From assembly GCF_014646055.1 (NCBI RefSeq), contig NZ_BMMS01000042.1, positions 173 to 50,736 of the forward strand: a stretch of DNA of 50,564 bases. The letters are read 5' to 3'. The number at the start of each line of letters is the position of its first letter. The first letter of the stretch is position 1. The notes under the pieces were generated by a model. It did not search any database, was not told the DNA's origin, and was given only the letters and a program-made list of their open reading frames with translations. A program made the position numbers and the translations under genes. This DNA is from Wenjunlia tyrosinilytica. GTDB lineage: Bacteria; Actinomycetota; Actinomycetes; Streptomycetales; Streptomycetaceae. Below are positions 1 to 50,564 of this stretch, piece by piece.

Positions 1-1
1 C

Positions 2-140
2 ACCAGCTCGTCGATCAACTGGTCGTCCACGGCCTTCACCGACGCAGCCTTCGTGGGCTCGACGGTCTCGGATCGGACACGTTCTCACTGGTCATCGATG
101 CATCTTCCACGATCGGGAGTTACACCGAACGATTTACAGT
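2..140 (+). pseudogene. Fragment of an exported/repeat-type protein at the left edge
   Basis: Reading frames on the plus strand give Ser/Thr-rich, beta-strand-like peptide (INWSSTAFTDAAF, then after a one-base shift near position 75 SLVIDASSTIGSYTERF). This resembles a piece of a large extracellular protein. It ends where the minus-strand TniB-like gene begins to be recognisable. I cannot name the family, and it may simply be the end of a gene lying left of the window. Confidence 0.2.
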
Positions 141-467
141 CCCGAACTCGGACGGGTGGCGCGGAGGTTCGCCCGGCAGGCCGAGCGCGGCGAAGAGTTC
201 GTGGCGTACTGCGCGGGCGGTGGGGCGGGCGCGGAAGGTGATCCGGCAGACCTGCTCGCCGCGGGTGCGTTCGACTTCGCGCAGGCAGACGTTGACGGCG
301 AGGGTCTTTCCGACGCCGGCTGGGCCGTGGAGGCACATCATGGCCCTGGCCTCGATGGTGTCGGCGATGTTCTCGCTGGCGGTCAGCAGGGAGCGGGTTG
401 TCACCACTGCGGTGTCGGGGAGCTGCGTGTAGTGGTCGGTCTGCCGTGGTGGCAGCTGGCTGGTCAT
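120..467 (-). pseudogene. TniB/MuB-like transposition ATPase, 3'-truncated
   Basis: The 115-codon frame starts at ATG 467 and contains a P-loop, GPAGVGKT, at about residues 48-55. It has the look of the AAA+ helper ATPases (TniB/MuB/IstB class) that deliver target DNA to DDE transposases. Homology appears to stop near LPGEPPRHPSEF; the last residues before the stop at 120 look like read-through into foreign sequence, so roughly the C-terminal half is gone. Its start overlaps the stop of the upstream TniA-like piece by 4 bp (ATGA at 464-467), the translational coupling usual for tniA-tniB pairs. Walker B is not present in the remaining part, so it should be inactive. Confidence 0.6.
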
Positions 468-990
468 CGCGTGTCTTCCGCGCTGGGCCGGGTCCGGTGT
501 GCGGGGGGCAGGCTGGGCGGGGTGTTCCAGTCCTCGGGCGGCGGCGCGGGCGGGATCAGATCGGGGAGGGCCGGGGCGGTCATGTCGCTGTTGGCTGCAG
601 CTTGGAGTTCCTGGTCGGCTTCGGCTGCCGTCACGGCGCCCAAGCGCTGTGGGTTTGCGGGTGTGGTGGCGGGGGCGAAACGCTGCCGGCGCAGAGCCTG
701 AGCCTTCTTGGTCTCTTCCCGCAGGCGGCGCGCCCGTGTGGTACGGGCCCGACGCAGGGCATCGAGTTGCTCGGGTGTGGCGGCGTCGGCGAGGTGGGCG
801 GATCCGAGGTGGTGCCCGGCAGGGTCGAAGACCTCGATCTCGTGATCGTGATGGGGCATGTATCGGATACGGACGCTGCGGCCGGCCTGACCGGCCATCC
901 ACGCGCCGAGGTAGTCACGGCCTCGCCAGCGCACCCCGTGGCTGGTCAGCTTCCGTCCCCGGCCGTCGTCCTCAACCCTGCGCGGACAAG
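464..990 (-). pseudogene. TniA/Mu-type transposase, C-terminal remnant
   Basis: This is the C-terminal beta-barrel and tail of a Mu/Tn552-type integrase-core transposase. The diagnostic stretch is RGVRWRGRDYLGAWM followed by RIRYMPHHDHEIEVFD and a basic coiled tail rich in Arg and Glu, ending in a proline-rich segment. The catalytic DDE core is missing. Upstream, at about position 991, the same open frame runs without a stop into an unrelated Rhs-like sequence. The present 328-codon frame (464-1450) is therefore an accidental fusion, not a real protein. It lies immediately upstream of, and is coupled to, the TniB-like ATPase. Confidence 0.6.
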
Positions 991-1285
991 TGACCCTGGC
1001 CAATTGCGGGTTGTCGGCCGCTTGCGCGGTCTTGACGACCAGCACCTCCTGGTAGCCCTCAGCCGTCGCCGTCAGCCGCAGATCCACATCAGGGAGCACG
1101 TCGGCGTAGGTGGCAGAAGAGTCCTCAAGCACCGGCACCGGCAGGTCTTTGCCCCAGTCCAGGGACAGCGCATGTCCCGACCGGTCCCCCAGACGAATCA
1201 GGTCTGCGCTGCCGCCGCCGGAGAACCTGATGTCCGCGACCGCTGACTTGGGCGCCACCGAGCCGTCTGCCCGGCGTTCCAACGC
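991..1285 (-). pseudogene. Rhs/YD-type exported protein fragment
   Basis: About 97 residues resemble the N-terminal region of large streptomycete exported repeat proteins: FSGGG, then a GHALSLDWGKDLPVPVLED-type strand, TYADVLPDVDLRLTA, then EVLVVKTAQAADNP. In intact proteins this precedes many hundreds of residues. Here both flanks are foreign: the TniA tail follows in frame at about 990, and an opposite-strand ISL3 transposase piece abuts at about 1280. Identification is by remembered pattern only. Confidence 0.45.
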
Positions 1286-1450
1286 CGGCGGACGGTGGCC
1301 GACGTACCGGTCGACGGGCGCCGGGTGGTGGTCCGCGTGCGGGTCCGGCGCCTGGTGTGTCCCACGCGCGGCTGCCGTCACACCTTCTGCGGGCAGGTGC
1401 CCGGAGTCCTGGAGCGATACCAGCGACGCACGGCCCGCCCAACTAGGCAA
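1275..1450 (+). pseudogene. ISL3-family transposase, N-terminal zinc-finger fragment
   Basis: The frame reads TVADVPVDGRRVVVRVRVRR, then LVCPTRGCRHTFCGQVPG and LERYQRRT. This is the N-terminal zinc-ribbon (CPxxxC...C) region of ISL3/IS204-type transposases, which normally continues for about 400 residues to a DDE core. Homology stops near 1450 and no core follows. The 5' end abuts the Rhs-like fragment on the other strand. Confidence 0.6.
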
Positions 1451-1692
1451 GTCAAAGCCGTGTTACCGGTATTGAGGCTAGCGGGGAGTTACTCGGGGCG
1501 TGTGTGAGTTGGGAACATTCCTGACGCTCCCCTTGCCGCAGCTGACGGCATGACCGTGTGGTGCGTCGATCTGTCGGGCTCTGACGTGGCTGCAACCGAC
1601 CGGCCGCACACCCCCATTGACGCCCGCACATCCCCGGTCTTGCGGAGGTGCCGGCCGTCCCGGCGAGTGGACACCTGTGCAGCATCATTCAG
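1451..1692. other. Gap between IS fragment and TetR gene
   Basis: No gene is assigned with confidence. A 61-codon minus-strand frame (1489-1674) carries the string ASMGVCGRSVAATSEPD, which looks like the anonymous ORFs that sit beside streptomycete insertion sequences. I see no family signature, and it may be IS-terminal non-coding DNA. Confidence 0.3.
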
Positions 1693-2346
1693 TCAAGGCC
1701 GGACGGCGCCTCCACCAGAGGTCGGCGAGCCCCGACGGCCCGCTCTGGTGGTTGCCGCGGTGCGCGGCCTCGGGGCCAGTGCCGCACGCAGCGCTGGGGT
1801 GAGGATGTGGCGGGTCTCGGACGGGGTGAGGGTGGCGGGGGTGGGGAGGGGGTTGAGGTAGCGGGTGTAGATGAGACCGCCGAGGATCGTCACCACGGCC
1901 GTGGCGCGGGCGGTCGCGTCCCGCCCGCCGAGAAATTCAACAAGCCGGCCCAGCAGCTCGCGTTCCAGGTATTCGCGGATCACCTCGGCAGCCTCCTCGC
2001 CCTGGGCGGTGAGCTGCAGGAAGTCGGCGTCCTCCCACAGGTCCGTCACCGAGTCGATCAGACGGTCGGGGAGGGTTGCCGGGTCGCCGCCGAGGACGTC
2101 TCCCGCAAGTGCGTTGGCGCACTGGAACTGCATCACTTCCGCGAATAGGCCCTTCTTCGAGCCGAAGTGGTACGCGATGAGAGCCGGGTCGACCCCGGCG
2201 GTTCCCGCCACCGCACGCAGGGTGGTGCCCCGGTAGCCGCGCTGCAGGAACAGCGCACGGGCCGCCGAGACGATCGACTCGCGGGTCGGCGGGTTGCCGC
2301 GGGGGCGGCCTCGGGTGCGGGCGGGGGCAGGGGCGGCGTTATTCAT
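1693..2346 (-). CDS. TetR-family transcriptional regulator
   Basis: A 217-residue DNA-binding repressor. Residues about 14-60 form the TetR N-terminal helix-turn-helix (RESIVSAARALFLQRGYRG, then TLRAVAGTAGVDPALIAYHF with the KKGLFAEV extension); the rest is an all-helical ligand-binding and dimer domain. It is divergent from the NAD(P)-binding reductase at 2423, and a 13-bp palindrome lies in the 76-bp gap, so it most likely represses that gene and itself. The ligand cannot be inferred. ATG at 2346 is the first start in frame. The last 25 residues (RAGRRGSPTSGGG...) are low-complexity, and the original C-terminus may have been slightly shorter. Confidence 0.9.
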   Translation of the reverse strand: MNNAAPAPARTRGRPRGNPPTRESIVSAARALFLQRGYRGTTLRAVAGTAGVDPALIAYHFGSKKGLFAEVMQFQCANALAGDVLGGDPATLPDRLIDSVTDLWEDADFLQLTAQGEEAAEVIREYLERELLGRLVEFLGGRDATARATAVVTILGGLIYTRYLNPLPTPATLTPSETRHILTPALRAALAPRPRTAATTRAGRRGSPTSGGGAVRP

Positions 2347-2389
2347 CAGCGTTGAGCCTGCGTTCCGTGATCGGCACAGTCAAGCGCGT

Positions 2390-2402
2390 TGTGGTAACCA
2401 CA
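2390..2402. promoter_or_regulatory. Candidate TetR operator palindrome
   Basis: TGTGGT-A-ACCACA is a perfect 6+6 palindrome around one central base, placed 20 bp before the reductase start codon and 44 bp from the tetR start. It is the only clear dyad in the divergent intergenic region. Operator function is inferred from position. Confidence 0.45.
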
Positions 2403-2422
2403 CGAAGGGATGACCCGACGCC

Positions 2423-3115
2423 ATGCGTATCGCAGTCTTCGGCGCCAATGGACCGACCGGCCGCCACCTCACCGACCAGGCCCTCGCTGCCGGCCATGAG
2501 GTCGTCGCCGTGACCCGCCGCCCCGGCTCCCTCCCCACGCGGCCCGGCCTCGCCGCGGCCGTCGCCGACGCCACCGACCCGGCGGCCGTCAACGCCGCGA
2601 TCGGGGGCACGGACGCCGTCCTCTCCGCATTGGGCGCACGCTTCAGCAAGGAGACCATCACCACATACTCTGCGAGCGCCACGGCCATCACCGGGGCCTT
2701 GGCCCGCCACGGCATCAAGCGGTTGCTCGTCGTAAGCTCCAGCATCGCCGACCCGAACTGGCGTCCCACCGGCGCGCACTTCTTCAATCATGTGCTCGAC
2801 CCGCTGGTGAACCGACGCCTCGGCCGCACCCTCCACGAGGACATGCGCCGCATGGAGGCCGTGATCCGTCAGACGGACCTAGACTGGACCCTCGTCCGGC
2901 CCTCGGGCCTCTTCGAGCACCCCGTCGTCACGGACTACCACACCGCCGAGACCAGCGCCGACGGCGTCTTCACCGCCCGTGCCGACCTCGCCGCGAGCAT
3001 GCTGCGCGAGCTGGAGGAACGGCGGTACGTCCGTGCGGCCATGGGTGTCATCACCACGGCCGTGAAGCCGAACATCGCCAAGCTGATCTGGAACGAGGGC
3101 GTGAAGAAGAAGTGA
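2423..3115 (+). CDS. NAD(P)-binding atypical SDR / NmrA-like reductase
   Basis: This 230-residue protein starts with a Rossmann dinucleotide-binding motif (VFGANGPTGRHL, residues 4-15) and a beta2 end with VTRRPGSL that suggests NADPH preference. It continues with LLVVSSS and WTLVRPSGLF, as in atypical (a5-like) short-chain dehydrogenases that reduce quinones or flavins or act as redox sensors. It lacks the YxxxK active site of classical SDRs. It is divergent from the TetR gene and coupled to the next gene: its TGA at 3113-3115 overlaps the GTG start at 3112. The reading frame is intact. Confidence 0.85.
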   Translation: MRIAVFGANGPTGRHLTDQALAAGHEVVAVTRRPGSLPTRPGLAAAVADATDPAAVNAAIGGTDAVLSALGARFSKETITTYSASATAITGALARHGIKRLLVVSSSIADPNWRPTGAHFFNHVLDPLVNRRLGRTLHEDMRRMEAVIRQTDLDWTLVRPSGLFEHPVVTDYHTAETSADGVFTARADLAASMLRELEERRYVRAAMGVITTAVKPNIAKLIWNEGVKKK

Positions 3116-3525
3116 GCCGGGCGACCGTCGATCTCCCGGCCGTCACACGGGCGTTCCTCACTCGCCCCCGCACGGCCACCCTCAACCACCCTCAACCACC
3201 CTCCGCACCTACGGCACCCCGCACCTCACCCCTGTCTGCTTCACCTTCGACGCGGCCACCGGCCTGGTCCGGGTGACCACCCGGGCGGGAGCGCGCAAGG
3301 CCCGGAACGTGGTGGCGGGCGGCCCGAGGGCCCGTGTCGCGCTCTGCGAGGCGGACGGCTTCCGCTGGGTAACCCTCGAAGGCCGGGCCGCCGTCACCGA
3401 CGACCCCGCGCGCTTGGCCGAGGCTGTCCGCCACTACCGTCCGCTACCGCGCGGCCCCGCCCGCCCCGCTGGACACGGTCGTCGTCGAGATCGCCGTCGA
3501 CCGTGTCCTGAGCCTCAACCTTTGA
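3112..3525 (+). pseudogene. PPOX-class F420-dependent enzyme, two frameshifts
   Basis: The GTG start overlaps the reductase stop (GTGA), so this was the second gene of the operon. The pieces are SRATVDLPAVTRAFL, then GTPHLTPVCFTFDAATGLVR, ARKARNVVAGG, WVTLEGRAAVTDDPARLAEA, and finally DTVVVEIAVDRVL. This is the split-barrel fold of pyridoxamine-5'-phosphate-oxidase-like F420-binding enzymes, normal length about 130 residues. The first break is an insertion of two extra 10-bp units at 3176-3203 (+20 bp); removing them restores TATLRTYGTPHL exactly. The second, near 3438, fits loss of two bases. The enzyme would have acted with the reductase upstream. Confidence 0.7.
3176..3203 (+). repeat. 10-bp tandem repeat causing a frameshift
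   Basis: The unit CCACCCTCAA occurs twice and is followed by a partial CCACCCTC. The intact gene needs only one CCACCCTC here, so two 10-bp units were added, most simply by replication slippage. This puts the PPOX gene out of frame. Confidence 0.8.
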
Positions 3526-3556
3526 ATCCCCGTCCTGAAGGCGAAGTGACACCGCC

Positions 3557-3946
3557 GTGCCCACCCTCCCGTCCTCGACTCCACCCTCCATTACCGCGGG
3601 TCCGGCGACCTTGACGGGCTGCCGTTCGTCTTCCTTCACGGCAACCCCGCCTCCTCCCACCCATGGCGGAACGTCCTGCCGGGTGTGGCCGCGCCCGGCA
3701 GCCGCCTTCTGGCCCCCGATCTCATCGGCATGGGCGACTCCGGCAAGCCCGACCTCGCCCACTCCTTCGACGTACCCCGCCCGCTACCTCGACGCCTGGT
3801 TCGACGCCCTCGGCCCTGCCCAGGCCGCGTCCCCTGTTGTCCACGACTGGGGCGGCACCCTCGCCTTCGACCGCGCCGCCCGCCGCCCGCGCCGCGTCCG
3901 CAGCCTCGCCTTCACCGAGACAATCATCTGTGCTCTTGCCGGGTGA
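3557..3946 (+). pseudogene. Haloalkane dehalogenase (alpha/beta hydrolase), N-terminal part, frameshifted
   Basis: Joining three frames gives LDSTLHYRGSG, FVFLHGNPASSHPWRNVLP, LLAPDLIGMGDSGKPDLAHS, ARYLDAWFDALG and VHDWGGTLAFDRAARRP. These are the oxyanion-hole HGNP, the cap-adjacent DLIGMG strand and the nucleophile elbow HDWGG (Asp nucleophile) of haloalkane dehalogenases, about 300 residues when intact. There is a one-base loss in a C run near 3570 and an extra base near 3770. After FTETI (about 3928) homology ends, so the cap and the catalytic His half are missing. The start is GTG 3557. Confidence 0.65.
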
Positions 3947-3991
3947 GCAGCATTCGGCAGCAACACCGCAGCATCAGGAGAGCGAGCTGCC

Positions 3992-4700
3992 ATGTCGGCC
4001 GAGCCGGACAGCGTCTCCCCTCAAGGACCAGTACGCGGCCAGGGTTGCCACGGACCTGGAGGCCAACACCCAGGAGCAGGCACGCATCCGCGAGCAGCTC
4101 CAGGCCGTGCAGATCCGGCTGGCCGCTCTCGAGAGCGATCACGCCCTGCTGGTGTGTGTGCACGGCACCCTCAACGGTGAATCCGCAGCCCTGGCGCCGA
4201 GTGCTGCACCCGTGCCGGAGGGCAGCGGTGGGCCCGCTTCGGCGAACGCCGCCGCGCCGGTTCCCCTGGCGCGGGCGACAAGGTCGGGCAGCACAGCGGG
4301 CACAGGCCGGAGGAAGAGGGCAGCGGCCGGGTCGCAGGCGGTGCCCACGGGACAGGGCAGCGCACCCACGCTGCGCGAGCTGGTCAAGCAGGTGTTCGCC
4401 CGGCACGAGGAGCCCCGCACGGTCCGCGAGGTCCTCACCGAGCTCGCCACAGCGCACCCCCACCGCACAGAGCAGGGTTCCCAGGTGGTGCGCAACACAC
4501 TCGAAGCGCTCGTCGCGCAGGGGTTCCTGGACCGCGAACGCAAGCAGGGCTCGGTGTCCAACGCCGTCCGCAGCAATGCTCCCTCCACCGACGCGGTCGA
4601 AGCCGACACCACCGCAGCGCCCGCAGAAGCCACACCATCCAAGGCCGCAGGAACGGCCCGGTCGCCGAATCCCCCGCGGCACACCCAGGGCTGGTGCAGG
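3992..4700 (+). pseudogene. Coiled-coil plus winged-helix hypothetical protein, one frameshift
   Basis: From ATG 3992 the frame reads MSAEPDSV; it must shift at the CCCC run near 4017 to continue LKDQYAARVATDLE. The protein then shows a coiled coil (IREQLQAVQIRLAALE), a long Ala/Pro/Ser linker, a winged-helix-like domain (TLRELVKQVFARHEEPRTVR, then VLTELATAHPHRTEQGSQVVRNTL) and a basic tail. The architecture matches anonymous streptomycete proteins of about 200-230 residues; a DNA-binding role is only a guess. The true 3' end is unclear: the frame stays open to 4922, into the oppositely oriented cold-shock gene. One C too many explains the break. Confidence 0.5.
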
Positions 4701-4768
4701 TGCCGCAGGGCCCCGGTGGTTCCCGGTGCGCTCACGGCGTGGCATCGTCACCACGGCCGTGGGGGTGC

Positions 4769-4971
4769 TCACCGTCGACGGATGTTCTCCGCCTGCGTAC
4801 CCTTCTGCCCCTGGGTCACCTCGAACTCCACAGCCTCACCCTCGGCCAGCTCCCGAACCCGGACCCGGAGATGCTGGAGTAGTGCGCGAAGACGTCCGGT
4901 CCCCCGCCGTCCTGCGCGATGAAGCCGAAGCCCTTTTCGGACTTGAACCACTTCACGGTGCCACTGGCCAC
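4769..4971 (-). pseudogene. Cold-shock protein with one frameshift
   Basis: The small CspA-type single-stranded nucleic-acid-binding protein starts at GTG 4971: [20 protein letters not shown], then [11 protein letters not shown]. After SGF the frame must shift (one C missing near 4857) to continue [20 protein letters not shown] and end ENIRRR before TGA at 4769. RNP1 (KGFGFIA) and RNP2 (VFAHYS) are intact, and the repaired length of about 67 residues is normal for the family. A single base in a CC doublet is the only defect, so the gene may be functional if that base is an assembly error. Confidence 0.75.
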
Positions 4972-5532
4972 GCTCGTGCCTCTCGGTCGACATCGGATCC
5001 GCACCGCGCGCACCCGCAGGTGATCGCCCCGGTCCCGCCCGGCACAGCAAAGCGCCCACGCCAGGGCGCGGGCAGGAACTGCGAACCACGGCATCCGCCA
5101 GTGACGCTACACCGCGGAACCGCCCGACACCACAGAGCAGCGATCCGCTTGGGACCTTCAGGAGCCGAAGGCCGCTCGGCCGCATCACACAACGAGCCGC
5201 CCGCGTGGGGAAGGCGCCCGACGCCCGGCGCCAGACGCCCGCTGCGCAGGACCGGCAATACGCAGTGAGGCGAGGAGCCGTTGACGCCCGGGACCGGCGA
5301 CCGCCCGTCCCGGGCGGCTCCCGGCGGCCGTGTTTTCAGGCACGGGTGTGCATGCAGGCCCTCGAAGAACTCGAGGAACGCCCGGGGTGTCGGCGGGGAT
5401 CCCGCGGCAGGACACCAGGGCGCGGCCGGGCCAAGCTTCGCGGCAACAAGCATGAAATATCAGCCAGGCATTCGAACATGTCCGGCCTGTATCGGGAATT
5501 GCCCACGATGGGGGGTCTCCGTCTCGGTAGAC
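4972..5532. other. Long region without a recognisable gene
   Basis: This is upstream of the cold-shock gene. Open frames exist on both strands only because of high GC; none shows a family motif, a convincing ribosome-binding site or consistent codon use. Part of it is likely the long 5' untranslated leader typical of cold-shock genes. A less GC-rich patch lies at about 5445-5490. Confidence 0.4.
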
Positions 5533-5979
5533 ATGACTCACGAGACGGACGGGGACCCGTTGAAGGTTCGCAGGACTACAAAGCTCGGCATCATGGCGTG
5601 CTCCGTGCTGCTGCCGATCACCGCCACGTCTGTGGCGCCGACCATCGCCGAACCCCGGACTTCCATACCGGACGGCGACTACTACTGCATCACGCCGGAT
5701 TCGGAAAAGGGAGGGACGAGATCGGTGGTCGTTACACGGCGGTCAATGACAGATCTGGTCGAACTGGTCGGCGCGGCGGCTCACCCAGAACGGGTCGAGC
5801 AGTACCGTGTGTGCCTGGCCAGTGGTCTCCATGGCCGGATCAAAGCACTCGCTCGCAGGTGCGTCCACTGGGTGTCCCGACGGGTGAGACGGCGACCGGG
5901 GCGACGGTCGGGCGGGGCCCCGAGGCATCGTCTCGCTTCAAGTCGTGCTGGTGCGCCGTCACCACCTGTGGTTACCTGA
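5533..5979 (+). CDS. Possible small exported protein, unrecognised
   Basis: From ATG 5533 the protein begins MTHETDGDPLKVRRTTK followed by a hydrophobic stretch LGIMACSVLLPITATSVA, resembling a signal peptide, then EPRTSIPDGDYYCITPD. Third-position GC is only moderate and the second half (after about residue 85) becomes Arg-rich and looks non-coding, so the gene may be truncated or spurious. It ends just before the sulfur leader peptide at 5984. No function is assigned. Confidence 0.3.
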   Translation: MTHETDGDPLKVRRTTKLGIMACSVLLPITATSVAPTIAEPRTSIPDGDYYCITPDSEKGGTRSVVVTRRSMTDLVELVGAAAHPERVEQYRVCLASGLHGRIKALARRCVHWVSRRVRRRPGRRSGGAPRHRLASSRAGAPSPPVVT

Positions 5980-5983
5980 CCCC

Positions 5984-6058
5984 ATGACCGTGCTCGTGAC
6001 CCGCCGCCACGTCGACTACGTGCGTGTCACCACCACGTGTTGTTCCGCCGTGAGCTGA
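5984..6058 (+). CDS. Cysteine-containing leader peptide upstream of metYX
   Basis: The 24-residue peptide MTVLVTRRHVDYVRV-TTTCCSAVS has tandem Cys codons at residues 19-20. It fits the actinobacterial leader peptides annotated upstream of sulfur-metabolism genes (pattern RRHVDLLRVxxxLC). Translation through the Cys codons is thought to sense charged tRNA-Cys and control the downstream genes. No Shine-Dalgarno sequence is visible before the ATG, consistent with a leaderless transcript. metY starts 132 bp downstream, and a hairpin lies between them. Confidence 0.7.
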   Translation: MTVLVTRRHVDYVRVTTTCCSAVS

Positions 6059-6103
6059 CGTCGCGTTCCGGCGTCTGATCCCCCCTCTTCAACGCCGCAC
6101 TGC

Positions 6104-6140
6104 GCTGTCCGCCGCCCTACCCTCTTCCAGTCCGGACAGC
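6104..6140 (+). promoter_or_regulatory. Inverted repeat between leader peptide and metY
   Basis: GCTGTCCG (6104-6111) pairs with CGGACAGC (6133-6140) across a 21-nt loop, 50 bp before the metY start and downstream of the Cys leader peptide. It is placed where an attenuator or sequestering hairpin would be expected. No U-run follows, so a Rho-dependent or translational mechanism is as likely as intrinsic termination. Confidence 0.4.
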
Positions 6141-6190
6141 AGCCCCGCGGTCTCTTCACGCACCCTGCACGACCCGCACAAGGGAGAACC

Positions 6191-7552
6191 ATGAGCCAGC
6201 CGATCGACTCCGTCACCGCCGGCCACACCCCCGAGGACGAACCAGCCGGGCCCGACACCTCGGCCTGGTCGTTCGAGACCAAGCAGATCCACGCCGGCGC
6301 CGCTCCGGATCCGACGACCGGGGCGCGGGCGGTGCCGATCTACCAAACCACCTCGTTCGTCTTCCGCGACACCCAGCACGCCGCCGACCTGTTCTCGCTC
6401 GCCGAGCCGGGCAACATCTACACCCGTATCCACAATCCGACCCAGGACGTCTTCGAGCAGCGGATCGCCGCGCTCGAAGGCGGGGTCGCCGCCGTGGCCC
6501 TGGCCTCCGGACAGGCCGCGGAGACCCTTGCCATCCTGACGCTGGCGAGCGCGGGCGACCACATCGTCTCCAGCACGTCCCTGTACGGCGGCACGTACAA
6601 CCTGTTCCGCCACACCCTGCCCAAGTTCGGCATCGAGGTGTCCTTCGTCGACGACCCGGACGACCTCGAAGCCTGGCGAGCGGCGATCCGGCCGAACACG
6701 AAGGCGCTGTTCGCCGAGACACTCGGCAATCCGCGCGGCAATGTGCTCGACGTACGGGCGGTGGCCGACGTCGCGCACGAGGCGGGTGTCCCGCTGATCG
6801 TGGACAACACCGTGCCAACCCCGTATCTGCTGCGGCCCATCGAGCACGGCGCCGACATCGTCGTCCACTCCGCGACCAAGTTCCTCGGCGGCCACGGCAC
6901 CACCATCGCCGGCGTCGTCGTCGACGGGGGCACCTTCGACTTCGGCGCGCACGCCGACCGCTTCCCCGACTTCAGCGAAGCGGATCCCAGTTACCACGGC
7001 CTGCAGTACTGGCCCGCGCTCGGCCCGGGCGCCTTCGCCGTCAAACTGCGCGTGCAGCTGCTCCGCGACATCGGGCCCGCTCTCTCCCCGCACTCGGCCT
7101 TCCTGCTGCTGCAGGGCGTGGAGACGCTCAGCCTGCGCATCGAACGGCACTCCGCCAACGCCCAGGCCCTGGCCGAGTGGCTGGAACAGCGCGACGAAGT
7201 CGCCGCCGTGCACTACCCGGGCCTGGAGTCCAACCGGTGGTACGAGGCAGGGCGGCGCTATTTGCCGCGCGGTGCCGGCGCGGTCCTGGCCTTCGAACTG
7301 CGAGACGGGGTCGAGGCCGGCAAGCGGTTCGTCGATGCCGTCGAGCTGTTCAGCCATCTCGCCAACATCGGCGACGTACGCAGTCTCATCATCCATCCGG
7401 CGTCCACCACCCACAGCCAGCTGGACGATGCGCAGTTGGCGGCGACCGGCACCTCGCCCGGCCTGGTTCGTCTGTCGGTCGGCATCGAGAACCTCACCGA
7501 CCTCAAGGCGGACCTGGAGGCAGGCTTCCGCGCGGCGAAGGGCGCGTCCTGA
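6191..7552 (+). CDS. metY: O-acetylhomoserine sulfhydrylase (MetY)
   Basis: A 453-residue PLP enzyme that makes homocysteine (or methionine) from O-acetylhomoserine and sulfide (or methanethiol). Cys/Met-metabolism PLP family features are: [49 protein letters not shown], the PLP ring-stacking region [13 protein letters not shown] and the Schiff-base Lys in [12 protein letters not shown] (about residue 225). Length is normal for the long MetY subgroup. ATG 6191 has AGGGAGAAC in front. It forms an operon with metX (stop and start overlap) behind a cysteine leader peptide, so it is probably induced by sulfur limitation. Confidence 0.93.
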
Positions 7553-8694
7553 ACACCGCACTGACGCCGTCCGCGGTCCCCCTCCCGCCGGCCTCCGGGG
7601 CCTGGCGGGAGGGGGACCCTCCAGGTCGCCGCCAGTGGCACGTGCGGGAGAAGCCGCTGCCGTTGGAGGCAGGAGGTGAACTGCCCGGTGTGCGGCTCGC
7701 GTTCGAAACCTGGGGGCGGCCGGCACCGGACCGCTCCAATGCCGTACTGGTGCTCCACGCGCTCACCGGCGACAGCCATGTCGCCGGACCGGCCGAACCC
7801 GGTCACCCCACCCCCGGCTGGTGGGACGGGCTCATCGGGCCGGGTCTGGCATTGGACACGGACCGCTGGTTCGTCGTCGCTCCCAACGTGCTGGGCGGCT
7901 GCCAGGGCAGTACCGGACCGTCATCGACGCGTCCCGACGGACGACACTGGGGTGGAACCTTCCCTTCTCCGACCCAGCGCGACCAGGTCGCCGCGGAAGC
8001 CGGCCTGGCTGACGCACTCGGCATCGGCCGCTGGGCCCTGGTGATCGGCGGCTCCATGGGCGGGATGCGCGCTGTGGAGTGGGCCGTGTCGTATCCGGAA
8101 CGCACGAGCGCACTCCTCCTGCTCGCCACCACGGCGGCGGCAAGCGCGGAGCAGATCGCCTGGGCCAACATCCAGCTCCATGCCATCCGCAGCGACCCCC
8201 ACTGGCGTGGCGGCGACTACCACGACACGGGCCGGGGTCCGCACGCGGGGCTCGGCCTGGCCCGCCGCATCGCCCACGTCACCTACCGCAGCGAGCCCGA
8301 GTTGCAGGTCCGATTCGCTCGCACACCCCAGGGTACGGAGGACCCCTGGAAGGGCGGCCGGTACCAGGTCGAGTCCTATCTCGACCACCACGCCGCCAAG
8401 CTCGTGCGCCGCTTCGACGCGGGCAGCTATGTCGTGCTGGCAGACGCCATGAACACGCACGACATCGGCCGCGGTCGCGGCGGCACGCGCGCCGCCCTGC
8501 GCCGCGTGACCGCCAGGACGCTGGTCGCCGGAGTCAGCTCGGACCGCCTGTATCCCCTCACCCAGCAGGCGGAGCTGGCCGCCGGGATCCACACAGCGGA
8601 TCACCTCCGAGTGATCGAATCCCCCTATGGTCACGACGGCTTCCTCATCGAAGTGGAGCAGGTATCCGCGCTCGTACGCGAACTCGTCGAGTAG
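7549..8694 (+). CDS. metX: Homoserine O-acetyltransferase (MetX)
   Basis: The alpha/beta-hydrolase enzyme that acetylates homoserine with acetyl-CoA, feeding MetY. Key parts are FETWG, LVLHALTGDSH, VIGGSMGGM (nucleophile Ser), LVLADAMNTHD (catalytic Asp region) and SPYGHDGF (catalytic His). About 381 residues, normal. The conserved N-terminal block ASGAWREGDPPGRRQ lies upstream of every ATG or GTG in frame. The best start is therefore CTG at 7549, overlapping the metY stop as CTGA and preceded by GAAGG at the right distance; a mutated GTG is an alternative explanation. Cotranscribed with metY. Confidence 0.9.
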   Translation: MNTALTPSAVPLPPASGAWREGDPPGRRQWHVREKPLPLEAGGELPGVRLAFETWGRPAPDRSNAVLVLHALTGDSHVAGPAEPGHPTPGWWDGLIGPGLALDTDRWFVVAPNVLGGCQGSTGPSSTRPDGRHWGGTFPSPTQRDQVAAEAGLADALGIGRWALVIGGSMGGMRAVEWAVSYPERTSALLLLATTAAASAEQIAWANIQLHAIRSDPHWRGGDYHDTGRGPHAGLGLARRIAHVTYRSEPELQVRFARTPQGTEDPWKGGRYQVESYLDHHAAKLVRRFDAGSYVVLADAMNTHDIGRGRGGTRAALRRVTARTLVAGVSSDRLYPLTQQAELAAGIHTADHLRVIESPYGHDGFLIEVEQVSALVRELVE

Positions 8695-8709
8695 CGGCGG
8701 CCGTTCAAG

Positions 8710-9085
8710 TTTGTCTTCGACGGACGAGGCCGATCGGCTGCGGGCCGAACTGGGCTACGACGCGGTCGTGGTGCCCGGACCCCGGCCGATCGACGAGCAA
8801 CCGGCCGCGGCGACGCCGGACGGCATCGACGTGCTGTTGGACACCGTCGGCGGTGAGCAACTGACCGCGGCTGTGCGCGCCGCGCGCCGGGGTGCCCGCT
8901 TCGTACTGGTCGGCGCGCTGTCAGGACAGCTGTCGCCGCGCCGGGACGGTGGCAGCGCCACCCGCAGAGATCGACGGACTCCGGCTCGTCAGCCAAGCTT
9001 GGACCATCCCGAGGTGACGGAGGAATGGACCAAGCGCTTCGGGGACTGGCTGCGCTCCCGCGAGATCGCCTTCCCGCATGTAAGC
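8710..9085 (+). pseudogene. MDR-family NADPH oxidoreductase fragment
   Basis: The fragment reads EADRLRAELGYDAVVV, then DGIDVLLDTVGGEQLTAAV and RGARFVLVGALSGQL: the cofactor-domain half of a zinc-independent medium-chain quinone/enoyl reductase. A frameshift near 8945 leads to EIDGLRLVSQ, and the original frame returns as HPEVTEEWTKRFGDWLRSRE. The N-terminal catalytic domain and the C-terminus are missing. It directly follows metX but has no start codon of its own. Confidence 0.55.
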
Positions 9086-9322
9086 GCAGGCACCATCGCC
9101 GTAGTCGTCCACGGCGCAGTGCCAGGTGTCGCGACGCCCGCACGGCCCATTGCCGAGGCGCTGAGGAACGGTCGCCCAGCGTCACCCATGCACGCATCGC
9201 CGCATGCCGCGCCAGTCGCTGACCTGCCGCCTCCGCCTCGATCTCGTACGTGTCGCAGCCGCGCTCTGTTGCGCCGCCACCTGCTGACCATCCGTCAGTC
9301 CCGGCGCTGAACGTCTCGCGCC

Positions 9323-10450
9323 TCACCTCTTGCGCCACTCCTCGGCCAGCAACTCGTAGGACCGCACCCGGTCCGCGTGGCCGTGGGTGATCGTGGTGAT
9401 CAGCAGCTCGTCGGCGAGGGTGGCCTCCTGGAGCTGTTCCAGCTGGTCGGCGACCCGGCCCGGGGAGCCGACGAACTGGGTGTCGAGGCGGTCCTGGACC
9501 AACGCCCGGTCCGCGTCGGACCATGCGTGGGCGCGCGCCTCGTCGGGCGTGGGGAACTGGATCGCGCCCTCGGCGGTACGGATGCTGCGGACCCAGAGGC
9601 CGTAGCCGGTGGCGAGTTCGCGGGCGGTCTCGTCGTCCTCGGCGACCACGACGTCCGCGGACACGCTGACGTACGGCTTGTCCAGGACGTCGGAAGGCTG
9701 GAACGCGGCGCGGTAGCCCTCCGCTGCTTCCAGCACCGTGGCCGGACTGACGTGGTAATTGGCCGCGAACCGCAGGCCATTGCGGCCCGCGACCTCGGCG
9801 CTCTCGCCGCCGCTGCTGCCCAGGATCCAGATCTCGACGTCGGCGCCCTCTCCTGGCACGACGTGGGCCTCGACGCCGTCAGCGGAGCGGTACGTGCCCG
9901 CCAGCAACGCCAGGATGTCGTCGATCTGCTCGCCGTAGTCCTGCGACTCGGCGTTCGGCAGAAGGAGAAGCTTGCGCTGGAGGGCGATGCGTGGTGAGCC
10001 GAGCAGGTGCTCGAAGGAGAACCGGGGCGGGATGCGCAGGCCGCCCGGGGCGCGGCCGTCGACCACCGGAGTCGCGGTCGGCAGCGGGGTGGCGGAGCCA
10101 CCGGGCGGGCGTCCGCCGGAGCGGCCGAGGCCCACGTCGAGGCGCCCGGGGTGCAGGGCGTCGATCAGGCCGAACTCCTCGACCGTGGACAGGGCGGTGC
10201 GGTGCCCGAGCTGTACGGCACCGGAACCGAGCCGGATGGTCGAGGTCGCGGAGGCGGTCAGGGCGAGGACGACCGCGGGCGAGGTGCCGGCCACGCCCGG
10301 GTTGAGGTGGTGTTCGGCGAACCAGTAACGGGCGTACCCGAAGCTCTCGGCCTGCCGGGCCAGGTCGATGGAGTTGCGCAGCGCCTCGGTGGCGGTGGAA
10401 CCGGACGAGATCGGGACCAGGTCCAGGACGCCGAGGGGGATGTCGGACAT
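9323..10450 (-). CDS. Luciferase-like monooxygenase, MsnO8-type
   Basis: A 375-residue LLM-class flavin-dependent oxidoreductase. It starts at ATG 10450 (MSDIPLGVLDLVPISSGST), continues with RYWFAEHHLNPGVAGTSPAV, SGAVQLGHRTALSTVEEFGL and the C-terminal VGSPGRVADQLEQL block. This pattern (SVLDL near the N-terminus, WxAEHH, GGVMLPNH-like strand) defines the MsnO8 family. It uses reduced FMN supplied in trans; the substrate is unknown. It is the last of four LLM genes on this strand, 14 bp after the next one, behind a cysteine leader peptide, which points to a role in scavenging organic sulfur. Confidence 0.85.
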   Translation of the reverse strand: MSDIPLGVLDLVPISSGSTATEALRNSIDLARQAESFGYARYWFAEHHLNPGVAGTSPAVVLALTASATSTIRLGSGAVQLGHRTALSTVEEFGLIDALHPGRLDVGLGRSGGRPPGGSATPLPTATPVVDGRAPGGLRIPPRFSFEHLLGSPRIALQRKLLLLPNAESQDYGEQIDDILALLAGTYRSADGVEAHVVPGEGADVEIWILGSSGGESAEVAGRNGLRFAANYHVSPATVLEAAEGYRAAFQPSDVLDKPYVSVSADVVVAEDDETARELATGYGLWVRSIRTAEGAIQFPTPDEARAHAWSDADRALVQDRLDTQFVGSPGRVADQLEQLQEATLADELLITTITHGHADRVRSYELLAEEWRKR

Positions 10451-10464
10451 GTGCGGAGGGCTCC

Positions 10465-11550
10465 TCAGCGGTCGGCGGGCACGGACACGGGATCCGCGAG
10501 GACCGGGCCCCATGAAAACGGTGGATCGGGGATCTCGCGGCGCAGCACGGGCGCGATGTCCGACTGGAACAGTTCGAGGGAATCGCGGTGTTGACGATCC
10601 GTCAGTCCTCCTGCATCCGCATGCAGATGGAGCACGGTGTGCCCGAACCGTTCGTGGTAGCAGTGCACCTTCTCGATGATCTGCTGGGGGCTGCCGATCA
10701 GCGCCGAGCTACGCTCCACGAAGTCTTCCAGGGTCGAGAACACCGGCTCCAGGCCCAGCCGCTTCTGAAACTCCAGGTTCCCCTCGAACACGGGCCGGTA
10801 GTCGGCGATCGCCTCCTGGGAGGTGCGGGCCGCGTAGAGGCCCGCCGTCCCCGCACCGACCGCGATGGCAGCCGGATCGTGGCCGTAGTGCTCCCAGCGC
10901 TCGCGGTAGTAGCGGATCAACTCGGCATAGGGCTCTATGGGGTTGGTGACGTTGGCGGAGAAGAGCGGGTCTCCATGGCGGGCGGCCAGGTCGACCGACT
11001 CCTTGCTGGTCGCGCTGCCGTGCCAGACCCTGACCGGCTGCTGGAGGGGACGGGGCCAGACCTCCGCGTCCTTGAGTTCCGGGCGGAAGCGGGTCTTGGC
11101 GGTCACCTTGTCCTGGCGCCAGATCCTGCGGAACACCTCGTAGCTCTCGGCGTTGCGGTCCCACTGGTCCTCGGGGGTGACCTGGAACAGGCCCCGCTGG
11201 GCGGCCCCGTTGCCCTTGCCTATGATCAGCTCGAGTCGTCCACCGGAGAGATGGTCGAGGGTCGCGTAGTCCTCGTACGCCCGCACCGGGTCGAGGAGGC
11301 TGAGCGTGGTCACCGCGGTGAACAGCCGGATACGGGAGGTGAGGGCGGCGATGTGACTGAGGACGACGGGCGGCGAGGAGGAGATGAAGGGCCGCTCGTG
11401 CCGCTCCCCCACGCCGAAGCCGTCGAAGCCCAGCTCCTCAGCGAGGAGCGCGTTGTCGAGCACCTCGCGGAAGCGGTCCTGGGTGGGCTTTCGTACGCCC
11501 GTCACCGGGTGCGGGGCGTGCACGATCAAGGTGATGGCGAGGAACTTCAT
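10465..11550 (-). CDS. Luciferase-like FMN-dependent monooxygenase
   Basis: A 361-residue LLM enzyme: MKFLAITLIVHAP, GFDGFGVGERHERPFISSSP, TRIRLFTAVTTLSLLDPVRA, DHLSGGRLELIIGKGN, then RVWHGSATSKESVDLAARHG. The bacterial-luciferase TIM barrel is complete, with an IGSPQQIIEKV block near the C-terminus. The ATG at 11550 overlaps the stop of the upstream LLM gene by 4 bp (ATGA), indicating tight coupling. It probably oxidises a small organosulfur compound together with its neighbours. That substrate class is inferred only from the leader peptide and operon. Confidence 0.87.
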   Translation of the reverse strand: MKFLAITLIVHAPHPVTGVRKPTQDRFREVLDNALLAEELGFDGFGVGERHERPFISSSPPVVLSHIAALTSRIRLFTAVTTLSLLDPVRAYEDYATLDHLSGGRLELIIGKGNGAAQRGLFQVTPEDQWDRNAESYEVFRRIWRQDKVTAKTRFRPELKDAEVWPRPLQQPVRVWHGSATSKESVDLAARHGDPLFSANVTNPIEPYAELIRYYRERWEHYGHDPAAIAVGAGTAGLYAARTSQEAIADYRPVFEGNLEFQKRLGLEPVFSTLEDFVERSSALIGSPQQIIEKVHCYHERFGHTVLHLHADAGGLTDRQHRDSLELFQSDIAPVLRREIPDPPFSWGPVLADPVSVPADR

Positions 11551-12956
11551 GACGCCACACGCTCGTCGCGTATCTCGTCGATGGGGGTCCCCCCGCTCGA
11601 GCGAAGCCGAGAGTGGGGCAGAGCCAGACCGAGGTGGTCGCGCAGAGTGGTGCCCGCGTACTCCGTGCGGTACACGCCGCGTTCCTGGAGCAGCGGGACG
11701 ACCTGGTCGGCGAAGGGGTCGAGGCCACTCGGGGTGATGTGCGGGACGAGGATGAAGCCGTCGCTGGCGTCGGCCTGGACGAAGTCGTTGATGGTCTCGG
11801 CGACGGTGGCTGGGGAGCCGACGAAGTTCTGGCGGTTGCCCGTCTCGATGACCAGGTCGCGGATGGACCACTTGTTGGCGGAGGCGAGTTCGCGCCACTC
11901 GCGGGCCGTGGCCAGCGGGTCGCGGTACATCCGTACCTGGGCGCGGCCCCGGGCGATGGTGTGCTCGCCGAGATCCGGGGCGATGTCGGGGAGCGGGCCG
12001 TCCGGGTCGTACGCGGACAGGTCCCGGTTCCAGACGAACTCCAGGTGCTTGATGGCGGTGGCCCCGCTCACCTGCTGGCGGCGCACCTCGCGGGCCAGTT
12101 CCTCCGCCTCGGCGTCGGTGTCGCCGAGCACGAAGCTCGCGGCGGGCAGGATCAGCAGCTGGTCGCGGCCGCGGCCGTACCGGGCGAGGCGCCCCTTGAC
12201 GTCGGCGTAGAAGGCCTGGCCCTCCCTCAGGGTGGCGTACCGGCTGAAGATGGCGTCGGCGCTCGACGCGGCGAACTCGCGCCCCTCGTCGGAGTCTCCG
12301 GCCTGGAAGATCACCGGACGCCCCTGCGGGCTGCGCGGGACGTTGAACTGCCCCTGGATGTCGAAGTGCCGGCCCTGGTGGACGAAGGCTCCGGCCTGCG
12401 CGTCGCGCAGGAAGGTGCCGGTCTCCCGGTCGGCGACGATGTCGTCCCCGTGCCAGGAGTCGAAGAGTTCGTTCGCCGTGGCCAGGAACTCCTTGGCGCG
12501 GGAGTAGCGCTCCTCCTGCGGGAGGAAGCCGCCGCGGCGGAAGTTCTCGCCGGTGAAGGCGTCCCAGGAGGTGACGACGTTCCAGGCGGCGCGGCCGCCG
12601 GAGAGGTGGTCGAGGCTGGCGAACTGGCGAGCCACCTCGTAGGGCTCGTTGAAGGTGGAGTTGATGGTGCCGGTCAGGCCGAGGTGCTCGGTGACGGCGG
12701 CGAGCGCGGCGAGGATCGTGAAGGTGTCGGGTCGGCCGACGATGTCCAAGTCGTATATTTTCCCGCCCTGTTCGCGCAGTCTGAGCCCCTCGGCGAGGAA
12801 CAGGAAGTCGAACTTGGCGCGTTCGGCGGTCTGCGCGAAGTGGACGAAGGAACTGAACTCGATGTGGCTGCCGGCCTTCGGGTCGCTCCACACCGTGGTG
12901 TTGTTGACGCCCGGGAAGTGCGCGGCCAGATGGATCTGCTTCAGCGGCTTGCTCAT
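11547..12956 (-). CDS. NtaA/SnaA/DszA-family FMN-dependent monooxygenase
   Basis: A 469-residue flavin monooxygenase of the family that includes nitrilotriacetate and dibenzothiophene-sulfone monooxygenases. Signature regions are LKQIHLAAHFPGVNNTTVW, FDFLFLAEGLRLRE, TFNEPYEVARQFASLDHLS, GGRAAWNVVTSWD and RPVIFQAGDSDEGREFAASS. Reduced FMN comes from a separate reductase. The last 25 residues (LPHSRLRSSGGTPIDEI) are encoded by a streptomycete palindromic repeat at 11582-11618 and are probably not native. Operon position: second LLM gene after the cysteine leader peptide, 20 bp after its predecessor. Confidence 0.88.
   Translation of the reverse strand: MSKPLKQIHLAAHFPGVNNTTVWSDPKAGSHIEFSSFVHFAQTAERAKFDFLFLAEGLRLREQGGKIYDLDIVGRPDTFTILAALAAVTEHLGLTGTINSTFNEPYEVARQFASLDHLSGGRAAWNVVTSWDAFTGENFRRGGFLPQEERYSRAKEFLATANELFDSWHGDDIVADRETGTFLRDAQAGAFVHQGRHFDIQGQFNVPRSPQGRPVIFQAGDSDEGREFAASSADAIFSRYATLREGQAFYADVKGRLARYGRGRDQLLILPAASFVLGDTDAEAEELAREVRRQQVSGATAIKHLEFVWNRDLSAYDPDGPLPDIAPDLGEHTIARGRAQVRMYRDPLATAREWRELASANKWSIRDLVIETGNRQNFVGSPATVAETINDFVQADASDGFILVPHITPSGLDPFADQVVPLLQERGVYRTEYAGTTLRDHLGLALPHSRLRSSGGTPIDEIRDERVAS
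11582..11618. repeat. Streptomycete palindromic repeat inserted in a CDS
   Basis: The segment GGGGGTCCCCCCGCTCGAGC followed by GAAGCCGAGAGTGGGG resembles the short imperfect-palindrome element (core CTCGAGCGAAGCCGAGAG) that I recognise as frequent in streptomycete intergenic DNA. Here it lies inside the 3' end of the NtaA-family gene and supplies its C-terminal codons without breaking the frame. Confidence 0.6.
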
Positions 12957-12976
12957 GTCGGTGCGGTCCTTCCGGC

Positions 12977-14188
12977 TCAGGCGGTGGCTGCGGCGTAGCG
13001 GTTGGCGGGGCGGGATAGACCGAGCAGCCCGCGCAGGGTGTCGGCCTCGTACGCGCGGCGGAAGGCGCCCCGGCGCTGAAGTTCGGGGACCAGGCCCTGG
13101 GTGATCGCCGGGAGGTCGTGACCGGCGACGGCGGGACGCAGCCGGAAGCCGGACAGCCCCGACGACTGCAGCTCCTGCAGCAGATCGGCGAGTTGGGCGG
13201 GGGTGCCGGTGAAGATCGGGGCGTCGCTGGTGTACGGGTATCCCGCACGGGCGTCCAGGCGCTCCCGGCGGGCCGCAGCCTCTGCGGGATCGTGGTCGAG
13301 GAAGACCACCAGGTCGCCGAAGACGTGCAGGGTCTCGTCGGCGCGGCCGGCCGCCGTCTGCTCGGCGCGGATCTCCTCGACGATGGCACGGGCCCGACCG
13401 GCGTCGTGCGGGGTGACGTAACCGATGTCGGCGGCCTGGGCCACCAGCCGGTAGGGGATGGTCGCGTGGGCCAGGGCGCTGACGAGCGGCTGGCCCTGGG
13501 GTGGGCGGGGCGTGATCGAGGGGCCTTTGACGCTGAAGTGCCTGCCCTCGAAGTCGATGTAGTGCAGCTTGTCCCGGTCGATGAAGCGGCCGGTGGCGAC
13601 GTCCCGGATCTCCGCGTCGTCCTCCCAGCTGTCCCAGAGTCGGCGCACGACCTCGACATAGTCGGCGGCCTCGTTGAAGGCGTCGGCCACCACTTCCTGC
13701 ACAGCAGGCGTGTCGTAGTCCTCTATGCGGAATGGCGGGAACGTCCGGCGTCCGAAGTGCGCGGCCTCGTTCTGGCGTGCCGTGATCTGTACGCGCAGGC
13801 CCGCGCGTCCGGTGCTCACATAGTCGAGGGTGGCGATCGCCTTGGAGATGTGGAACGGCTCCGTGTGGGTGGCCACCACCGTCGGCACCACACCTATGTG
13901 GCGGGTCAGCGGGGCGACCCGGGCGGCGATGAGGACGGCGTCCAGGCGGCCGCGGACCTGGTCGGTGCGGCCGTCGGGTTCGGTGAAGGATGAGGACTGG
14001 AGGCCGAGTGCGTCCTCGATGGTCACGAAGTCGAGCAGACCGCGCTCGGCCTCGGTGACGAGATCGGTCCAGTAGGCGGCGGTGAGCAGTTCGCGGGGAC
14101 GGGCGACGGGCTCGCGCCAGGCGGCCGGATGCCAGCCGGCGCCGTCGAGGGCGACGGCGAGGTGCAGAGGGGAGGGTGACGAGGACAT
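12977..14188 (-). CDS. Luciferase-like FMN-dependent monooxygenase, first gene of operon
   Basis: A 403-residue LLM enzyme: LHLAVALDGAGWHPAAWREP, LLDFVTIEDALGLQSS, LDAVLIAARVAPLTRHIGVV, TRAGLRV-type barrel strand and PPQGQPLVSALAH, typical of the NtaA-like/SsuD-like group acting on alkyl or aryl substrates with FMNH2. It lies 75 bp downstream of the cysteine leader peptide (14264-14380) and heads the run of four LLM genes. ATG 14188 is preceded by AGGAAGGCACC. The substrate is unknown; an organosulfur compound is inferred from regulation. Confidence 0.87.
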   Translation of the reverse strand: MSSSPSPLHLAVALDGAGWHPAAWREPVARPRELLTAAYWTDLVTEAERGLLDFVTIEDALGLQSSSFTEPDGRTDQVRGRLDAVLIAARVAPLTRHIGVVPTVVATHTEPFHISKAIATLDYVSTGRAGLRVQITARQNEAAHFGRRTFPPFRIEDYDTPAVQEVVADAFNEAADYVEVVRRLWDSWEDDAEIRDVATGRFIDRDKLHYIDFEGRHFSVKGPSITPRPPQGQPLVSALAHATIPYRLVAQAADIGYVTPHDAGRARAIVEEIRAEQTAAGRADETLHVFGDLVVFLDHDPAEAAARRERLDARAGYPYTSDAPIFTGTPAQLADLLQELQSSGLSGFRLRPAVAGHDLPAITQGLVPELQRRGAFRRAYEADTLRGLLGLSRPANRYAAATA

Positions 14189-14263
14189 GGGAGTGGTGCC
14201 TTCCTGATCAGCCGTGCGATGGAGCCGGCCCCGTACGAAGGGTGCGGCTGCGAGGACAACGGG

Positions 14264-14380
14264 TCAGGAGCAACAGAGCGCGCCGGCCACGCGCAGCAGG
14301 TCGATGTGCGGCCGGGAGTACAGGTGCAGGCGGCGGGGCCGGGCGGGTTTCACGGCTCGGTGACGGGACACGGGACGCAT
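14264..14380 (-). CDS. Cysteine-containing leader peptide upstream of the LLM operon
   Basis: A 38-residue peptide from ATG 14380, with a strong ribosome-binding site GGAGGTGA. The C-terminal half is SRPHIDLLRVAGALCCS, which matches the streptomycete sulfur leader peptide pattern HIDLLRV-x-x-x-LC, with tandem Cys codons just before the stop. The extended basic N-terminus (RPVSRHRAVKPARPRRLHLY) is longer than usual; translation may also begin internally. The first LLM monooxygenase starts 75 bp downstream. Confidence 0.75.
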   Translation of the reverse strand: MRPVSRHRAVKPARPRRLHLYSRPHIDLLRVAGALCCS

Positions 14381-14486
14381 GTGCCTCACCTCCGCCCTTC
14401 CGGCCCGGCGGCCCGGGGGTCCTTGTCGGCCTCGCGCTCGCGGGTCCCGAAGGGGCGCCACTCACTCGCCAGGCACAACAGCACGG

Positions 14487-15263
14487 CTATGCCCTTTCTT
14501 CCCGCTGTCCGGCTTCTTGTTGTTCCCCGTCTTGCGTTTCCTGCTGTCCGTCCGGCGTGCGGACGAGCGCGAACCGGGTACGGCGGCGCAGGGTGAACCC
14601 GATGGACTCGTAGAGCCGGATCGCGTGGGTGTTGCTCGCGGCGGCGTGGAGGAAGGGGGTGTCGCCGCGTTCCCTGATCCCCGCCGCGACCGCACGCACC
14701 AGCCGGGTGGCCAGGCCGCGGCCGCGGTGGTCCGGGTGCGTGCAGACAGCGCTGACCTCGGTCCAGCCCGGCGGGCGGAGGCGTTCGCCGGCCAGGGCGA
14801 TCAGCCGCCCGCGGTCCCGGATGCCGAGGTAGGTGCCGAGCTCGACGGTGCGGGGCAGGAAGGGGCCCGGCTGGGTGAGGGCGATCAGGCCGAGGATTTC
14901 GGGTACGTCGGCGGGCCCGAGCCGTACCGTTTCGGGTGCGGGTTCGGCGTACAGCGCGGTGTCGACCATCTGGACGCCCTCGCCGCTGTGCTCGATCTCC
15001 CACCCGCCGGGCACGGTCTGGACCGCGGTGACCGGGGTGACGGTGCCGGGTCCGACCAGTGCGGCCAGGTCGTCCCAGGCGCGGGGATCGGCGGGGTCGT
15101 CCAGGGCGGTGAACGGGGAGACGTCCGTGGGGTAGCGGGCGGCCCGGCCGACACGCTCGGCGAGATGGGCGTGCGGGCCCGTCAGCGCGGCCCAGGCGGC
15201 GTTGTCCAGGATGTGCGGTTCCGTCGGGCTCGGGGACGGGGCGTGGTGGACGCTGTTGGACAT
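14487..15263 (-). CDS. GNAT-family N-acetyltransferase
   Basis: A 258-residue acetyltransferase. The N-terminal half is variable; the GNAT core is in the second half: YLGIRDRGRLIALAGERLRP, WTEVSAVCTHPDHRGRGLAT (acetyl-CoA pyrophosphate loop), then LVRAVAAGI, FLHAAASNTHAIRLYESIGF. This is the FR47-like subgroup. ATG 15263 is chosen because upstream codons in frame belong to the broken substrate-binding protein. It sits between transporter remnants and the leader peptide of the LLM operon, in line with acetylation of a thiol or amine intermediate during sulfur scavenging, but the substrate is unknown. Confidence 0.85.
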   Translation of the reverse strand: MSNSVHHAPSPSPTEPHILDNAAWAALTGPHAHLAERVGRAARYPTDVSPFTALDDPADPRAWDDLAALVGPGTVTPVTAVQTVPGGWEIEHSGEGVQMVDTALYAEPAPETVRLGPADVPEILGLIALTQPGPFLPRTVELGTYLGIRDRGRLIALAGERLRPPGWTEVSAVCTHPDHRGRGLATRLVRAVAAGIRERGDTPFLHAAASNTHAIRLYESIGFTLRRRTRFALVRTPDGQQETQDGEQQEAGQREERA

Positions 15264-15322
15264 GGCGGTGCGGAGTCTCCGTATCTGGAACGCGGCGCGG
15301 CGCGGCCGGGACTGGCGGCGGA

Positions 15323-15625
15323 TCAGGGGTTGTCGAGCGGCAGCCCGGGCGGGTTGATCTGGGAGGTGCTGACGGCCTCGTTGGAGGGCGACCGTCTTGG
15401 GCAGTTCGGCGCTGATCGACTTCACCTCGGACACCTTCAGTTCGGTCTCCTTGGCGGCTCCGTTGGAGAGTAGGCCGACGGTGACCGCCCCGGCCGACGC
15501 GCTGACGGTCTTGGTGGCGGCGTCGCTGTCGCCACCGCACGCGGCGAGCCCTGCGGCGAGGGAGGCGACGGCTGCGGACGCGGTGACGCCGCGGAGGAAT
15601 CTGCTAGTGAGCGTGAGGTGCGCAT
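15323..15625 (-). pseudogene. ABC-transporter substrate-binding lipoprotein with large internal deletion
   Basis: From ATG 15625 (MRTSRSLA) one base is missing near 15602; the next frame then gives FLRGVTASAAVASLAAGLAA-C, a lipoprotein signal with lipobox LAAC, followed by GGDSD and SISAELPKTVA, the beginning of a family-3 (polar amino acid) binding protein. Directly after this, in another frame, comes EAVSTSQINPPGLPLDNP and a stop, which reads as a natural C-terminus. About 200 residues in between are gone, so this is a real deletion, not a sequencing error. It belonged with the ABC ATPase upstream. Confidence 0.65.
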
Positions 15626-15730
15626 GGGTGTCCTTGTCGGTTGTGCGATGAGAGTGTGGGGGGCGGTCCCGGAGGGCCGCGGGCTTGGGCAGGGGTACCG
15701 TGGGGTCGTTTTTGCGGAGCGGGGGCTGGT

Positions 15731-16226
15731 TCAGAGGACTTTGCTGAGGAAGTCCCTGGTCCGCCCCCGGTTCGGGCGGTCCAGCACCTCGGCAGGCGGG
15801 CCCTGTTCGACGATCCGGCCGCCGTCCATGAAGACCACCCGGTCGGCGATCTCACGGGCGAAGCCGATCCCGTGGGTGACGATGACAAGGGTGGTGCCGC
15901 CGCCGGCCGGGTTCTTGATGACGGCCAGCAGCTCGCCGACCAGCTCGGGGGCGAGGGCGGAGGTCGGCTCGTCGAAGAGGATGACGCCGGGGAGCAGGGC
16001 GAGGGCACGGGCGATGGCCACGCGCTGCTGCTGATCGCAGGACAACTGCCGGGGGTGGGCGCTGGTCTGTCGGCGAGCCCTACGCGGGCGAGCAGGTCGC
16101 GGGCCAGATCCTGGGCCTCGGGCTTGGTCAGCCCGCCGGTCGTCACCGCAGCCGCGGCCACGCTGTCCAGCACGGTCAGGTGCGGGAAGGGGGTGAAGTT
16201 CTGGAAGACGAACCCGATCCGGCTGC
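15731..16226 (-). pseudogene. Amino-acid-type ABC transporter ATPase, 5'-truncated and frameshifted
   Basis: The recognisable part begins at the Q-loop (RIGFVFQNFTPFPHLTVLDS), runs through LTKPEAQDLARDLLARVGLA, shifts frame near 16060 and continues QQQRVAIARALALLPGVILF, DEPTSALAPELVGELLAVIK and TLVIVTHGIGFAREIADRV (H-loop). Walker A and everything before it are missing. The signature motif LSGGQ is degraded to LSCDQ. The 5' end abuts an arylsulfatase tail on the other strand at about 16226. With the neighbouring lipoprotein it represents a dead uptake system; the permease gene is absent. Confidence 0.75.
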
Positions 16227-16515
16227 GCTGCGCTGGCGCTTCGCCCTCGCCGTGGACGGCGCCGAACGCGCCACACCGGAACCGGTCCACCAGCTCATCG
16301 GCATGGCCCCGTTCCAGGGCGTCAACGTCGGCCTCGACCGCAAGTCCCCGGTCTCCTGGCCGCTGTACGAGCGCCACGGCGTCTTCCCGCTGCACCTGCG
16401 CCCTCCGCTCGGTCACCTACCACCCGGGCGCCCCGCCGCCCGGACTCGCCCCAGACGGTGGCTCAGGCACTGCGGGAGGAGCAGCAGCCCCGTTCGAGTG
16501 GGGAACGTTCGGGAC
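16227..16515 (+). pseudogene. Probable arylsulfatase C-terminal fragment
   Basis: Plus-strand frames give ALRWRFALAVDGAERA, LIGMAPFQGVNVGLDRKSPV, SWPLYERHGVFP, then, after shifts near 16393 and 16450, LRSVTYHPG and SPQTVAQALREEQ. I recall this succession (FxGIDVGIDRRSPVSWxLYE, then SVTYxPG) from the C-termini of actinobacterial arylsulfatases, which release sulfate from aryl sulfate esters. Everything upstream, including the formylglycine CxPxR site, is missing. It collides head-on with the ABC ATPase remnant and runs into the end of the haloperoxidase gene. Confidence 0.4.
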
Positions 16516-16537
16516 GGAGCCGCCGGCCAGACGTCGC

Positions 16538-17800
16538 TCACAACACGCCGAACAACCGTTCCGCGTTGTGCAGCGCGTGCCCCGCGACCCGCTTGCCGAG
16601 GAAAAGGCCGGCCTTGTCGGCGGAGCGCGTGTGGATGCCGGAGTAGACGCGGGCGTCCAGGTTGTCCTGGGACAGTTGGCTCCAGGCCGTGTAGGTGCGG
16701 GTCACACCGGGATCAGTGGGGCTGGTCAGCTCGAACGGCGCGGTGCGCGGTCCAGTGAGCGCCGTGAGAACTGTCTCCGCCGCGCCGGCGTAGGTGTTGT
16801 GCCCGCTGGGGTAGTCGGGGTGGGCCGGCGTGATGTGCAGCGGCGTCCACTCGGGGTCGGGGTCGATCGCACCGGTGCGGATGGCCGTGACGGGGCGCCA
16901 GCGCAGGTAGGCGTACTTGGTGTCGGCCGTGGCGATCTGCGTGTCCACCAAGGCGACGTGGAACAGGGCCACCAGCGCAGCCCGCCCCGGGGTGGAGCGC
17001 TGCGAGCGGGCCACGGCGACCCGCAGCGGCTCGGTGTAGAGCGTCAGCGAGGAGCCGAACCAGAAGGTGGCGGTCTCGGTCTGCCGCTCGGTGCGTACGG
17101 TGCTGTCCACGGCCCCGTACTCGCGGACCTCGGCCAGGTCGGCACGGTAGCGCGCGGAGTCCAGGGCGGGCGGCGCGGGCAGCCGGTACTGGTCGGGGCC
17201 GGCCAGCAGGAAGGGACGGGCGAGCCGGTTGCCGTACTGCGCGGCCGGAGCGTAGGCGGGCGGCGTCGGCTGCCACACGCCGGGAGCCGCCGGCGGCACG
17301 GTGAACGGCGCGTTCACCGAAGTCGGGTCGAGGCCGTCGCCCTCGCGGGAGGCGAGGACCCGCCGCGCCTCGCGCGCACCGGCCGCCACGCCCTTCGCCT
17401 TGGCCGGTCCGTCCGGAAAGCGGTCCAGTGTCGTGCGCAGCGCGGTGTCCAGTTCTTGGGCGCGGGACGGGACCAGGGCCACCAGGGAGTCGTGTACGGC
17501 GGACGCCAGGGCCGCATCCTGGAACGCACTCCGGTCGACGCCGGGCGGCACCTCGCGGGTGGCTCGAGCCGCCGCGAGCCAACTGATGGCCCAGGTCCTG
17601 CTGTTGGTGATCTGGGTGGCGGCGCCGGCCGCCGCGATGGTCGCGGCCGTTGCGTCGTACCAGTCCAAAGCCACGGACGGGCGCGACTTCCGTTCGTGCG
17701 CCACGGCGGCTGTGGCGGACGGGACGGTGACGGCGGCGGCCAGCAGGGCGGTCGAGCCCAGCGCCTTCAGGGCGGAGCGGCGGGTTCTGAGCGGGTTCAC
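16538..17800 (-). CDS. Vanadium-dependent haloperoxidase / PAP2-fold exported enzyme
   Basis: A 420-residue protein with a Tat-type signal (RTRRSALKALGSTALLAAAV) and an all-helical PAP2-like fold. Vanadate/phosphate-binding motifs are present in order: KYAYLRWRPVTAIR, HPDYPSGHNTYAGAAETVL, and RVYSGIHTRSADKAGLFLGK with the catalytic His. It would oxidise halide with peroxide, or act as a phosphatase; sequence alone does not decide. GTG 17800 is chosen for its RBS (GGAGTACCC) and because the Tat signal begins there. A cysteine leader peptide with its own promoter sits 126 bp upstream, an unexpected link to sulfur status. Confidence 0.85.
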   Translation of the reverse strand: MNPLRTRRSALKALGSTALLAAAVTVPSATAAVAHERKSRPSVALDWYDATAATIAAAGAATQITNSRTWAISWLAAARATREVPPGVDRSAFQDAALASAVHDSLVALVPSRAQELDTALRTTLDRFPDGPAKAKGVAAGAREARRVLASREGDGLDPTSVNAPFTVPPAAPGVWQPTPPAYAPAAQYGNRLARPFLLAGPDQYRLPAPPALDSARYRADLAEVREYGAVDSTVRTERQTETATFWFGSSLTLYTEPLRVAVARSQRSTPGRAALVALFHVALVDTQIATADTKYAYLRWRPVTAIRTGAIDPDPEWTPLHITPAHPDYPSGHNTYAGAAETVLTALTGPRTAPFELTSPTDPGVTRTYTAWSQLSQDNLDARVYSGIHTRSADKAGLFLGKRVAGHALHNAERLFGVL

Positions 17801-17925
17801 GGGTACTCCTTCGCGCACGTGCGGGTGACTGCTGTTGCCGGGACACACACGCCGACCTGCACGCCCTCAACGCCGCCGTCAAGGGCGGACGCAGCGTGGG
17901 GGCGGCTGCGGCGGTGTGGTGAAGG

Positions 17926-18000
17926 TCAGCTACACAGCTCGGCGGCGACACGCAATAGATCAACGGCGCGCCGTCGGGTGAACCGCAGAGAGATCCGCAT
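17926..18000 (-). CDS. Cysteine leader peptide upstream of the haloperoxidase gene
   Basis: A 24-residue peptide, MRISLRFTRRRAVDLLRVAA-ELCS, matches the actinobacterial sulfur leader pattern RRxxDLLRVxxxLC with Cys as the penultimate residue. A good promoter (TTGACC, 17 bp, TAGCGT) ends only 7 bp before the ATG, so the message should be leaderless, and no RBS is seen. The next gene on this strand is the haloperoxidase, 126 bp away. Confidence 0.7.
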   Translation of the reverse strand: MRISLRFTRRRAVDLLRVAAELCS

Positions 18001-18007
18001 GCCAGGG

Positions 18008-18036
18008 ACGCTACCCACGCCCCAATTACCGGTCAA
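18008..18036 (-). promoter_or_regulatory. Housekeeping-type promoter of a leaderless leader peptide
   Basis: On the minus strand, -35 TTGACC (18031-18036) and -10 TAGCGT (18008-18013) are separated by exactly 17 bp, matching the HrdB consensus TTGACN/TANNNT. The -10 box lies 7 bp upstream of the leader ATG at 18000, so the transcription start should coincide with the start codon. Confidence 0.65.
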
Positions 18037-18441
18037 CAAGCGGTGGTTGACCACTTGTGCATTGCAACGACAGCTTCGTGTCTCCGCCATGCGCCCGTTA
18101 CCCGAGGGGGCGCCACGGACAAGACGGCGAAGGGTCGTCAACTGCTGCTCCGGGACAACCGGCTCCAGCAAGGTCGTGTCGTGCCACGTCGCCCAGGCCG
18201 ACAACGCCGCCAGTGAGGTGTGCCTGAGGAGCCAGCGGCGAATTGCGAGCGTGCCGCGGGCGAGGCTCAGGCCGGTGGTCCGGACCGTCCCGGCGGCTCA
18301 AGGCCGACGTCGAGGCGCTGGTCGGCGCCCTGCACCAGTTGACGACGGAGAGCCGTCGTCTGAGCCAGCAGTCTTCCCAAAGCGCCGGCCTGGTCCGGAT
18401 ACTGCCCGGGCAGCCGAGAGGATCGGAGGCACCACACACCC
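18037..18441. other. No recognisable gene
   Basis: Upstream of the leader-peptide promoter. Short high-GC frames exist on both strands, but none shows a domain, good start site or consistent codon use. A minus-strand frame near 18100-18200 is the best of them and remains unrecognised. Confidence 0.4.
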
Positions 18442-18642
18442 GGTGGCGCGCCGCACGAGTTCACCGGCTCCACGCTGCCCTTCACCGCCACCGAGGACGA
18501 CCGCCTGATCACCGGCGATCCCCGCCCGAGCACGCAGGAACGCTACGGCGACGCGGCCGCCTATGCCGCCCGGATCAGGGCCGCGGCCGAGGAACTCGTG
18601 GCCCGGCGACTGCTCCTCGACGAGGATTTCGAGCGGGCGTGA
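18442..18642 (+). pseudogene. C-terminal fragment of an alpha/beta-hydrolase-domain protein
   Basis: One frame reads GGAPHEFTGSTLPFTATEDD, then ITGDPRPSTQERYGDAAAYA, then RAAAEELVARRLLLDEDF and a stop at 18640. The GDPRPSxxERYG-x-AxYxxxxRAAA pattern is what I recall from the C-terminus of large streptomycete alpha/beta-hydrolase-domain proteins. No start codon and no catalytic region precede it, so it is the surviving 3' end of a deleted gene. Confidence 0.4.
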
Positions 18643-19027
18643 CGGCGGCAGAGGACTGGTCGGCTCCCCTCCACCGCCTCGATCTGCCCAAGATCAGGAA
18701 GCCTCCCGGTGCGGCGGCGAGCAGTTCCTTCGTGTACTCCTGAACGGGGCGTGACTCGATCGCCTGGGATCCCTTCCCGCATCCCGGGGCGACACCCAAT
18801 GTCGTTGTGGCAGTGTGCACGCGGTCTCCGAGCACGGCGTTTCGCCGTTGGCTCCCTGAGCGGCAGCCGGCTCGCTCCGTACGCATCGAGTGCGCGTATG
18901 GCGGCAGCCTGGGCTTCTGACGCGCCTTCAGCCGGATCTCCAGGTAGTCCGGTGCTGTTACGAGATCGCCATGAGCTTGTCAGGGGCGGGCAGGAATGCC
19001 CGTCACGCGCCTGTCGGTTGCGTCGGT
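18643..19027. other. No recognisable gene
   Basis: Between the hydrolase fragment and the F420-type LLM gene. The string IRKPPGAAA at 18695-18720 is identical to one in the small protein at 22361, with similar DNA over about 30 bp. It may be a scrap of the same family or a coincidence. Promoter elements for the LLM gene must lie here but none stands out. Confidence 0.35.
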
Positions 19028-19945
19028 ATGACCATTGGCGTAGCACTCCCTCTCCAGAACCGGATCGACACCACGGTGCAGCTCGCGCGGGAGGCCCACG
19101 AGGCCGGACTGCGCTCCGCATGGTTCGGGCAGACCTTCGCGTACGACTCTCCCGCGCTCGCCGCGATCGTCGGCCGTGAGGTGCCCGGGCTGCACGTAGG
19201 GACCGCCGCGATCCCGGTCTTCGGCCGTCATCCGCTGCTCGTCTCCAGCCAGGCCCAGACGGCCCAGGCCGCCACCGGTGGCCGCTACCACCTCGGGCTC
19301 GCCCTCGGCACCAAGCACCTGACCGAAACCGGCTTCGGCATCCCGTACGAACGCCCCATCACCCGGCTCCGCGAGTTCCTCACCGCCCTGCGCCAGCTCC
19401 TGGAGACGGGCAGCGCCGACTTCCACGGCGAACTCCTGACCGCCACCACACCGCTGCCGACGACGGTGCCGGGCGCCGAACCGCCGGTGCCGCTCCTGGT
19501 CGCAGCCATGGCGCCGCAGGCACTGCGCGCTTCCGGCGAACTCGCGGACGGCATCCTGCCGTTGCTGGCCGGTCCGCGCGCGCTGGGCGAGCACATCGTC
19601 CCGGCCGTGACCGCCGCGGCCGAGGCCGCGGGCCGGCTGGCGCCCCGGATCGTGGCCTTCGTGCCCGGTGTGGTCACCGCCGACATCGAGGCCGTACGGG
19701 AGACCGCGACCGAGAAGCTCGCGTTCTACGAGCAGTTCCCCTCCTACCAACGCGTCATCGGCCTCTCCGGCGGCACCCGGGCCGCCGACCTGGCCGTCAT
19801 CGGTGACGAGGAGACCGTCGCCACCGAGGTACGCCGCTACCGCGAGGCCGGCGCGACGGAGGTCGTGTTCACCGCGACGGACCTGGGCAACGAGGAGGAC
19901 CGGCGCCGTACGTGGAAGCTGCTTGGAGAACTGGCGAACGGCTGA
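19028..19945 (+). CDS. LLM-class oxidoreductase, probably F420-dependent
   Basis: A 305-residue luciferase-fold protein: MTIGVALPLQ, RSAWFGQTFAYDSPALAA, VGTAAIPVFGRHPLLVSSQA, GGRYHLGLALGTKHL and the C-terminal VATEVRRYREAGATEVVFTA. The compact size, the H-P-L strand (P-V-F-x-RHPL) and the AGATE(V/L) C-terminal block fit the F420-dependent LLM subgroup (TIGR03564-like) rather than the FMNH2 monooxygenases at 9-14 kb. ATG 19028 is chosen because the family starts at MTIGxxLP; upstream codons carry no homology. It stands alone; substrate unknown. Confidence 0.82.
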   Translation: MTIGVALPLQNRIDTTVQLAREAHEAGLRSAWFGQTFAYDSPALAAIVGREVPGLHVGTAAIPVFGRHPLLVSSQAQTAQAATGGRYHLGLALGTKHLTETGFGIPYERPITRLREFLTALRQLLETGSADFHGELLTATTPLPTTVPGAEPPVPLLVAAMAPQALRASGELADGILPLLAGPRALGEHIVPAVTAAAEAAGRLAPRIVAFVPGVVTADIEAVRETATEKLAFYEQFPSYQRVIGLSGGTRAADLAVIGDEETVATEVRRYREAGATEVVFTATDLGNEEDRRRTWKLLGELANG

Positions 19946-20029
19946 GGCACCTCGGCCCAAGTGGCGAACGGGTCAGAGGCTGGACGCGTGGCAGTTCCCG
20001 AAACCCGCCGGACGCGTGTCAGGGCCCAC

Positions 20030-21048
20030 TCACCCCGCTCCTTGGCCCGCGACGGCGAGCACGGTCTTCCCGTGGGTGCCCCCGGCCTCGAAGAGCCGGT
20101 GGGCCTCTCGGCGACATCCGCCGGCGGGACGACGGTCGGAGAGGCGCAGGGAAGTGCTCCGGAGGCGAGCACGGACAGCGCCTTGGACAAGTGCTCGCCG
20201 ATCGTGGCGGGGGAACGGCGGGCGACGTCACCGATGTTGTACCCGGCGATGCTCCGGTTGTTCTTCCACAGATCCCACACGTCCGCCGTCCAGTCCGCGT
20301 GACGCCCGAGGTCCCCGTAGACGACGACCCGACCGAAGAGGGCCAGGAGTTGCAGACTCGCCCGCCGCACCGGCTCGCCGACCGACCGGGTCCAGCACCA
20401 GGTCCACCCCGCGGCTCCCGGTGGCCTCCCGGACCGCGTCCAGGAAGTCGTCGCGGGCGAACAGCGCGTCGTAGCCCAGTGCCGCGGCCAGCTGTGCCTT
20501 CTCGGGGGAGCCCACCGTGCCGAAGACACGTGCCGCGCCGAGCGCACGTGCGGTCCGCGCCGCGGCCGAACCGACCCCGCCGGCGGTCCCATGGATCAGG
20601 ACGGTCTCGCCGTCGCGCAGCCGTCCCGCGTCCGCCAGCACGCCGTAGGCCGTCGGATACACGCACGGCACCCCCGCCGCGTGCGCCAACGGGAGTCCGC
20701 TGACCGGCCGGACGAAGTCCGTGTCAGCCACCACGAACTCGGCGTATCCTCCGAAGGCCGGAAGGTAGGCGGCGACCTGCTCGCCGACAGCCGGTCCCCT
20801 CGCCCCGCTGCCGAGGGCGGCCACCGTGCCGGAGACCTCCAGCCCGGGCACGTCGTAGCCGCCGGGGCCGTCGGGCTCGCCGAACTCGCCTCGCCGGTGC
20901 TGTACCTCGGCGAAGTTCACCCCGGCGTACGCGACCTCGATCAGTACCTGGCCAGGGCCGGGCGCCGGTGTCGGCACCTGGACTTCCTCCACTTCCGGTC
21001 CACCATTCGTCTTGAATCCGTATGCACGTACATGGCACCCTCTCAATT
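20030..21048 (-). pseudogene. Zinc-independent quinone oxidoreductase (MDR), multiple frameshifts
   Basis: Nearly full-length but broken. Parts in order: VRAYGFKTNGGPEVEEVQVP, GQVLIEVAYAGVNFAEVQHR, VPGLEVSGTVAALG, ETVLIHGTAGGVGSAAARTA (NADPH-binding loop), LVLDPVG, then a shift near 20390 to RRASLQLLALFGRVVVYGDL and NNRSIAGYNI, and another near 20105 (extra AG) to AHRLFEAGGTHGKTVLAVAG before the stop. Near the start, ATG 21033 is out of frame by two bases with the conserved RAYGF. Three independent indels make decay likely, but at least two are within short repeats. Confidence 0.7.
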
Positions 21049-21216
21049 CGACCGCTGCGCCGGAGCAAACGCCGATCATCCCAGCCCCTCCGTGAAGGCC
21101 GAGAATCTCGATCGTCAGATGCAGCACGACGTCCTCACCTTCAGGCCCAGGAACGTTCCTGGCGTCCTGTGGTCTTGCCGGAGCGACAGCACAGCGCGCC
21201 CCTGTCGGTCCCGCCC

Positions 21217-21830
21217 TCAGAGCAGGTCCAGGGCGTCGAAACCGTAGCTGGGACTGAGGTGGGCCCCGCCGCCCGCCGACCCGCTGATGACGTCGATGCG
21301 GAGGGTGTTGGTGCCGGGACAGCAACTGGGCGCCGGGGATGACGTATTCGCATGTGTGGTTGTTCCCGCGGTAACTGCCGACGGCCAGGCTCCGGGTGGA
21401 GGGCTCGGCGGCAGCGGCCGGGATGGCTGAGGTCCAGGTGTCGTTGACGGTGACCTGGGGCCTGCCGCCCGCCTTGGCGGTGGTGATGCCGATGCGCGGG
21501 GTGCGGTCGGCGGCGGCCTGGGCGGCGGCGAGGGTGAAGGAGGTCAGCAGGCCCTGGACGATCTCCTTGAACTGGTAGGCGGACCAGGCCGAGGGAGTCG
21601 ATCTGCCGATGACGTACGTGTCGGCGGTCCAGGCGGCGGCGCGGGAGTCGGAGGGGTGGGCGTAGGTGACGAGGGAGGCGTTCTTGAAGCCGACCGGGGT
21701 GCCGTTCCAGTCGCCGATGCGCCATATCGCGGTGTCGGCAGCGGGGTCGCCGTTGATCGTGATGGTGTGCACGGTGGTGACGTCGCCCGCGGCGACCGTG
21801 ACGGCCCGGGTGTGCACGGCAAGGCGCGGT
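21217..21830 (-). pseudogene. Rhamnogalacturonan lyase (PL4-type), C-terminal fragment
   Basis: Frames read DTAIWRIGDWNGTPVGFKNA, THPSD-like AHPSDSRAAAW, RTPRIGITTAKAGGRPQVTV, GSYRGNNHTCEYVIPG, then after a shift near 21320 TLRIDVISGSAG and SPSYGFDALDLL before the stop at 21217. This is the C-terminal carbohydrate-binding-like domain of polysaccharide lyase family 4 enzymes that cut the rhamnogalacturonan backbone. The catalytic N-terminal domain is missing and there is no start codon. The fragment lies between an MDR pseudogene and a carbonic anhydrase fragment. Confidence 0.6.
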
Positions 21831-21907
21831 CAGGTCGCGGGCCGCCATCGAGCGCGGCTCGGAGCGCCACGTCCACAGCGCTCTGCCACATTCCTGGCTC
21901 GCTGGTG

Positions 21908-22097
21908 TCAGAGGACTTCTTCAAGCTTGCCAGCGGCGACATCGAAGACGAATCCGCGGATGCCGTCCTTGCGGACGAGGAAAGGGTCGGCCATAATGCG
22001 TGCGATGGGCTGGCGGACGTCCGTCTCCAAGTCCGTGAAGGCTTCGGGCGCCCAGGACGGCCGGATGCCTGTCTCCTCCTGGATTCGTCCTAGAAGC
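21908..22097 (-). pseudogene. Beta-carbonic anhydrase C-terminal fragment
   Basis: RIQEETGIRPSWAPEAFTDL, then ETDVRQPIARIMADPF, and after a one-base shift near 21990 VRKDGIRGFVFDVAAGKLEE before the stop at 21908. This is the C-terminal region of streptomycete beta-carbonic anhydrases (EETGxxPxWAxEAFxDLE...VRGFVYDVxTGKL). The zinc-binding Cys/His half is absent. The 5' end meets a permease fragment on the opposite strand at about 22100. Confidence 0.65.
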
Positions 22098-22102
22098 CGT
22101 CG

Positions 22103-22213
22103 TCGGTGTTCGGCCGCCCGGGCTTAGGAGCGCTCACCCTGCAGGCCGCCACCAACAAGGACATCCCCCTGTTCATCGGCCTCGTGCTGCTGTCCGCCCT
22201 CGTGTTCGTCCCC
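22103..22213 (+). pseudogene. ABC peptide/nickel-type permease fragment
   Basis: VFGRPGLGALTLQAATNKDI then PLFIGLVLLSALVFV. This is the EAA-loop-following segment of DppB/OppB-type permeases (VFGxPGxGRLxxxAxxxxDxPxVxGVVLLxALxFV). Only about 35 residues remain, with neither a true start nor a stop. It adjoins the carbonic anhydrase fragment. Confidence 0.5.
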
Positions 22214-22360
22214 CGAAAACCCGATGAATCCTCGCTGGACAGGCACGTTGGCGCTCGGGCGGCTGCTGGGAGTTCGCCGGAAACACCGCGGAAGCGAGGC
22301 CATGGGGCCACCGCCCGGCCGCATCCGGCAGCCGGCGCCACCCGGGACGGGAGCCCCGCC

Positions 22361-22765
22361 ATGAGCATTGCGTCCGACCCCCGCCACCCCAGCCGAGGCG
22401 AACGCCTGGCGTTCCTCGGCCGCCTCGCGGCCGGCGTGCTCGCGGGTACCGTCCGCGCCCTGATCGACTGGATCCGCAAACCTCCCGGCGCGGCAGCCAA
22501 TCAGGACGCCGGGCGGCCAGGACTGCCAGTTCGGCATGGCTGCGCGGCGAGGCGATCGACGCGTTCGTGCTGTCCCTGGCCGGGAGCTGGAGCCGGACGG
22601 CGGCCCGGAGGGACTCCCGCAAGGCGGTCTTCATCCGGCCAACGCGTTGTGCTGTCCGGCCCGGGGCTTCAGCCCCGACCGGCGCTGGTGACAGTATCCG
22701 AGCGGCGCCTTCTGACCCTCGCTCCAGGGTGCCTCGGCCTGCCGTTGTTCTCCAGGAAGCGGTAG
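22361..22765 (+). CDS. Small hydrophobic-helix protein, family shared with the Tn3 cargo peptide
   Basis: ATG 22361 follows GGGACGGGAG. The first about 45 residues (SIASDPRHPSRGERLAFLG, then RLAAGVLAGTVRALIDWIRK) form a polar head and one hydrophobic or amphipathic helix. They resemble the 44-residue peptide at 46368-46502: both have ERL, GVL(A/S)G, an A at the same place and W-x-I. After KPPGAAA the frame continues 80 residues with no recognisable content, so the native stop may have been lost. From about 22500 to 22876 I see no other gene; a small hairpin CGGGGCT-TC-AGCCCCG lies at 22662-22677. Confidence 0.35.
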   Translation: MSIASDPRHPSRGERLAFLGRLAAGVLAGTVRALIDWIRKPPGAAANQDAGRPGLPVRHGCAARRSTRSCCPWPGAGAGRRPGGTPARRSSSGQRVVLSGPGLQPRPALVTVSERRLLTLAPGCLGLPLFSRKR

Positions 22766-22876
22766 AGACGGGCGGGCGCCGTGGCGGCGCAAGCACGAGG
22801 TCTACTCGGGGCGAATGCGGGCTTCGCCGAAGTGGCTCGCCAAGTACGCGGGTCCCGCTTGCATGGGTGGCGCGTT

Positions 22877-23248
22877 CTAGATGCGCCAGCTTCGGATGCG
22901 CTCAGCAGTCTGGAAGACGTCGTTGGTGTCGGCCAGGATCTCCCGCGTGAGGTCGATCAGCGCGCCGAAGGGGGCATCGATGCCCTCGCCGCTGGCATGC
23001 ATGTAGGCGACCGCGGTCGCGCAGGCGAAGCGTGCGTTGGCGGCGGGCAGCGGCTTGAGCAGGGCGAGGGTGTGCATCAGGGCAGCGGCGCGCCAGGCTG
23101 GGTCAGGGCTGGTGCCCAGTCGGGGTGGGTCGACGCGGTGGCGGGCAACGGCGGCTACGAGGGCGGAGAAGTCGCCGATGACCGGTTGTTCGGGCAGGAC
23201 TTCCTCGTGTCGCTGGAGGAGCCAGGGCACGTCGATGTGGAGGTGCAC
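22877..23248 (-). CDS. Fic/Doc-like toxin of a toxin-antitoxin pair
   Basis: About 123 residues from GTG 23248 (VHLHIDVPWLLQRHEEVL). It has the all-helical look of Doc/Fic toxins: DFSALVAAVARHRVDPPRLG, then AALMHTLALLKPLPAANARF, where the Fic motif HxFx(D/E)GN is replaced by the looser H-x8-LP-x2-N seen in streptomycete members, then FGALIDLTREI and the end RSWRI. Fic proteins transfer AMP or phosphate to target proteins; with this motif the activity cannot be assumed. The GTG lies 4 bp after the antitoxin stop, so the pair is one operon. Confidence 0.7.
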   Translation of the reverse strand: MHLHIDVPWLLQRHEEVLPEQPVIGDFSALVAAVARHRVDPPRLGTSPDPAWRAAALMHTLALLKPLPAANARFACATAVAYMHASGEGIDAPFGALIDLTREILADTNDVFQTAERIRSWRI

Positions 23249-23252
23249 TGTT

Positions 23253-23498
23253 CTAGGCGGCCCGTCCTCGGTGGGTGGATCCGGGCTCGTCGTCGGGGAA
23301 GGCTTCGGCGAAGGCAGCGGCACTGTCCTTGAAGAAGCGGCGGAAGACTTCGGCGCCTTCTTGCAGGGCACGGTGGCGGGCGATGTCGGCGGCGGCGGCT
23401 TCGCGGACCACGGCCTTGAGCGTCATTCCGCGCTGGTTGGCGATTGCGCGCAGGTCCTCCAGCTCGCCGTCGCTGAATTCAATGTTGAGGGCAGGCAT
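23253..23498 (-). CDS. Antitoxin partner of the Fic-like toxin
   Basis: An 81-residue protein from ATG 23498: ALNIEFSDGELEDLRAIANQ, RGMTLKAVVREAAAADIARH, then RALQEGAEVFRRFFKDSAAA. The N-terminal strand followed by two helices is the ribbon-helix-helix arrangement of autoregulatory antitoxins; the acidic, Phe-rich C-terminal helix should wrap the toxin. It precedes the toxin by 4 bp, the usual order. Two copies of the palindrome AGGTACCT lie just upstream and are the obvious autoregulatory operator. Confidence 0.75.
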   Translation of the reverse strand: MPALNIEFSDGELEDLRAIANQRGMTLKAVVREAAAADIARHRALQEGAEVFRRFFKDSAAAFAEAFPDDEPGSTHRGRAA

Positions 23499-23515
23499 GG
23501 CCGCAGGATACCTTC

Positions 23516-23569
23516 CAGGTACCTGTCTATCAATAAGCGCAGGTCAGTGTAGTACCAGCTAGGTACCTG
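23516..23569. promoter_or_regulatory. Candidate antitoxin operators (two AGGTACCTG palindromes)
   Basis: CAGGTACCTG (23516-23525, a perfect 10-bp palindrome) lies 18 bp before the antitoxin start codon and TAGGTACCTG (23560-23569) lies about 44 bp further upstream, four helical turns away. A related half site, AGGATACCT, occurs at 23505-23513. Such spaced palindromes are typical of RHH antitoxin/toxin complex operators. Confidence 0.6.
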
Positions 23570-23897
23570 CCGGACGGCTTGAGGAGGAAGGCAGCCACCG
23601 GTGGCCGAGAGGGTGCAGCGGGCTTGGGTCCGGTCGGCCAGGTCAGGAGGGGGGCGTCCAGGCGTCCGTGGTGAGGCCCGGCCGCTGCGCGGCGCACGGT
23701 CGGCCGACGATCGGCGGACGGGGTCCGGGGCGAGACGACGGGCTCGGACGGGTTCGGGTATGCCTCGTGAGCAGCAGGCCAGCGGAGGGGTGGGCCCCGT
23801 GTGCCGGGCGGCGGCTGCAATTGTTGCGCCGCCTGGCGGGCGGTTTCCCTAGGCGGACGCGGGCGCCCGGTGCCGGTGCCGGGCGCCCGGGCGCGGG
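23570..23897. other. No recognisable gene
   Basis: GC-rich DNA between the toxin-antitoxin operator and the hypothetical gene ending at 23898. Frames are open on both strands but carry only Pro/Arg-rich low-complexity translation. Confidence 0.4.
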
Positions 23898-24110
23898 TCA
23901 GCGTGGTTGCAGGGGGATGATGAGCAGGTCGGTGATCGAGGGCCTTTGTGCGTCGGCGAGGTCGGCCAGCCAGTCCTCGATCTCCCCGCGCAGGGCTGCG
24001 GGCTTGCGGGTGATGGGCCCGTAGTCCAGCAGGGCGTGGGCGGGTTCCCACCACAGGCCGTCGTCGTACTGGTCGGTGGCGGGGAAGGTGACCGCGGTCC
24101 CATGCGGTGC
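23898..24110 (-). CDS. Streptomycete hypothetical protein, probably the C-terminal part
   Basis: The frame reads HGTAVTFPATDQYDDGLWWE, PAHALLDYGPITRKPAALRG, EIEDWLADLADAQRPSITDL and LIIPLQPR before the stop at 23898. The acidic, Trp-rich composition and regular codon use make it a real coding sequence. Homology-like content starts at about 24110; the frame stays open to 24206 without a better start, so the N-terminus may be replaced. I do not recognise a function. Confidence 0.5.
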   Translation of the reverse strand, partial: APHGTAVTFPATDQYDDGLWWEPAHALLDYGPITRKPAALRGEIEDWLADLADAQRPSITDLLIIPLQPR

Positions 24111-24137
24111 CTGAGCTAAGCTGAGACAACCACGACT

Positions 24138-24155
24138 CCCGCTGAGCGGGCTTTG
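24138..24155 (+). terminator. Small hairpin with T-rich tail
   Basis: CCCGC-TGA-GCGGG (24138-24150) followed by CTTTGT. The stem is only 5 bp, so this is a weak intrinsic-terminator candidate; it could equally belong to the end of a lost insertion sequence. Confidence 0.3.
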
Positions 24156-24288
24156 TGATCTGAGGAACTCGCTGTTGCGGTACGGTCCGGCCGTCACCGA
24201 AAGCATAGGGGTGGTCGGCCGAAAGGTTCCGACCCTTCGACATGGTGCGGTTGACGGCCGTCGTCGGGCTGGTGCTGCTTCTCCTGGT

Positions 24289-24424
24289 CCTCGAGGCGTG
24301 CCGCCCTTACGCCGACGCCGGGTTCACCGAGGTCGCCCTCGTCCAGATCGGCGGCGACCACCAGGAGCCGTACCTGGAATGGGCTGAGCGGAAGCTGCTG
24401 CCCGCCCTCCGCTACGAACTGTGA
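24289..24424 (+). pseudogene. F420-dependent LLM (G6PDH-like) C-terminal fragment
   Basis: ADAGFTEVALVQIGGDHQEP then WAERKLLPALRYEL and a stop. This is the extreme C-terminus of TIGR03557-type F420-dependent LLM oxidoreductases (VDAGFTEVALVQIGGDxQxxFLDW...ELLPAL), which are about 320 residues when complete. The preceding 20 codons (MVRLTAVVGLVLLLLVLEAC) are not part of the family. A HAD phosphatase gene follows 19 bp downstream. Confidence 0.65.
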
Positions 24425-24443
24425 GAGACCGAGGACACCCGCG

Positions 24444-25118
24444 ATGACCACGAAACGCGCCGCGATCTTCGACGTCGACGGAACGCTCGTCGACACCAAC
24501 CACCTGCACGTCGTCACCTGGTGGGAGGCGTTCCGGCAGGCGGGCCATCAGGTCCCCATGCGGGAGATCCATCGGGCCGTGGGCCTCAGTGGCGGCGACC
24601 TGCTCGACCACATCCTCGGCGACGACGACCGCGACTACGACGACGACAAGCAGATCGTTGCGGCCCATCACACCCTCTACGCCACGTACTTCGAGCGGCT
24701 GCCGGCGCTGGACGCGGCGGGCGACCTGCTGCGCGCGCTGGCCGGGCGGGGCTGGACGATCGTCCTCGCGACCTCAGCGAGCGGCGCCGAACTGGCCGCG
24801 CTACGGCGGGCCGTCGACGCGGACGACGTCATCCTCGGGGCGGCCAGCGCGGACGACGTGGCCGACGGCAAACCAGCCCCCGACCCCGTCCGACAGGCCA
24901 GGGAACTCGCTGGTGTGCCCAGCGAACGGGCCGTGTTCGTCGGTGACACCGTCTGGGACATGAAGGCCGCCGTACGGGACGGAGTGCTCCCGGTGGCGGT
25001 CCTGTCCGGCGGCATTCCCCGCGTGGACCTGGAGGCCGCCGGTGCGCACGCGGTGTACCGGGACCCCGCCGACCTCCTCGCCCACCTGGACTCCGGCGTT
25101 TTCGCCGACAAGGAGTGA
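24444..25118 (+). CDS. HAD-superfamily phosphatase
   Basis: A 224-residue hydrolase with all HAD motifs: I, FDVDGTLVDTN (nucleophile Asp at residue 10); II, VLATSAS; III, DGKPAPDPV (Lys); IV, VFVGDTVWDM (acidic pair). The helical cap between motifs I and II (WWEAFRQAGHQVPMREIHRA) makes it a subclass-I, phosphoglycolate-phosphatase-like enzyme acting on a small sugar or organic phosphate. ATG 24444 is preceded by GAGAGACCGAGGACACC. It is intact and follows the F420-LLM remnant, with which it may once have formed an operon. Confidence 0.88.
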   Translation: MTTKRAAIFDVDGTLVDTNHLHVVTWWEAFRQAGHQVPMREIHRAVGLSGGDLLDHILGDDDRDYDDDKQIVAAHHTLYATYFERLPALDAAGDLLRALAGRGWTIVLATSASGAELAALRRAVDADDVILGAASADDVADGKPAPDPVRQARELAGVPSERAVFVGDTVWDMKAAVRDGVLPVAVLSGGIPRVDLEAAGAHAVYRDPADLLAHLDSGVFADKE

Positions 25119-25137
25119 GGGGGAGGCGTGGGAGAGG

Positions 25138-25368
25138 TCAGCCGCCGGTGAGTACGGCGTCGCCCTGCGTGCGGGTGCCGTGCAGGCGGCAGCGGGCGGC
25201 GTCGAGGGCATCCTCGACGGTCCGCGTGCCGGTGGACACGCAGAGCGTGTAGGCGACGTCGTCCATCCTTCGCCGTGCGGTGGCGCCGCCGTTCTCGGCG
25301 TGCAGTGTGCACAGGGTCTCGTACTGCTCGACCAGGTCCTTCAACACCGCGGGGTGAGCCAACAGCAC
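25138..25368 (-). CDS. DUF5133-family protein
   Basis: A 76-residue protein from GTG 25368: VLLAHPAVLKDLVEQYETLC, then AENGGATARRRMDDVAYTLC, VSTGTRTVEDALDAAR. This is the DUF5133 pattern (LLAHPAVLRxLVxxYExL...RxMDDVAYTLCVSTGTR), a small all-helical streptomycete family of unknown function often encoded near stress regulators. A GGAG sits 8 bp before the GTG. Frame intact. Confidence 0.8.
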   Translation of the reverse strand: MLLAHPAVLKDLVEQYETLCTLHAENGGATARRRMDDVAYTLCVSTGTRTVEDALDAARCRLHGTRTQGDAVLTGG

Positions 25369-25572
25369 CAGGGGTCTCCATTCACGTGAACCTGTCATCG
25401 ACGGTGCGGATACCCGCGACCCGCTTGCCCATGCCGCGAGTTGACGCGATGTGCGAGTCGGGGGCGCGTAGCCGCGCCCCGCCCCGGGTGGCGTGCCAGG
25501 AGTAGGCTTTGAGTGCGCCCAAACCCCCGGTGTTGCCAGTGCCGTATGAGCCGGTTCGATGAACCGAGGTGC

Positions 25573-25965
25573 GTGACGGTGGTTCCCTTCGAGGTCGCCG
25601 AACGGCGTGGACGCTGGATCCGCCCGGCGGTCGCGCTGCGGGGCGAGGCCGATCTGGAGTCCGTCCCTCAGATGCGTACGGCCATCGAGCGCTGTCTGTG
25701 CCGGCCCGGCCGGCGGATGGCTATCGACGTGTCCGCGCTCACGTTCTGCGACGTCAGCGGACTCAACGCCTTCCTGGACGGTGCCCAACACGGCGCCGAC
25801 TCGGGCCGCCACCTGACACTGTGACGGCCGTCGGCCGCCCAGGTCGTACGCTTGCTCGTGCTCGCCGGCTGCGCGGAGATCCGGCTGGGACGGCGGGCGG
25901 CCCGGCAGGGCTCGGGGCGCCTGCTTGTGCGCGCCCTCCGCCGCCGGGCCCGAGGGGGCCGGTGA
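25573..25965 (+). pseudogene. STAS-domain anti-anti-sigma factor, frameshifted near the C-terminus
   Basis: The protein begins at GTG 25573 (or ATG 25546): VTVVPFEVAERRGRW, ALRGEADLESVPQMRTAIER, MAIDVSALTFCDVSGLNAFL. The DVSGLN loop holds the Ser that is phosphorylated in RsbV/SpoIIAA-type antagonists (usual DSSGLR). The frame stops at 25824, but the continuation is clear in another frame: SAAQVVRLLVLAGCAEI. One or two bases are lost or gained near 25825-25840. It fits with the sigma-B/F-type sigma factor 3 kb away as part of a partner-switching stress network. Confidence 0.65.
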
Positions 25966-26067
25966 ACTCGGCGAGCTCGGTGGACCGGTGAGATCGGTGA
26001 GCGATGACCCCGGTGCTCAGACCGTCGCGTGACCCAGCGTGTGTGCCGCCGCCGCGAGGAGCAGTTC

Positions 26068-27350
26068 CTAGTCCTTGGTCTGGCGGTCGGCGGGCACGAA
26101 GGACGGTTCGCCGTCCATGGTCGTGTCGTTGCTCCCGGCCAGGTCGGCCGAGCCGCCCCACAGCTCCGGCAGCACCGGCGGGAGCGCGCTGAGCACCTCG
26201 GCCGACGCGGCACGGGTGGCCATGCCCTTCGGGTCGGCGGGGAAGTCTGGCAGGGCCTCGGTCCAGCCGTCCGGCAGCCGCCGCGCTTGGAGGCGGTCCA
26301 GCAGCCCGGCCCGCTCGGGATGGGCCGCCCGGCCGGGCCACATATGCCTCATCCCACTCGGCGTGCGCCCGCCGCCCGCGCTCGGCGGCCAACCGGGTGC
26401 GGGCCAGCACGGCGTCCTCTACGACGAAGTCGTGCTCGGGGTCGAAGCTGAGCAGCCGCTTGGTCGCGGCGACTTCGTCCGCGCCGAGCGCCGAGCCGTG
26501 GGCCTTGCCGGTGCTCTGCTTGGTGGGCGCGGGCCAGCCGATCAGCGTACGCACATGATCAACGAGGGCCGCCCGTCCTCCCCCCGCGCGGCGCGTACGG
26601 CGGCCAGCAGCGCGTCCACGTCCTCGACGTACTCGCCCGTGCGCGTCCACTCGACGGTCTGCACGTGCCAGCCGTAGGCCGCGAAGCGGGCCGGGACGTC
26701 CTCGCTGAAGGCGACGTCGGTGTCGTCCTCGATCGAGATGTGGTTGGAGTCGTAGAAGACGACGAGGTTGCCCAGTTCCTGGTGGCCGGCGAGCGAGGCG
26801 GCCTCGGCGGTGACGCCTTCCATCATGTCGCCGTCGGACGCGATGACGTAGACGTGGTGGTCGAAGGGGCTGCTGCCCGGCTCGGCGTCGGGGTCGGGGT
26901 CGGGGTCGAGCAGACCGCGCTCCCTGCGGGCCGCCATCGCCATGCCGACCGCGCTGGCCAGCCCCTGGCCCAGCGGGCCGGTGGTGATCTCCACGCCGCG
27001 GGTGCGGCGGTGCTCGGGGTGTCCGGGGGTGGCCGAGCCCCAGGTGCGGTACGCCTCCAGGTCCGACAGCTCCAGGCCGTAGCCGGTCAGGTAGAGCTGG
27101 ATGTGGAGGGTCAGGCTGGAGTGCCACAGGAGAGGACGAACCGGTCGCGGCCCAGCCACTGGTCGTCGGCCGGGTCGTGTCGCATGACGTTCTGGAACAG
27201 CAGGTGCTCCAGCGGGGCGAGGCTCATCGCCGTGCCGGGGTGGCCGTTGCCGACCTTCTGCACCGCGGCGGCGGCCAGTACGCGGCCGGTGTCCACCGCC
27301 CGTACGTCGACCGGGTCCCACCCGGCGTCATCCGCCACGGGCATCGTCAC
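26068..27350 (-). pseudogene. Transketolase, frameshifted and lacking its C-terminal half
   Basis: Starting at ATG 27350: DTGRVLAAAAVQKVGNGHPG, MSLAPLEHLLFQNVMRHDP, DRFVLSCG, then (shift near 27123) LELSDLEAYRTWGSATPGHP, VEITTGPLGQGLASAVGMAM, the thiamine-diphosphate motif region YVIASDGDMMEGVTAEAASL, then (shift near 26557) TLIGWPAPTKQSTGKAHGSA, and (near 26350) ADPKGMATRAASAEVL and LWGGSADLAGSNDTTMDGEP. At 26068 the protein ends where the pyrimidine-binding and C-terminal domains (about 270 residues) should follow. The first two shifts fit a single C missing in CC. The large 3' deletion is certainly real. Confidence 0.8.
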
Positions 27351-27464
27351 GGACCGGCCCGGTGAGGTCGTGTTGCCGGACTGCTCACTCGTCGTGCCGT
27401 CGCTCCTCGGAAAGGCCGGTGGTCGGTTCTGCCGTCGTGTCTGTCCTTCGTGGGCGCGTGTCTG

Positions 27465-27938
27465 TCATTCGTGCGCGCTGGGAACCCGCAGGGGGTCGTG
27501 GGGAGCGTCGGGCTTGGCGGCGGCGAGCTGCCCGCCCAGTTCGCCCAGCCGGTTGCGGCCGAGAGCGGAGCGGACCTGGGGGAACCACTCCTTCTCCTCC
27601 TCCTCGACGTGGTGCCGTACGTTCTCCATGAGGACCGTCATCTTGGCGTCGAAGCGCTCGTCCTCGGGGTCCAGGCCGGCCAGCTCGGACAGCATCCACA
27701 GCACGACGTGGTGCTCTTCGACGCTCTCCAGTACGTGATCGGTGGTGGCTGGCACGGCGGCGCGAGCGGCTGGGTAGAAGATCTTCTCCTCGATCCAGGT
27801 GTGGACCGTCAGCTCCTCGATCACCTTGTCGGCGATCTTCCGCTTGGTCTTGTAGGCGCGGTCCCCGGCCTGCCCGAACTCCTTGAAGAGCTTCTCGACC
27901 GTCTGGTGATCTTCCTTGAGCAGCACAATCGCGTCCAT
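27465..27938 (-). CDS. Hemerythrin-domain protein
   Basis: A 157-residue four-helix protein from ATG 27938 (MDAIVLLKEDHQTVEKLFKE). Likely di-iron ligands are visible: H in EDHQT, H and E in LTVHTWIEEKIFYPA, H in SVEEHHVVLWML, and H-x4-E in RHHVEEEEKEWFPQV. Streptomycete members of this type bind a di-iron-oxo centre and respond to oxygen, NO or oxidative stress. An AAAGGCGG ribosome site precedes the start. It lies in the stress block between the broken transketolase and the small membrane protein; frame intact. Confidence 0.88.
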   Translation of the reverse strand: MDAIVLLKEDHQTVEKLFKEFGQAGDRAYKTKRKIADKVIEELTVHTWIEEKIFYPAARAAVPATTDHVLESVEEHHVVLWMLSELAGLDPEDERFDAKMTVLMENVRHHVEEEEKEWFPQVRSALGRNRLGELGGQLAAAKPDAPHDPLRVPSAHE

Positions 27939-28345
27939 GGGCCCGCCTTTCGCGTTGCCCGGCACGTCCCGCAGAACGCGGGGCTGTTCTCGCCGGTGAA
28001 ATACCGAAAGCCGATCGGCTCCCACCTTCCGGCTACCCCCGGCATCGCGTCCGACCCGCCTGAAGCGCACCTTTTGCCGGGTTCGGCTGTGGTGTCAGGG
28101 GCGATCTCCGGGGAACCCGTTCTGTACCAACGTCGTCGACTCCGAGGGCTGCAGGACCGGCGTGCTCGAATCGGTCTACGTGGACACCGCCACCGATGCT
28201 TCGGCCTGCCCACGCGTCGACGGCTGGTGTTCGTCCCCTCCCCTCGACGACGCGGTCCTCGGACTACCGGCCCGGCGCAGGCGGAGAGTGGCAACTCGCT
28301 CGCCGCTGACCTGCGGTTCAATCCGAAGTCTGAAGGTGGTGTTCC
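27939..28345. other. Intergenic region without a recognisable gene
   Basis: It separates the divergent hemerythrin and small membrane protein genes and should hold both promoters. I do not find a convincing -10/-35 pair or a GGGTAC box here, and no frame has a family signature. Confidence 0.4.
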
Positions 28346-28519
28346 GTGGTGGTTCTCTTCCTGCTGCTCGTCCTGATCGCCCTCGTACTGGGAATCGTCG
28401 GGGTGACGGCGAACGGCCTGGGCTACCTGCTGGTGATCGGCATCGCGGTTCTCGTGGCGGCCTTGGCCCTCGTCGCCGTGCGCTGGTCCCGGCGCTCCGG
28501 CAGTCGCCCCGTTCGATAG
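28346..28519 (+). CDS. Small hydrophobic membrane protein
   Basis: 57 residues: VVVLFLLLVLIALVLGIVG, then GLGYLLVIGIAVLVAALALV and a basic tail RWSRRSGSRPVR. Two membrane-spanning segments with a positive C-terminus suggest both ends in the cytoplasm. An AAGGTGGT ribosome site lies 5-8 bp before the tandem GTG codons at 28346 and 28349; either may be the start. Small proteins of this kind are common beside sigma-B-type genes in streptomycetes; function unknown. Confidence 0.65.
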   Translation: MVVLFLLLVLIALVLGIVGVTANGLGYLLVIGIAVLVAALALVAVRWSRRSGSRPVR

Positions 28520-28544
28520 CGGCGACAGCGCGGCAATCGGAGGA

Positions 28545-29379
28545 CTACGTGTCCAGGAGACCGGTGCGGAGCTTGGCCAGGATGCGGCTGAGCAGGCGGG
28601 AGATCTGCATCTGGCTGACGTTCAGCTCGCTGCCGACTGCAGCCTGGGTCAGCTCCTGGCCGAAGCGCATCTGGATGATGGTCCGCTCCCGCTCGTCGAG
28701 TTGCCGGAGCAGCGGGCCGAGCGCATTCACGTCCTCGAACAGTTCCAGGGCTGGGTCGTCGTCGCCCATGGTGTCCGTGTACGTGGGCCCGCTGTCGCCG
28801 GCTTCGCTTTCGCCGCTCGGGCCGTCGATGGAGCCGGCGACGTAGCCGTTGGCGGCCACGAGACCCTCGACGACCTCGTCCTCGGTCAGACCGAGATGGG
28901 CGGCGAGTTCCTTCACGTTCGGGCTGTGGCCGAGCGTGGTGGTGAGTGATTCCTCGCCTTCGGCGAGGCGGCGCGGAGTTCTTGCAGGCGTCGAGGTACG
29001 TGGACGGCCCAGGTGGTGTCGCGGAAGAAGCGCTTCATCTCGCCGACGATGTAAGGGATCGCGAAGGAGGTGAACTCGACCTCGCGCATCACGTCGAACC
29101 GGTCGATGGCCTTGATCAGACCGATCGTGCCGACCTGGACGACGTCCTCCAGGTCGCCGTTGCCCCTGTTGCGGAACCGGCGGGCCACGAACCGGACCAG
29201 GGACACGTTTCATCTCGATCAGAGTGTTGCGGACGTACTGATACTCGCCGCTGCCCTCTTCCAGCGGGGGCAGCCGGTCCAGGAACAGCCGGGACAGCAC
29301 ACGGGCTTCCCTGGGGGGCGACCTTGTCGGCGTCCTCGATCCACGGCAGTGCTTCGACGACGTTCACGGAGGGCGTCAT
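28545..29379 (-). pseudogene. Sigma-B/F/G-type RNA polymerase sigma factor with three single-base frameshifts
   Basis: All regions of a stress/sporulation sigma factor are present but split over three frames: ALPWIEDADKVAP | LSRLFLDRLPPLEEGSGEYQ, YVRNTLIEM | [60 protein letters not shown] (region 2) | [20 protein letters not shown] (region 3), then ERTIIQMRFGQELTQAAVGS and NVSQMQISRLLSRILAKLRT (region 4 HTH). The breaks lie at a six-C run (29313-29318), an AAA run (29208-29210) and a shortened C run near 28972. Each is one base, so the gene may well be intact in the organism. Repaired length is about 276 residues, normal. Confidence 0.85.
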
Positions 29380-29633
29380 GGCGCCGCCTCAGGTGCAAAA
29401 GCAGGATGAACGCTTTCTGTGCGCTCCGACCGCATCCGTCTCGGCGAGGCCCCGCCAGTCCGTCGGGGGTTGGAACGCTCGGCACGGTGATTCCCACCAG
29501 ACTACTCCTGGGCTCTCATCCGGCCGCCCCATAGGAAATCCGAATTCCCTAGAATCGCAGGAATATGCGCTCGAAATTCCAGGGCGTGAAGCCGGAAACG
29601 CGGGGCAGATGAAGGAGCGGAGGTTGATAAAAC

Positions 29634-29804
29634 ATGGTTCCCCTGCTTGTAGTTCTGCTTCTCGCGCTAATCCTTTTCGGCGCCGGTTTCGCCCTCAAGG
29701 CCCTGTGGTGGATCGCCGTCATCGTTCTGGTGGTCTGGGCGCTGGGCTTCGTGGTCCGGCCCGCTGGCAGCGACGGCCGTAAGAGCCGCTGGTACCGCTG
29801 GTAA
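29634..29804 (+). CDS. Small hydrophobic membrane protein
   Basis: 56 residues: MVPLLVVLLLALILFGAGFA, LKALWWIAVIVLVVWALGFV, then a basic tail SDGRKSRWYRW. Two hydrophobic segments, the second Trp-rich, match the short hydrophobic proteins that accompany streptomycete stress loci. The ribosome site GGAGG lies about 11 bp before ATG 29634. Fewer GC-rich codons near the start (GTA, CTT, CTA) are unusual for the window. Terminated by the hairpin at 29818-29851. Confidence 0.75.
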   Translation: MVPLLVVLLLALILFGAGFALKALWWIAVIVLVVWALGFVVRPAGSDGRKSRWYRW

Positions 29805-29817
29805 AAAAACCCAGCTC

Positions 29818-29851
29818 ACGGGCCCCGTCGATCACTGTCGACAGGACCCGT
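29818..29851. terminator. Hairpin terminator after the small membrane protein gene
   Basis: ACGGGCCCCGTCGA (29818-29831) pairs with TCGACAGGACCCGT (29838-29851) across a 6-nt loop; 12 of 14 positions are Watson-Crick and the other two are G-T pairs. An A-tract (29803-29809) precedes it, so it would act as an intrinsic terminator on the minus strand and as a stem-loop end on the plus strand. Confidence 0.6.
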
Positions 29852-29986
29852 CGGCATGCCACGGCGGACACTGATCCGCTGAATTCACCGATCTGACCGG
29901 TAGAGGCGTATTTGCGGGGCAGGAATATCCTTGCGGCCGGAGCGATCGGTGTTTCGCAGGGAAACCCGCGGCCTCCAGCGCCTTCC

Positions 29987-30011
29987 GTTCCGGCCGCTTT
30001 TCGACGGGTAC
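29987..30011 (+). promoter_or_regulatory. Sigma-B-like promoter upstream of the SDR gene
   Basis: GTTC (29987-29990), a 15-bp spacer and GGGTAC (30006-30011) resemble the streptomycete sigma-B consensus (GNNTN14-16GGGTAC). The box lies 65 bp before the SDR start codon. The -35 match is imperfect. Confidence 0.5.
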
Positions 30012-30075
30012 ACGCAGGCCAAGGGCATCCGTTGTCCGGAGAGACCGGACACCAGTAAGGGAAGGGTGCGACGAC

Positions 30076-30918
30076 ATGGCGGGACCGATACTCATCACCG
30101 GTGCGGGCAGCGGCTTCGGCAAAGAGGTGGCGCTACGGCTCGCCGTGGCAGGGCACGAGGTGATCGCGGACGTGGAGATCATCGCCCAGGTCAGCGCGGT
30201 ACGGGCCGAGGCCCGCCAGCGGGGTGCGGAGCTGCGGGTCGAGAAAATGGACGTGACCGACCCCGGCGACCGGGAGAACGCCTGGACTGGGGCGTCGAGG
30301 TCCTCCTCAACAACGCCGACGTGTCCGGAGGCGGCGCGACCGCCGACATCCCGGAGGAGCGGCTGCGCCGCCAGTTCGAGGTGAACGTCTTCGGTCCCGT
30401 GCTGCTCACCCAGGGCATCGCCGGGCAGATGGCGGCCCGCCGCAGCGGCCGTATCGTCTTCATGTCCTCGGTCGCCGGACTCACCGTCGACCCGTTCACC
30501 GGCGCCTACGCGGGCTCCGAGCACGCGGTGGAGGCGTTCGCCGACGCGCTGGACCAGGAACTCGCCGAGTTCGGTGTCACGGTGGCGACGATCAACCCGG
30601 CCCCTTCCTCACCGGCTTCAACGACACCATGTTCGAGACGTGGAAGGAATGGCGCGACAACCCCGCCGACCGGCTCTACGACTACACCGCACTCGCCTTC
30701 CCGCACGAGCAGTACGACCCGAACCGGTCTACGAGCGGACCGTGCAGGTCCTGCTGGGTGAGGATCGCCGCTACCGTCACCTGCTCCCCGCCGATTTGGA
30801 GCCGCAGGCCCGCGAACAGGTCGATGCCCTGTGGAACCGGCAGCTCAACGACGGGCACCGCCAGCCCCTCGGACAAAGGGCTTACGACAGCAGCCCCGGA
30901 ACGCCGGTCGGGTCCTGA
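30076..30918 (+). pseudogene. Short-chain dehydrogenase/reductase with three single-base frameshifts
   Basis: ATG 30076: ILITGAGSGFGKEVALRLA (cofactor TGxGxGxG), LRVEKMDVTDPGDRENAW | DWGVEVLLNNADVSGGGATA (NNA motif), IVFMSSVAGLTVDPFTGAYA (catalytic Ser), with the active-site Tyr in TGAYAGSEHAVEAF, where YxxxK appears as YAGSEH, so the Lys is replaced | PFLTGFNDTMFETWKEWRD | EPVYERTVQVLLGEDRRYRH. The three breaks (30284, 30600, 30721) are each one missing G in a G run. If these are assembly errors the protein is about 281 residues and normal in length. A GGGTAC promoter box upstream suggests stress control. Confidence 0.8.
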
Positions 30919-31019
30919 CCGTTCCACCGACGCCCGGCGTCCTGCCGGGGCGATTGGGAGTGCCGGTACCGCGCCGACGGCAGGACGCGATACCTGAGCC
31001 GAGTGCCGGGGAGGCCGGG

Positions 31020-31417
31020 ATGTTCGAGGGTTTCGAGACCGCGCAGGTCGATGTCGGTGAGGCTTCCGCCTTCGTGCGCTTCGGGGGTGAAGGCCCGCCG
31101 GTGGTGCTGCTGCTGCACGGTCATCCCCGCACGTCGGCGACCTGGCACTGGGTCGCACCGCTGCTCGTCCAAGCCGGTCACACCGTGGTCTGTCCCGACC
31201 TGAGGGGGTGCGGGCGTTCCAGGGGGCCGCGCTTCACGGCGGACCACGTGGGCTATTCCGAGCGGGCGGTCGCCGGGGACGTGGCGGCCGTGATGCGCCA
31301 CCTCGGACATGACCGGTTCGCGCTGGTCGGGCACGACCGTGGGGGCGCTGTGGCGCTGCGTCTCACGCTCGACCACCCCGAGACCGTCTCCCAGGTGGCG
31401 TTCGTGGACTGTGTGCC
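31020..31417 (+). pseudogene. Alpha/beta hydrolase (haloacetate-dehalogenase-like), 3'-truncated
   Basis: ATG 31020 after GGGGAGG: FEGFETAQVDVGEASAFVRF, VVLLLHGHPRTSATWHWVAP, HTVVCPDLRGCGRSRGPRFT, FALVGHDRGGAVALRLTLDH. The HGHP oxyanion loop and nucleophile elbow GHDRGG (Asp nucleophile) place it with fluoroacetate/haloacetate dehalogenases and related hydrolases. Homology ends at FVDCVPT (about 31417), where a membrane-protein fragment on the opposite strand begins; the cap and catalytic His are missing. Confidence 0.7.
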
Positions 31418-31429
31418 CACCGCGATTGC

Positions 31430-31687
31430 CGCCCACTGCTGCAGGCCGTGCGCGAGAGACCGGTACACCGTCGACTCCACTGGCACGACCGCCCTCCACG
31501 GGGCGACGAACGCCACCGGCGCCTGCAGCCACCACCCGGCCACGGCCCACCCCAGACAGGCGGCCAGCGCCGCCTTGCCGGCCTGCACCGTCAGATCCCG
31601 TTCACGCCCCGGTCCCCGCCACGCCCGCCGCACCGCCGTCCCGCCGTGACGACGAACCACCCCACCCGCCCTACCCGCCCACTCCAT
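31430..31687 (-). pseudogene. Aromatic-acid-exporter/FUSC-type membrane protein, N-terminal fragment
   Basis: The frame from ATG 31687 gives a basic head, RERDLTVQAGKAALAACLGW, AVAGWWLQAPVAFVAPWRAV and VPVESTVYRSLAHGLQQWAA. This is the first transmembrane hairpin of FUSC/ArAE-family proteins of about 400 residues. After IAVGT (about 31430) the frame runs into the antisense of the truncated hydrolase. Only the first 85 residues remain. Confidence 0.55.
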
Positions 31688-31728
31688 GACACACCAAGTG
31701 CCCTGCCGGACACGGCGGATGCATACCT

Positions 31729-31815
31729 GTGGCGATCTTCATCGGCGGACGCCGCCGCCAGCCCCTGTCCGAGACGACACTCGACCTGGCCGACCCGGCA
31801 ACCGGCCTGGTCACC
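31729..31815 (+). pseudogene. Aldehyde dehydrogenase N-terminal fragment
   Basis: AIFIGGRRRQPLSETTLDLA then DPATGLV. The FIGGxWxxPLxxxTLxxxDPATxxV pattern is the N-terminus of NAD-dependent aldehyde dehydrogenases. Only about 28 residues remain before it meets a formate dehydrogenase fragment on the other strand at about 31818. Confidence 0.4.
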
Positions 31816-31819
31816 GCCA

Positions 31820-31938
31820 GCGGCAGGTGGTCGAAGCGGAAGTCGTTGGCGGGCGGTGGCCGCGTCGCCGTAGTACGACTTGAGGAGGCTCACGAAGTAG
31901 GCCCGCATGTTGCCCCAGAGGCCCTCGCCGGTGCGGCC
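31820..31938 (-). pseudogene. Formate dehydrogenase alpha-subunit internal fragment
   Basis: GRTGEGLWGNMRAYFVSLLK then SYYGDAAT and, after a one-base shift near 31853, NDFRFDHLP. This matches an internal stretch of molybdopterin formate dehydrogenase large subunits (MRAYFVSLLKAYWGDAAT...NDFCFDYLP), which exceed 1000 residues. Neither end is present. The 210 bp up to the GlsB gene (31951-32160) hold nothing further that I recognise. Confidence 0.55.
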
Positions 31939-32160
31939 GGCCTTGAATGAAGGCGCTGCCGGGGCGGCCGATGGGACGTTCTGGACGGTGGTCCCTCGCT
32001 TCGTCAGGGCCCGCGTCCTGCACACGGTCCCCGGCGAAGTCGCTGTCATGACGGATATGCACTGGTCGCCCTTCACCGAAGCCCCGGGCACGCCGACGGC
32101 TCCCGTCCTGTGAGACAGAAGGGAGCCGTTGAGGTGGTGCGGGCGTGTGCCGTCGGTCGG

Positions 32161-32439
32161 TCAGGCGTGGCGGTGGGAGCGTCGGTTGCCGGTGACGAGG
32201 CGGAAGACGAGAAGCAGGATGAGGGAGCCGACGATCGCGGCGATCCAGGTGGAGAGGTCGAAGAATCCGTCGATGGAGTCGACGCCGAAGATCACCTTGC
32301 CGAGCCAGCCGCCGAGCAGGCCGCCGACGATGCCGATGAGCATGGTGACGATGATGCCGCCGGGGTCCTTGCCCGGCATCAGCATCTTGGCGATGGCGCC
32401 GGCGAGCAGGCCGATGATGATCCACGCGATGATTCCCAT
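32161..32439 (-). CDS. GlsB/YeaQ/YmgE-family stress membrane protein
   Basis: 92 residues with three hydrophobic segments and glycine zippers: MGIIAWIIIGLLAGAIAKML, PGGIIVTMLIGIVGGLLGGW, LSTWIAAIVGSLILLLVFRL, ending NRRSHRHA. The GxxxGAIAKxxxPGxDPGG and GIxGxxxGG patterns define the transglycosylase-associated (Gls24-linked GlsB/YeaQ/YmgE) family of general stress inner-membrane proteins. GGAAGCGGAGACACACC precedes ATG 32439. Intact and probably monocistronic. Confidence 0.9.
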   Translation of the reverse strand: MGIIAWIIIGLLAGAIAKMLMPGKDPGGIIVTMLIGIVGGLLGGWLGKVIFGVDSIDGFFDLSTWIAAIVGSLILLLVFRLVTGNRRSHRHA

Positions 32440-32577
32440 GGTGTGTCTCCGCTTCCTCTTCTTCGGACAAAGGCTGTGTCAGCTCTTCGTGTGCGCCGAA
32501 CGGGCCCGAACAAACGTCCCCCTTCAGGATCCGCGACATCGCCGGTTCCTGATGCGGTCAGTAGGGCGTGGGGGCCG

Positions 32578-34194
32578 TCAGCGCTGGCCTTTGCGGTCGC
32601 GGTGGGTCAGTCGGTTCTGGAGGTGGGCGAGGGCGCCGGTGCGGTGGCGGTGGAGGGCAGCGCGTGCGGCGTTGGCGCCCGGGGCGCCGTGGACGCCTCC
32701 GCCGGGGTGCGCGGAGGCGGAAGCGAGGTAGAGCCTGCGTACGGGTGTTTCGGGGCGGCCGGTGCCGGGGGTGGGGCGGAAGACCAGCTGCTGGTGCAGG
32801 GCTGTGGTACCGCCGTTGATGGCGCCGCCGTGGAGGTTGGCGTTCATGCTCTCCAGCGTCGGCGGGGCGAGGATGCGCCGGGCTCTGATGAGGCCGCGGA
32901 AGCCGGGGGCGTAGCGCTCGACCTGTGTCTCGACACGGTCAGCCATGATCTCCTGTTCCCGGGAGTCCCAGGAGCCGGTGAGCTTGTCGTCTCCCGCGTC
33001 GCCCTGCACCCGGTGCGGCACGTGAGTGTAGGCCCAGGCGGATTCGGTGCCCCGGGGTGAGCGGCTGGGGTCGGCGGTGGTCATCTGGCCGAAGAGAGCG
33101 AAGGGTTCGTCTGGGACGTGGCCCGTGGCGATCTGGGCGGCGAAGCGGGTGAGGGCGTCCACGCCCTCTGCGAGGTGGACGGTTCCCGCTTGCGCGGCCT
33201 CCGGGCAGGTCCAGGGCACCGGGCCGTTCAGTGCCCAGTCCACTTTGAAGGTGGCGAAGTCCCACTGGAAGTGTTTCAGGTCGGCGAGCAGCCTCCCGGG
33301 GAGGTGTTCTTCCGCGACGAGGGAGCCGTAGAGCGCCGGCGCGGACACGTCGGCGAGGACGGCTCTGCGGGCGACTACCGCTTCGCCGCCCGCGGTGCGG
33401 ACGCCGACAGCCCGGCCGCTGCGGACGACGACCTCGGTGACTCGTTCCCCGCAGCGGACGGTCCCGCCGAGATGCGTCAGTCGGCGGACAAGAGCCGAGG
33501 TGAGCGCTCCGGCGCCACTGGTCGGTACGGGAAAGCCGTAGGTCTGGCCGAGCATGGACATGAGCCAGCCGAAGCCGCCGCTGCCCGCTGCTTCCGGTGC
33601 GAGATCCGCGTGCAGGGCGTTGCCCGCGAGCAGGAGCCTGCCGCCTTCGCCGCCGAACTCCTCCTCGCCCATGCGCCGGACCGGCAGCAGCATCGTCCGC
33701 GCCTGTCGCAATCCGCCCGCCGCCCGCAGCCGCAGCGCCAGCCGGGCCCCGGCGCGGACCGGGGGGAACGGTGTGAACAGAGCGTCGAGGATGCCGGGCC
33801 GCAGCGTCTCCCAGACGTCCCGCAGCTCCTTCCACGCGGCTCCGTCCCCGGGGGCGAACGCCTCCAGGCTCGCGGCCGTCTCCTCCAGGTCGCGGCTGAG
33901 GACCGCGCAGCGGCCGTCCAGCAACGGGTGGGCCAGCACCTTCGGAGCATGGCTCCAGCTCAGCCCTTCCCGCTCCAGATGCAGGTCGGCCAGGACCGGG
34001 GAGGCGGCGGCGAGAGGATAGAAGGCGCTGAAGAGATCGCTGGCGAAGTCGGGGTCGACCCCACGGTCGTGCCGGACCGCTCCTCCCGGCTCGTCCTGGG
34101 CCTCCAGGACCTCCACGCTCCAGCCCGCGTCGGCCAGGAGGTTCGCGGCGACCAGCCCGTTGGGGCCGGCCCCGATCACTACTGCGTCCGCCAT
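32578..34194 (-). CDS. Phytoene-desaturase-like NAD(P)/FAD oxidoreductase
   Basis: A 538-residue flavoprotein. The N-terminal FAD-binding motif VVIGAGPNGLVAANLLADAG (residues 5-24) is followed by EVLEAQDEPGGAVR. In the middle are ADLHLEREGLSW, GSGGFGWLMSMLGQTYGFPV and PTSGAGALTSALVRRLTHLG; the C-terminal FAD block is LYLASASAHPGGGVHGAPGA. The architecture is that of carotenoid desaturase/isomerase-like (CrtI, BCO-type) amine-oxidase-fold enzymes; no other carotenoid genes are in the window, so the substrate is unknown. The SRPBCC gene lies 69 bp upstream on the same strand and may be cotranscribed. Confidence 0.85.
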   Translation of the reverse strand: MADAVVIGAGPNGLVAANLLADAGWSVEVLEAQDEPGGAVRHDRGVDPDFASDLFSAFYPLAAASPVLADLHLEREGLSWSHAPKVLAHPLLDGRCAVLSRDLEETAASLEAFAPGDGAAWKELRDVWETLRPGILDALFTPFPPVRAGARLALRLRAAGGLRQARTMLLPVRRMGEEEFGGEGGRLLLAGNALHADLAPEAAGSGGFGWLMSMLGQTYGFPVPTSGAGALTSALVRRLTHLGGTVRCGERVTEVVVRSGRAVGVRTAGGEAVVARRAVLADVSAPALYGSLVAEEHLPGRLLADLKHFQWDFATFKVDWALNGPVPWTCPEAAQAGTVHLAEGVDALTRFAAQIATGHVPDEPFALFGQMTTADPSRSPRGTESAWAYTHVPHRVQGDAGDDKLTGSWDSREQEIMADRVETQVERYAPGFRGLIRARRILAPPTLESMNANLHGGAINGGTTALHQQLVFRPTPGTGRPETPVRRLYLASASAHPGGGVHGAPGANAARAALHRHRTGALAHLQNRLTHRDRKGQR

Positions 34195-34263
34195 GACTCG
34201 CTCCCGGCTCGGTGGGTGGCGCCGCACCCGGTGGCGCGGCTTCCTCCAGCTCTCGGCGCTGGT

Positions 34264-34743
34264 TCAGGCCGTGTGCGGTCGCGGTTGCCGGGCAGCGGTG
34301 CGTGACGGGCTTTCGTCTTCCTCGCACAGTCGGGCGAGACGGGCCAGCATCGCTCGGCTGCGCACATGCTGTACCGCGTCCAGCAGGCTGTTGTGCAGGA
34401 CGCCACCCGCACCGCGCAGCGGATGCTCGTCGAGGATGATCAGTGTCTGCTCACCCCAGGGCCGCAGCTCCATCGCGATCCTCGCGGTCCCCAGCGGCCC
34501 GCTGTTCGCCTCCAGTTCAAGGACGGTGGGCGGTTCGCTGCGGCGTACCACGGTCTGGTTGTGCAGGGTGAGCGGCCCGATCCTGATCTCGTAGCGGAGG
34601 GCCGCCCCCACCTCGGGCCACAGCCCCTCGTCCAGCTCGGCCCGTGAGGTACCGACGACCCAGTCCCCGTACCGTTCGACGTCGGACAGGATCTTCCAGA
34701 CGTCGTCGGGAGACTTCTTGATCAAACGGTGTCGTACGGCCAT
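34264..34743 (-). CDS. SRPBCC-family (polyketide-cyclase/START-like) protein
   Basis: 159 residues from ATG 34743 (MAVRHRLIKKSPDDVWKILS). A helix-grip fold is indicated by VERYGDWVVGTSRAEL, ALRYEIRIGPLTLHNQTVVR, TARIAMELRPWGEQTLIILD and a long C-terminal helix RSRAMLARLARLCEEDE. Such proteins bind hydrophobic ligands; the START-like pattern (xxxVWxxLxDxxxYxxWV) is common beside FAD desaturase-like genes, as here. Specific function unknown; possibly binds the substrate of the neighbouring flavoenzyme. Confidence 0.8.
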   Translation of the reverse strand: MAVRHRLIKKSPDDVWKILSDVERYGDWVVGTSRAELDEGLWPEVGAALRYEIRIGPLTLHNQTVVRRSEPPTVLELEANSGPLGTARIAMELRPWGEQTLIILDEHPLRGAGGVLHNSLLDAVQHVRSRAMLARLARLCEEDESPSRTAARQPRPHTA

Positions 34744-35074
34744 GGGGTCCTCCGCCGTTCGAAATGTCTGGTTCCTTGCGTGTTCCCACCCTGGGCCCGG
34801 GTACGCACTCCCGCGCGGGGCGGCAGTGATCCCGGCGTAGCTCATCCGCACCGATCAGCAGCCCCGGACCCCGATTACCGCCGCGCGCAGCACGGACCGC
34901 GAGTGAGCTGTGCCAGGGGCCGTTGAAGTGCCCTGCGGTGCTACAGCGACTGTTCGCCCGATGGGTGTGTCAGCTGTCGTGTCGAGGGGTACCCGTGGGC
35001 GGCAGTCGATGACGACCCTGCCGAATGCCGATCGCTTTGCGCATGGCGTCACCCCTCCCACGGATCGGAACCCA
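34744..35074. other. Divergent intergenic region, SRPBCC to catalase
   Basis: 331 bp with no recognisable gene. It carries the GGGTACCC palindrome described separately and a second GGGTAC at 34797-34802. A frame from 34910 is open into the catalase but its 55 extra codons have no resemblance to catalase N-termini. Confidence 0.5.
34967..34992 (+). promoter_or_regulatory. Sigma-B-like promoter upstream of the catalase gene
   Basis: GTGT (34967-34970), a 16-bp spacer and GGGTAC (34987-34992) fit the streptomycete sigma-B consensus GNNTN14-16GGGTAC. The box is 83 bp before the catalase ATG. As GGGTACCC is palindromic, the same site could also read toward the SRPBCC/FAD genes. Confidence 0.5.
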
Positions 35075-37354
<2,280 letters not shown>

Positions 37355-37544
37355 GCGGGGTGGCCTGCTACGAGCCCCTCGACAGCTCCCTTGCCTGACA
37401 CCCTGAACTCGGATTCGACACGGGGGCAGTTGCTTTCCTCGCCCCCTGGTCATGAGCCTGGCCAGGGGGCGATCCGGCAGCCGGGGCTGTCACCGCCCAG
37501 ACTGGCTTACGTGAGAGCCTCTCGATCACGGGTACCCGGCGTTC

Positions 37545-38534
37545 ATGAACGTCACATCGCCGGAACCGGCCCTGCCGTCCGCTCGTGGTCGGATCTCGAC
37601 GGCGATCATCGAATACCTGCGGAGTACGGGACCACTTCCGAACGGCCGGGAGATTTCTGCCGCCGCCCCGATCGGAGACGATCTCCAGCTCGCCCTGTAC
37701 CTCTGCTACGAGCTGCACTACCGGGGATTCGCGGAAGTCGATGCCGACCGCGAGTGGGAGCCCGACCTGCTCAGGGTCCGGGCAGCCCTGGAGAAGCCGT
37801 TTCTCCAGGCTTTGCGTGACGCGGCGACCGTACACAAGCTCGCTGGCGAGGCACTGGACGAACTGCTGGTCGAACCAGTCGACGGCTCGGGCGTCAGCCA
37901 CTTCCTGCAGGACGAGGGAGAACTGTGGCAGATACGCGAGTACGCCGCCCAGCGCTCGCTCTACCACCTCAAGGAAGCCGACCCGCACGCCTGGGTGCTG
38001 CCCCGGTTGTGGGGCCGGGCGAAGGCGGGCATGGCGGCCGTGGAGTTCGACGAGTTCGGCGCGGGCCGCGCAGATCGCGTGCACGCCCGTCTGTTCGCCG
38101 ATCTCATGGCCGACCTCCAATTGGACACCGCCTACGGCCACTATCTCGACGCGGTCGGCCCCGAGGCCCTCGCCACCGTGAACCTGATGTCCCTCTTCGG
38201 CCTGCACCGCGCCCTTCGAGGCGCCCTGGTCGGACATTTCGCCACCGTCGAGATCACCTCGTCTCCGGGTTCACGTCGCCTGGCCCAAGCGATGCGGCGG
38301 ACCGGCGCCGGACCGGCCGCCGAGCACTTCTACGACGAGCACGTCGAGGCCGACGCCGTGCACGAACAGGTCGTCCGCCGGGAGGTCGTAGCGGGTCTGC
38401 TCGAAGAGGAGCCGCACCTCGACGGGGATGTGGCTTTCGGCGTGGACGCCACCACGTATCTCGAAGACCGCCTCGCCGAGCACCTCCTCGGCGCGTGGCG
38501 AGCAGGGGAGTCGTCGCTGCGCATGCCGGTCTGA
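37545..38534 (+). CDS. Iron-containing redox enzyme family protein (haem-oxygenase-like fold)
   Basis: A 329-residue, all-helical protein of the HOLD-type diiron family. Candidate metal ligands are in LCYELHYRGF, IREYAAQRSLYHLKEADPHA, AVEFDEFGAGRADRVHARLF and FYDEHVEADAVHEQVV (E/H/D clusters in successive helices). Members catalyse oxygen-dependent C-C or N-O chemistry; this subgroup is uncharacterised as far as I know. It is the first of three tightly packed genes with an MTQ2-like methyltransferase and a CDGSH Fe-S protein. ATG 37545 is clear; frame intact. It lies 190 bp after the catalase. Confidence 0.85.
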   Translation: MNVTSPEPALPSARGRISTAIIEYLRSTGPLPNGREISAAAPIGDDLQLALYLCYELHYRGFAEVDADREWEPDLLRVRAALEKPFLQALRDAATVHKLAGEALDELLVEPVDGSGVSHFLQDEGELWQIREYAAQRSLYHLKEADPHAWVLPRLWGRAKAGMAAVEFDEFGAGRADRVHARLFADLMADLQLDTAYGHYLDAVGPEALATVNLMSLFGLHRALRGALVGHFATVEITSSPGSRRLAQAMRRTGAGPAAEHFYDEHVEADAVHEQVVRREVVAGLLEEEPHLDGDVAFGVDATTYLEDRLAEHLLGAWRAGESSLRMPV

Positions 38535-38594
38535 CCGCTGTTCCGACCACGAACAGGTTCTGCGGCATCCGTGAGAACCGGAGACGACACCCCC

Positions 38595-39245
38595 ATGACC
38601 ACGGTCACTCTGCCCGGCGTCTACACCCCGCAGGACGACACCGACCTGCTCATCCGATTCCTGCGCGACGAAATCCTTCCCCCGCACGCCGAAGTCCTCG
38701 ACGTGGGCACGGGAACAGGTGCCGTCGCCCTGGCGGCGGCCCGACTCGGCGCCCGCGTCACGGCGATCGACATCTCCTGGCGAGCGGCTCTCAATGCCAA
38801 GATCAACGCGCTGCTTGCGCGTCTCGCGATCCTTGTCAGACGCGGCGACCTGCTGGCTCCCGTCTCGGGCAGGTCCTTCGACCTCATCCTCTCCAACCCG
38901 CCGTACGTGCCGGCCCCGACAGCCGCGTGCCCTCGGCGGGGTGCGGCGCGGGCCTGGGACGCGGGACACGACGGCCGTCTCGTGCTGGACCGGATCTGCG
39001 AGGACGTCCCCGGACTGCTGAAGCCCGGAGGAGTGCTGCTCGTGATCCAGTCCGCGCTGAGCGACCCGGAAGAGACGCTGCGCCGGTTGCGGGCGGCAGG
39101 CTTGGACGTCGGAATCGAGGAACATCGCAGCGTCGCCTTCGGCCCCGTCCTGCGGTCCCGCAGCGGCTGGCTGCGCGACCACGGCCTGATCGAGGACGAT
39201 GCCGGGAAGGAAGAGTTGGTGATCATTCGTGCCGTACGACTCTGA
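38595..39245 (+). CDS. HemK2/MTQ2-like protein methyltransferase
   Basis: A 216-residue SAM-dependent methyltransferase: LPGVYTPQDDTDLLIRFLR, EVLDVGTGTGAVALAAARLG (SAM motif I), VTAIDISWRAALNAKINALL, FDLILSNPPYVPAP (NPPY, the hallmark of glutamine or amino methylation by HemK-like enzymes), RLVLDRICEDVPGLLKPGGV. ATG 38595 aligns with MTQ2-type starts; upstream in-frame codons are not conserved. The CDGSH gene overlaps its 3' end by 17 bp. Co-occurrence with the diiron enzyme suggests it modifies a protein or small molecule in the same pathway; target unknown. Confidence 0.85.
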   Translation: MTTVTLPGVYTPQDDTDLLIRFLRDEILPPHAEVLDVGTGTGAVALAAARLGARVTAIDISWRAALNAKINALLARLAILVRRGDLLAPVSGRSFDLILSNPPYVPAPTAACPRRGAARAWDAGHDGRLVLDRICEDVPGLLKPGGVLLVIQSALSDPEETLRRLRAAGLDVGIEEHRSVAFGPVLRSRSGWLRDHGLIEDDAGKEELVIIRAVRL

Positions 39246-39738
39246 TGAGCGACGCTGCCGCATAGTTGCCCGGCACGCGGGGCCACTCCTGGTCGAGGGC
39301 CCGGTGGACGTCACGCTGGAGCACGGCACGAGCGTCTCGTCCTACCGGTTATGTGTCGCGCTGTGCACCTACCCGTGGTGCGACACCAGTCACCGCCGGT
39401 CCGAGCCGCCCGTTCCGCACACATGGGGGCCTGGGCGGGGTTCGGCAGGGCCCGGAGTGCCGGGGGTGCCCGACGCGAGTTCCGAGGATGCGTTGCCGCG
39501 CCCGCAGTCCGCCACGGCGCGGTTGCCGGGCTCGGAGTGGATGCGGGGGTGGTTGCTGCGGCTCGGTTCGGGGGCGCCCAGCAAGTCTCAGCTGCTCGGC
39601 ACCGGGCTCCGGCTCGGCAGATCGAGTCCCGGCAACGCTCGTGCCGTACGCGACCCGGCACACTGCGCCGGGCCGCGTACGGGAGGGGGTGGGGCGCTCT
39701 ATGTCAGGGCGACGATGTTGCGGGCCATGCGCTCGTAG
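39229..39738 (+). CDS. CDGSH iron-sulfur domain protein with a short internal deletion
   Basis: From GTG 39229: VPYDSDERRCRIVARHAGPL, LVEGPVDVTLEHGTSVSSYR, LCVALCTYPWCDTSHRRS. The [2Fe-2S] motif of actinobacterial CDGSH proteins is C-x-C-x2-S-x3-P-x-C-D-x-S-H, usually with CRRSRxxPxCDTSHR. Here the segment between the first Cys and TYPWCDTSH is shortened by about six residues in frame, so cluster binding through the normal 3Cys-1His set is doubtful. After HRRS about 110 more codons without resemblance follow; the native stop seems lost. Translationally coupled to the methyltransferase. Confidence 0.65.
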   Translation: MPYDSDERRCRIVARHAGPLLVEGPVDVTLEHGTSVSSYRLCVALCTYPWCDTSHRRSEPPVPHTWGPGRGSAGPGVPGVPDASSEDALPRPQSATARLPGSEWMRGWLLRLGSGAPSKSQLLGTGLRLGRSSPGNARAVRDPAHCAGPRTGGGGALYVRATMLRAMRS

Positions 39739-40232
39739 GTGCCGGTTGAGGCGGGCGTGAACAGGCGGACGTCGTACTGGGGCTGTTCGCCCGTGTCCTC
39801 GGGGCCGAAGCGGTGCACACGCAGCAGTCCGGTCGGGTGGACGGCCGTGGGCGCGTGGAGTACGTAGCGGTGCCAGATCCCGAACAGGCACAGATCGTAT
39901 TCCAGGCGGCCGGGCACACGGCGGCGCTGCCCGATCACCGAGCCTTCGGTGAAGTCATCGGCTCGGCGGAGGGCGGTGGTGGTGCGGCGGATGAGGTTGA
40001 CCGCGGCTTGTCCGGCGGCTTCTTTGCGTGACAGGCCGAGCTCCAGGCCGCGAAGGGAGTCCTTGGTGACTTCCTCGCGGGTGGTGTCCTGGATCAGGCG
40101 CCTGAGGAGAACGTGCGGTGTGAGACCGAGGCAGGGGGCGGCGGCGTGGGCGGCCCTGGCAACGATCGCGGCGACGTCTTTGTTGATCTTCTGGGTGTCG
40201 GTGCGGGCGGCACGCGGGGGAACTGGAGGCAC
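39699..40232 (-). CDS. Hypothetical protein, basic and helical
   Basis: A 177-residue frame from ATG 40232: TDTQKINKDVAAIVARAAHA, LGLTPHVLLRRLIQDTTREE, SRKEAAGQAAVNLIRRTTTA, YDLCLFGIWHRYVLHAPTAV, FGPEDTGEQPQYDVRLFTPA. Codon use is consistently streptomycete, and the protein is convergent with the CDGSH gene. I do not recognise the family; the N-terminal helices and basic middle could bind nucleic acid, but that is speculation. Confidence 0.55.
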   Translation of the reverse strand: MPPVPPRAARTDTQKINKDVAAIVARAAHAAAPCLGLTPHVLLRRLIQDTTREEVTKDSLRGLELGLSRKEAAGQAAVNLIRRTTTALRRADDFTEGSVIGQRRRVPGRLEYDLCLFGIWHRYVLHAPTAVHPTGLLRVHRFGPEDTGEQPQYDVRLFTPASTGTYERMARNIVALT

Positions 40233-40647
40233 AAACGGGCCCTTGCCTTCGGTGACGGGGGTGAGCGGGCCCGTATGGGGCCGAGGCTCGCGTTCGGGGC
40301 AGGAAGGTAGCCGGGGGCCCGGTTAGCCTCGCAATCCCCAGCACGGGTCGCGCTGTGGTGACGCGGGCTCGGGCGAGCAGGTGCCTGGATTTCCGCCGCA
40401 GCCCCCGGCCGGCTCTGCGCGTGATCCGCCCGGCGCGCTCCCGACATCGAGCATCTCCGGTTGCCAACGGCCACTGGAAGCCTTGCCCATAGGCATGATG
40501 GGCAGGTGAGGCCGCATGCTGCTGCCGACCGCAGGCGGTGAGTGACGGGACGCTGCAGAGCTGAGAGCATCACCCGGATGTCGGCGTGTCGGTGGACAAG
40601 AGCCAAGGCGGCCCGGTAGAGCCACCGCGCCGACATGGGCGCCGCTA
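40233..40647. other. No recognisable gene
   Basis: Between the hypothetical gene and the IS5 remnant. A minus-strand frame from 40636 (MSARWLYRAALALVHRHADI) has a possible short helical peptide but no family match that I know. Confidence 0.35.
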
Positions 40648-41205
40648 GGCCGTTTCGTTTGGATCATCTTGCCGACCAGAGGAAGATGCCTGCGAGGTGG
40701 AGTCCGGCGAGGTAGACCGTGGCTGCTTTCTCGTAGCGGGTGGCGATGCCGCGCCACTGTTTCGAGCGGTTGATGCACCGCTCGACGGTGGTGCGTTGAC
40801 CGTACGCCTCGCGGTCGAAGGCAGGTGGCCTGCCGCCTCGCCGGCCGCGACGCAGGCGGTGGCCGCGTTGATCAGCCGGAACGGGGATGACCGCCCGGAT
40901 GCCGCGCCTGGGCAGGTGTTCGCGGATGGCGCGTAAGGAGTACGCCTTGTCGGCCAGGACCACATCCGGTCTGGTGCGGGGTCGCCCGCGGCGGCGGGGA
41001 ACACGCAGGCGCGCCACCACATCCACGAAGGCGGGCGCGTCACCGGCCTGTCCGGCGGTGAGAACGAACGCCAGGGGTCGCCAGCGGGCGTCGGCCGCAA
41101 GATGGATCTTCGTACTCAGCCCGCCGCGGGAGCGGCCGATGGCATGGCCGTGCGGCTCGCGGGCCGGGTCCCTTTTTTGCGGGCCCCGGCCGCGTGCTGG
41201 TCCAC
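40648..41205 (-). mobile_element. IS5-family insertion sequence remnant (5' end lost)
   Basis: The transposase reads QHAAGARKK, then in the -1 frame EPHGHAIGRSRGGLSTKIHL, DARWRPLAFVLTAGQAGDAP, DVVLADKAYSLRAIREHLPR (second catalytic Asp), TTVERCINRSKQWRGIATRY (catalytic Glu) and GIFLWSAR before the stop at 40664. GGCCGTTTCGTTTGGATCAT at 40649-40668 looks like an IS5-type terminal repeat beside CTAG. The first catalytic Asp (VDST) and the left end are missing, so it is immobile. The frame change lies at A6G (CGCAAAAAAGGG), as in IS427-group programmed frameshifting. Confidence 0.75.
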
Positions 41206-41427
41206 CACGGAGCCTGCCCAGGGTGACGGGCCGATGTCCGGCTCCGGGCGGTGCGCGCACTGGCCGCCCGGCGTGCGGGGCGCCGGTGCGCCGCAGCGCG
41301 AGTCGGGGAAATGTCGGGCGCGCTCCTGGTGGCGGCGCGCGCTCTCGGTGGCGGCTTGTGCCAAGCGGCGCAGCTGGTCGGCGCGGTACCCGAGCGTTTC
41401 CAGGCCCGTTGCCTGTTCCTGAGGCAA
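41206..41427 (-). pseudogene. N-terminal fragment of an unknown helical protein
   Basis: From ATG 41427: PQEQATGLETLGYRADQLRR then LAQAATESARRHQERARHF, an amphipathic helical start, then Pro-rich sequence, running straight into the IS5 transposase remnant at about 41205. Probably a gene cut by the IS or by the deletion that removed the IS left end. Not recognised. Confidence 0.35.
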
Positions 41428-41505
41428 TTGCCTCGACCGTGAGCTGATGTTCGCTGTTGCGGCGGCAGGTGGCCACGCCGTCGTACCTGACCGGACACGG
41501 CCGTG

Positions 41506-41549
41506 CAGGTGGGGCTCACCAGCGGTTGCGCGGTGGTGAGCCCCACCTG
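41506..41549. terminator. Perfect 16-bp stem terminator
   Basis: CAGGTGGGGCTCACCA (41506-41521) pairs perfectly with TGGTGAGCCCCACCTG (41534-41549) across a 12-nt loop and is followed by TTT. It sits directly after the stop of the ComJ-like gene on the minus strand and would terminate the toxin-immunity unit; being symmetrical it can also act on the plus strand. Confidence 0.8.
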
Positions 41550-41557
41550 TTTCAGCG

Positions 41558-42169
41558 TTATGGCAGTCGGCGTGGGATCCCGGTCTCGCCGGCCTCCAGG
41601 CGCCGTTGCACCGGGTTGGTGCTCAGTCGGCGTGTCGGGCCCATGACGGTGGCGTCCGGGTCCGGAACGCGGGCACGGATTCCGGACCCGTACTGGTCGG
41701 CGGCTGCCAGCACGGTCGGCGGGCCGGGCGGGGCCGGCCAGGCCTGGATCAGGTACCACTCGGTGATCTGCTCCGGCGTCAGGTCCACGGCGGTGTCCCG
41801 CCCGCGGGCGTGGATGCGCACCCGGTAGTGGCCGGGGCCGTCGAAGGAGAGCGCGGGCAGCTCCTCTTCCATGTCGGTCATCATGTTGCGCACCTCCATC
41901 TGCCCCGAGGCCGAGTTCAGGGAGATCTCGACGATCTCCTGCCATGGCCCGGGGTCCGGGGCCGGCTCGGTGCGGTGCATGGTGACCGTCACCTCCACGT
42001 CCCCGCTGTGGATGCCCGTGTGCACGTACCCTTCGCCGTCCTGCAGGTGCACCAGCCCGTTGTGATGGGCGGGCAGATCCGGGCCGAGGCTGCCCTCGTC
42101 GTCGCGGATGAGGAACTGGTGGTAGGCGGCGGAGACAGCTGCTCGGCCCTGCTCGTTCGGCTCGTTCAT
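41558..42169 (-). CDS. ComJ-like putative immunity protein for the NucA/NucB toxin
   Basis: A 203-residue acidic protein: YHQFLIRDDEGSLGPDLPAH, HTGIHSGDVEVTVTMHRTEP, QEIVEISLNSASGQMEVRNM, FDGPGHYRVRIHARGRDTAV, EWYLIQAWPAPP. The beta-rich layout with a GPGHYRVRxxARGRD strand and a late WYLIQAWP resembles ComJ-type proteins, the inhibitors of NucA nucleases. It lies 55 bp downstream of a NucA/NucB nuclease-domain gene, in the order expected for toxin then immunity. The link to ComJ is by pattern and context, not by a decisive motif. Intact. Confidence 0.55.
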   Translation of the reverse strand: MNEPNEQGRAAVSAAYHQFLIRDDEGSLGPDLPAHHNGLVHLQDGEGYVHTGIHSGDVEVTVTMHRTEPAPDPGPWQEIVEISLNSASGQMEVRNMMTDMEEELPALSFDGPGHYRVRIHARGRDTAVDLTPEQITEWYLIQAWPAPPGPPTVLAAADQYGSGIRARVPDPDATVMGPTRRLSTNPVQRRLEAGETGIPRRLP

Positions 42170-42224
42170 GGCGTGGTCCCGGCGTGTTGGGGTGGTGGGG
42201 TCAGGGTTTGATCCAGACCTGGAA

Positions 42225-43129
42225 CTAGTCCTTGTCCAGCATGCGGTTGTACAAGTACCAGTCCTTCAGCGCACGGCCGCCGTCCTCGTTCTGGTCGGCG
42301 TCGATCATGCGCCTGCTGAACTTGCCGCCTCCGGTGTAGGCGCCCTGCCAGGTCGAGGCGAAGGGGTACTCGTCGCAAGTCTTGCCCGGCGGGCCGGGCA
42401 GGCGCTTCGGGCAGGCCTTCTCGCGGTTCTTGTCCTTCTTCTTCGTGTCCGTCAGCCGGGTCAGGAACTTCTTCGAGCCGTACTTGCCCGGCAGCTTCTT
42501 GGTGTTCTGGGCGTACTCGATGTGCTTGGCCAGCTCCGGGTACTGCCCCTTCTTGGCGTAGACCATCGCGGGGTAGTACTGCGGCATCGTGCATCCGAGC
42601 TTCTTGACGCCCGGCAACTGGGTGTCGCAGCGCACATCGACGGTGTCCAGCTCCCCCGGGGTGCTCGGCCCCGACCACTGGGCGTTGGTGAACTGCCAGG
42701 TGGCCCGGGTGAAGCCAGCGCCTCGCTTGCCCGTGGGAGCGGCCGCGAGGGTGCTGTCGAGGTGCCACTGGCCCAGGGCGTCCTTGTCCGTCTTCAGCGG
42801 CTGGGACTTGAAGCTGCCGTCCTTGACCTTGCACTTGCCCTTGCACACCGCGCTGCCCTGCACCCGGGTGCCCGCGATGCCGACCCCCCAGTCGTTGACC
42901 TTGCGGATCGCCACCTCGTCGCCCCAGGTCTTGCCCATCCGGTCGGCCCAGGTGTAGGCGTAGACGAGGAAGTTGAACCCCCCGACGGGGTCACCGTCGG
43001 CGTAGAGGGTGAACGTGCCGGGGAAGATCCCGCATGCGTCGAACCGGATCATCCACCACCGGCCGTCCGCGCCGTGGTCGTCGCACCACTTCGGCTCCGG
43101 CCACGTACCCGTGGGCCACGACACAACAC
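42225..43129 (-). pseudogene. NucA/NucB-domain secreted nuclease/toxin, 5' part removed at the Tn3 boundary
   Basis: The remaining about 300 residues start VVSWPTGTWPEPKWCDDHG at the transposon edge, continue with a Cys-poor beta-rich middle (GTFTLYADGDPVGGFNFLVY, VYAKKGQYPELAKHIEYAQN) and end in the nuclease domain: KTCDEYPFASTWQGAYTGGG, SRRMIDADQNEDGGRALKDW, YLYNRMLDKD. CDEYPFA with the QNE and RMLDxD elements is the NucA/NucB (sporulation/competence DNase) signature. The N-terminal signal and leader domains are not found on the far side of the transposon, so DNA next to the insertion was lost. It precedes the ComJ-like immunity gene. Confidence 0.8.
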
Positions 43130-43169
43130 GGGGTGCCGGTAAGAACCGTGTCACCAGCCGCAAACGGCG
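43130..43169 (+). repeat. Tn3 left inverted repeat (40 bp)
   Basis: Forty bases identical, in inverted orientation, to 49473-49512. It starts GGGGTGCCGGTAAGAACCGT, in keeping with the GGGG-type termini of Tn3-family elements. Confidence 0.95.
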
Positions 43170-43256
43170 GTGATCTTGCGCGAGCATCGCTCGTGCGGGT
43201 GAGCCCGAGGCCGTACGGCTGCGGTGTGTGAGCCCACACGAGGACGATCTACGAAC

Positions 43257-46200
43257 GTGGCCCGTACCCCGTTGGACCTGGACGAGTTGGTCGAGCACTG
43301 GACGCTGCTGAAGGACGAGCAGGTGCTTGTGTCCGGCAAGCGCGGTGCGACGCGACTGGGCTTCGCCGTCCTGCTGAAGTTCTACACGCAGTACGGCCGG
43401 TTTCCCCGGAACCGGGCAGAGCTGCCCGGTGAGGCCGTGGAGTTCGTCGCCCGGCAGGTCCAGGTCTCCGCTTCTGAGCTGGAGTCCTACGACTGGACGG
43501 GCCGCACGGTCGAGTACCACCGCGCACAGATCCGGGGACACCTCGGGTTCCGCGAGTGCAGCGTCACGGACGCGGAGAAGCTGGCGGCATATCTGGCCGA
43601 GCACGTCGCGCACAAGGAACGCAGGCCCGAGCAGGTACGGGTGGAGCTGCTGGCACGGTGCCGCGTGGAGAGCATCGAGCCGCCCACGCCCGGCCGGTGC
43701 GATCGGATCGTCGCGGCTGCCCTGCGAGCAGCCGAGGAGTCGCTGACATCCCTGATCTCCTCTCGGCTGACTGCGGAGAGCATCGAGCGGCTGGTGGCTC
43801 TGGTAGCCGCCGGCACCGACCAGGACGACGACCCTCAACCCGGCGGTGCTGAGGGTGGGGATGCCCTTCCAGTACTGGGAAAGATCAAGGAAGCGCCGGG
43901 CAACGTGAGCTTGGAGACGATGCTCACCGAGATCGACAAGGTCCTGGCGGTGCGGGCGATCGGTCTGCCGCCGGATCTGTTCATCGATGTCGCACCGAAA
44001 GTCGTGGCGGGCTGGCGAGCGCGAGCCGCGGTGGAGTCGCCTTCCCATCTGCGGACGCACCCGGTACCGCTGCGGGTGACCTTGCTGGCCGCCCTGCTGC
44101 ATGAGCGGGAGCGGGAGATCACGGACACGCTGGTGGAGCTGCTGATCTCCACGGTGCACCGGATCGGGGCGCGGGCGGAGAAGAAGGTCACCGAGCAGCT
44201 GGTCAACGCGTTCAAGAAGGTGTCGGGCAAGGAGAACATCCTCTTCAAGCTCGCCGAGGCGTCGCTCGGCACGCCGGAGGGGACTGTGCGGCAGGTCGTG
44301 TTCCCGGCGGTGTCTGGGGGCGAGGCGACGCTGCGGGAGCTGGTGCACGAGTTCAAGACCCGGGGGCCGGTTTACCGGCGGACCGTGCAGACGACGCTGA
44401 AGGCGTCGTACACCAAGCACTACCGGCGCGGGCTGATCAAGCTGCTGGACGTGCTGGAGTTCCGCTCCAGCAACCACGCCCACCGGCCCGTGATCGAGGC
44501 CCTGGCGCTCGTGGCCCGGTACGCGAACGCCGGGAACACGACGTACTACCCGCTGGGCGAGACGGTGCCGGTCCACAAGGCGATGGGCGGGGACTGGGCA
44601 GAGGTCGTGCACCGCACCGACCAGCGCGGCCGGCGCCGGGTGGTGCGCATGGTCTACGAGGTCGTCGCCTTCCAGGCCCTGCGCGATCAGCTCAAGTGCA
44701 AGGAGATCTGGGTGGTCGGCGCCGACAAGTGGCGCAACCCGGATGAGGACCTGCCGCAGGACTTCGAGGTGAGGCGGGCGGAGAACTACCGGGAGCTGCG
44801 CAAGCCGCTCGACGCCTCGGCATTCATCGACGAGCTGCGCGAGCAGATGACGGCTGAGCTGACCCTGCTGAACGAGCAGATGCCCAAGCTGTCCTGGCTG
44901 GACATTGCCGAGCGCAAGTCCGGGGCGATCCGGCTGACGACGGCCGAGGCCCAGTCGGAACCGCGCAATCTGCGACGGATCAAGGCCGAGGTGCAACGCA
45001 GGTGGGGCATCGTGCCGCTGGTCGACATGCTGAAGGAAGCGGTGCTGCGGACCGGCTGCCTGGACGCGGTCACCTCCGTCTCCGGTGGCGGCAGCCTCTC
45101 GGCGGAGGTGCTGGCGGAACGCCTGCTGCTGGTGATCTACGCGTACGGCACGAACACCGGGATCAAGGCCGTGGCGTCCGGCGGCCACGGGCACACCGAG
45201 GACGAGCTGCGCTATGTACGGCGCCGGTATCTGTCCGCCGAGGCGGCCCGTGCCGTCGCCGTCCAGATCGCGAACGCCACCTTCGCCGCCCGCAGTACCG
45301 AGTTGTGGGGTCAGGGCTCGACCGCGGTCGCCTCCGACTCCACGCATGTGCGCGCCTACGACCAGAATCTGTTCACCGAGTGGCACTCGCGCTACGGCGG
45401 CCGCGGGGTGCTCATCTACTGGCATGTGGAGAAGAAGTCCCTGGCCATCCACTCCCAGCTGATCAACTGCACCGCGTCCGAGGTCGCCGCGATGATCGAG
45501 GGCGCCATGCGGCACGGCACCACCATGGACGTGGAAGCCAACTACACGGACTCGCACGGACAGTCGGAGGTCGGGTTCGGCATCACGAGACTGCTGAACT
45601 TCGACCTGCTGCCCAGGATCAAGCGGATCAACAAGGTCAAGCTGTACCGGCCGTTGGCCGGCGACCCGGACGCCTACCCACGGCTGACCCCGGCCCTGAC
45701 CCGCCCGATCCGCTGGGAACTCATCGCCCAGCAGTACGACCAGATGATCAAGTACGCCACGGCGATCCCGACCCGGACCGCCTCCACCGAGGCGATCCTG
45801 CGGCGCTTCACCCGCAACGCCTCCCACCCCACCTACGCGGCGATGCTGGAGGTCGGCCGCGCTCAGAAGACCATCTTCGTGGCCCGCTACCTGCGGCTTC
45901 GGGATCTTTAGCGGGAGATCGAGGAGGGCCTGAACGTCATGGAGTCCTCCAAGGGCGCCAACAGTGTGATCGCCTACGGCAAGGGCGGGGAGATCGCCTC
46001 GAACCGGCGCGACGAGCAGGAGATGTTCGTCCTGTGCCTGCGGATCCTGCAATCCGCCCTGGTGTACGTGAACACCCTCATGCTCCAGGACGTCCTCGGC
46101 GAACCGGAGTGGGACGGCCTCCTCACCCCTGCTGACCGGCGCGGCCTCACCCCGCTGTTCTGGTCCCACGTACGCCCGTACGGCGAGGTGAACCTCGACA

Positions 46201-46289
46201 TGGACGCTCGCCTGAACCTCGCCGCGGTCACCGTACCGACTCCTCGCCCCCCAGCTGACGCGGACAACGGTGCGACGTCCCGCACATGA
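43257..46289 (+). pseudogene. tnpA: Tn3-family transposase TnpA interrupted by an amber codon
   Basis: From GTG 43257 (VARTPLDLDELVEHWTLLKD) 884 residues run to TAG at 45909-45911; the same frame then continues to 46289 (REIEEGLNVMESS, GEIASNRRDEQEMFVLCLRI, TPLFWSHVRPYGEVNLDM). Together, about 1010 residues, this is a normal Tn3 transposase: N-terminal DUF4158-type domain, then the DDE core with STAVASDSTHVRAYDQNL (first Asp) and VEANYTDSHGQSEVGF (second Asp). The catalytic Glu is expected in GLNVMES, beyond the amber codon. TAG sits where the family has Gln (DLQREI), a simple CAG-to-TAG change, so the shortened product should be inactive. Confidence 0.9.
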
Positions 46290-46308
46290 TCGAGCCGTAC
46301 AGTCAAAG

Positions 46309-46345
46309 GGGTGGCCGGAGTCAGCTGCAATGACTCCGGCCACCC
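46309..46345. terminator. Perfect 15-bp stem terminator between tnpA and the small cargo gene
   Basis: GGGTGGCCGGAGTCA (46309-46323) pairs perfectly with TGACTCCGGCCACCC (46331-46345) across the 7-nt loop GCTGCAA. It lies between two convergent genes (tnpA on plus, the 44-residue peptide on minus) and should terminate both. Confidence 0.8.
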
Positions 46346-46367
46346 TCGGCGGACCACTCGCAGTTCG

Positions 46368-46502
46368 TTAGTTCGTCTCCGCCAGGAACTTGATCAGCCA
46401 GACGACGAACGCTTGGCTCGCCCCCGAGAGGACGCCGCGTACAGCGGCAGCGATCAAGGTGAGGCGCTCGGTTCGGGTCGTGTGGTCGCGGTGAACGGTC
46501 AT
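46368..46502 (-). CDS. 44-residue hydrophobic peptide carried by the Tn3 element
   Basis: From ATG 46502 with a strong ribosome site (GAGGAGGGCAAGGAC): a charged head TVHRDHTTRTERLT, then one hydrophobic helix LIAAAVRGVLSGASQAFVVW and LIKFLAETN. It resembles the small protein at 22361 (shared ERL, GVL-x-G, W-x-I). It is divergent from the XRE-TPR gene with a 188-bp shared control region. It could be a membrane-active peptide, a toxin, or the precursor of a signal peptide sensed by the TPR protein; sequence alone does not decide. No Cys, no clear signal-peptidase site. Confidence 0.6.
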   Translation of the reverse strand: MTVHRDHTTRTERLTLIAAAVRGVLSGASQAFVVWLIKFLAETN

Positions 46503-46690
46503 GTCCTTGCCCTCCTCGGCCCTGCCCTCGGATGGGGGGCTTGAATCCACCATGTGGCTGGTGGAGGAGTGCCCGAGCGATCCCTGTCGCCGGTCCTCGA
46601 CGAGCTGACCGCGCGCTGAACAGACACTGCTGGGTACGGACTGGCACACTGTTGGCCTGACGCAACCTGACAAAGGCTGACGGAGACCCT

Positions 46691-48655
46691 GTGGTAGGCA
46701 TTCGCATGCCGGACGAGCAGCAATTGCCGCCGGGGCCGCGACGGGATTTGGCTGCTGCCTTACATGACCTGTACGCGCTGGCGGGAAAACCCGCGGCCCG
46801 CACCATCAGCGCCTGGATCCGCGATCAGGATGATCTCCCTGGCACTCTCAGTCATGAGGGCGTTAGCGCAGTGTTGCGTGGCTCTGGCACGCCCCGCTGG
46901 GCAAACCTAGAGTCTCTGGTTCGCGTCCTTGTCGAGCAGCAGCGTGTGGGCAAGGCAGATATCGACATCGTCGTCACGCGGATCCATACACTCTGGCGCA
47001 TCGCTGATGGCGGCCCGCCCTCAGCGGGTGAACCTTCGCCGGCGGCTCCTGACCCCCAAGAGACTGAGCAGTACGAAGAGACTGTCTCGGATGCTGAAAC
47101 TTCCCAGCCCGGGGCCGCCCCCGCGGCCAGGGCAACGAGCCAGCTACCCGGACGTCACCGCAAGGCTCGCTCATCCGATGGAAACACCCTCGACTGGGCA
47201 CCGTGGAATTCAGGGATCGACAAACGGCTGTGGAGATCTTCAAGGAAGTGGGGGGCTTCGATGACCAGCCGTGACCAGGCATCTTCCGCATGGGCCCGGT
47301 TCAAGCGAACCGGCTCGCTCGCCGACCTGGACGCAGCAATCTCTGCCTTCCAGGCAGCAGCACAAACCGCTCCGCTCGATCATCTCGACCGAGCAGCGAT
47401 CTTGAGCAACCTGAGTGGGGCGCTGCGGACTCGGTTCGAGCGAACCGGCTCGCTCGCCGACCTTGACCAGGCCATCGCCCTAGCTGAGCAGGCGGCTGGC
47501 GAAGGCTCGACCGATAACTCCCGGCATCCCGCGATCTTGAGCAACCTGAGTGGGGCGCTACGGGCTCGGTTCGAGCGAACCGGTAACCGCAGTGACCTTG
47601 ACCGGGCCATCGCCCTGGCTGAGCGCGCGGCGAGTGAAGGTCCGATTGAGGCCTCCCGGCATCCCGCGATCTTGAGCAACTTGGCCACGATGTTGTCGGA
47701 GGTGGGGCGTTGGGAGGAGGCTCTGGCGGCCGCCGAGGAGGCGGTGCACATCCGCCGGCAGCTTGCGGAAACCAACCCCGACGCCTACGAACCCGACCTG
47801 GCACTGTCACTCAGCAACTTGGGCACGATGTTGTCGGAGGTCGGGCGTTGGGAGGAGGCTCTGGCGGCCGCCGAGGAGGCGGTGCACATCCGCCGGCAGC
47901 TTGCGGAAACCAACCCCGACGCCTACGAACCCGACCTGGCACTGTCACTCAGCAACCTTGGCAACCGCATGTCGGAGGTGGGGCGTTGGGAGGAGGCTCT
48001 GGCGGCCGCCGAGGAGGCGGTGCACATCCACCAGCAGCTTGCGGAAACCAACCCCGACGCCTACGCACCCGACCTGACCGCCTCACAGTCCAATCTCGCA
48101 CGCGCCTATCTGGCAGCGGGCGATTTGTATCGAGCGACCCAGTTGTACGAGCGCACCCTGGTCGACAGTGAGCGGGTGCTGGGCCCCAACCACCCGGACA
48201 CCCTGATCTCGCGGAACAATCTCGCGGGTGCCTACGAATCTGCGGGCGATTTGGGTCGAGCGATCCCGTTGTACGAGCGCACCCTGGTCGACTTTGAGCG
48301 GGTGCTGGGCCCCAACCACCCGGACACCCTGAACGCGGGCGGGAGCTTGGCTGTCTCCTACGCGCAAGCGGGACGGATCGACGAAGCCATCACGCTTCTT
48401 GAGAGGGTCACCGCCGACTTTGAGCGGGTGCTGGGCCCCGACCACCCCCACACTCTGAGTGCGCGGAACAACCTTGCCCTTTGGCGGGGCGAGGTGGGGG
48501 ATGCGGCTGGTGCCGCGGCCGCATTCGCCGACCTGTTGGCCGACCGGGAGCGGGTGCTGGGCCCCGAGCACCCGGACACCCTCACTACCCGCGAAAACCT
48601 CGCTCACTGGCGAGAGCAGGTGCGGGGCGCGGCCGTTCACCAATCGACCGATTGA
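46691..48655 (+). CDS. XRE-type HTH plus TPR-repeat regulator (Tn3 cargo)
   Basis: A 654-residue protein from GTG 46691 (RBS GGAG, 6 bp away). Residues about 15-80 form an HTH module of streptomycete type (RRDLAAALHDLYALAGKPAA, TLSHEGVSAVLRGSGTPRWA, NLESLVRVL). A Pro/Ala/Glu linker follows to about residue 170, then tetratricopeptide repeats: two SGALRxRFERTG units, three near-identical 46-residue MLSEVGRWEEALAAAEEAVH units, and several LYERTLVDxERVLGPNHPDT units. No NTPase or toxin domain is present. HTH plus TPR is the layout of peptide-sensing regulators; here a small peptide gene lies divergently beside it. Frame intact. Confidence 0.8.
   Translation: MVGIRMPDEQQLPPGPRRDLAAALHDLYALAGKPAARTISAWIRDQDDLPGTLSHEGVSAVLRGSGTPRWANLESLVRVLVEQQRVGKADIDIVVTRIHTLWRIADGGPPSAGEPSPAAPDPQETEQYEETVSDAETSQPGAAPAARATSQLPGRHRKARSSDGNTLDWAPWNSGIDKRLWRSSRKWGASMTSRDQASSAWARFKRTGSLADLDAAISAFQAAAQTAPLDHLDRAAILSNLSGALRTRFERTGSLADLDQAIALAEQAAGEGSTDNSRHPAILSNLSGALRARFERTGNRSDLDRAIALAERAASEGPIEASRHPAILSNLATMLSEVGRWEEALAAAEEAVHIRRQLAETNPDAYEPDLALSLSNLGTMLSEVGRWEEALAAAEEAVHIRRQLAETNPDAYEPDLALSLSNLGNRMSEVGRWEEALAAAEEAVHIHQQLAETNPDAYAPDLTASQSNLARAYLAAGDLYRATQLYERTLVDSERVLGPNHPDTLISRNNLAGAYESAGDLGRAIPLYERTLVDFERVLGPNHPDTLNAGGSLAVSYAQAGRIDEAITLLERVTADFERVLGPDHPHTLSARNNLALWRGEVGDAAGAAAAFADLLADRERVLGPEHPDTLTTRENLAHWREQVRGAAVHQSTD
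47687..48100 (+). repeat. Three 138-bp tandem repeats inside the TPR gene
   Basis: Units begin at 47687, 47825 and 47963, exactly 138 bp (46 codons) apart. The first two are nearly identical at DNA level; the third diverges slightly at its start and end. Such identity in silent positions means recent expansion by unequal exchange or slippage, giving a modular number of TPR units. Confidence 0.85.
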
Positions 48656-48699
48656 TGAGCAAGATCGGTAAGCATGCGTCTGCGGCCGAATCGGCGCCG

Positions 48700-48779
48700 G
48701 ATCATGCCCATAAAACGGTGCCAAAAAAGTCGGCTTGCTCAAGAACTTTGGCATGACCCTTTTCTGTACGATCTGAGGG
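48700..48779. promoter_or_regulatory. Candidate res site and resolvase promoter region
   Basis: This 80-bp AT-richer stretch lies just before the resolvase start, where Tn3 elements carry res. It contains TGCCAAAAAAGT (48719-48730) facing ACTTTGGCA (48745-48753), an imperfect dyad with 14 bp between, and related CATGCCCATAAAAC and GCATGACCCTTTT flanks, suitable as resolvase-binding subsites. Exact subsite limits cannot be fixed by eye. Confidence 0.45.
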
Positions 48780-49471
48780 GTGCAGCAGCCTTCGGACGAC
48801 GACACCGCCGATCTCCTCGCCCCTGTTCCGGCCGTACGGACCGGCGATCTTGTTGGATACGCACGTGTGTCCACCAAGGGGCAGCTGCTCGACCGGCAGA
48901 TCCGCGCGCTCACCGATGCCGGATGCAGCCGGATCTTCTCGGACAAGAAGTCTGGCAAGAACGCCGAGCGCGAAGAACTCTGGAAAGCCCTCGACTACCT
49001 GCGGCCCGGCGACACCCTCGTCGTCCCGTCGCTCGACCGGCTCGGCCGCTCCATCCAAGACCTCATCGCCATCGTGTCTGGCCTGCGCAAGCGCGGCATC
49101 GGTTTCACCTCGCTCCACGAGGCACTCGACACCACCACACCCGGCGGGCGCCTGATCTTCCACGTCTTCGCCGCCCTCGCGGAGTTCATCCGCGAACTCA
49201 TCGTGCAGGGCACCAACGAGGGCCTGGACGCCGCCCGCGCCCGCGGCGCCCGCCTCGGCCGTCCGCCGGCCATGACGCCGCGGAGCAAGTACGTCACGCC
49301 CGCGACCTGCTCACCCGCCCCGAGAACACCGTGACCTCGATCGCGAAACTGCTCGGCGTCTCCCGCAACACCATCTACAACTACGTGCCCGAGCTGAAGG
49401 GCGGCCGTCAGGCGCTCGCCGAGGCGACCACAACGGCCGAGCTGCCACGGCCGGCCAAGCCCAAGGACTGA
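48780..49471 (+). pseudogene. tnpR: Tn3 serine resolvase TnpR, frameshifted before the C-terminal HTH
   Basis: From GTG 48780: VGYARVSTKGQLLDRQIRAL (catalytic Ser in ARVST), LVVPSLDRLGRSIQDLIAIV (SLDRLGRS motif), GRLIFHVFAALAEFIRELIV (E-helix start) and ARARGARLGRPPAMTP. There the frame must shift (two extra bases, CG, near 49273) to continue EQVRHARDLLTRPENTVTSI, AKLLGVSRNTIYNYVPEL, the C-terminal HTH. Without the shift the protein ends at 49334 and lacks DNA binding. The catalytic domain is complete. The frame ends 2 bp before the right inverted repeat. Confidence 0.85.
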
Positions 49472-49472
49472 T

Positions 49473-49512
49473 CGCCGTTTGCGGCTGGTGACACGGTTCT
49501 TACCGGCACCCC
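49473..49512 (-). repeat. Tn3 right inverted repeat (40 bp)
   Basis: Reverse complement of 43130-43169 with no mismatch over 40 bases; identity ends at base 41. Flanking DNA from 49513 is unrelated to the left flank. Confidence 0.95.
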
Positions 49513-49598
49513 AGATCAGCCGGTTATATTCTATATATCCGGATGCTAACAGCGCGGACCAGTTCATCCCCGCATTGTCCACTGAGGACTTCTGGCGG

Positions 49599-50045
49599 TC
49601 AGGATGCGATGCAGACATAGCACCGATAGGCGAAGAAGCGGAACAGTGTGGCGACCCCCCAGCCGAAGATGCGCGCGACGTTGTCACTGAGGACCGGGTC
49701 GAGCCCGCCAGTATGCCTCGACACGTAGACCGTGCCGGCCGTGATGACGACACCGACGACATTCACGAAGGTGAACAGCGCCAGTTCCTGCGTCAGCTTC
49801 TCGCGGTGCTGGTGGCGGTAGGTCCATTGGCGGTTCCCGAGCCAACTGAAGATCATCGCCGCGGCGGCCGCGGCCACGGACGCCGGAAGGGCGCGGACCG
49901 CATCGGGCCGCCGCCCGCGCCGGGGAGGCCGAAGACCCGCAGGTTGTAGCCACCGTTGTCCACCACGAAGGCGAGGGCTCCGACGATCCCGAACTTGGTG
50001 ACCTCGCGCCAGATACCTCTGATCGCCTGCGTCGTGGCATTCTCC
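49599..50045 (-). pseudogene. GtrA-family membrane protein, 5'-truncated and frameshifted
   Basis: Readable parts are EVTKFGIVGALAFVVDNGGY (first membrane helix), then after a shift near 49895 ASVAAAAAAMIFSWLGNRQW (second helix with SWLGNRQWTY, the GtrA signature), ELALFTFVNVVGVVITAGTV and ARIFGWGVATLFRFFAYRCY. GtrA proteins are small four-helix flippase-like subunits linked to cell-envelope glycosylation. The original start is missing; at about 50035 the gene meets the WD40 fragment on the other strand. Repaired, it would be about 145 residues, near the usual length. Confidence 0.7.
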
Positions 50046-50343
50046 CAGGATGGCCGAACTCTGGCTGTCGCGGACCAAGAGGGCACCCTGCAACTGTGGG
50101 GACCTGGTCTCCAACCAGCCCCTGGGCGCCCCCTTGACGACCCCCGGGGGAGCGATCCTGTCCCCGGCCTTCAGCCCTGACGGCAATACGGTGTACGCCG
50201 CCGGCGAGCACCTGCCGCTGCAGAAGTACAACATTTCCCCCGAACGGGTAGCCGCAGACTTGTGCAAACGCATCGGCGGTGCCCTGTCGCGTGACGACTG
50301 GCACGCGTACATCTCCGAAGCGCCCTACCGGAGGACTTGCTGA
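50020..50343 (+). pseudogene. WD40-repeat protein, C-terminal fragment
   Basis: VVAFSQDGRTLAVADQEGTL, QLW, then after one extra G in a GGGG run near 50099 DLVSNQPLGAPLTTPGGAIL, SPAFSPDGNTVYAAGEHLPL and the typical tail AADLCKRIGGALSRDDWHAY, ISEAPYRRTC. This is the end of a large streptomycete WD40 protein of the nSTAND/kinase-linked type (tail CxxxGxxLxxxxWxxYIxxxPYRxTC). Everything before the last two blades is missing. Confidence 0.7.
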
Positions 50344-50349
50344 CGAAAC

Positions 50350-50564
50350 TCCTGCGACGCCTCGCGTCCGGCCGTTGTCCAGCCGGACCCCTTGGAAGCC
50401 GGCGATCAGGTGCATAGCGGGGCAGAACAGGGCCTGGGGTCTGGCCGCCATCACCGCGGCCTGCTGCCTGGCCACCACCGCCGTGTTCTGGCCCGGGTAC
50501 ATGAGTCCCGACAGCTTTGCGCAGCTCAAGCAGGCCACGGGCAGGGAAACGCTGACCGACTGGC
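50350..50564 (+). CDS. Integral membrane protein, N-terminal part running off the window
   Basis: The frame NRAWGLAAITAACCLATTAV, FWPGYMSPDSFAQLKQATG, RETLTDW shows one membrane helix followed by a conserved-looking FWPGYMSPDS...TDW segment, as in the first periplasmic loop of streptomycete multi-pass proteins related to glycosyltransferase-like DUF6020 proteins. No ATG or GTG in frame is visible upstream, so the start is uncertain. The gene continues beyond 50564. Confidence 0.4.

Follow-up and report, generated by a model that had tools for sequence, protein, structure and literature searches.

Three genes of different families lie closely packed on one strand of a 50,564-nucleotide stretch of DNA from Wenjunlia tyrosinilytica (contig NZ_BMMS01000042.1), directly downstream of a catalase gene. 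Do they form a functional unit, and what might such a unit do? The whole stretch that was analysed is here called the window, and its relevant genes are the following:

35075..37354, plus strand: KatE-type large catalase (PF00199, 3.4e-164; also PF06628 and PF18011), directly upstream of HOLD
37545..38534, plus strand: HOLD, a haem-oxygenase-like diiron enzyme of 329 aa (iron-containing redox enzyme family; PF14518, 4.1e-55)
38595..39245, plus strand: MT, a HemK2/MTQ2-type SAM methyltransferase of 216 aa from the ATG at 38595 (TIGR00537 match)
39229..39738, plus strand: CDGSH-type ORF of 169 aa, with a GTG start at 39229 and a stop at 39738

The gene coordinates, their order, the 60-bp gap between HOLD and the ATG of MT and the 17-bp overlap between MT and CDGSH are all as an earlier note on this DNA had given them. 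A longer form of MT, 224 aa from a GTG at 38571, is also readable, and the NPPY motif occupies residues 109-112 of this form. Furthermore, the families named in that note hold for HOLD (PF14518) and for MT as an MTQ2-like enzyme with NPPY (TIGR00537), but not for an intact CDGSH Fe-S protein, since a cysteine of its cluster site is lost. The genome holds a second, intact HOLD/MT/CDGSH set. Our literature search, from which subscription journals mostly fell outside, returned no paper on a set of HOLD, MT and CDGSH, and to our knowledge few bacterial CDGSH proteins have assigned partners.

The occurrence of the three genes was counted across 200 genomes from the family to which the window belongs (taken from its named relatives to be Streptomycetaceae; thresholds 1e-40, 1e-45 and 1e-10 for HOLD, MT and CDGSH, respectively) and in a separate sample of 246 genomes from the phylum. 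In the own family HOLD is present in 152, MT in 144 and CDGSH in 153 of the 200 genomes; 143 have the complete trio and 46 have none of the three. HOLD and CDGSH occur together in 151 genomes, with three discordant. MT without HOLD was seen in one genome, where the MT is partial, and genome G008 was counted as MT-less though an MT fragment persists there. Genomes with and without HOLD occur within at least five genera (g3, g8, g9, g13 and g14; the genus is listed for 20 of the 48 HOLD-less genomes). The trio is a conserved module, kept and lost as a set in its own family, and this joint retention and loss across Streptomyces-like bacteria points to an undescribed enzyme pathway.

Across the phylum, MT (at least 220 bits) was found in 15 of 246 genomes and all 15 also have HOLD (p 1.8e-13, ignoring shared ancestry); the two are unlinked in four of the 15. 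A CDGSH gene lies within 1.5 kb of HOLD at 29 of 45 phylum HOLD loci and 16 lack one, where the 45 exclude six HOLD matches of no more than 21-25 bits and a fragment of 98 bits, and where 41 CDGSH places were taken from a longer list whose omitted places in HOLD genomes are far from HOLD by coordinates. Conversely, of the 82 genomes with a CDGSH match, 50 are without a strong HOLD, and CDGSH matches are absent from 9 of 41 HOLD genomes. Near HOLD, no CDGSH, MT or GT2 glycosyltransferase was seen in 10 of these 41 (G043 and G212, not widely read, among the ten); wide neighbourhoods were read in 33 (in G153 around MT only), seven were read as 4-kb loci and G043 in none. CDGSH at large is therefore looser and not tied to HOLD in general. 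The co-occurrence check proposed in the earlier note thus has a divided answer: independence is refuted for the subfamily that makes up the trio, by the own-family counts of all and none, whereas CDGSH proteins at large are partly independent.

Physical clustering gives a similar picture. MT and CDGSH both lie within 1.5 kb of HOLD in 69 of the best 80 relatives, these 80 loci being the best HOLD matches and not independent of one another, and the complete trio is present at 99 of 114 distinct loci. Three gene orders were found, with at least seven changes of order on a quick HOLD tree (115 loci, one of them entered twice as L105 and L115), the genes staying together throughout. HOLD and CDGSH share 4 bp on a 62-kb plasmid, where no MT is annotated within the 17 kb shown. 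Chance proximity of the three genes is ruled out by the phylum linkage, the 69 clustered loci and the joint presence and absence in the own family. A module that is complete in so many genomes of one family, and is also found in other classes of the phylum, ties CDGSH to HOLD-fold diiron enzymes by inheritance. Should CDGSH prove to be the electron donor of HOLD, bacterial CDGSH proteins would gain a defined redox partner.

What HOLD might do is suggested by its predicted structure (AF2, pLDDT 96), which has the seven-helix haem-oxygenase fold. Judged from a structure comparison of this model, the nearest solved structures are the N-oxygenases HrmI (Z 32.4; rmsd 2.6 over 302 residues, identity 22%), SznF (28.1) and RohS (28.0). 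The putative metal site comprises three histidines and three carboxylates, each kept in 46 of 46 HOLD sequences:

37974..38363, plus strand: putative diiron ligands of HOLD, E144 (37974-37976), E170 (38052-38054), H180 (38082-38084), H266 (38340-38342), D270 (38352-38354) and H273 (38361-38363)

E144, E170 and H180 align, with identical spacing, with E189, E215 and H225 of the N-methyl-arginine N-oxygenase SznF (SznF numbers hand-counted on the alignment), and H266, D270 and H273 match its H-x3-D-x2-H stretch. HOLD residue 177 lies opposite SznF D222, the extra, fourth carboxylate ligand of SznF-type 3H/4C N-oxygenases; it is D or E in only 31 of 46 sequences, with D in the window copy. SznF has a cupin domain, whereas the window HOLD has none. 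SznF acts after the methyltransferase SznE, and so is a case of a methyltransferase paired with a haem-oxygenase-like dimetal oxidase (HDO), SznE being of a different class from MT. The best structural match, the L-lysine N-oxygenase HrmI of the hormaomycin pathway, shares the E...H and H-x3-D-x2-H ligand pattern, but has Phe opposite E144 in the profile alignment, which leaves the match of the first ligand uncertain. We know of no CDGSH or HemK2-type partner for HrmI. HDOs with identical ligands may catalyse different chemistry, according to a review (HDO papers PMC13108848 / PMC13185094).

The second gene product scores 117.2 bits on TIGR00537, the HemK2/MTQ2 model (curated cut-off 87), which is matched by all 25 MTs scanned; NPPY is kept in 25 of 25 sequences. 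Its nearest solved folds include N6AMT1/HemK2, PrmC and Mtq2. MT is set apart from these known enzymes by HOLD as its genomic partner and by its scores in the 246 phylum genomes, which form a separate group of at least 220 bits against at most 104 for other HemK-type matches. It is presumably too short to hold the N-terminal domain of PrmC.

The third gene encodes a small protein whose sole Pfam family is PF09360. The full cluster motif CxC...PxCDxSH, shared with single-motif proteins of the mitoNEET type, was found in 119 of 120 distinct CDGSH domains, including that of the genome's second set, and the window copy is the sole exception. Read from their sequences, the CDGSH proteins of the trio other than the window copy carry the complete motif, in which CDTSH stands in place of CDGSH. 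Type 4 single-motif proteins predominate among the CDGSH proteins of Actinobacteria and Firmicutes, as reported in passages of PMC3174974 that assign them no function, and those of the trio would be of this type. The damage to the window copy was seen in a DNA alignment with nine relatives, in which the window copy lacks six codons:

39368..39369, plus strand: junction of an 18-bp in-frame gap in CDGSH, which removes the second Cys of CxC

The window protein lacks this ligand because of the gap, and it scores 28.9 bits on PF09360, slightly below the cut-off of 29.5, as against 59.8 for the genome's intact copy. The homologous domain spans 39259-39399 only. No family could be recognised in the 112 residues beyond base 39399, and the C-terminal tails of relatives vary, from about 2 to 30 residues in the nine aligned ones and longer in some others. 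The frame-plot gene caller did not predict the window ORF, but this counts for little, as intact CDGSH genes at other loci escaped it too.

Two further gene families bear on the kind of substrate. A GT2 glycosyltransferase gene follows HOLD after 12-45 bp on the same strand in 11 phylum genomes, and MT is absent from all 11. A ligase-like GCS2 gene flanks the trio in several lineages, 43-46 bp from MT in the three MT genomes of other classes; in the second set of the present genome it is 114 bp from HOLD. GCS2 is a multi-copy family, with 3-7 matches per genome. All these GT2 and GCS2 distances run between profile matches, not start or stop codons.

Our preferred reading, to which we give an even chance, is that the trio is a conserved actinobacterial small-molecule module in which HOLD oxygenates, CDGSH donates electrons and MT, or elsewhere GT2, modifies. 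HOLD would bind two irons, activate O2 and oxygenate a nitrogen of an amino-acid-derived metabolite, or a carbon nearby, and the CDGSH [2Fe-2S] protein would be its dedicated electron donor. The same substrate may be methylated by MT on a planar nitrogen, ahead of the oxidation or following it, and would be glycosylated by GT2 in lineages without MT. The extension of this to a widespread actinobacterial pathway, with a CDGSH protein as donor of a HOLD oxygenase and interchangeable tailoring by a HemK2-type MT or GT2, we advance more tentatively. The earlier note had already suggested a pathway of oxidation and methylation that includes a partner for electron transfer, and this still appears to be the best reading of the genes, with the reservation that the window's own Fe-S protein is probably impaired. 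MboA/MboB of mangotoxin provide a precedent, as this HDO has a reductase of its own, and in the view of the MboA authors MboB may be the first dedicated redox partner of an HDO to be characterised (HDO papers PMC13108848 / PMC13185094). There, as in the trio, the HDO gene is accompanied by one for an Fe2S2 redox protein that serves, or in the trio would serve, it alone, but MboB is a reductase of the NAD(P)H-flavin-Fe2S2 kind, whereas the partner in the trio is a small CDGSH protein with no other Pfam domain.

It is nearly an even question whether the window copy itself is decaying and inactive and the second, intact set does the work, which is compatible with the reading of the family as a small-molecule module. 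The 18-bp loss occurs in the window copy only, and its closest relative, locus L176, has a truncated HOLD while retaining the cluster motif in CDGSH. Against decay, HOLD and MT in the window are free of internal stops and have a long-term dN/dS below 1 against seven close relatives (about 0.16-0.23 for HOLD and 0.33-0.53 for MT). Moreover, owing to an extra Cys close by, the shortened motif still has three Cys and one His, and an assembly error may account for the gap. With one cluster ligand lost, the window copy would probably function poorly, or else rely on the intact CDGSH that the second set supplies.

A protein-modification system, the other option raised earlier, is unlikely. Here MT would methylate Gln or Lys of a protein, HOLD would oxidise a residue of the same protein and CDGSH would give electrons. 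The uniform TIGR00537 matches of the MTs and the protein methyltransferases N6AMT1, PrmC and Mtq2 among their nearest folds are in line with this speculation. A protein substrate is nevertheless less favoured, and a small molecule fits better, because the genomes with GT2 behind HOLD lack MT and because of the GCS2 neighbours. The whole trio is also missing from 46 of the 200 own-family genomes, and any modification of a target is therefore not essential. Furthermore, no conserved fourth protein or peptide was seen beside the trio. The conserved short ORF for which a search had been recommended, as a possible substrate peptide, was looked for, and the only candidate was an acidic ORF (about 60 aa), which lies no more than 500 bp from HOLD in 28 of the 80 loci and is absent from the window. 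It was rejected as a conserved fourth member, nearly all its loci having one gene order; over all loci, 30 matches are in the order HOLD-MT-CDGSH and seven are beside a HOLD that lacks MT, CDGSH or both. By eye, peptidase-type ABC exporters (38 loci) and a short precursor-like peptide (26 loci) were identified a few kb upstream. They belong to the same syntenic clade as the acidic ORF and were not accepted as parts of the trio.

Rather more doubtful still is an oxidative-stress or iron-handling unit, in which HOLD would use up O2 or peroxide or oxidise iron, CDGSH would be a redox or cluster-transfer partner and there would be no dedicated organic substrate. The KatE gene adjoins the trio here and lies within 10 kb of HOLD in 9 of the 80 loci, whereas 19 matches in 31 genomes give an expectation of about 0.1 loci for the 1.58 Mb surveyed, and the enrichment looks real. 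SigB-type genes are within 10 kb of HOLD in seven of the 80 loci and flank both sides on plasmid L179. However, neither gene is near most loci, and five of the nine KatE loci have the full trio while four have HOLD without MT or CDGSH, in contexts that are alike. Such a unit also leaves the strict association of MT with HOLD, and GT2, unexplained. KatE was accordingly rejected as a defining member of the trio on the strength of those nine loci. The earlier description of a sigma-B-like stress block is borne out as regards the catalase next door, but stress genes are not a mark of the trio. About 8 kb upstream of the trio lies a sigma-factor gene (regions 3 and 4 by Pfam), in which two reading-frame changes were seen by eye.

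A self-sacrificing enzyme of the CADD type, with HOLD turning its own side chains into a metabolite that MT or GT2 then modifies, is very improbable. CADD shares the fold (Z about 22), and Y59 (46/46) and K143 (45/46) of HOLD are conserved. However, by approximate range mapping the counterparts of CADD Tyr27 and Lys152 are around HOLD 118-122 and 245; the window protein carries neither Tyr nor Lys there, and no such residue at these places is among the conserved positions. Structurally closer are HrmI, SznF and RohS, whose substrates are free molecules.

A defence system was also considered and rejected, as PADLOC matched neither HOLD nor the intact CDGSH domain of locus L026; likewise, none of the phage families matched HOLD or CDGSH. 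MT was matched by four phage families, which are methyltransferase-like or of no known function, and by PADLOC as part of mad2 (1.7e-24) and, weakly, as a type II methyltransferase.

The window lies on contig C42 of a draft genome of 8.49 Mb. Three closely spaced genes in it encode a haem-oxygenase-like diiron enzyme (HOLD), a HemK2/MTQ2-type SAM methyltransferase (MT) and a small protein of the CDGSH [2Fe-2S] family (CDGSH):

37545–38534, + strand, HOLD, matching PF14518
38595–39245, + strand, MT, matching TIGR00537 (HemK2/MTQ2 methyltransferase) above cut-off
39229–39738, + strand, CDGSH, matching PF09360 slightly below cut-off

These coordinates bear out the packing described in the earlier note, a 60-bp gap followed by a 17-bp overlap, and the large catalase gene katE that it placed beside the trio was found upstream. 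The three protein families are all known and are routinely annotated, each under its own name; a literature search found no paper on the combination of the three. We rate the trio as a haem-oxygenase-like dimetal oxidase (HDO) system whose set of partners is of a different kind.

A HOLD match was present in 24 of the 31 genomes first sampled (the host and 30 relatives), and 23 of these were strong. Among the 80 best relatives from named genomes, MT was found within 1.5 kb of HOLD at 71 loci, CDGSH at 73 and both at 69. The 114 distinct HOLD loci show the orders HOLD-MT-CDGSH (49), MT-CDGSH-HOLD (30) and HOLD convergent to MT-CDGSH (20), and one or both partners are missing nearby in 15. According to a quick HOLD tree, at least seven changes among the three orders are required. 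The trio is a conserved module, and the persistence of its clustering through repeated rearrangement is strong evidence of a joint function.

The own-family sample comprised 200 genomes; it is taken to represent Streptomycetaceae, as almost every named relative is a Streptomyces. HOLD was found in 152, MT in 144 and CDGSH of the trio's subfamily in 153; 143 carry the complete trio and 46 none of the three. The exceptions are eight genomes with HOLD and CDGSH without MT, one of which (G008) retains an MT fragment, and single genomes with HOLD alone, with CDGSH alone, and with CDGSH and a partial MT match without HOLD. Two HOLD matches are listed in 11 of the 152 genomes, some perhaps representing split genes.

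Across the phylum, 41 of 246 sampled genomes contain a strong HOLD (45 loci). MT forms a separate score group (at least 220 bits, versus 104 for the next match) of 17 loci in 15 genomes, all of which carry HOLD. In four of these 15 MT lies 171–223 kb from HOLD or on a different contig. These four genomes (G009, G222, G196 and G153), where MT is unlinked to HOLD although it occurs in HOLD genomes alone, are natural separations useful for probing dependence. CDGSH lies within 1.5 kb at 29 of the 45 HOLD loci. The HOLD-CDGSH pairing is a trait of one branch and not of CDGSH proteins generally, since 50 of the 82 phylum genomes with any CDGSH match have no strong HOLD and nine with HOLD have no CDGSH match. 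As HOLD-CDGSH is more widespread than MT, we infer that the pair came first and that MT joined it later as a dependent addition. All three families were detected on Streptomyces plasmids. The 62-kb Curtobacterium plasmid pW21 carries HOLD and CDGSH with a 4-bp overlap (7950–9259 of locus L177). The annotation of the 17 kb displayed contains no MT, which makes this a compact pair in nature that is suited to experiments.

The predicted structure of HOLD (pLDDT 96) is nearest to the solved structures of HrmI (Z 32.4), SznF (28.1) and RohS (28.0), all N-oxygenases by structure title or known as such, followed by an FlcD-like entry, FlcD and CADD. Sequence profiles concur on the first three. All of 46 sequences share E144, E170, H180, H266, D270 and H273, and these residues match the SznF ligands at identical spacing. 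Also invariant in the 46 are E56, Y59, E70, W71, D146, R154, R222, R225, G230 and E236, and almost invariant H58, R60, R137 and K143; judged by conservation, these additional residues are candidates for substrate binding. The MT fold resembles N6AMT1/HemK2.

Among 33 HOLD genomes read more widely, 11 have a GT2 glycosyltransferase gene behind HOLD on the same strand, with 12–45 bp between matched regions (loci L140, L143, L146, L147, L148, L149, L150, L152, L154, L158 and L160). MT is absent from all 11, CDGSH lies within 1.5 kb in seven, and ten belong to other classes of the phylum. In three MT genomes of other classes (L156, L172 and L173) MT and a ligase-like GCS2-type gene are arranged back to back, 43–46 bp separating the matched regions; GCS2 being multi-copy, this adjacency is a lead, not proof.

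For MboA, the HDO of mangotoxin biosynthesis, a dedicated Fe2S2 reductase (MboB) has been reported. Because diiron HDOs require electrons for repeated turnover and CDGSH is present in 151 of the 152 HOLD-bearing own-family genomes, CDGSH would be the natural electron donor of HOLD. NPPY methyltransferases target planar nitrogens and SznF, a close structural relative of HOLD, has N-methyl-arginine as substrate, so that the most specific guess would be N-methylation by MT paired with N-oxygenation by HOLD. The presence of GT2 in place of MT and the GCS2 neighbours make a small metabolite derived from an amino acid a likelier substrate than a protein. The small size, occasional duplication and plasmid carriage of the set suggest a self-contained pathway beginning at a primary metabolite.

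Alignment with nine relatives revealed that 18 bp are missing from the cluster-binding motif of the window's CDGSH, the sole exception to the motif CxC...PxCDxSH among 120 distinct CDGSH domains from the loci collected. Because dN/dS is about 0.1–0.5 for the domain outside the gap, the loss appears to be recent, unless it reflects an assembly error. With an extra Cys that relatives also have, the shortened motif still holds three Cys and one His, and it may therefore retain some metal binding. The closest relative found, L176 on a 1.56-Mb Streptomyces plasmid (NZ_CP109439.1; MT 75% and HOLD fragment 92% identical), retains the full motif. In L176, HOLD is truncated to residues 150–329 (5001–5540) beside this CDGSH, and MT aligns over nearly its whole length. 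The host genome also has a second, intact trio on contig C16, with MT, CDGSH and a convergent HOLD that is 60% identical to the window's. There (L159, C16:34000-51000) HOLD (7762–8733) and a GCS2 gene (8847–10034) lie on the same strand, 114 bp apart.

KatE and SigB recur near 9 and 7 of 80 HOLD loci, respectively, and as recurrent neighbours they fit expression in stress or stationary phase, but they do not belong to the set. The window's SigB-type sigma factor gene (28545–29300) appears by eye to span two reading frames, its middle part being shifted, and is either a pseudogene or affected by sequencing errors. In 28 of 80 Streptomyces loci (e.g. at 9652–9840 of L048) a small acidic protein, about 60 aa long and matching no Pfam family, is encoded within 500 bp of HOLD. 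Four successive minus-strand genes occupy 9323–14188 of the window, and the starts of at least some resemble, by eye only, flavin-dependent (luciferase-like) monooxygenases.
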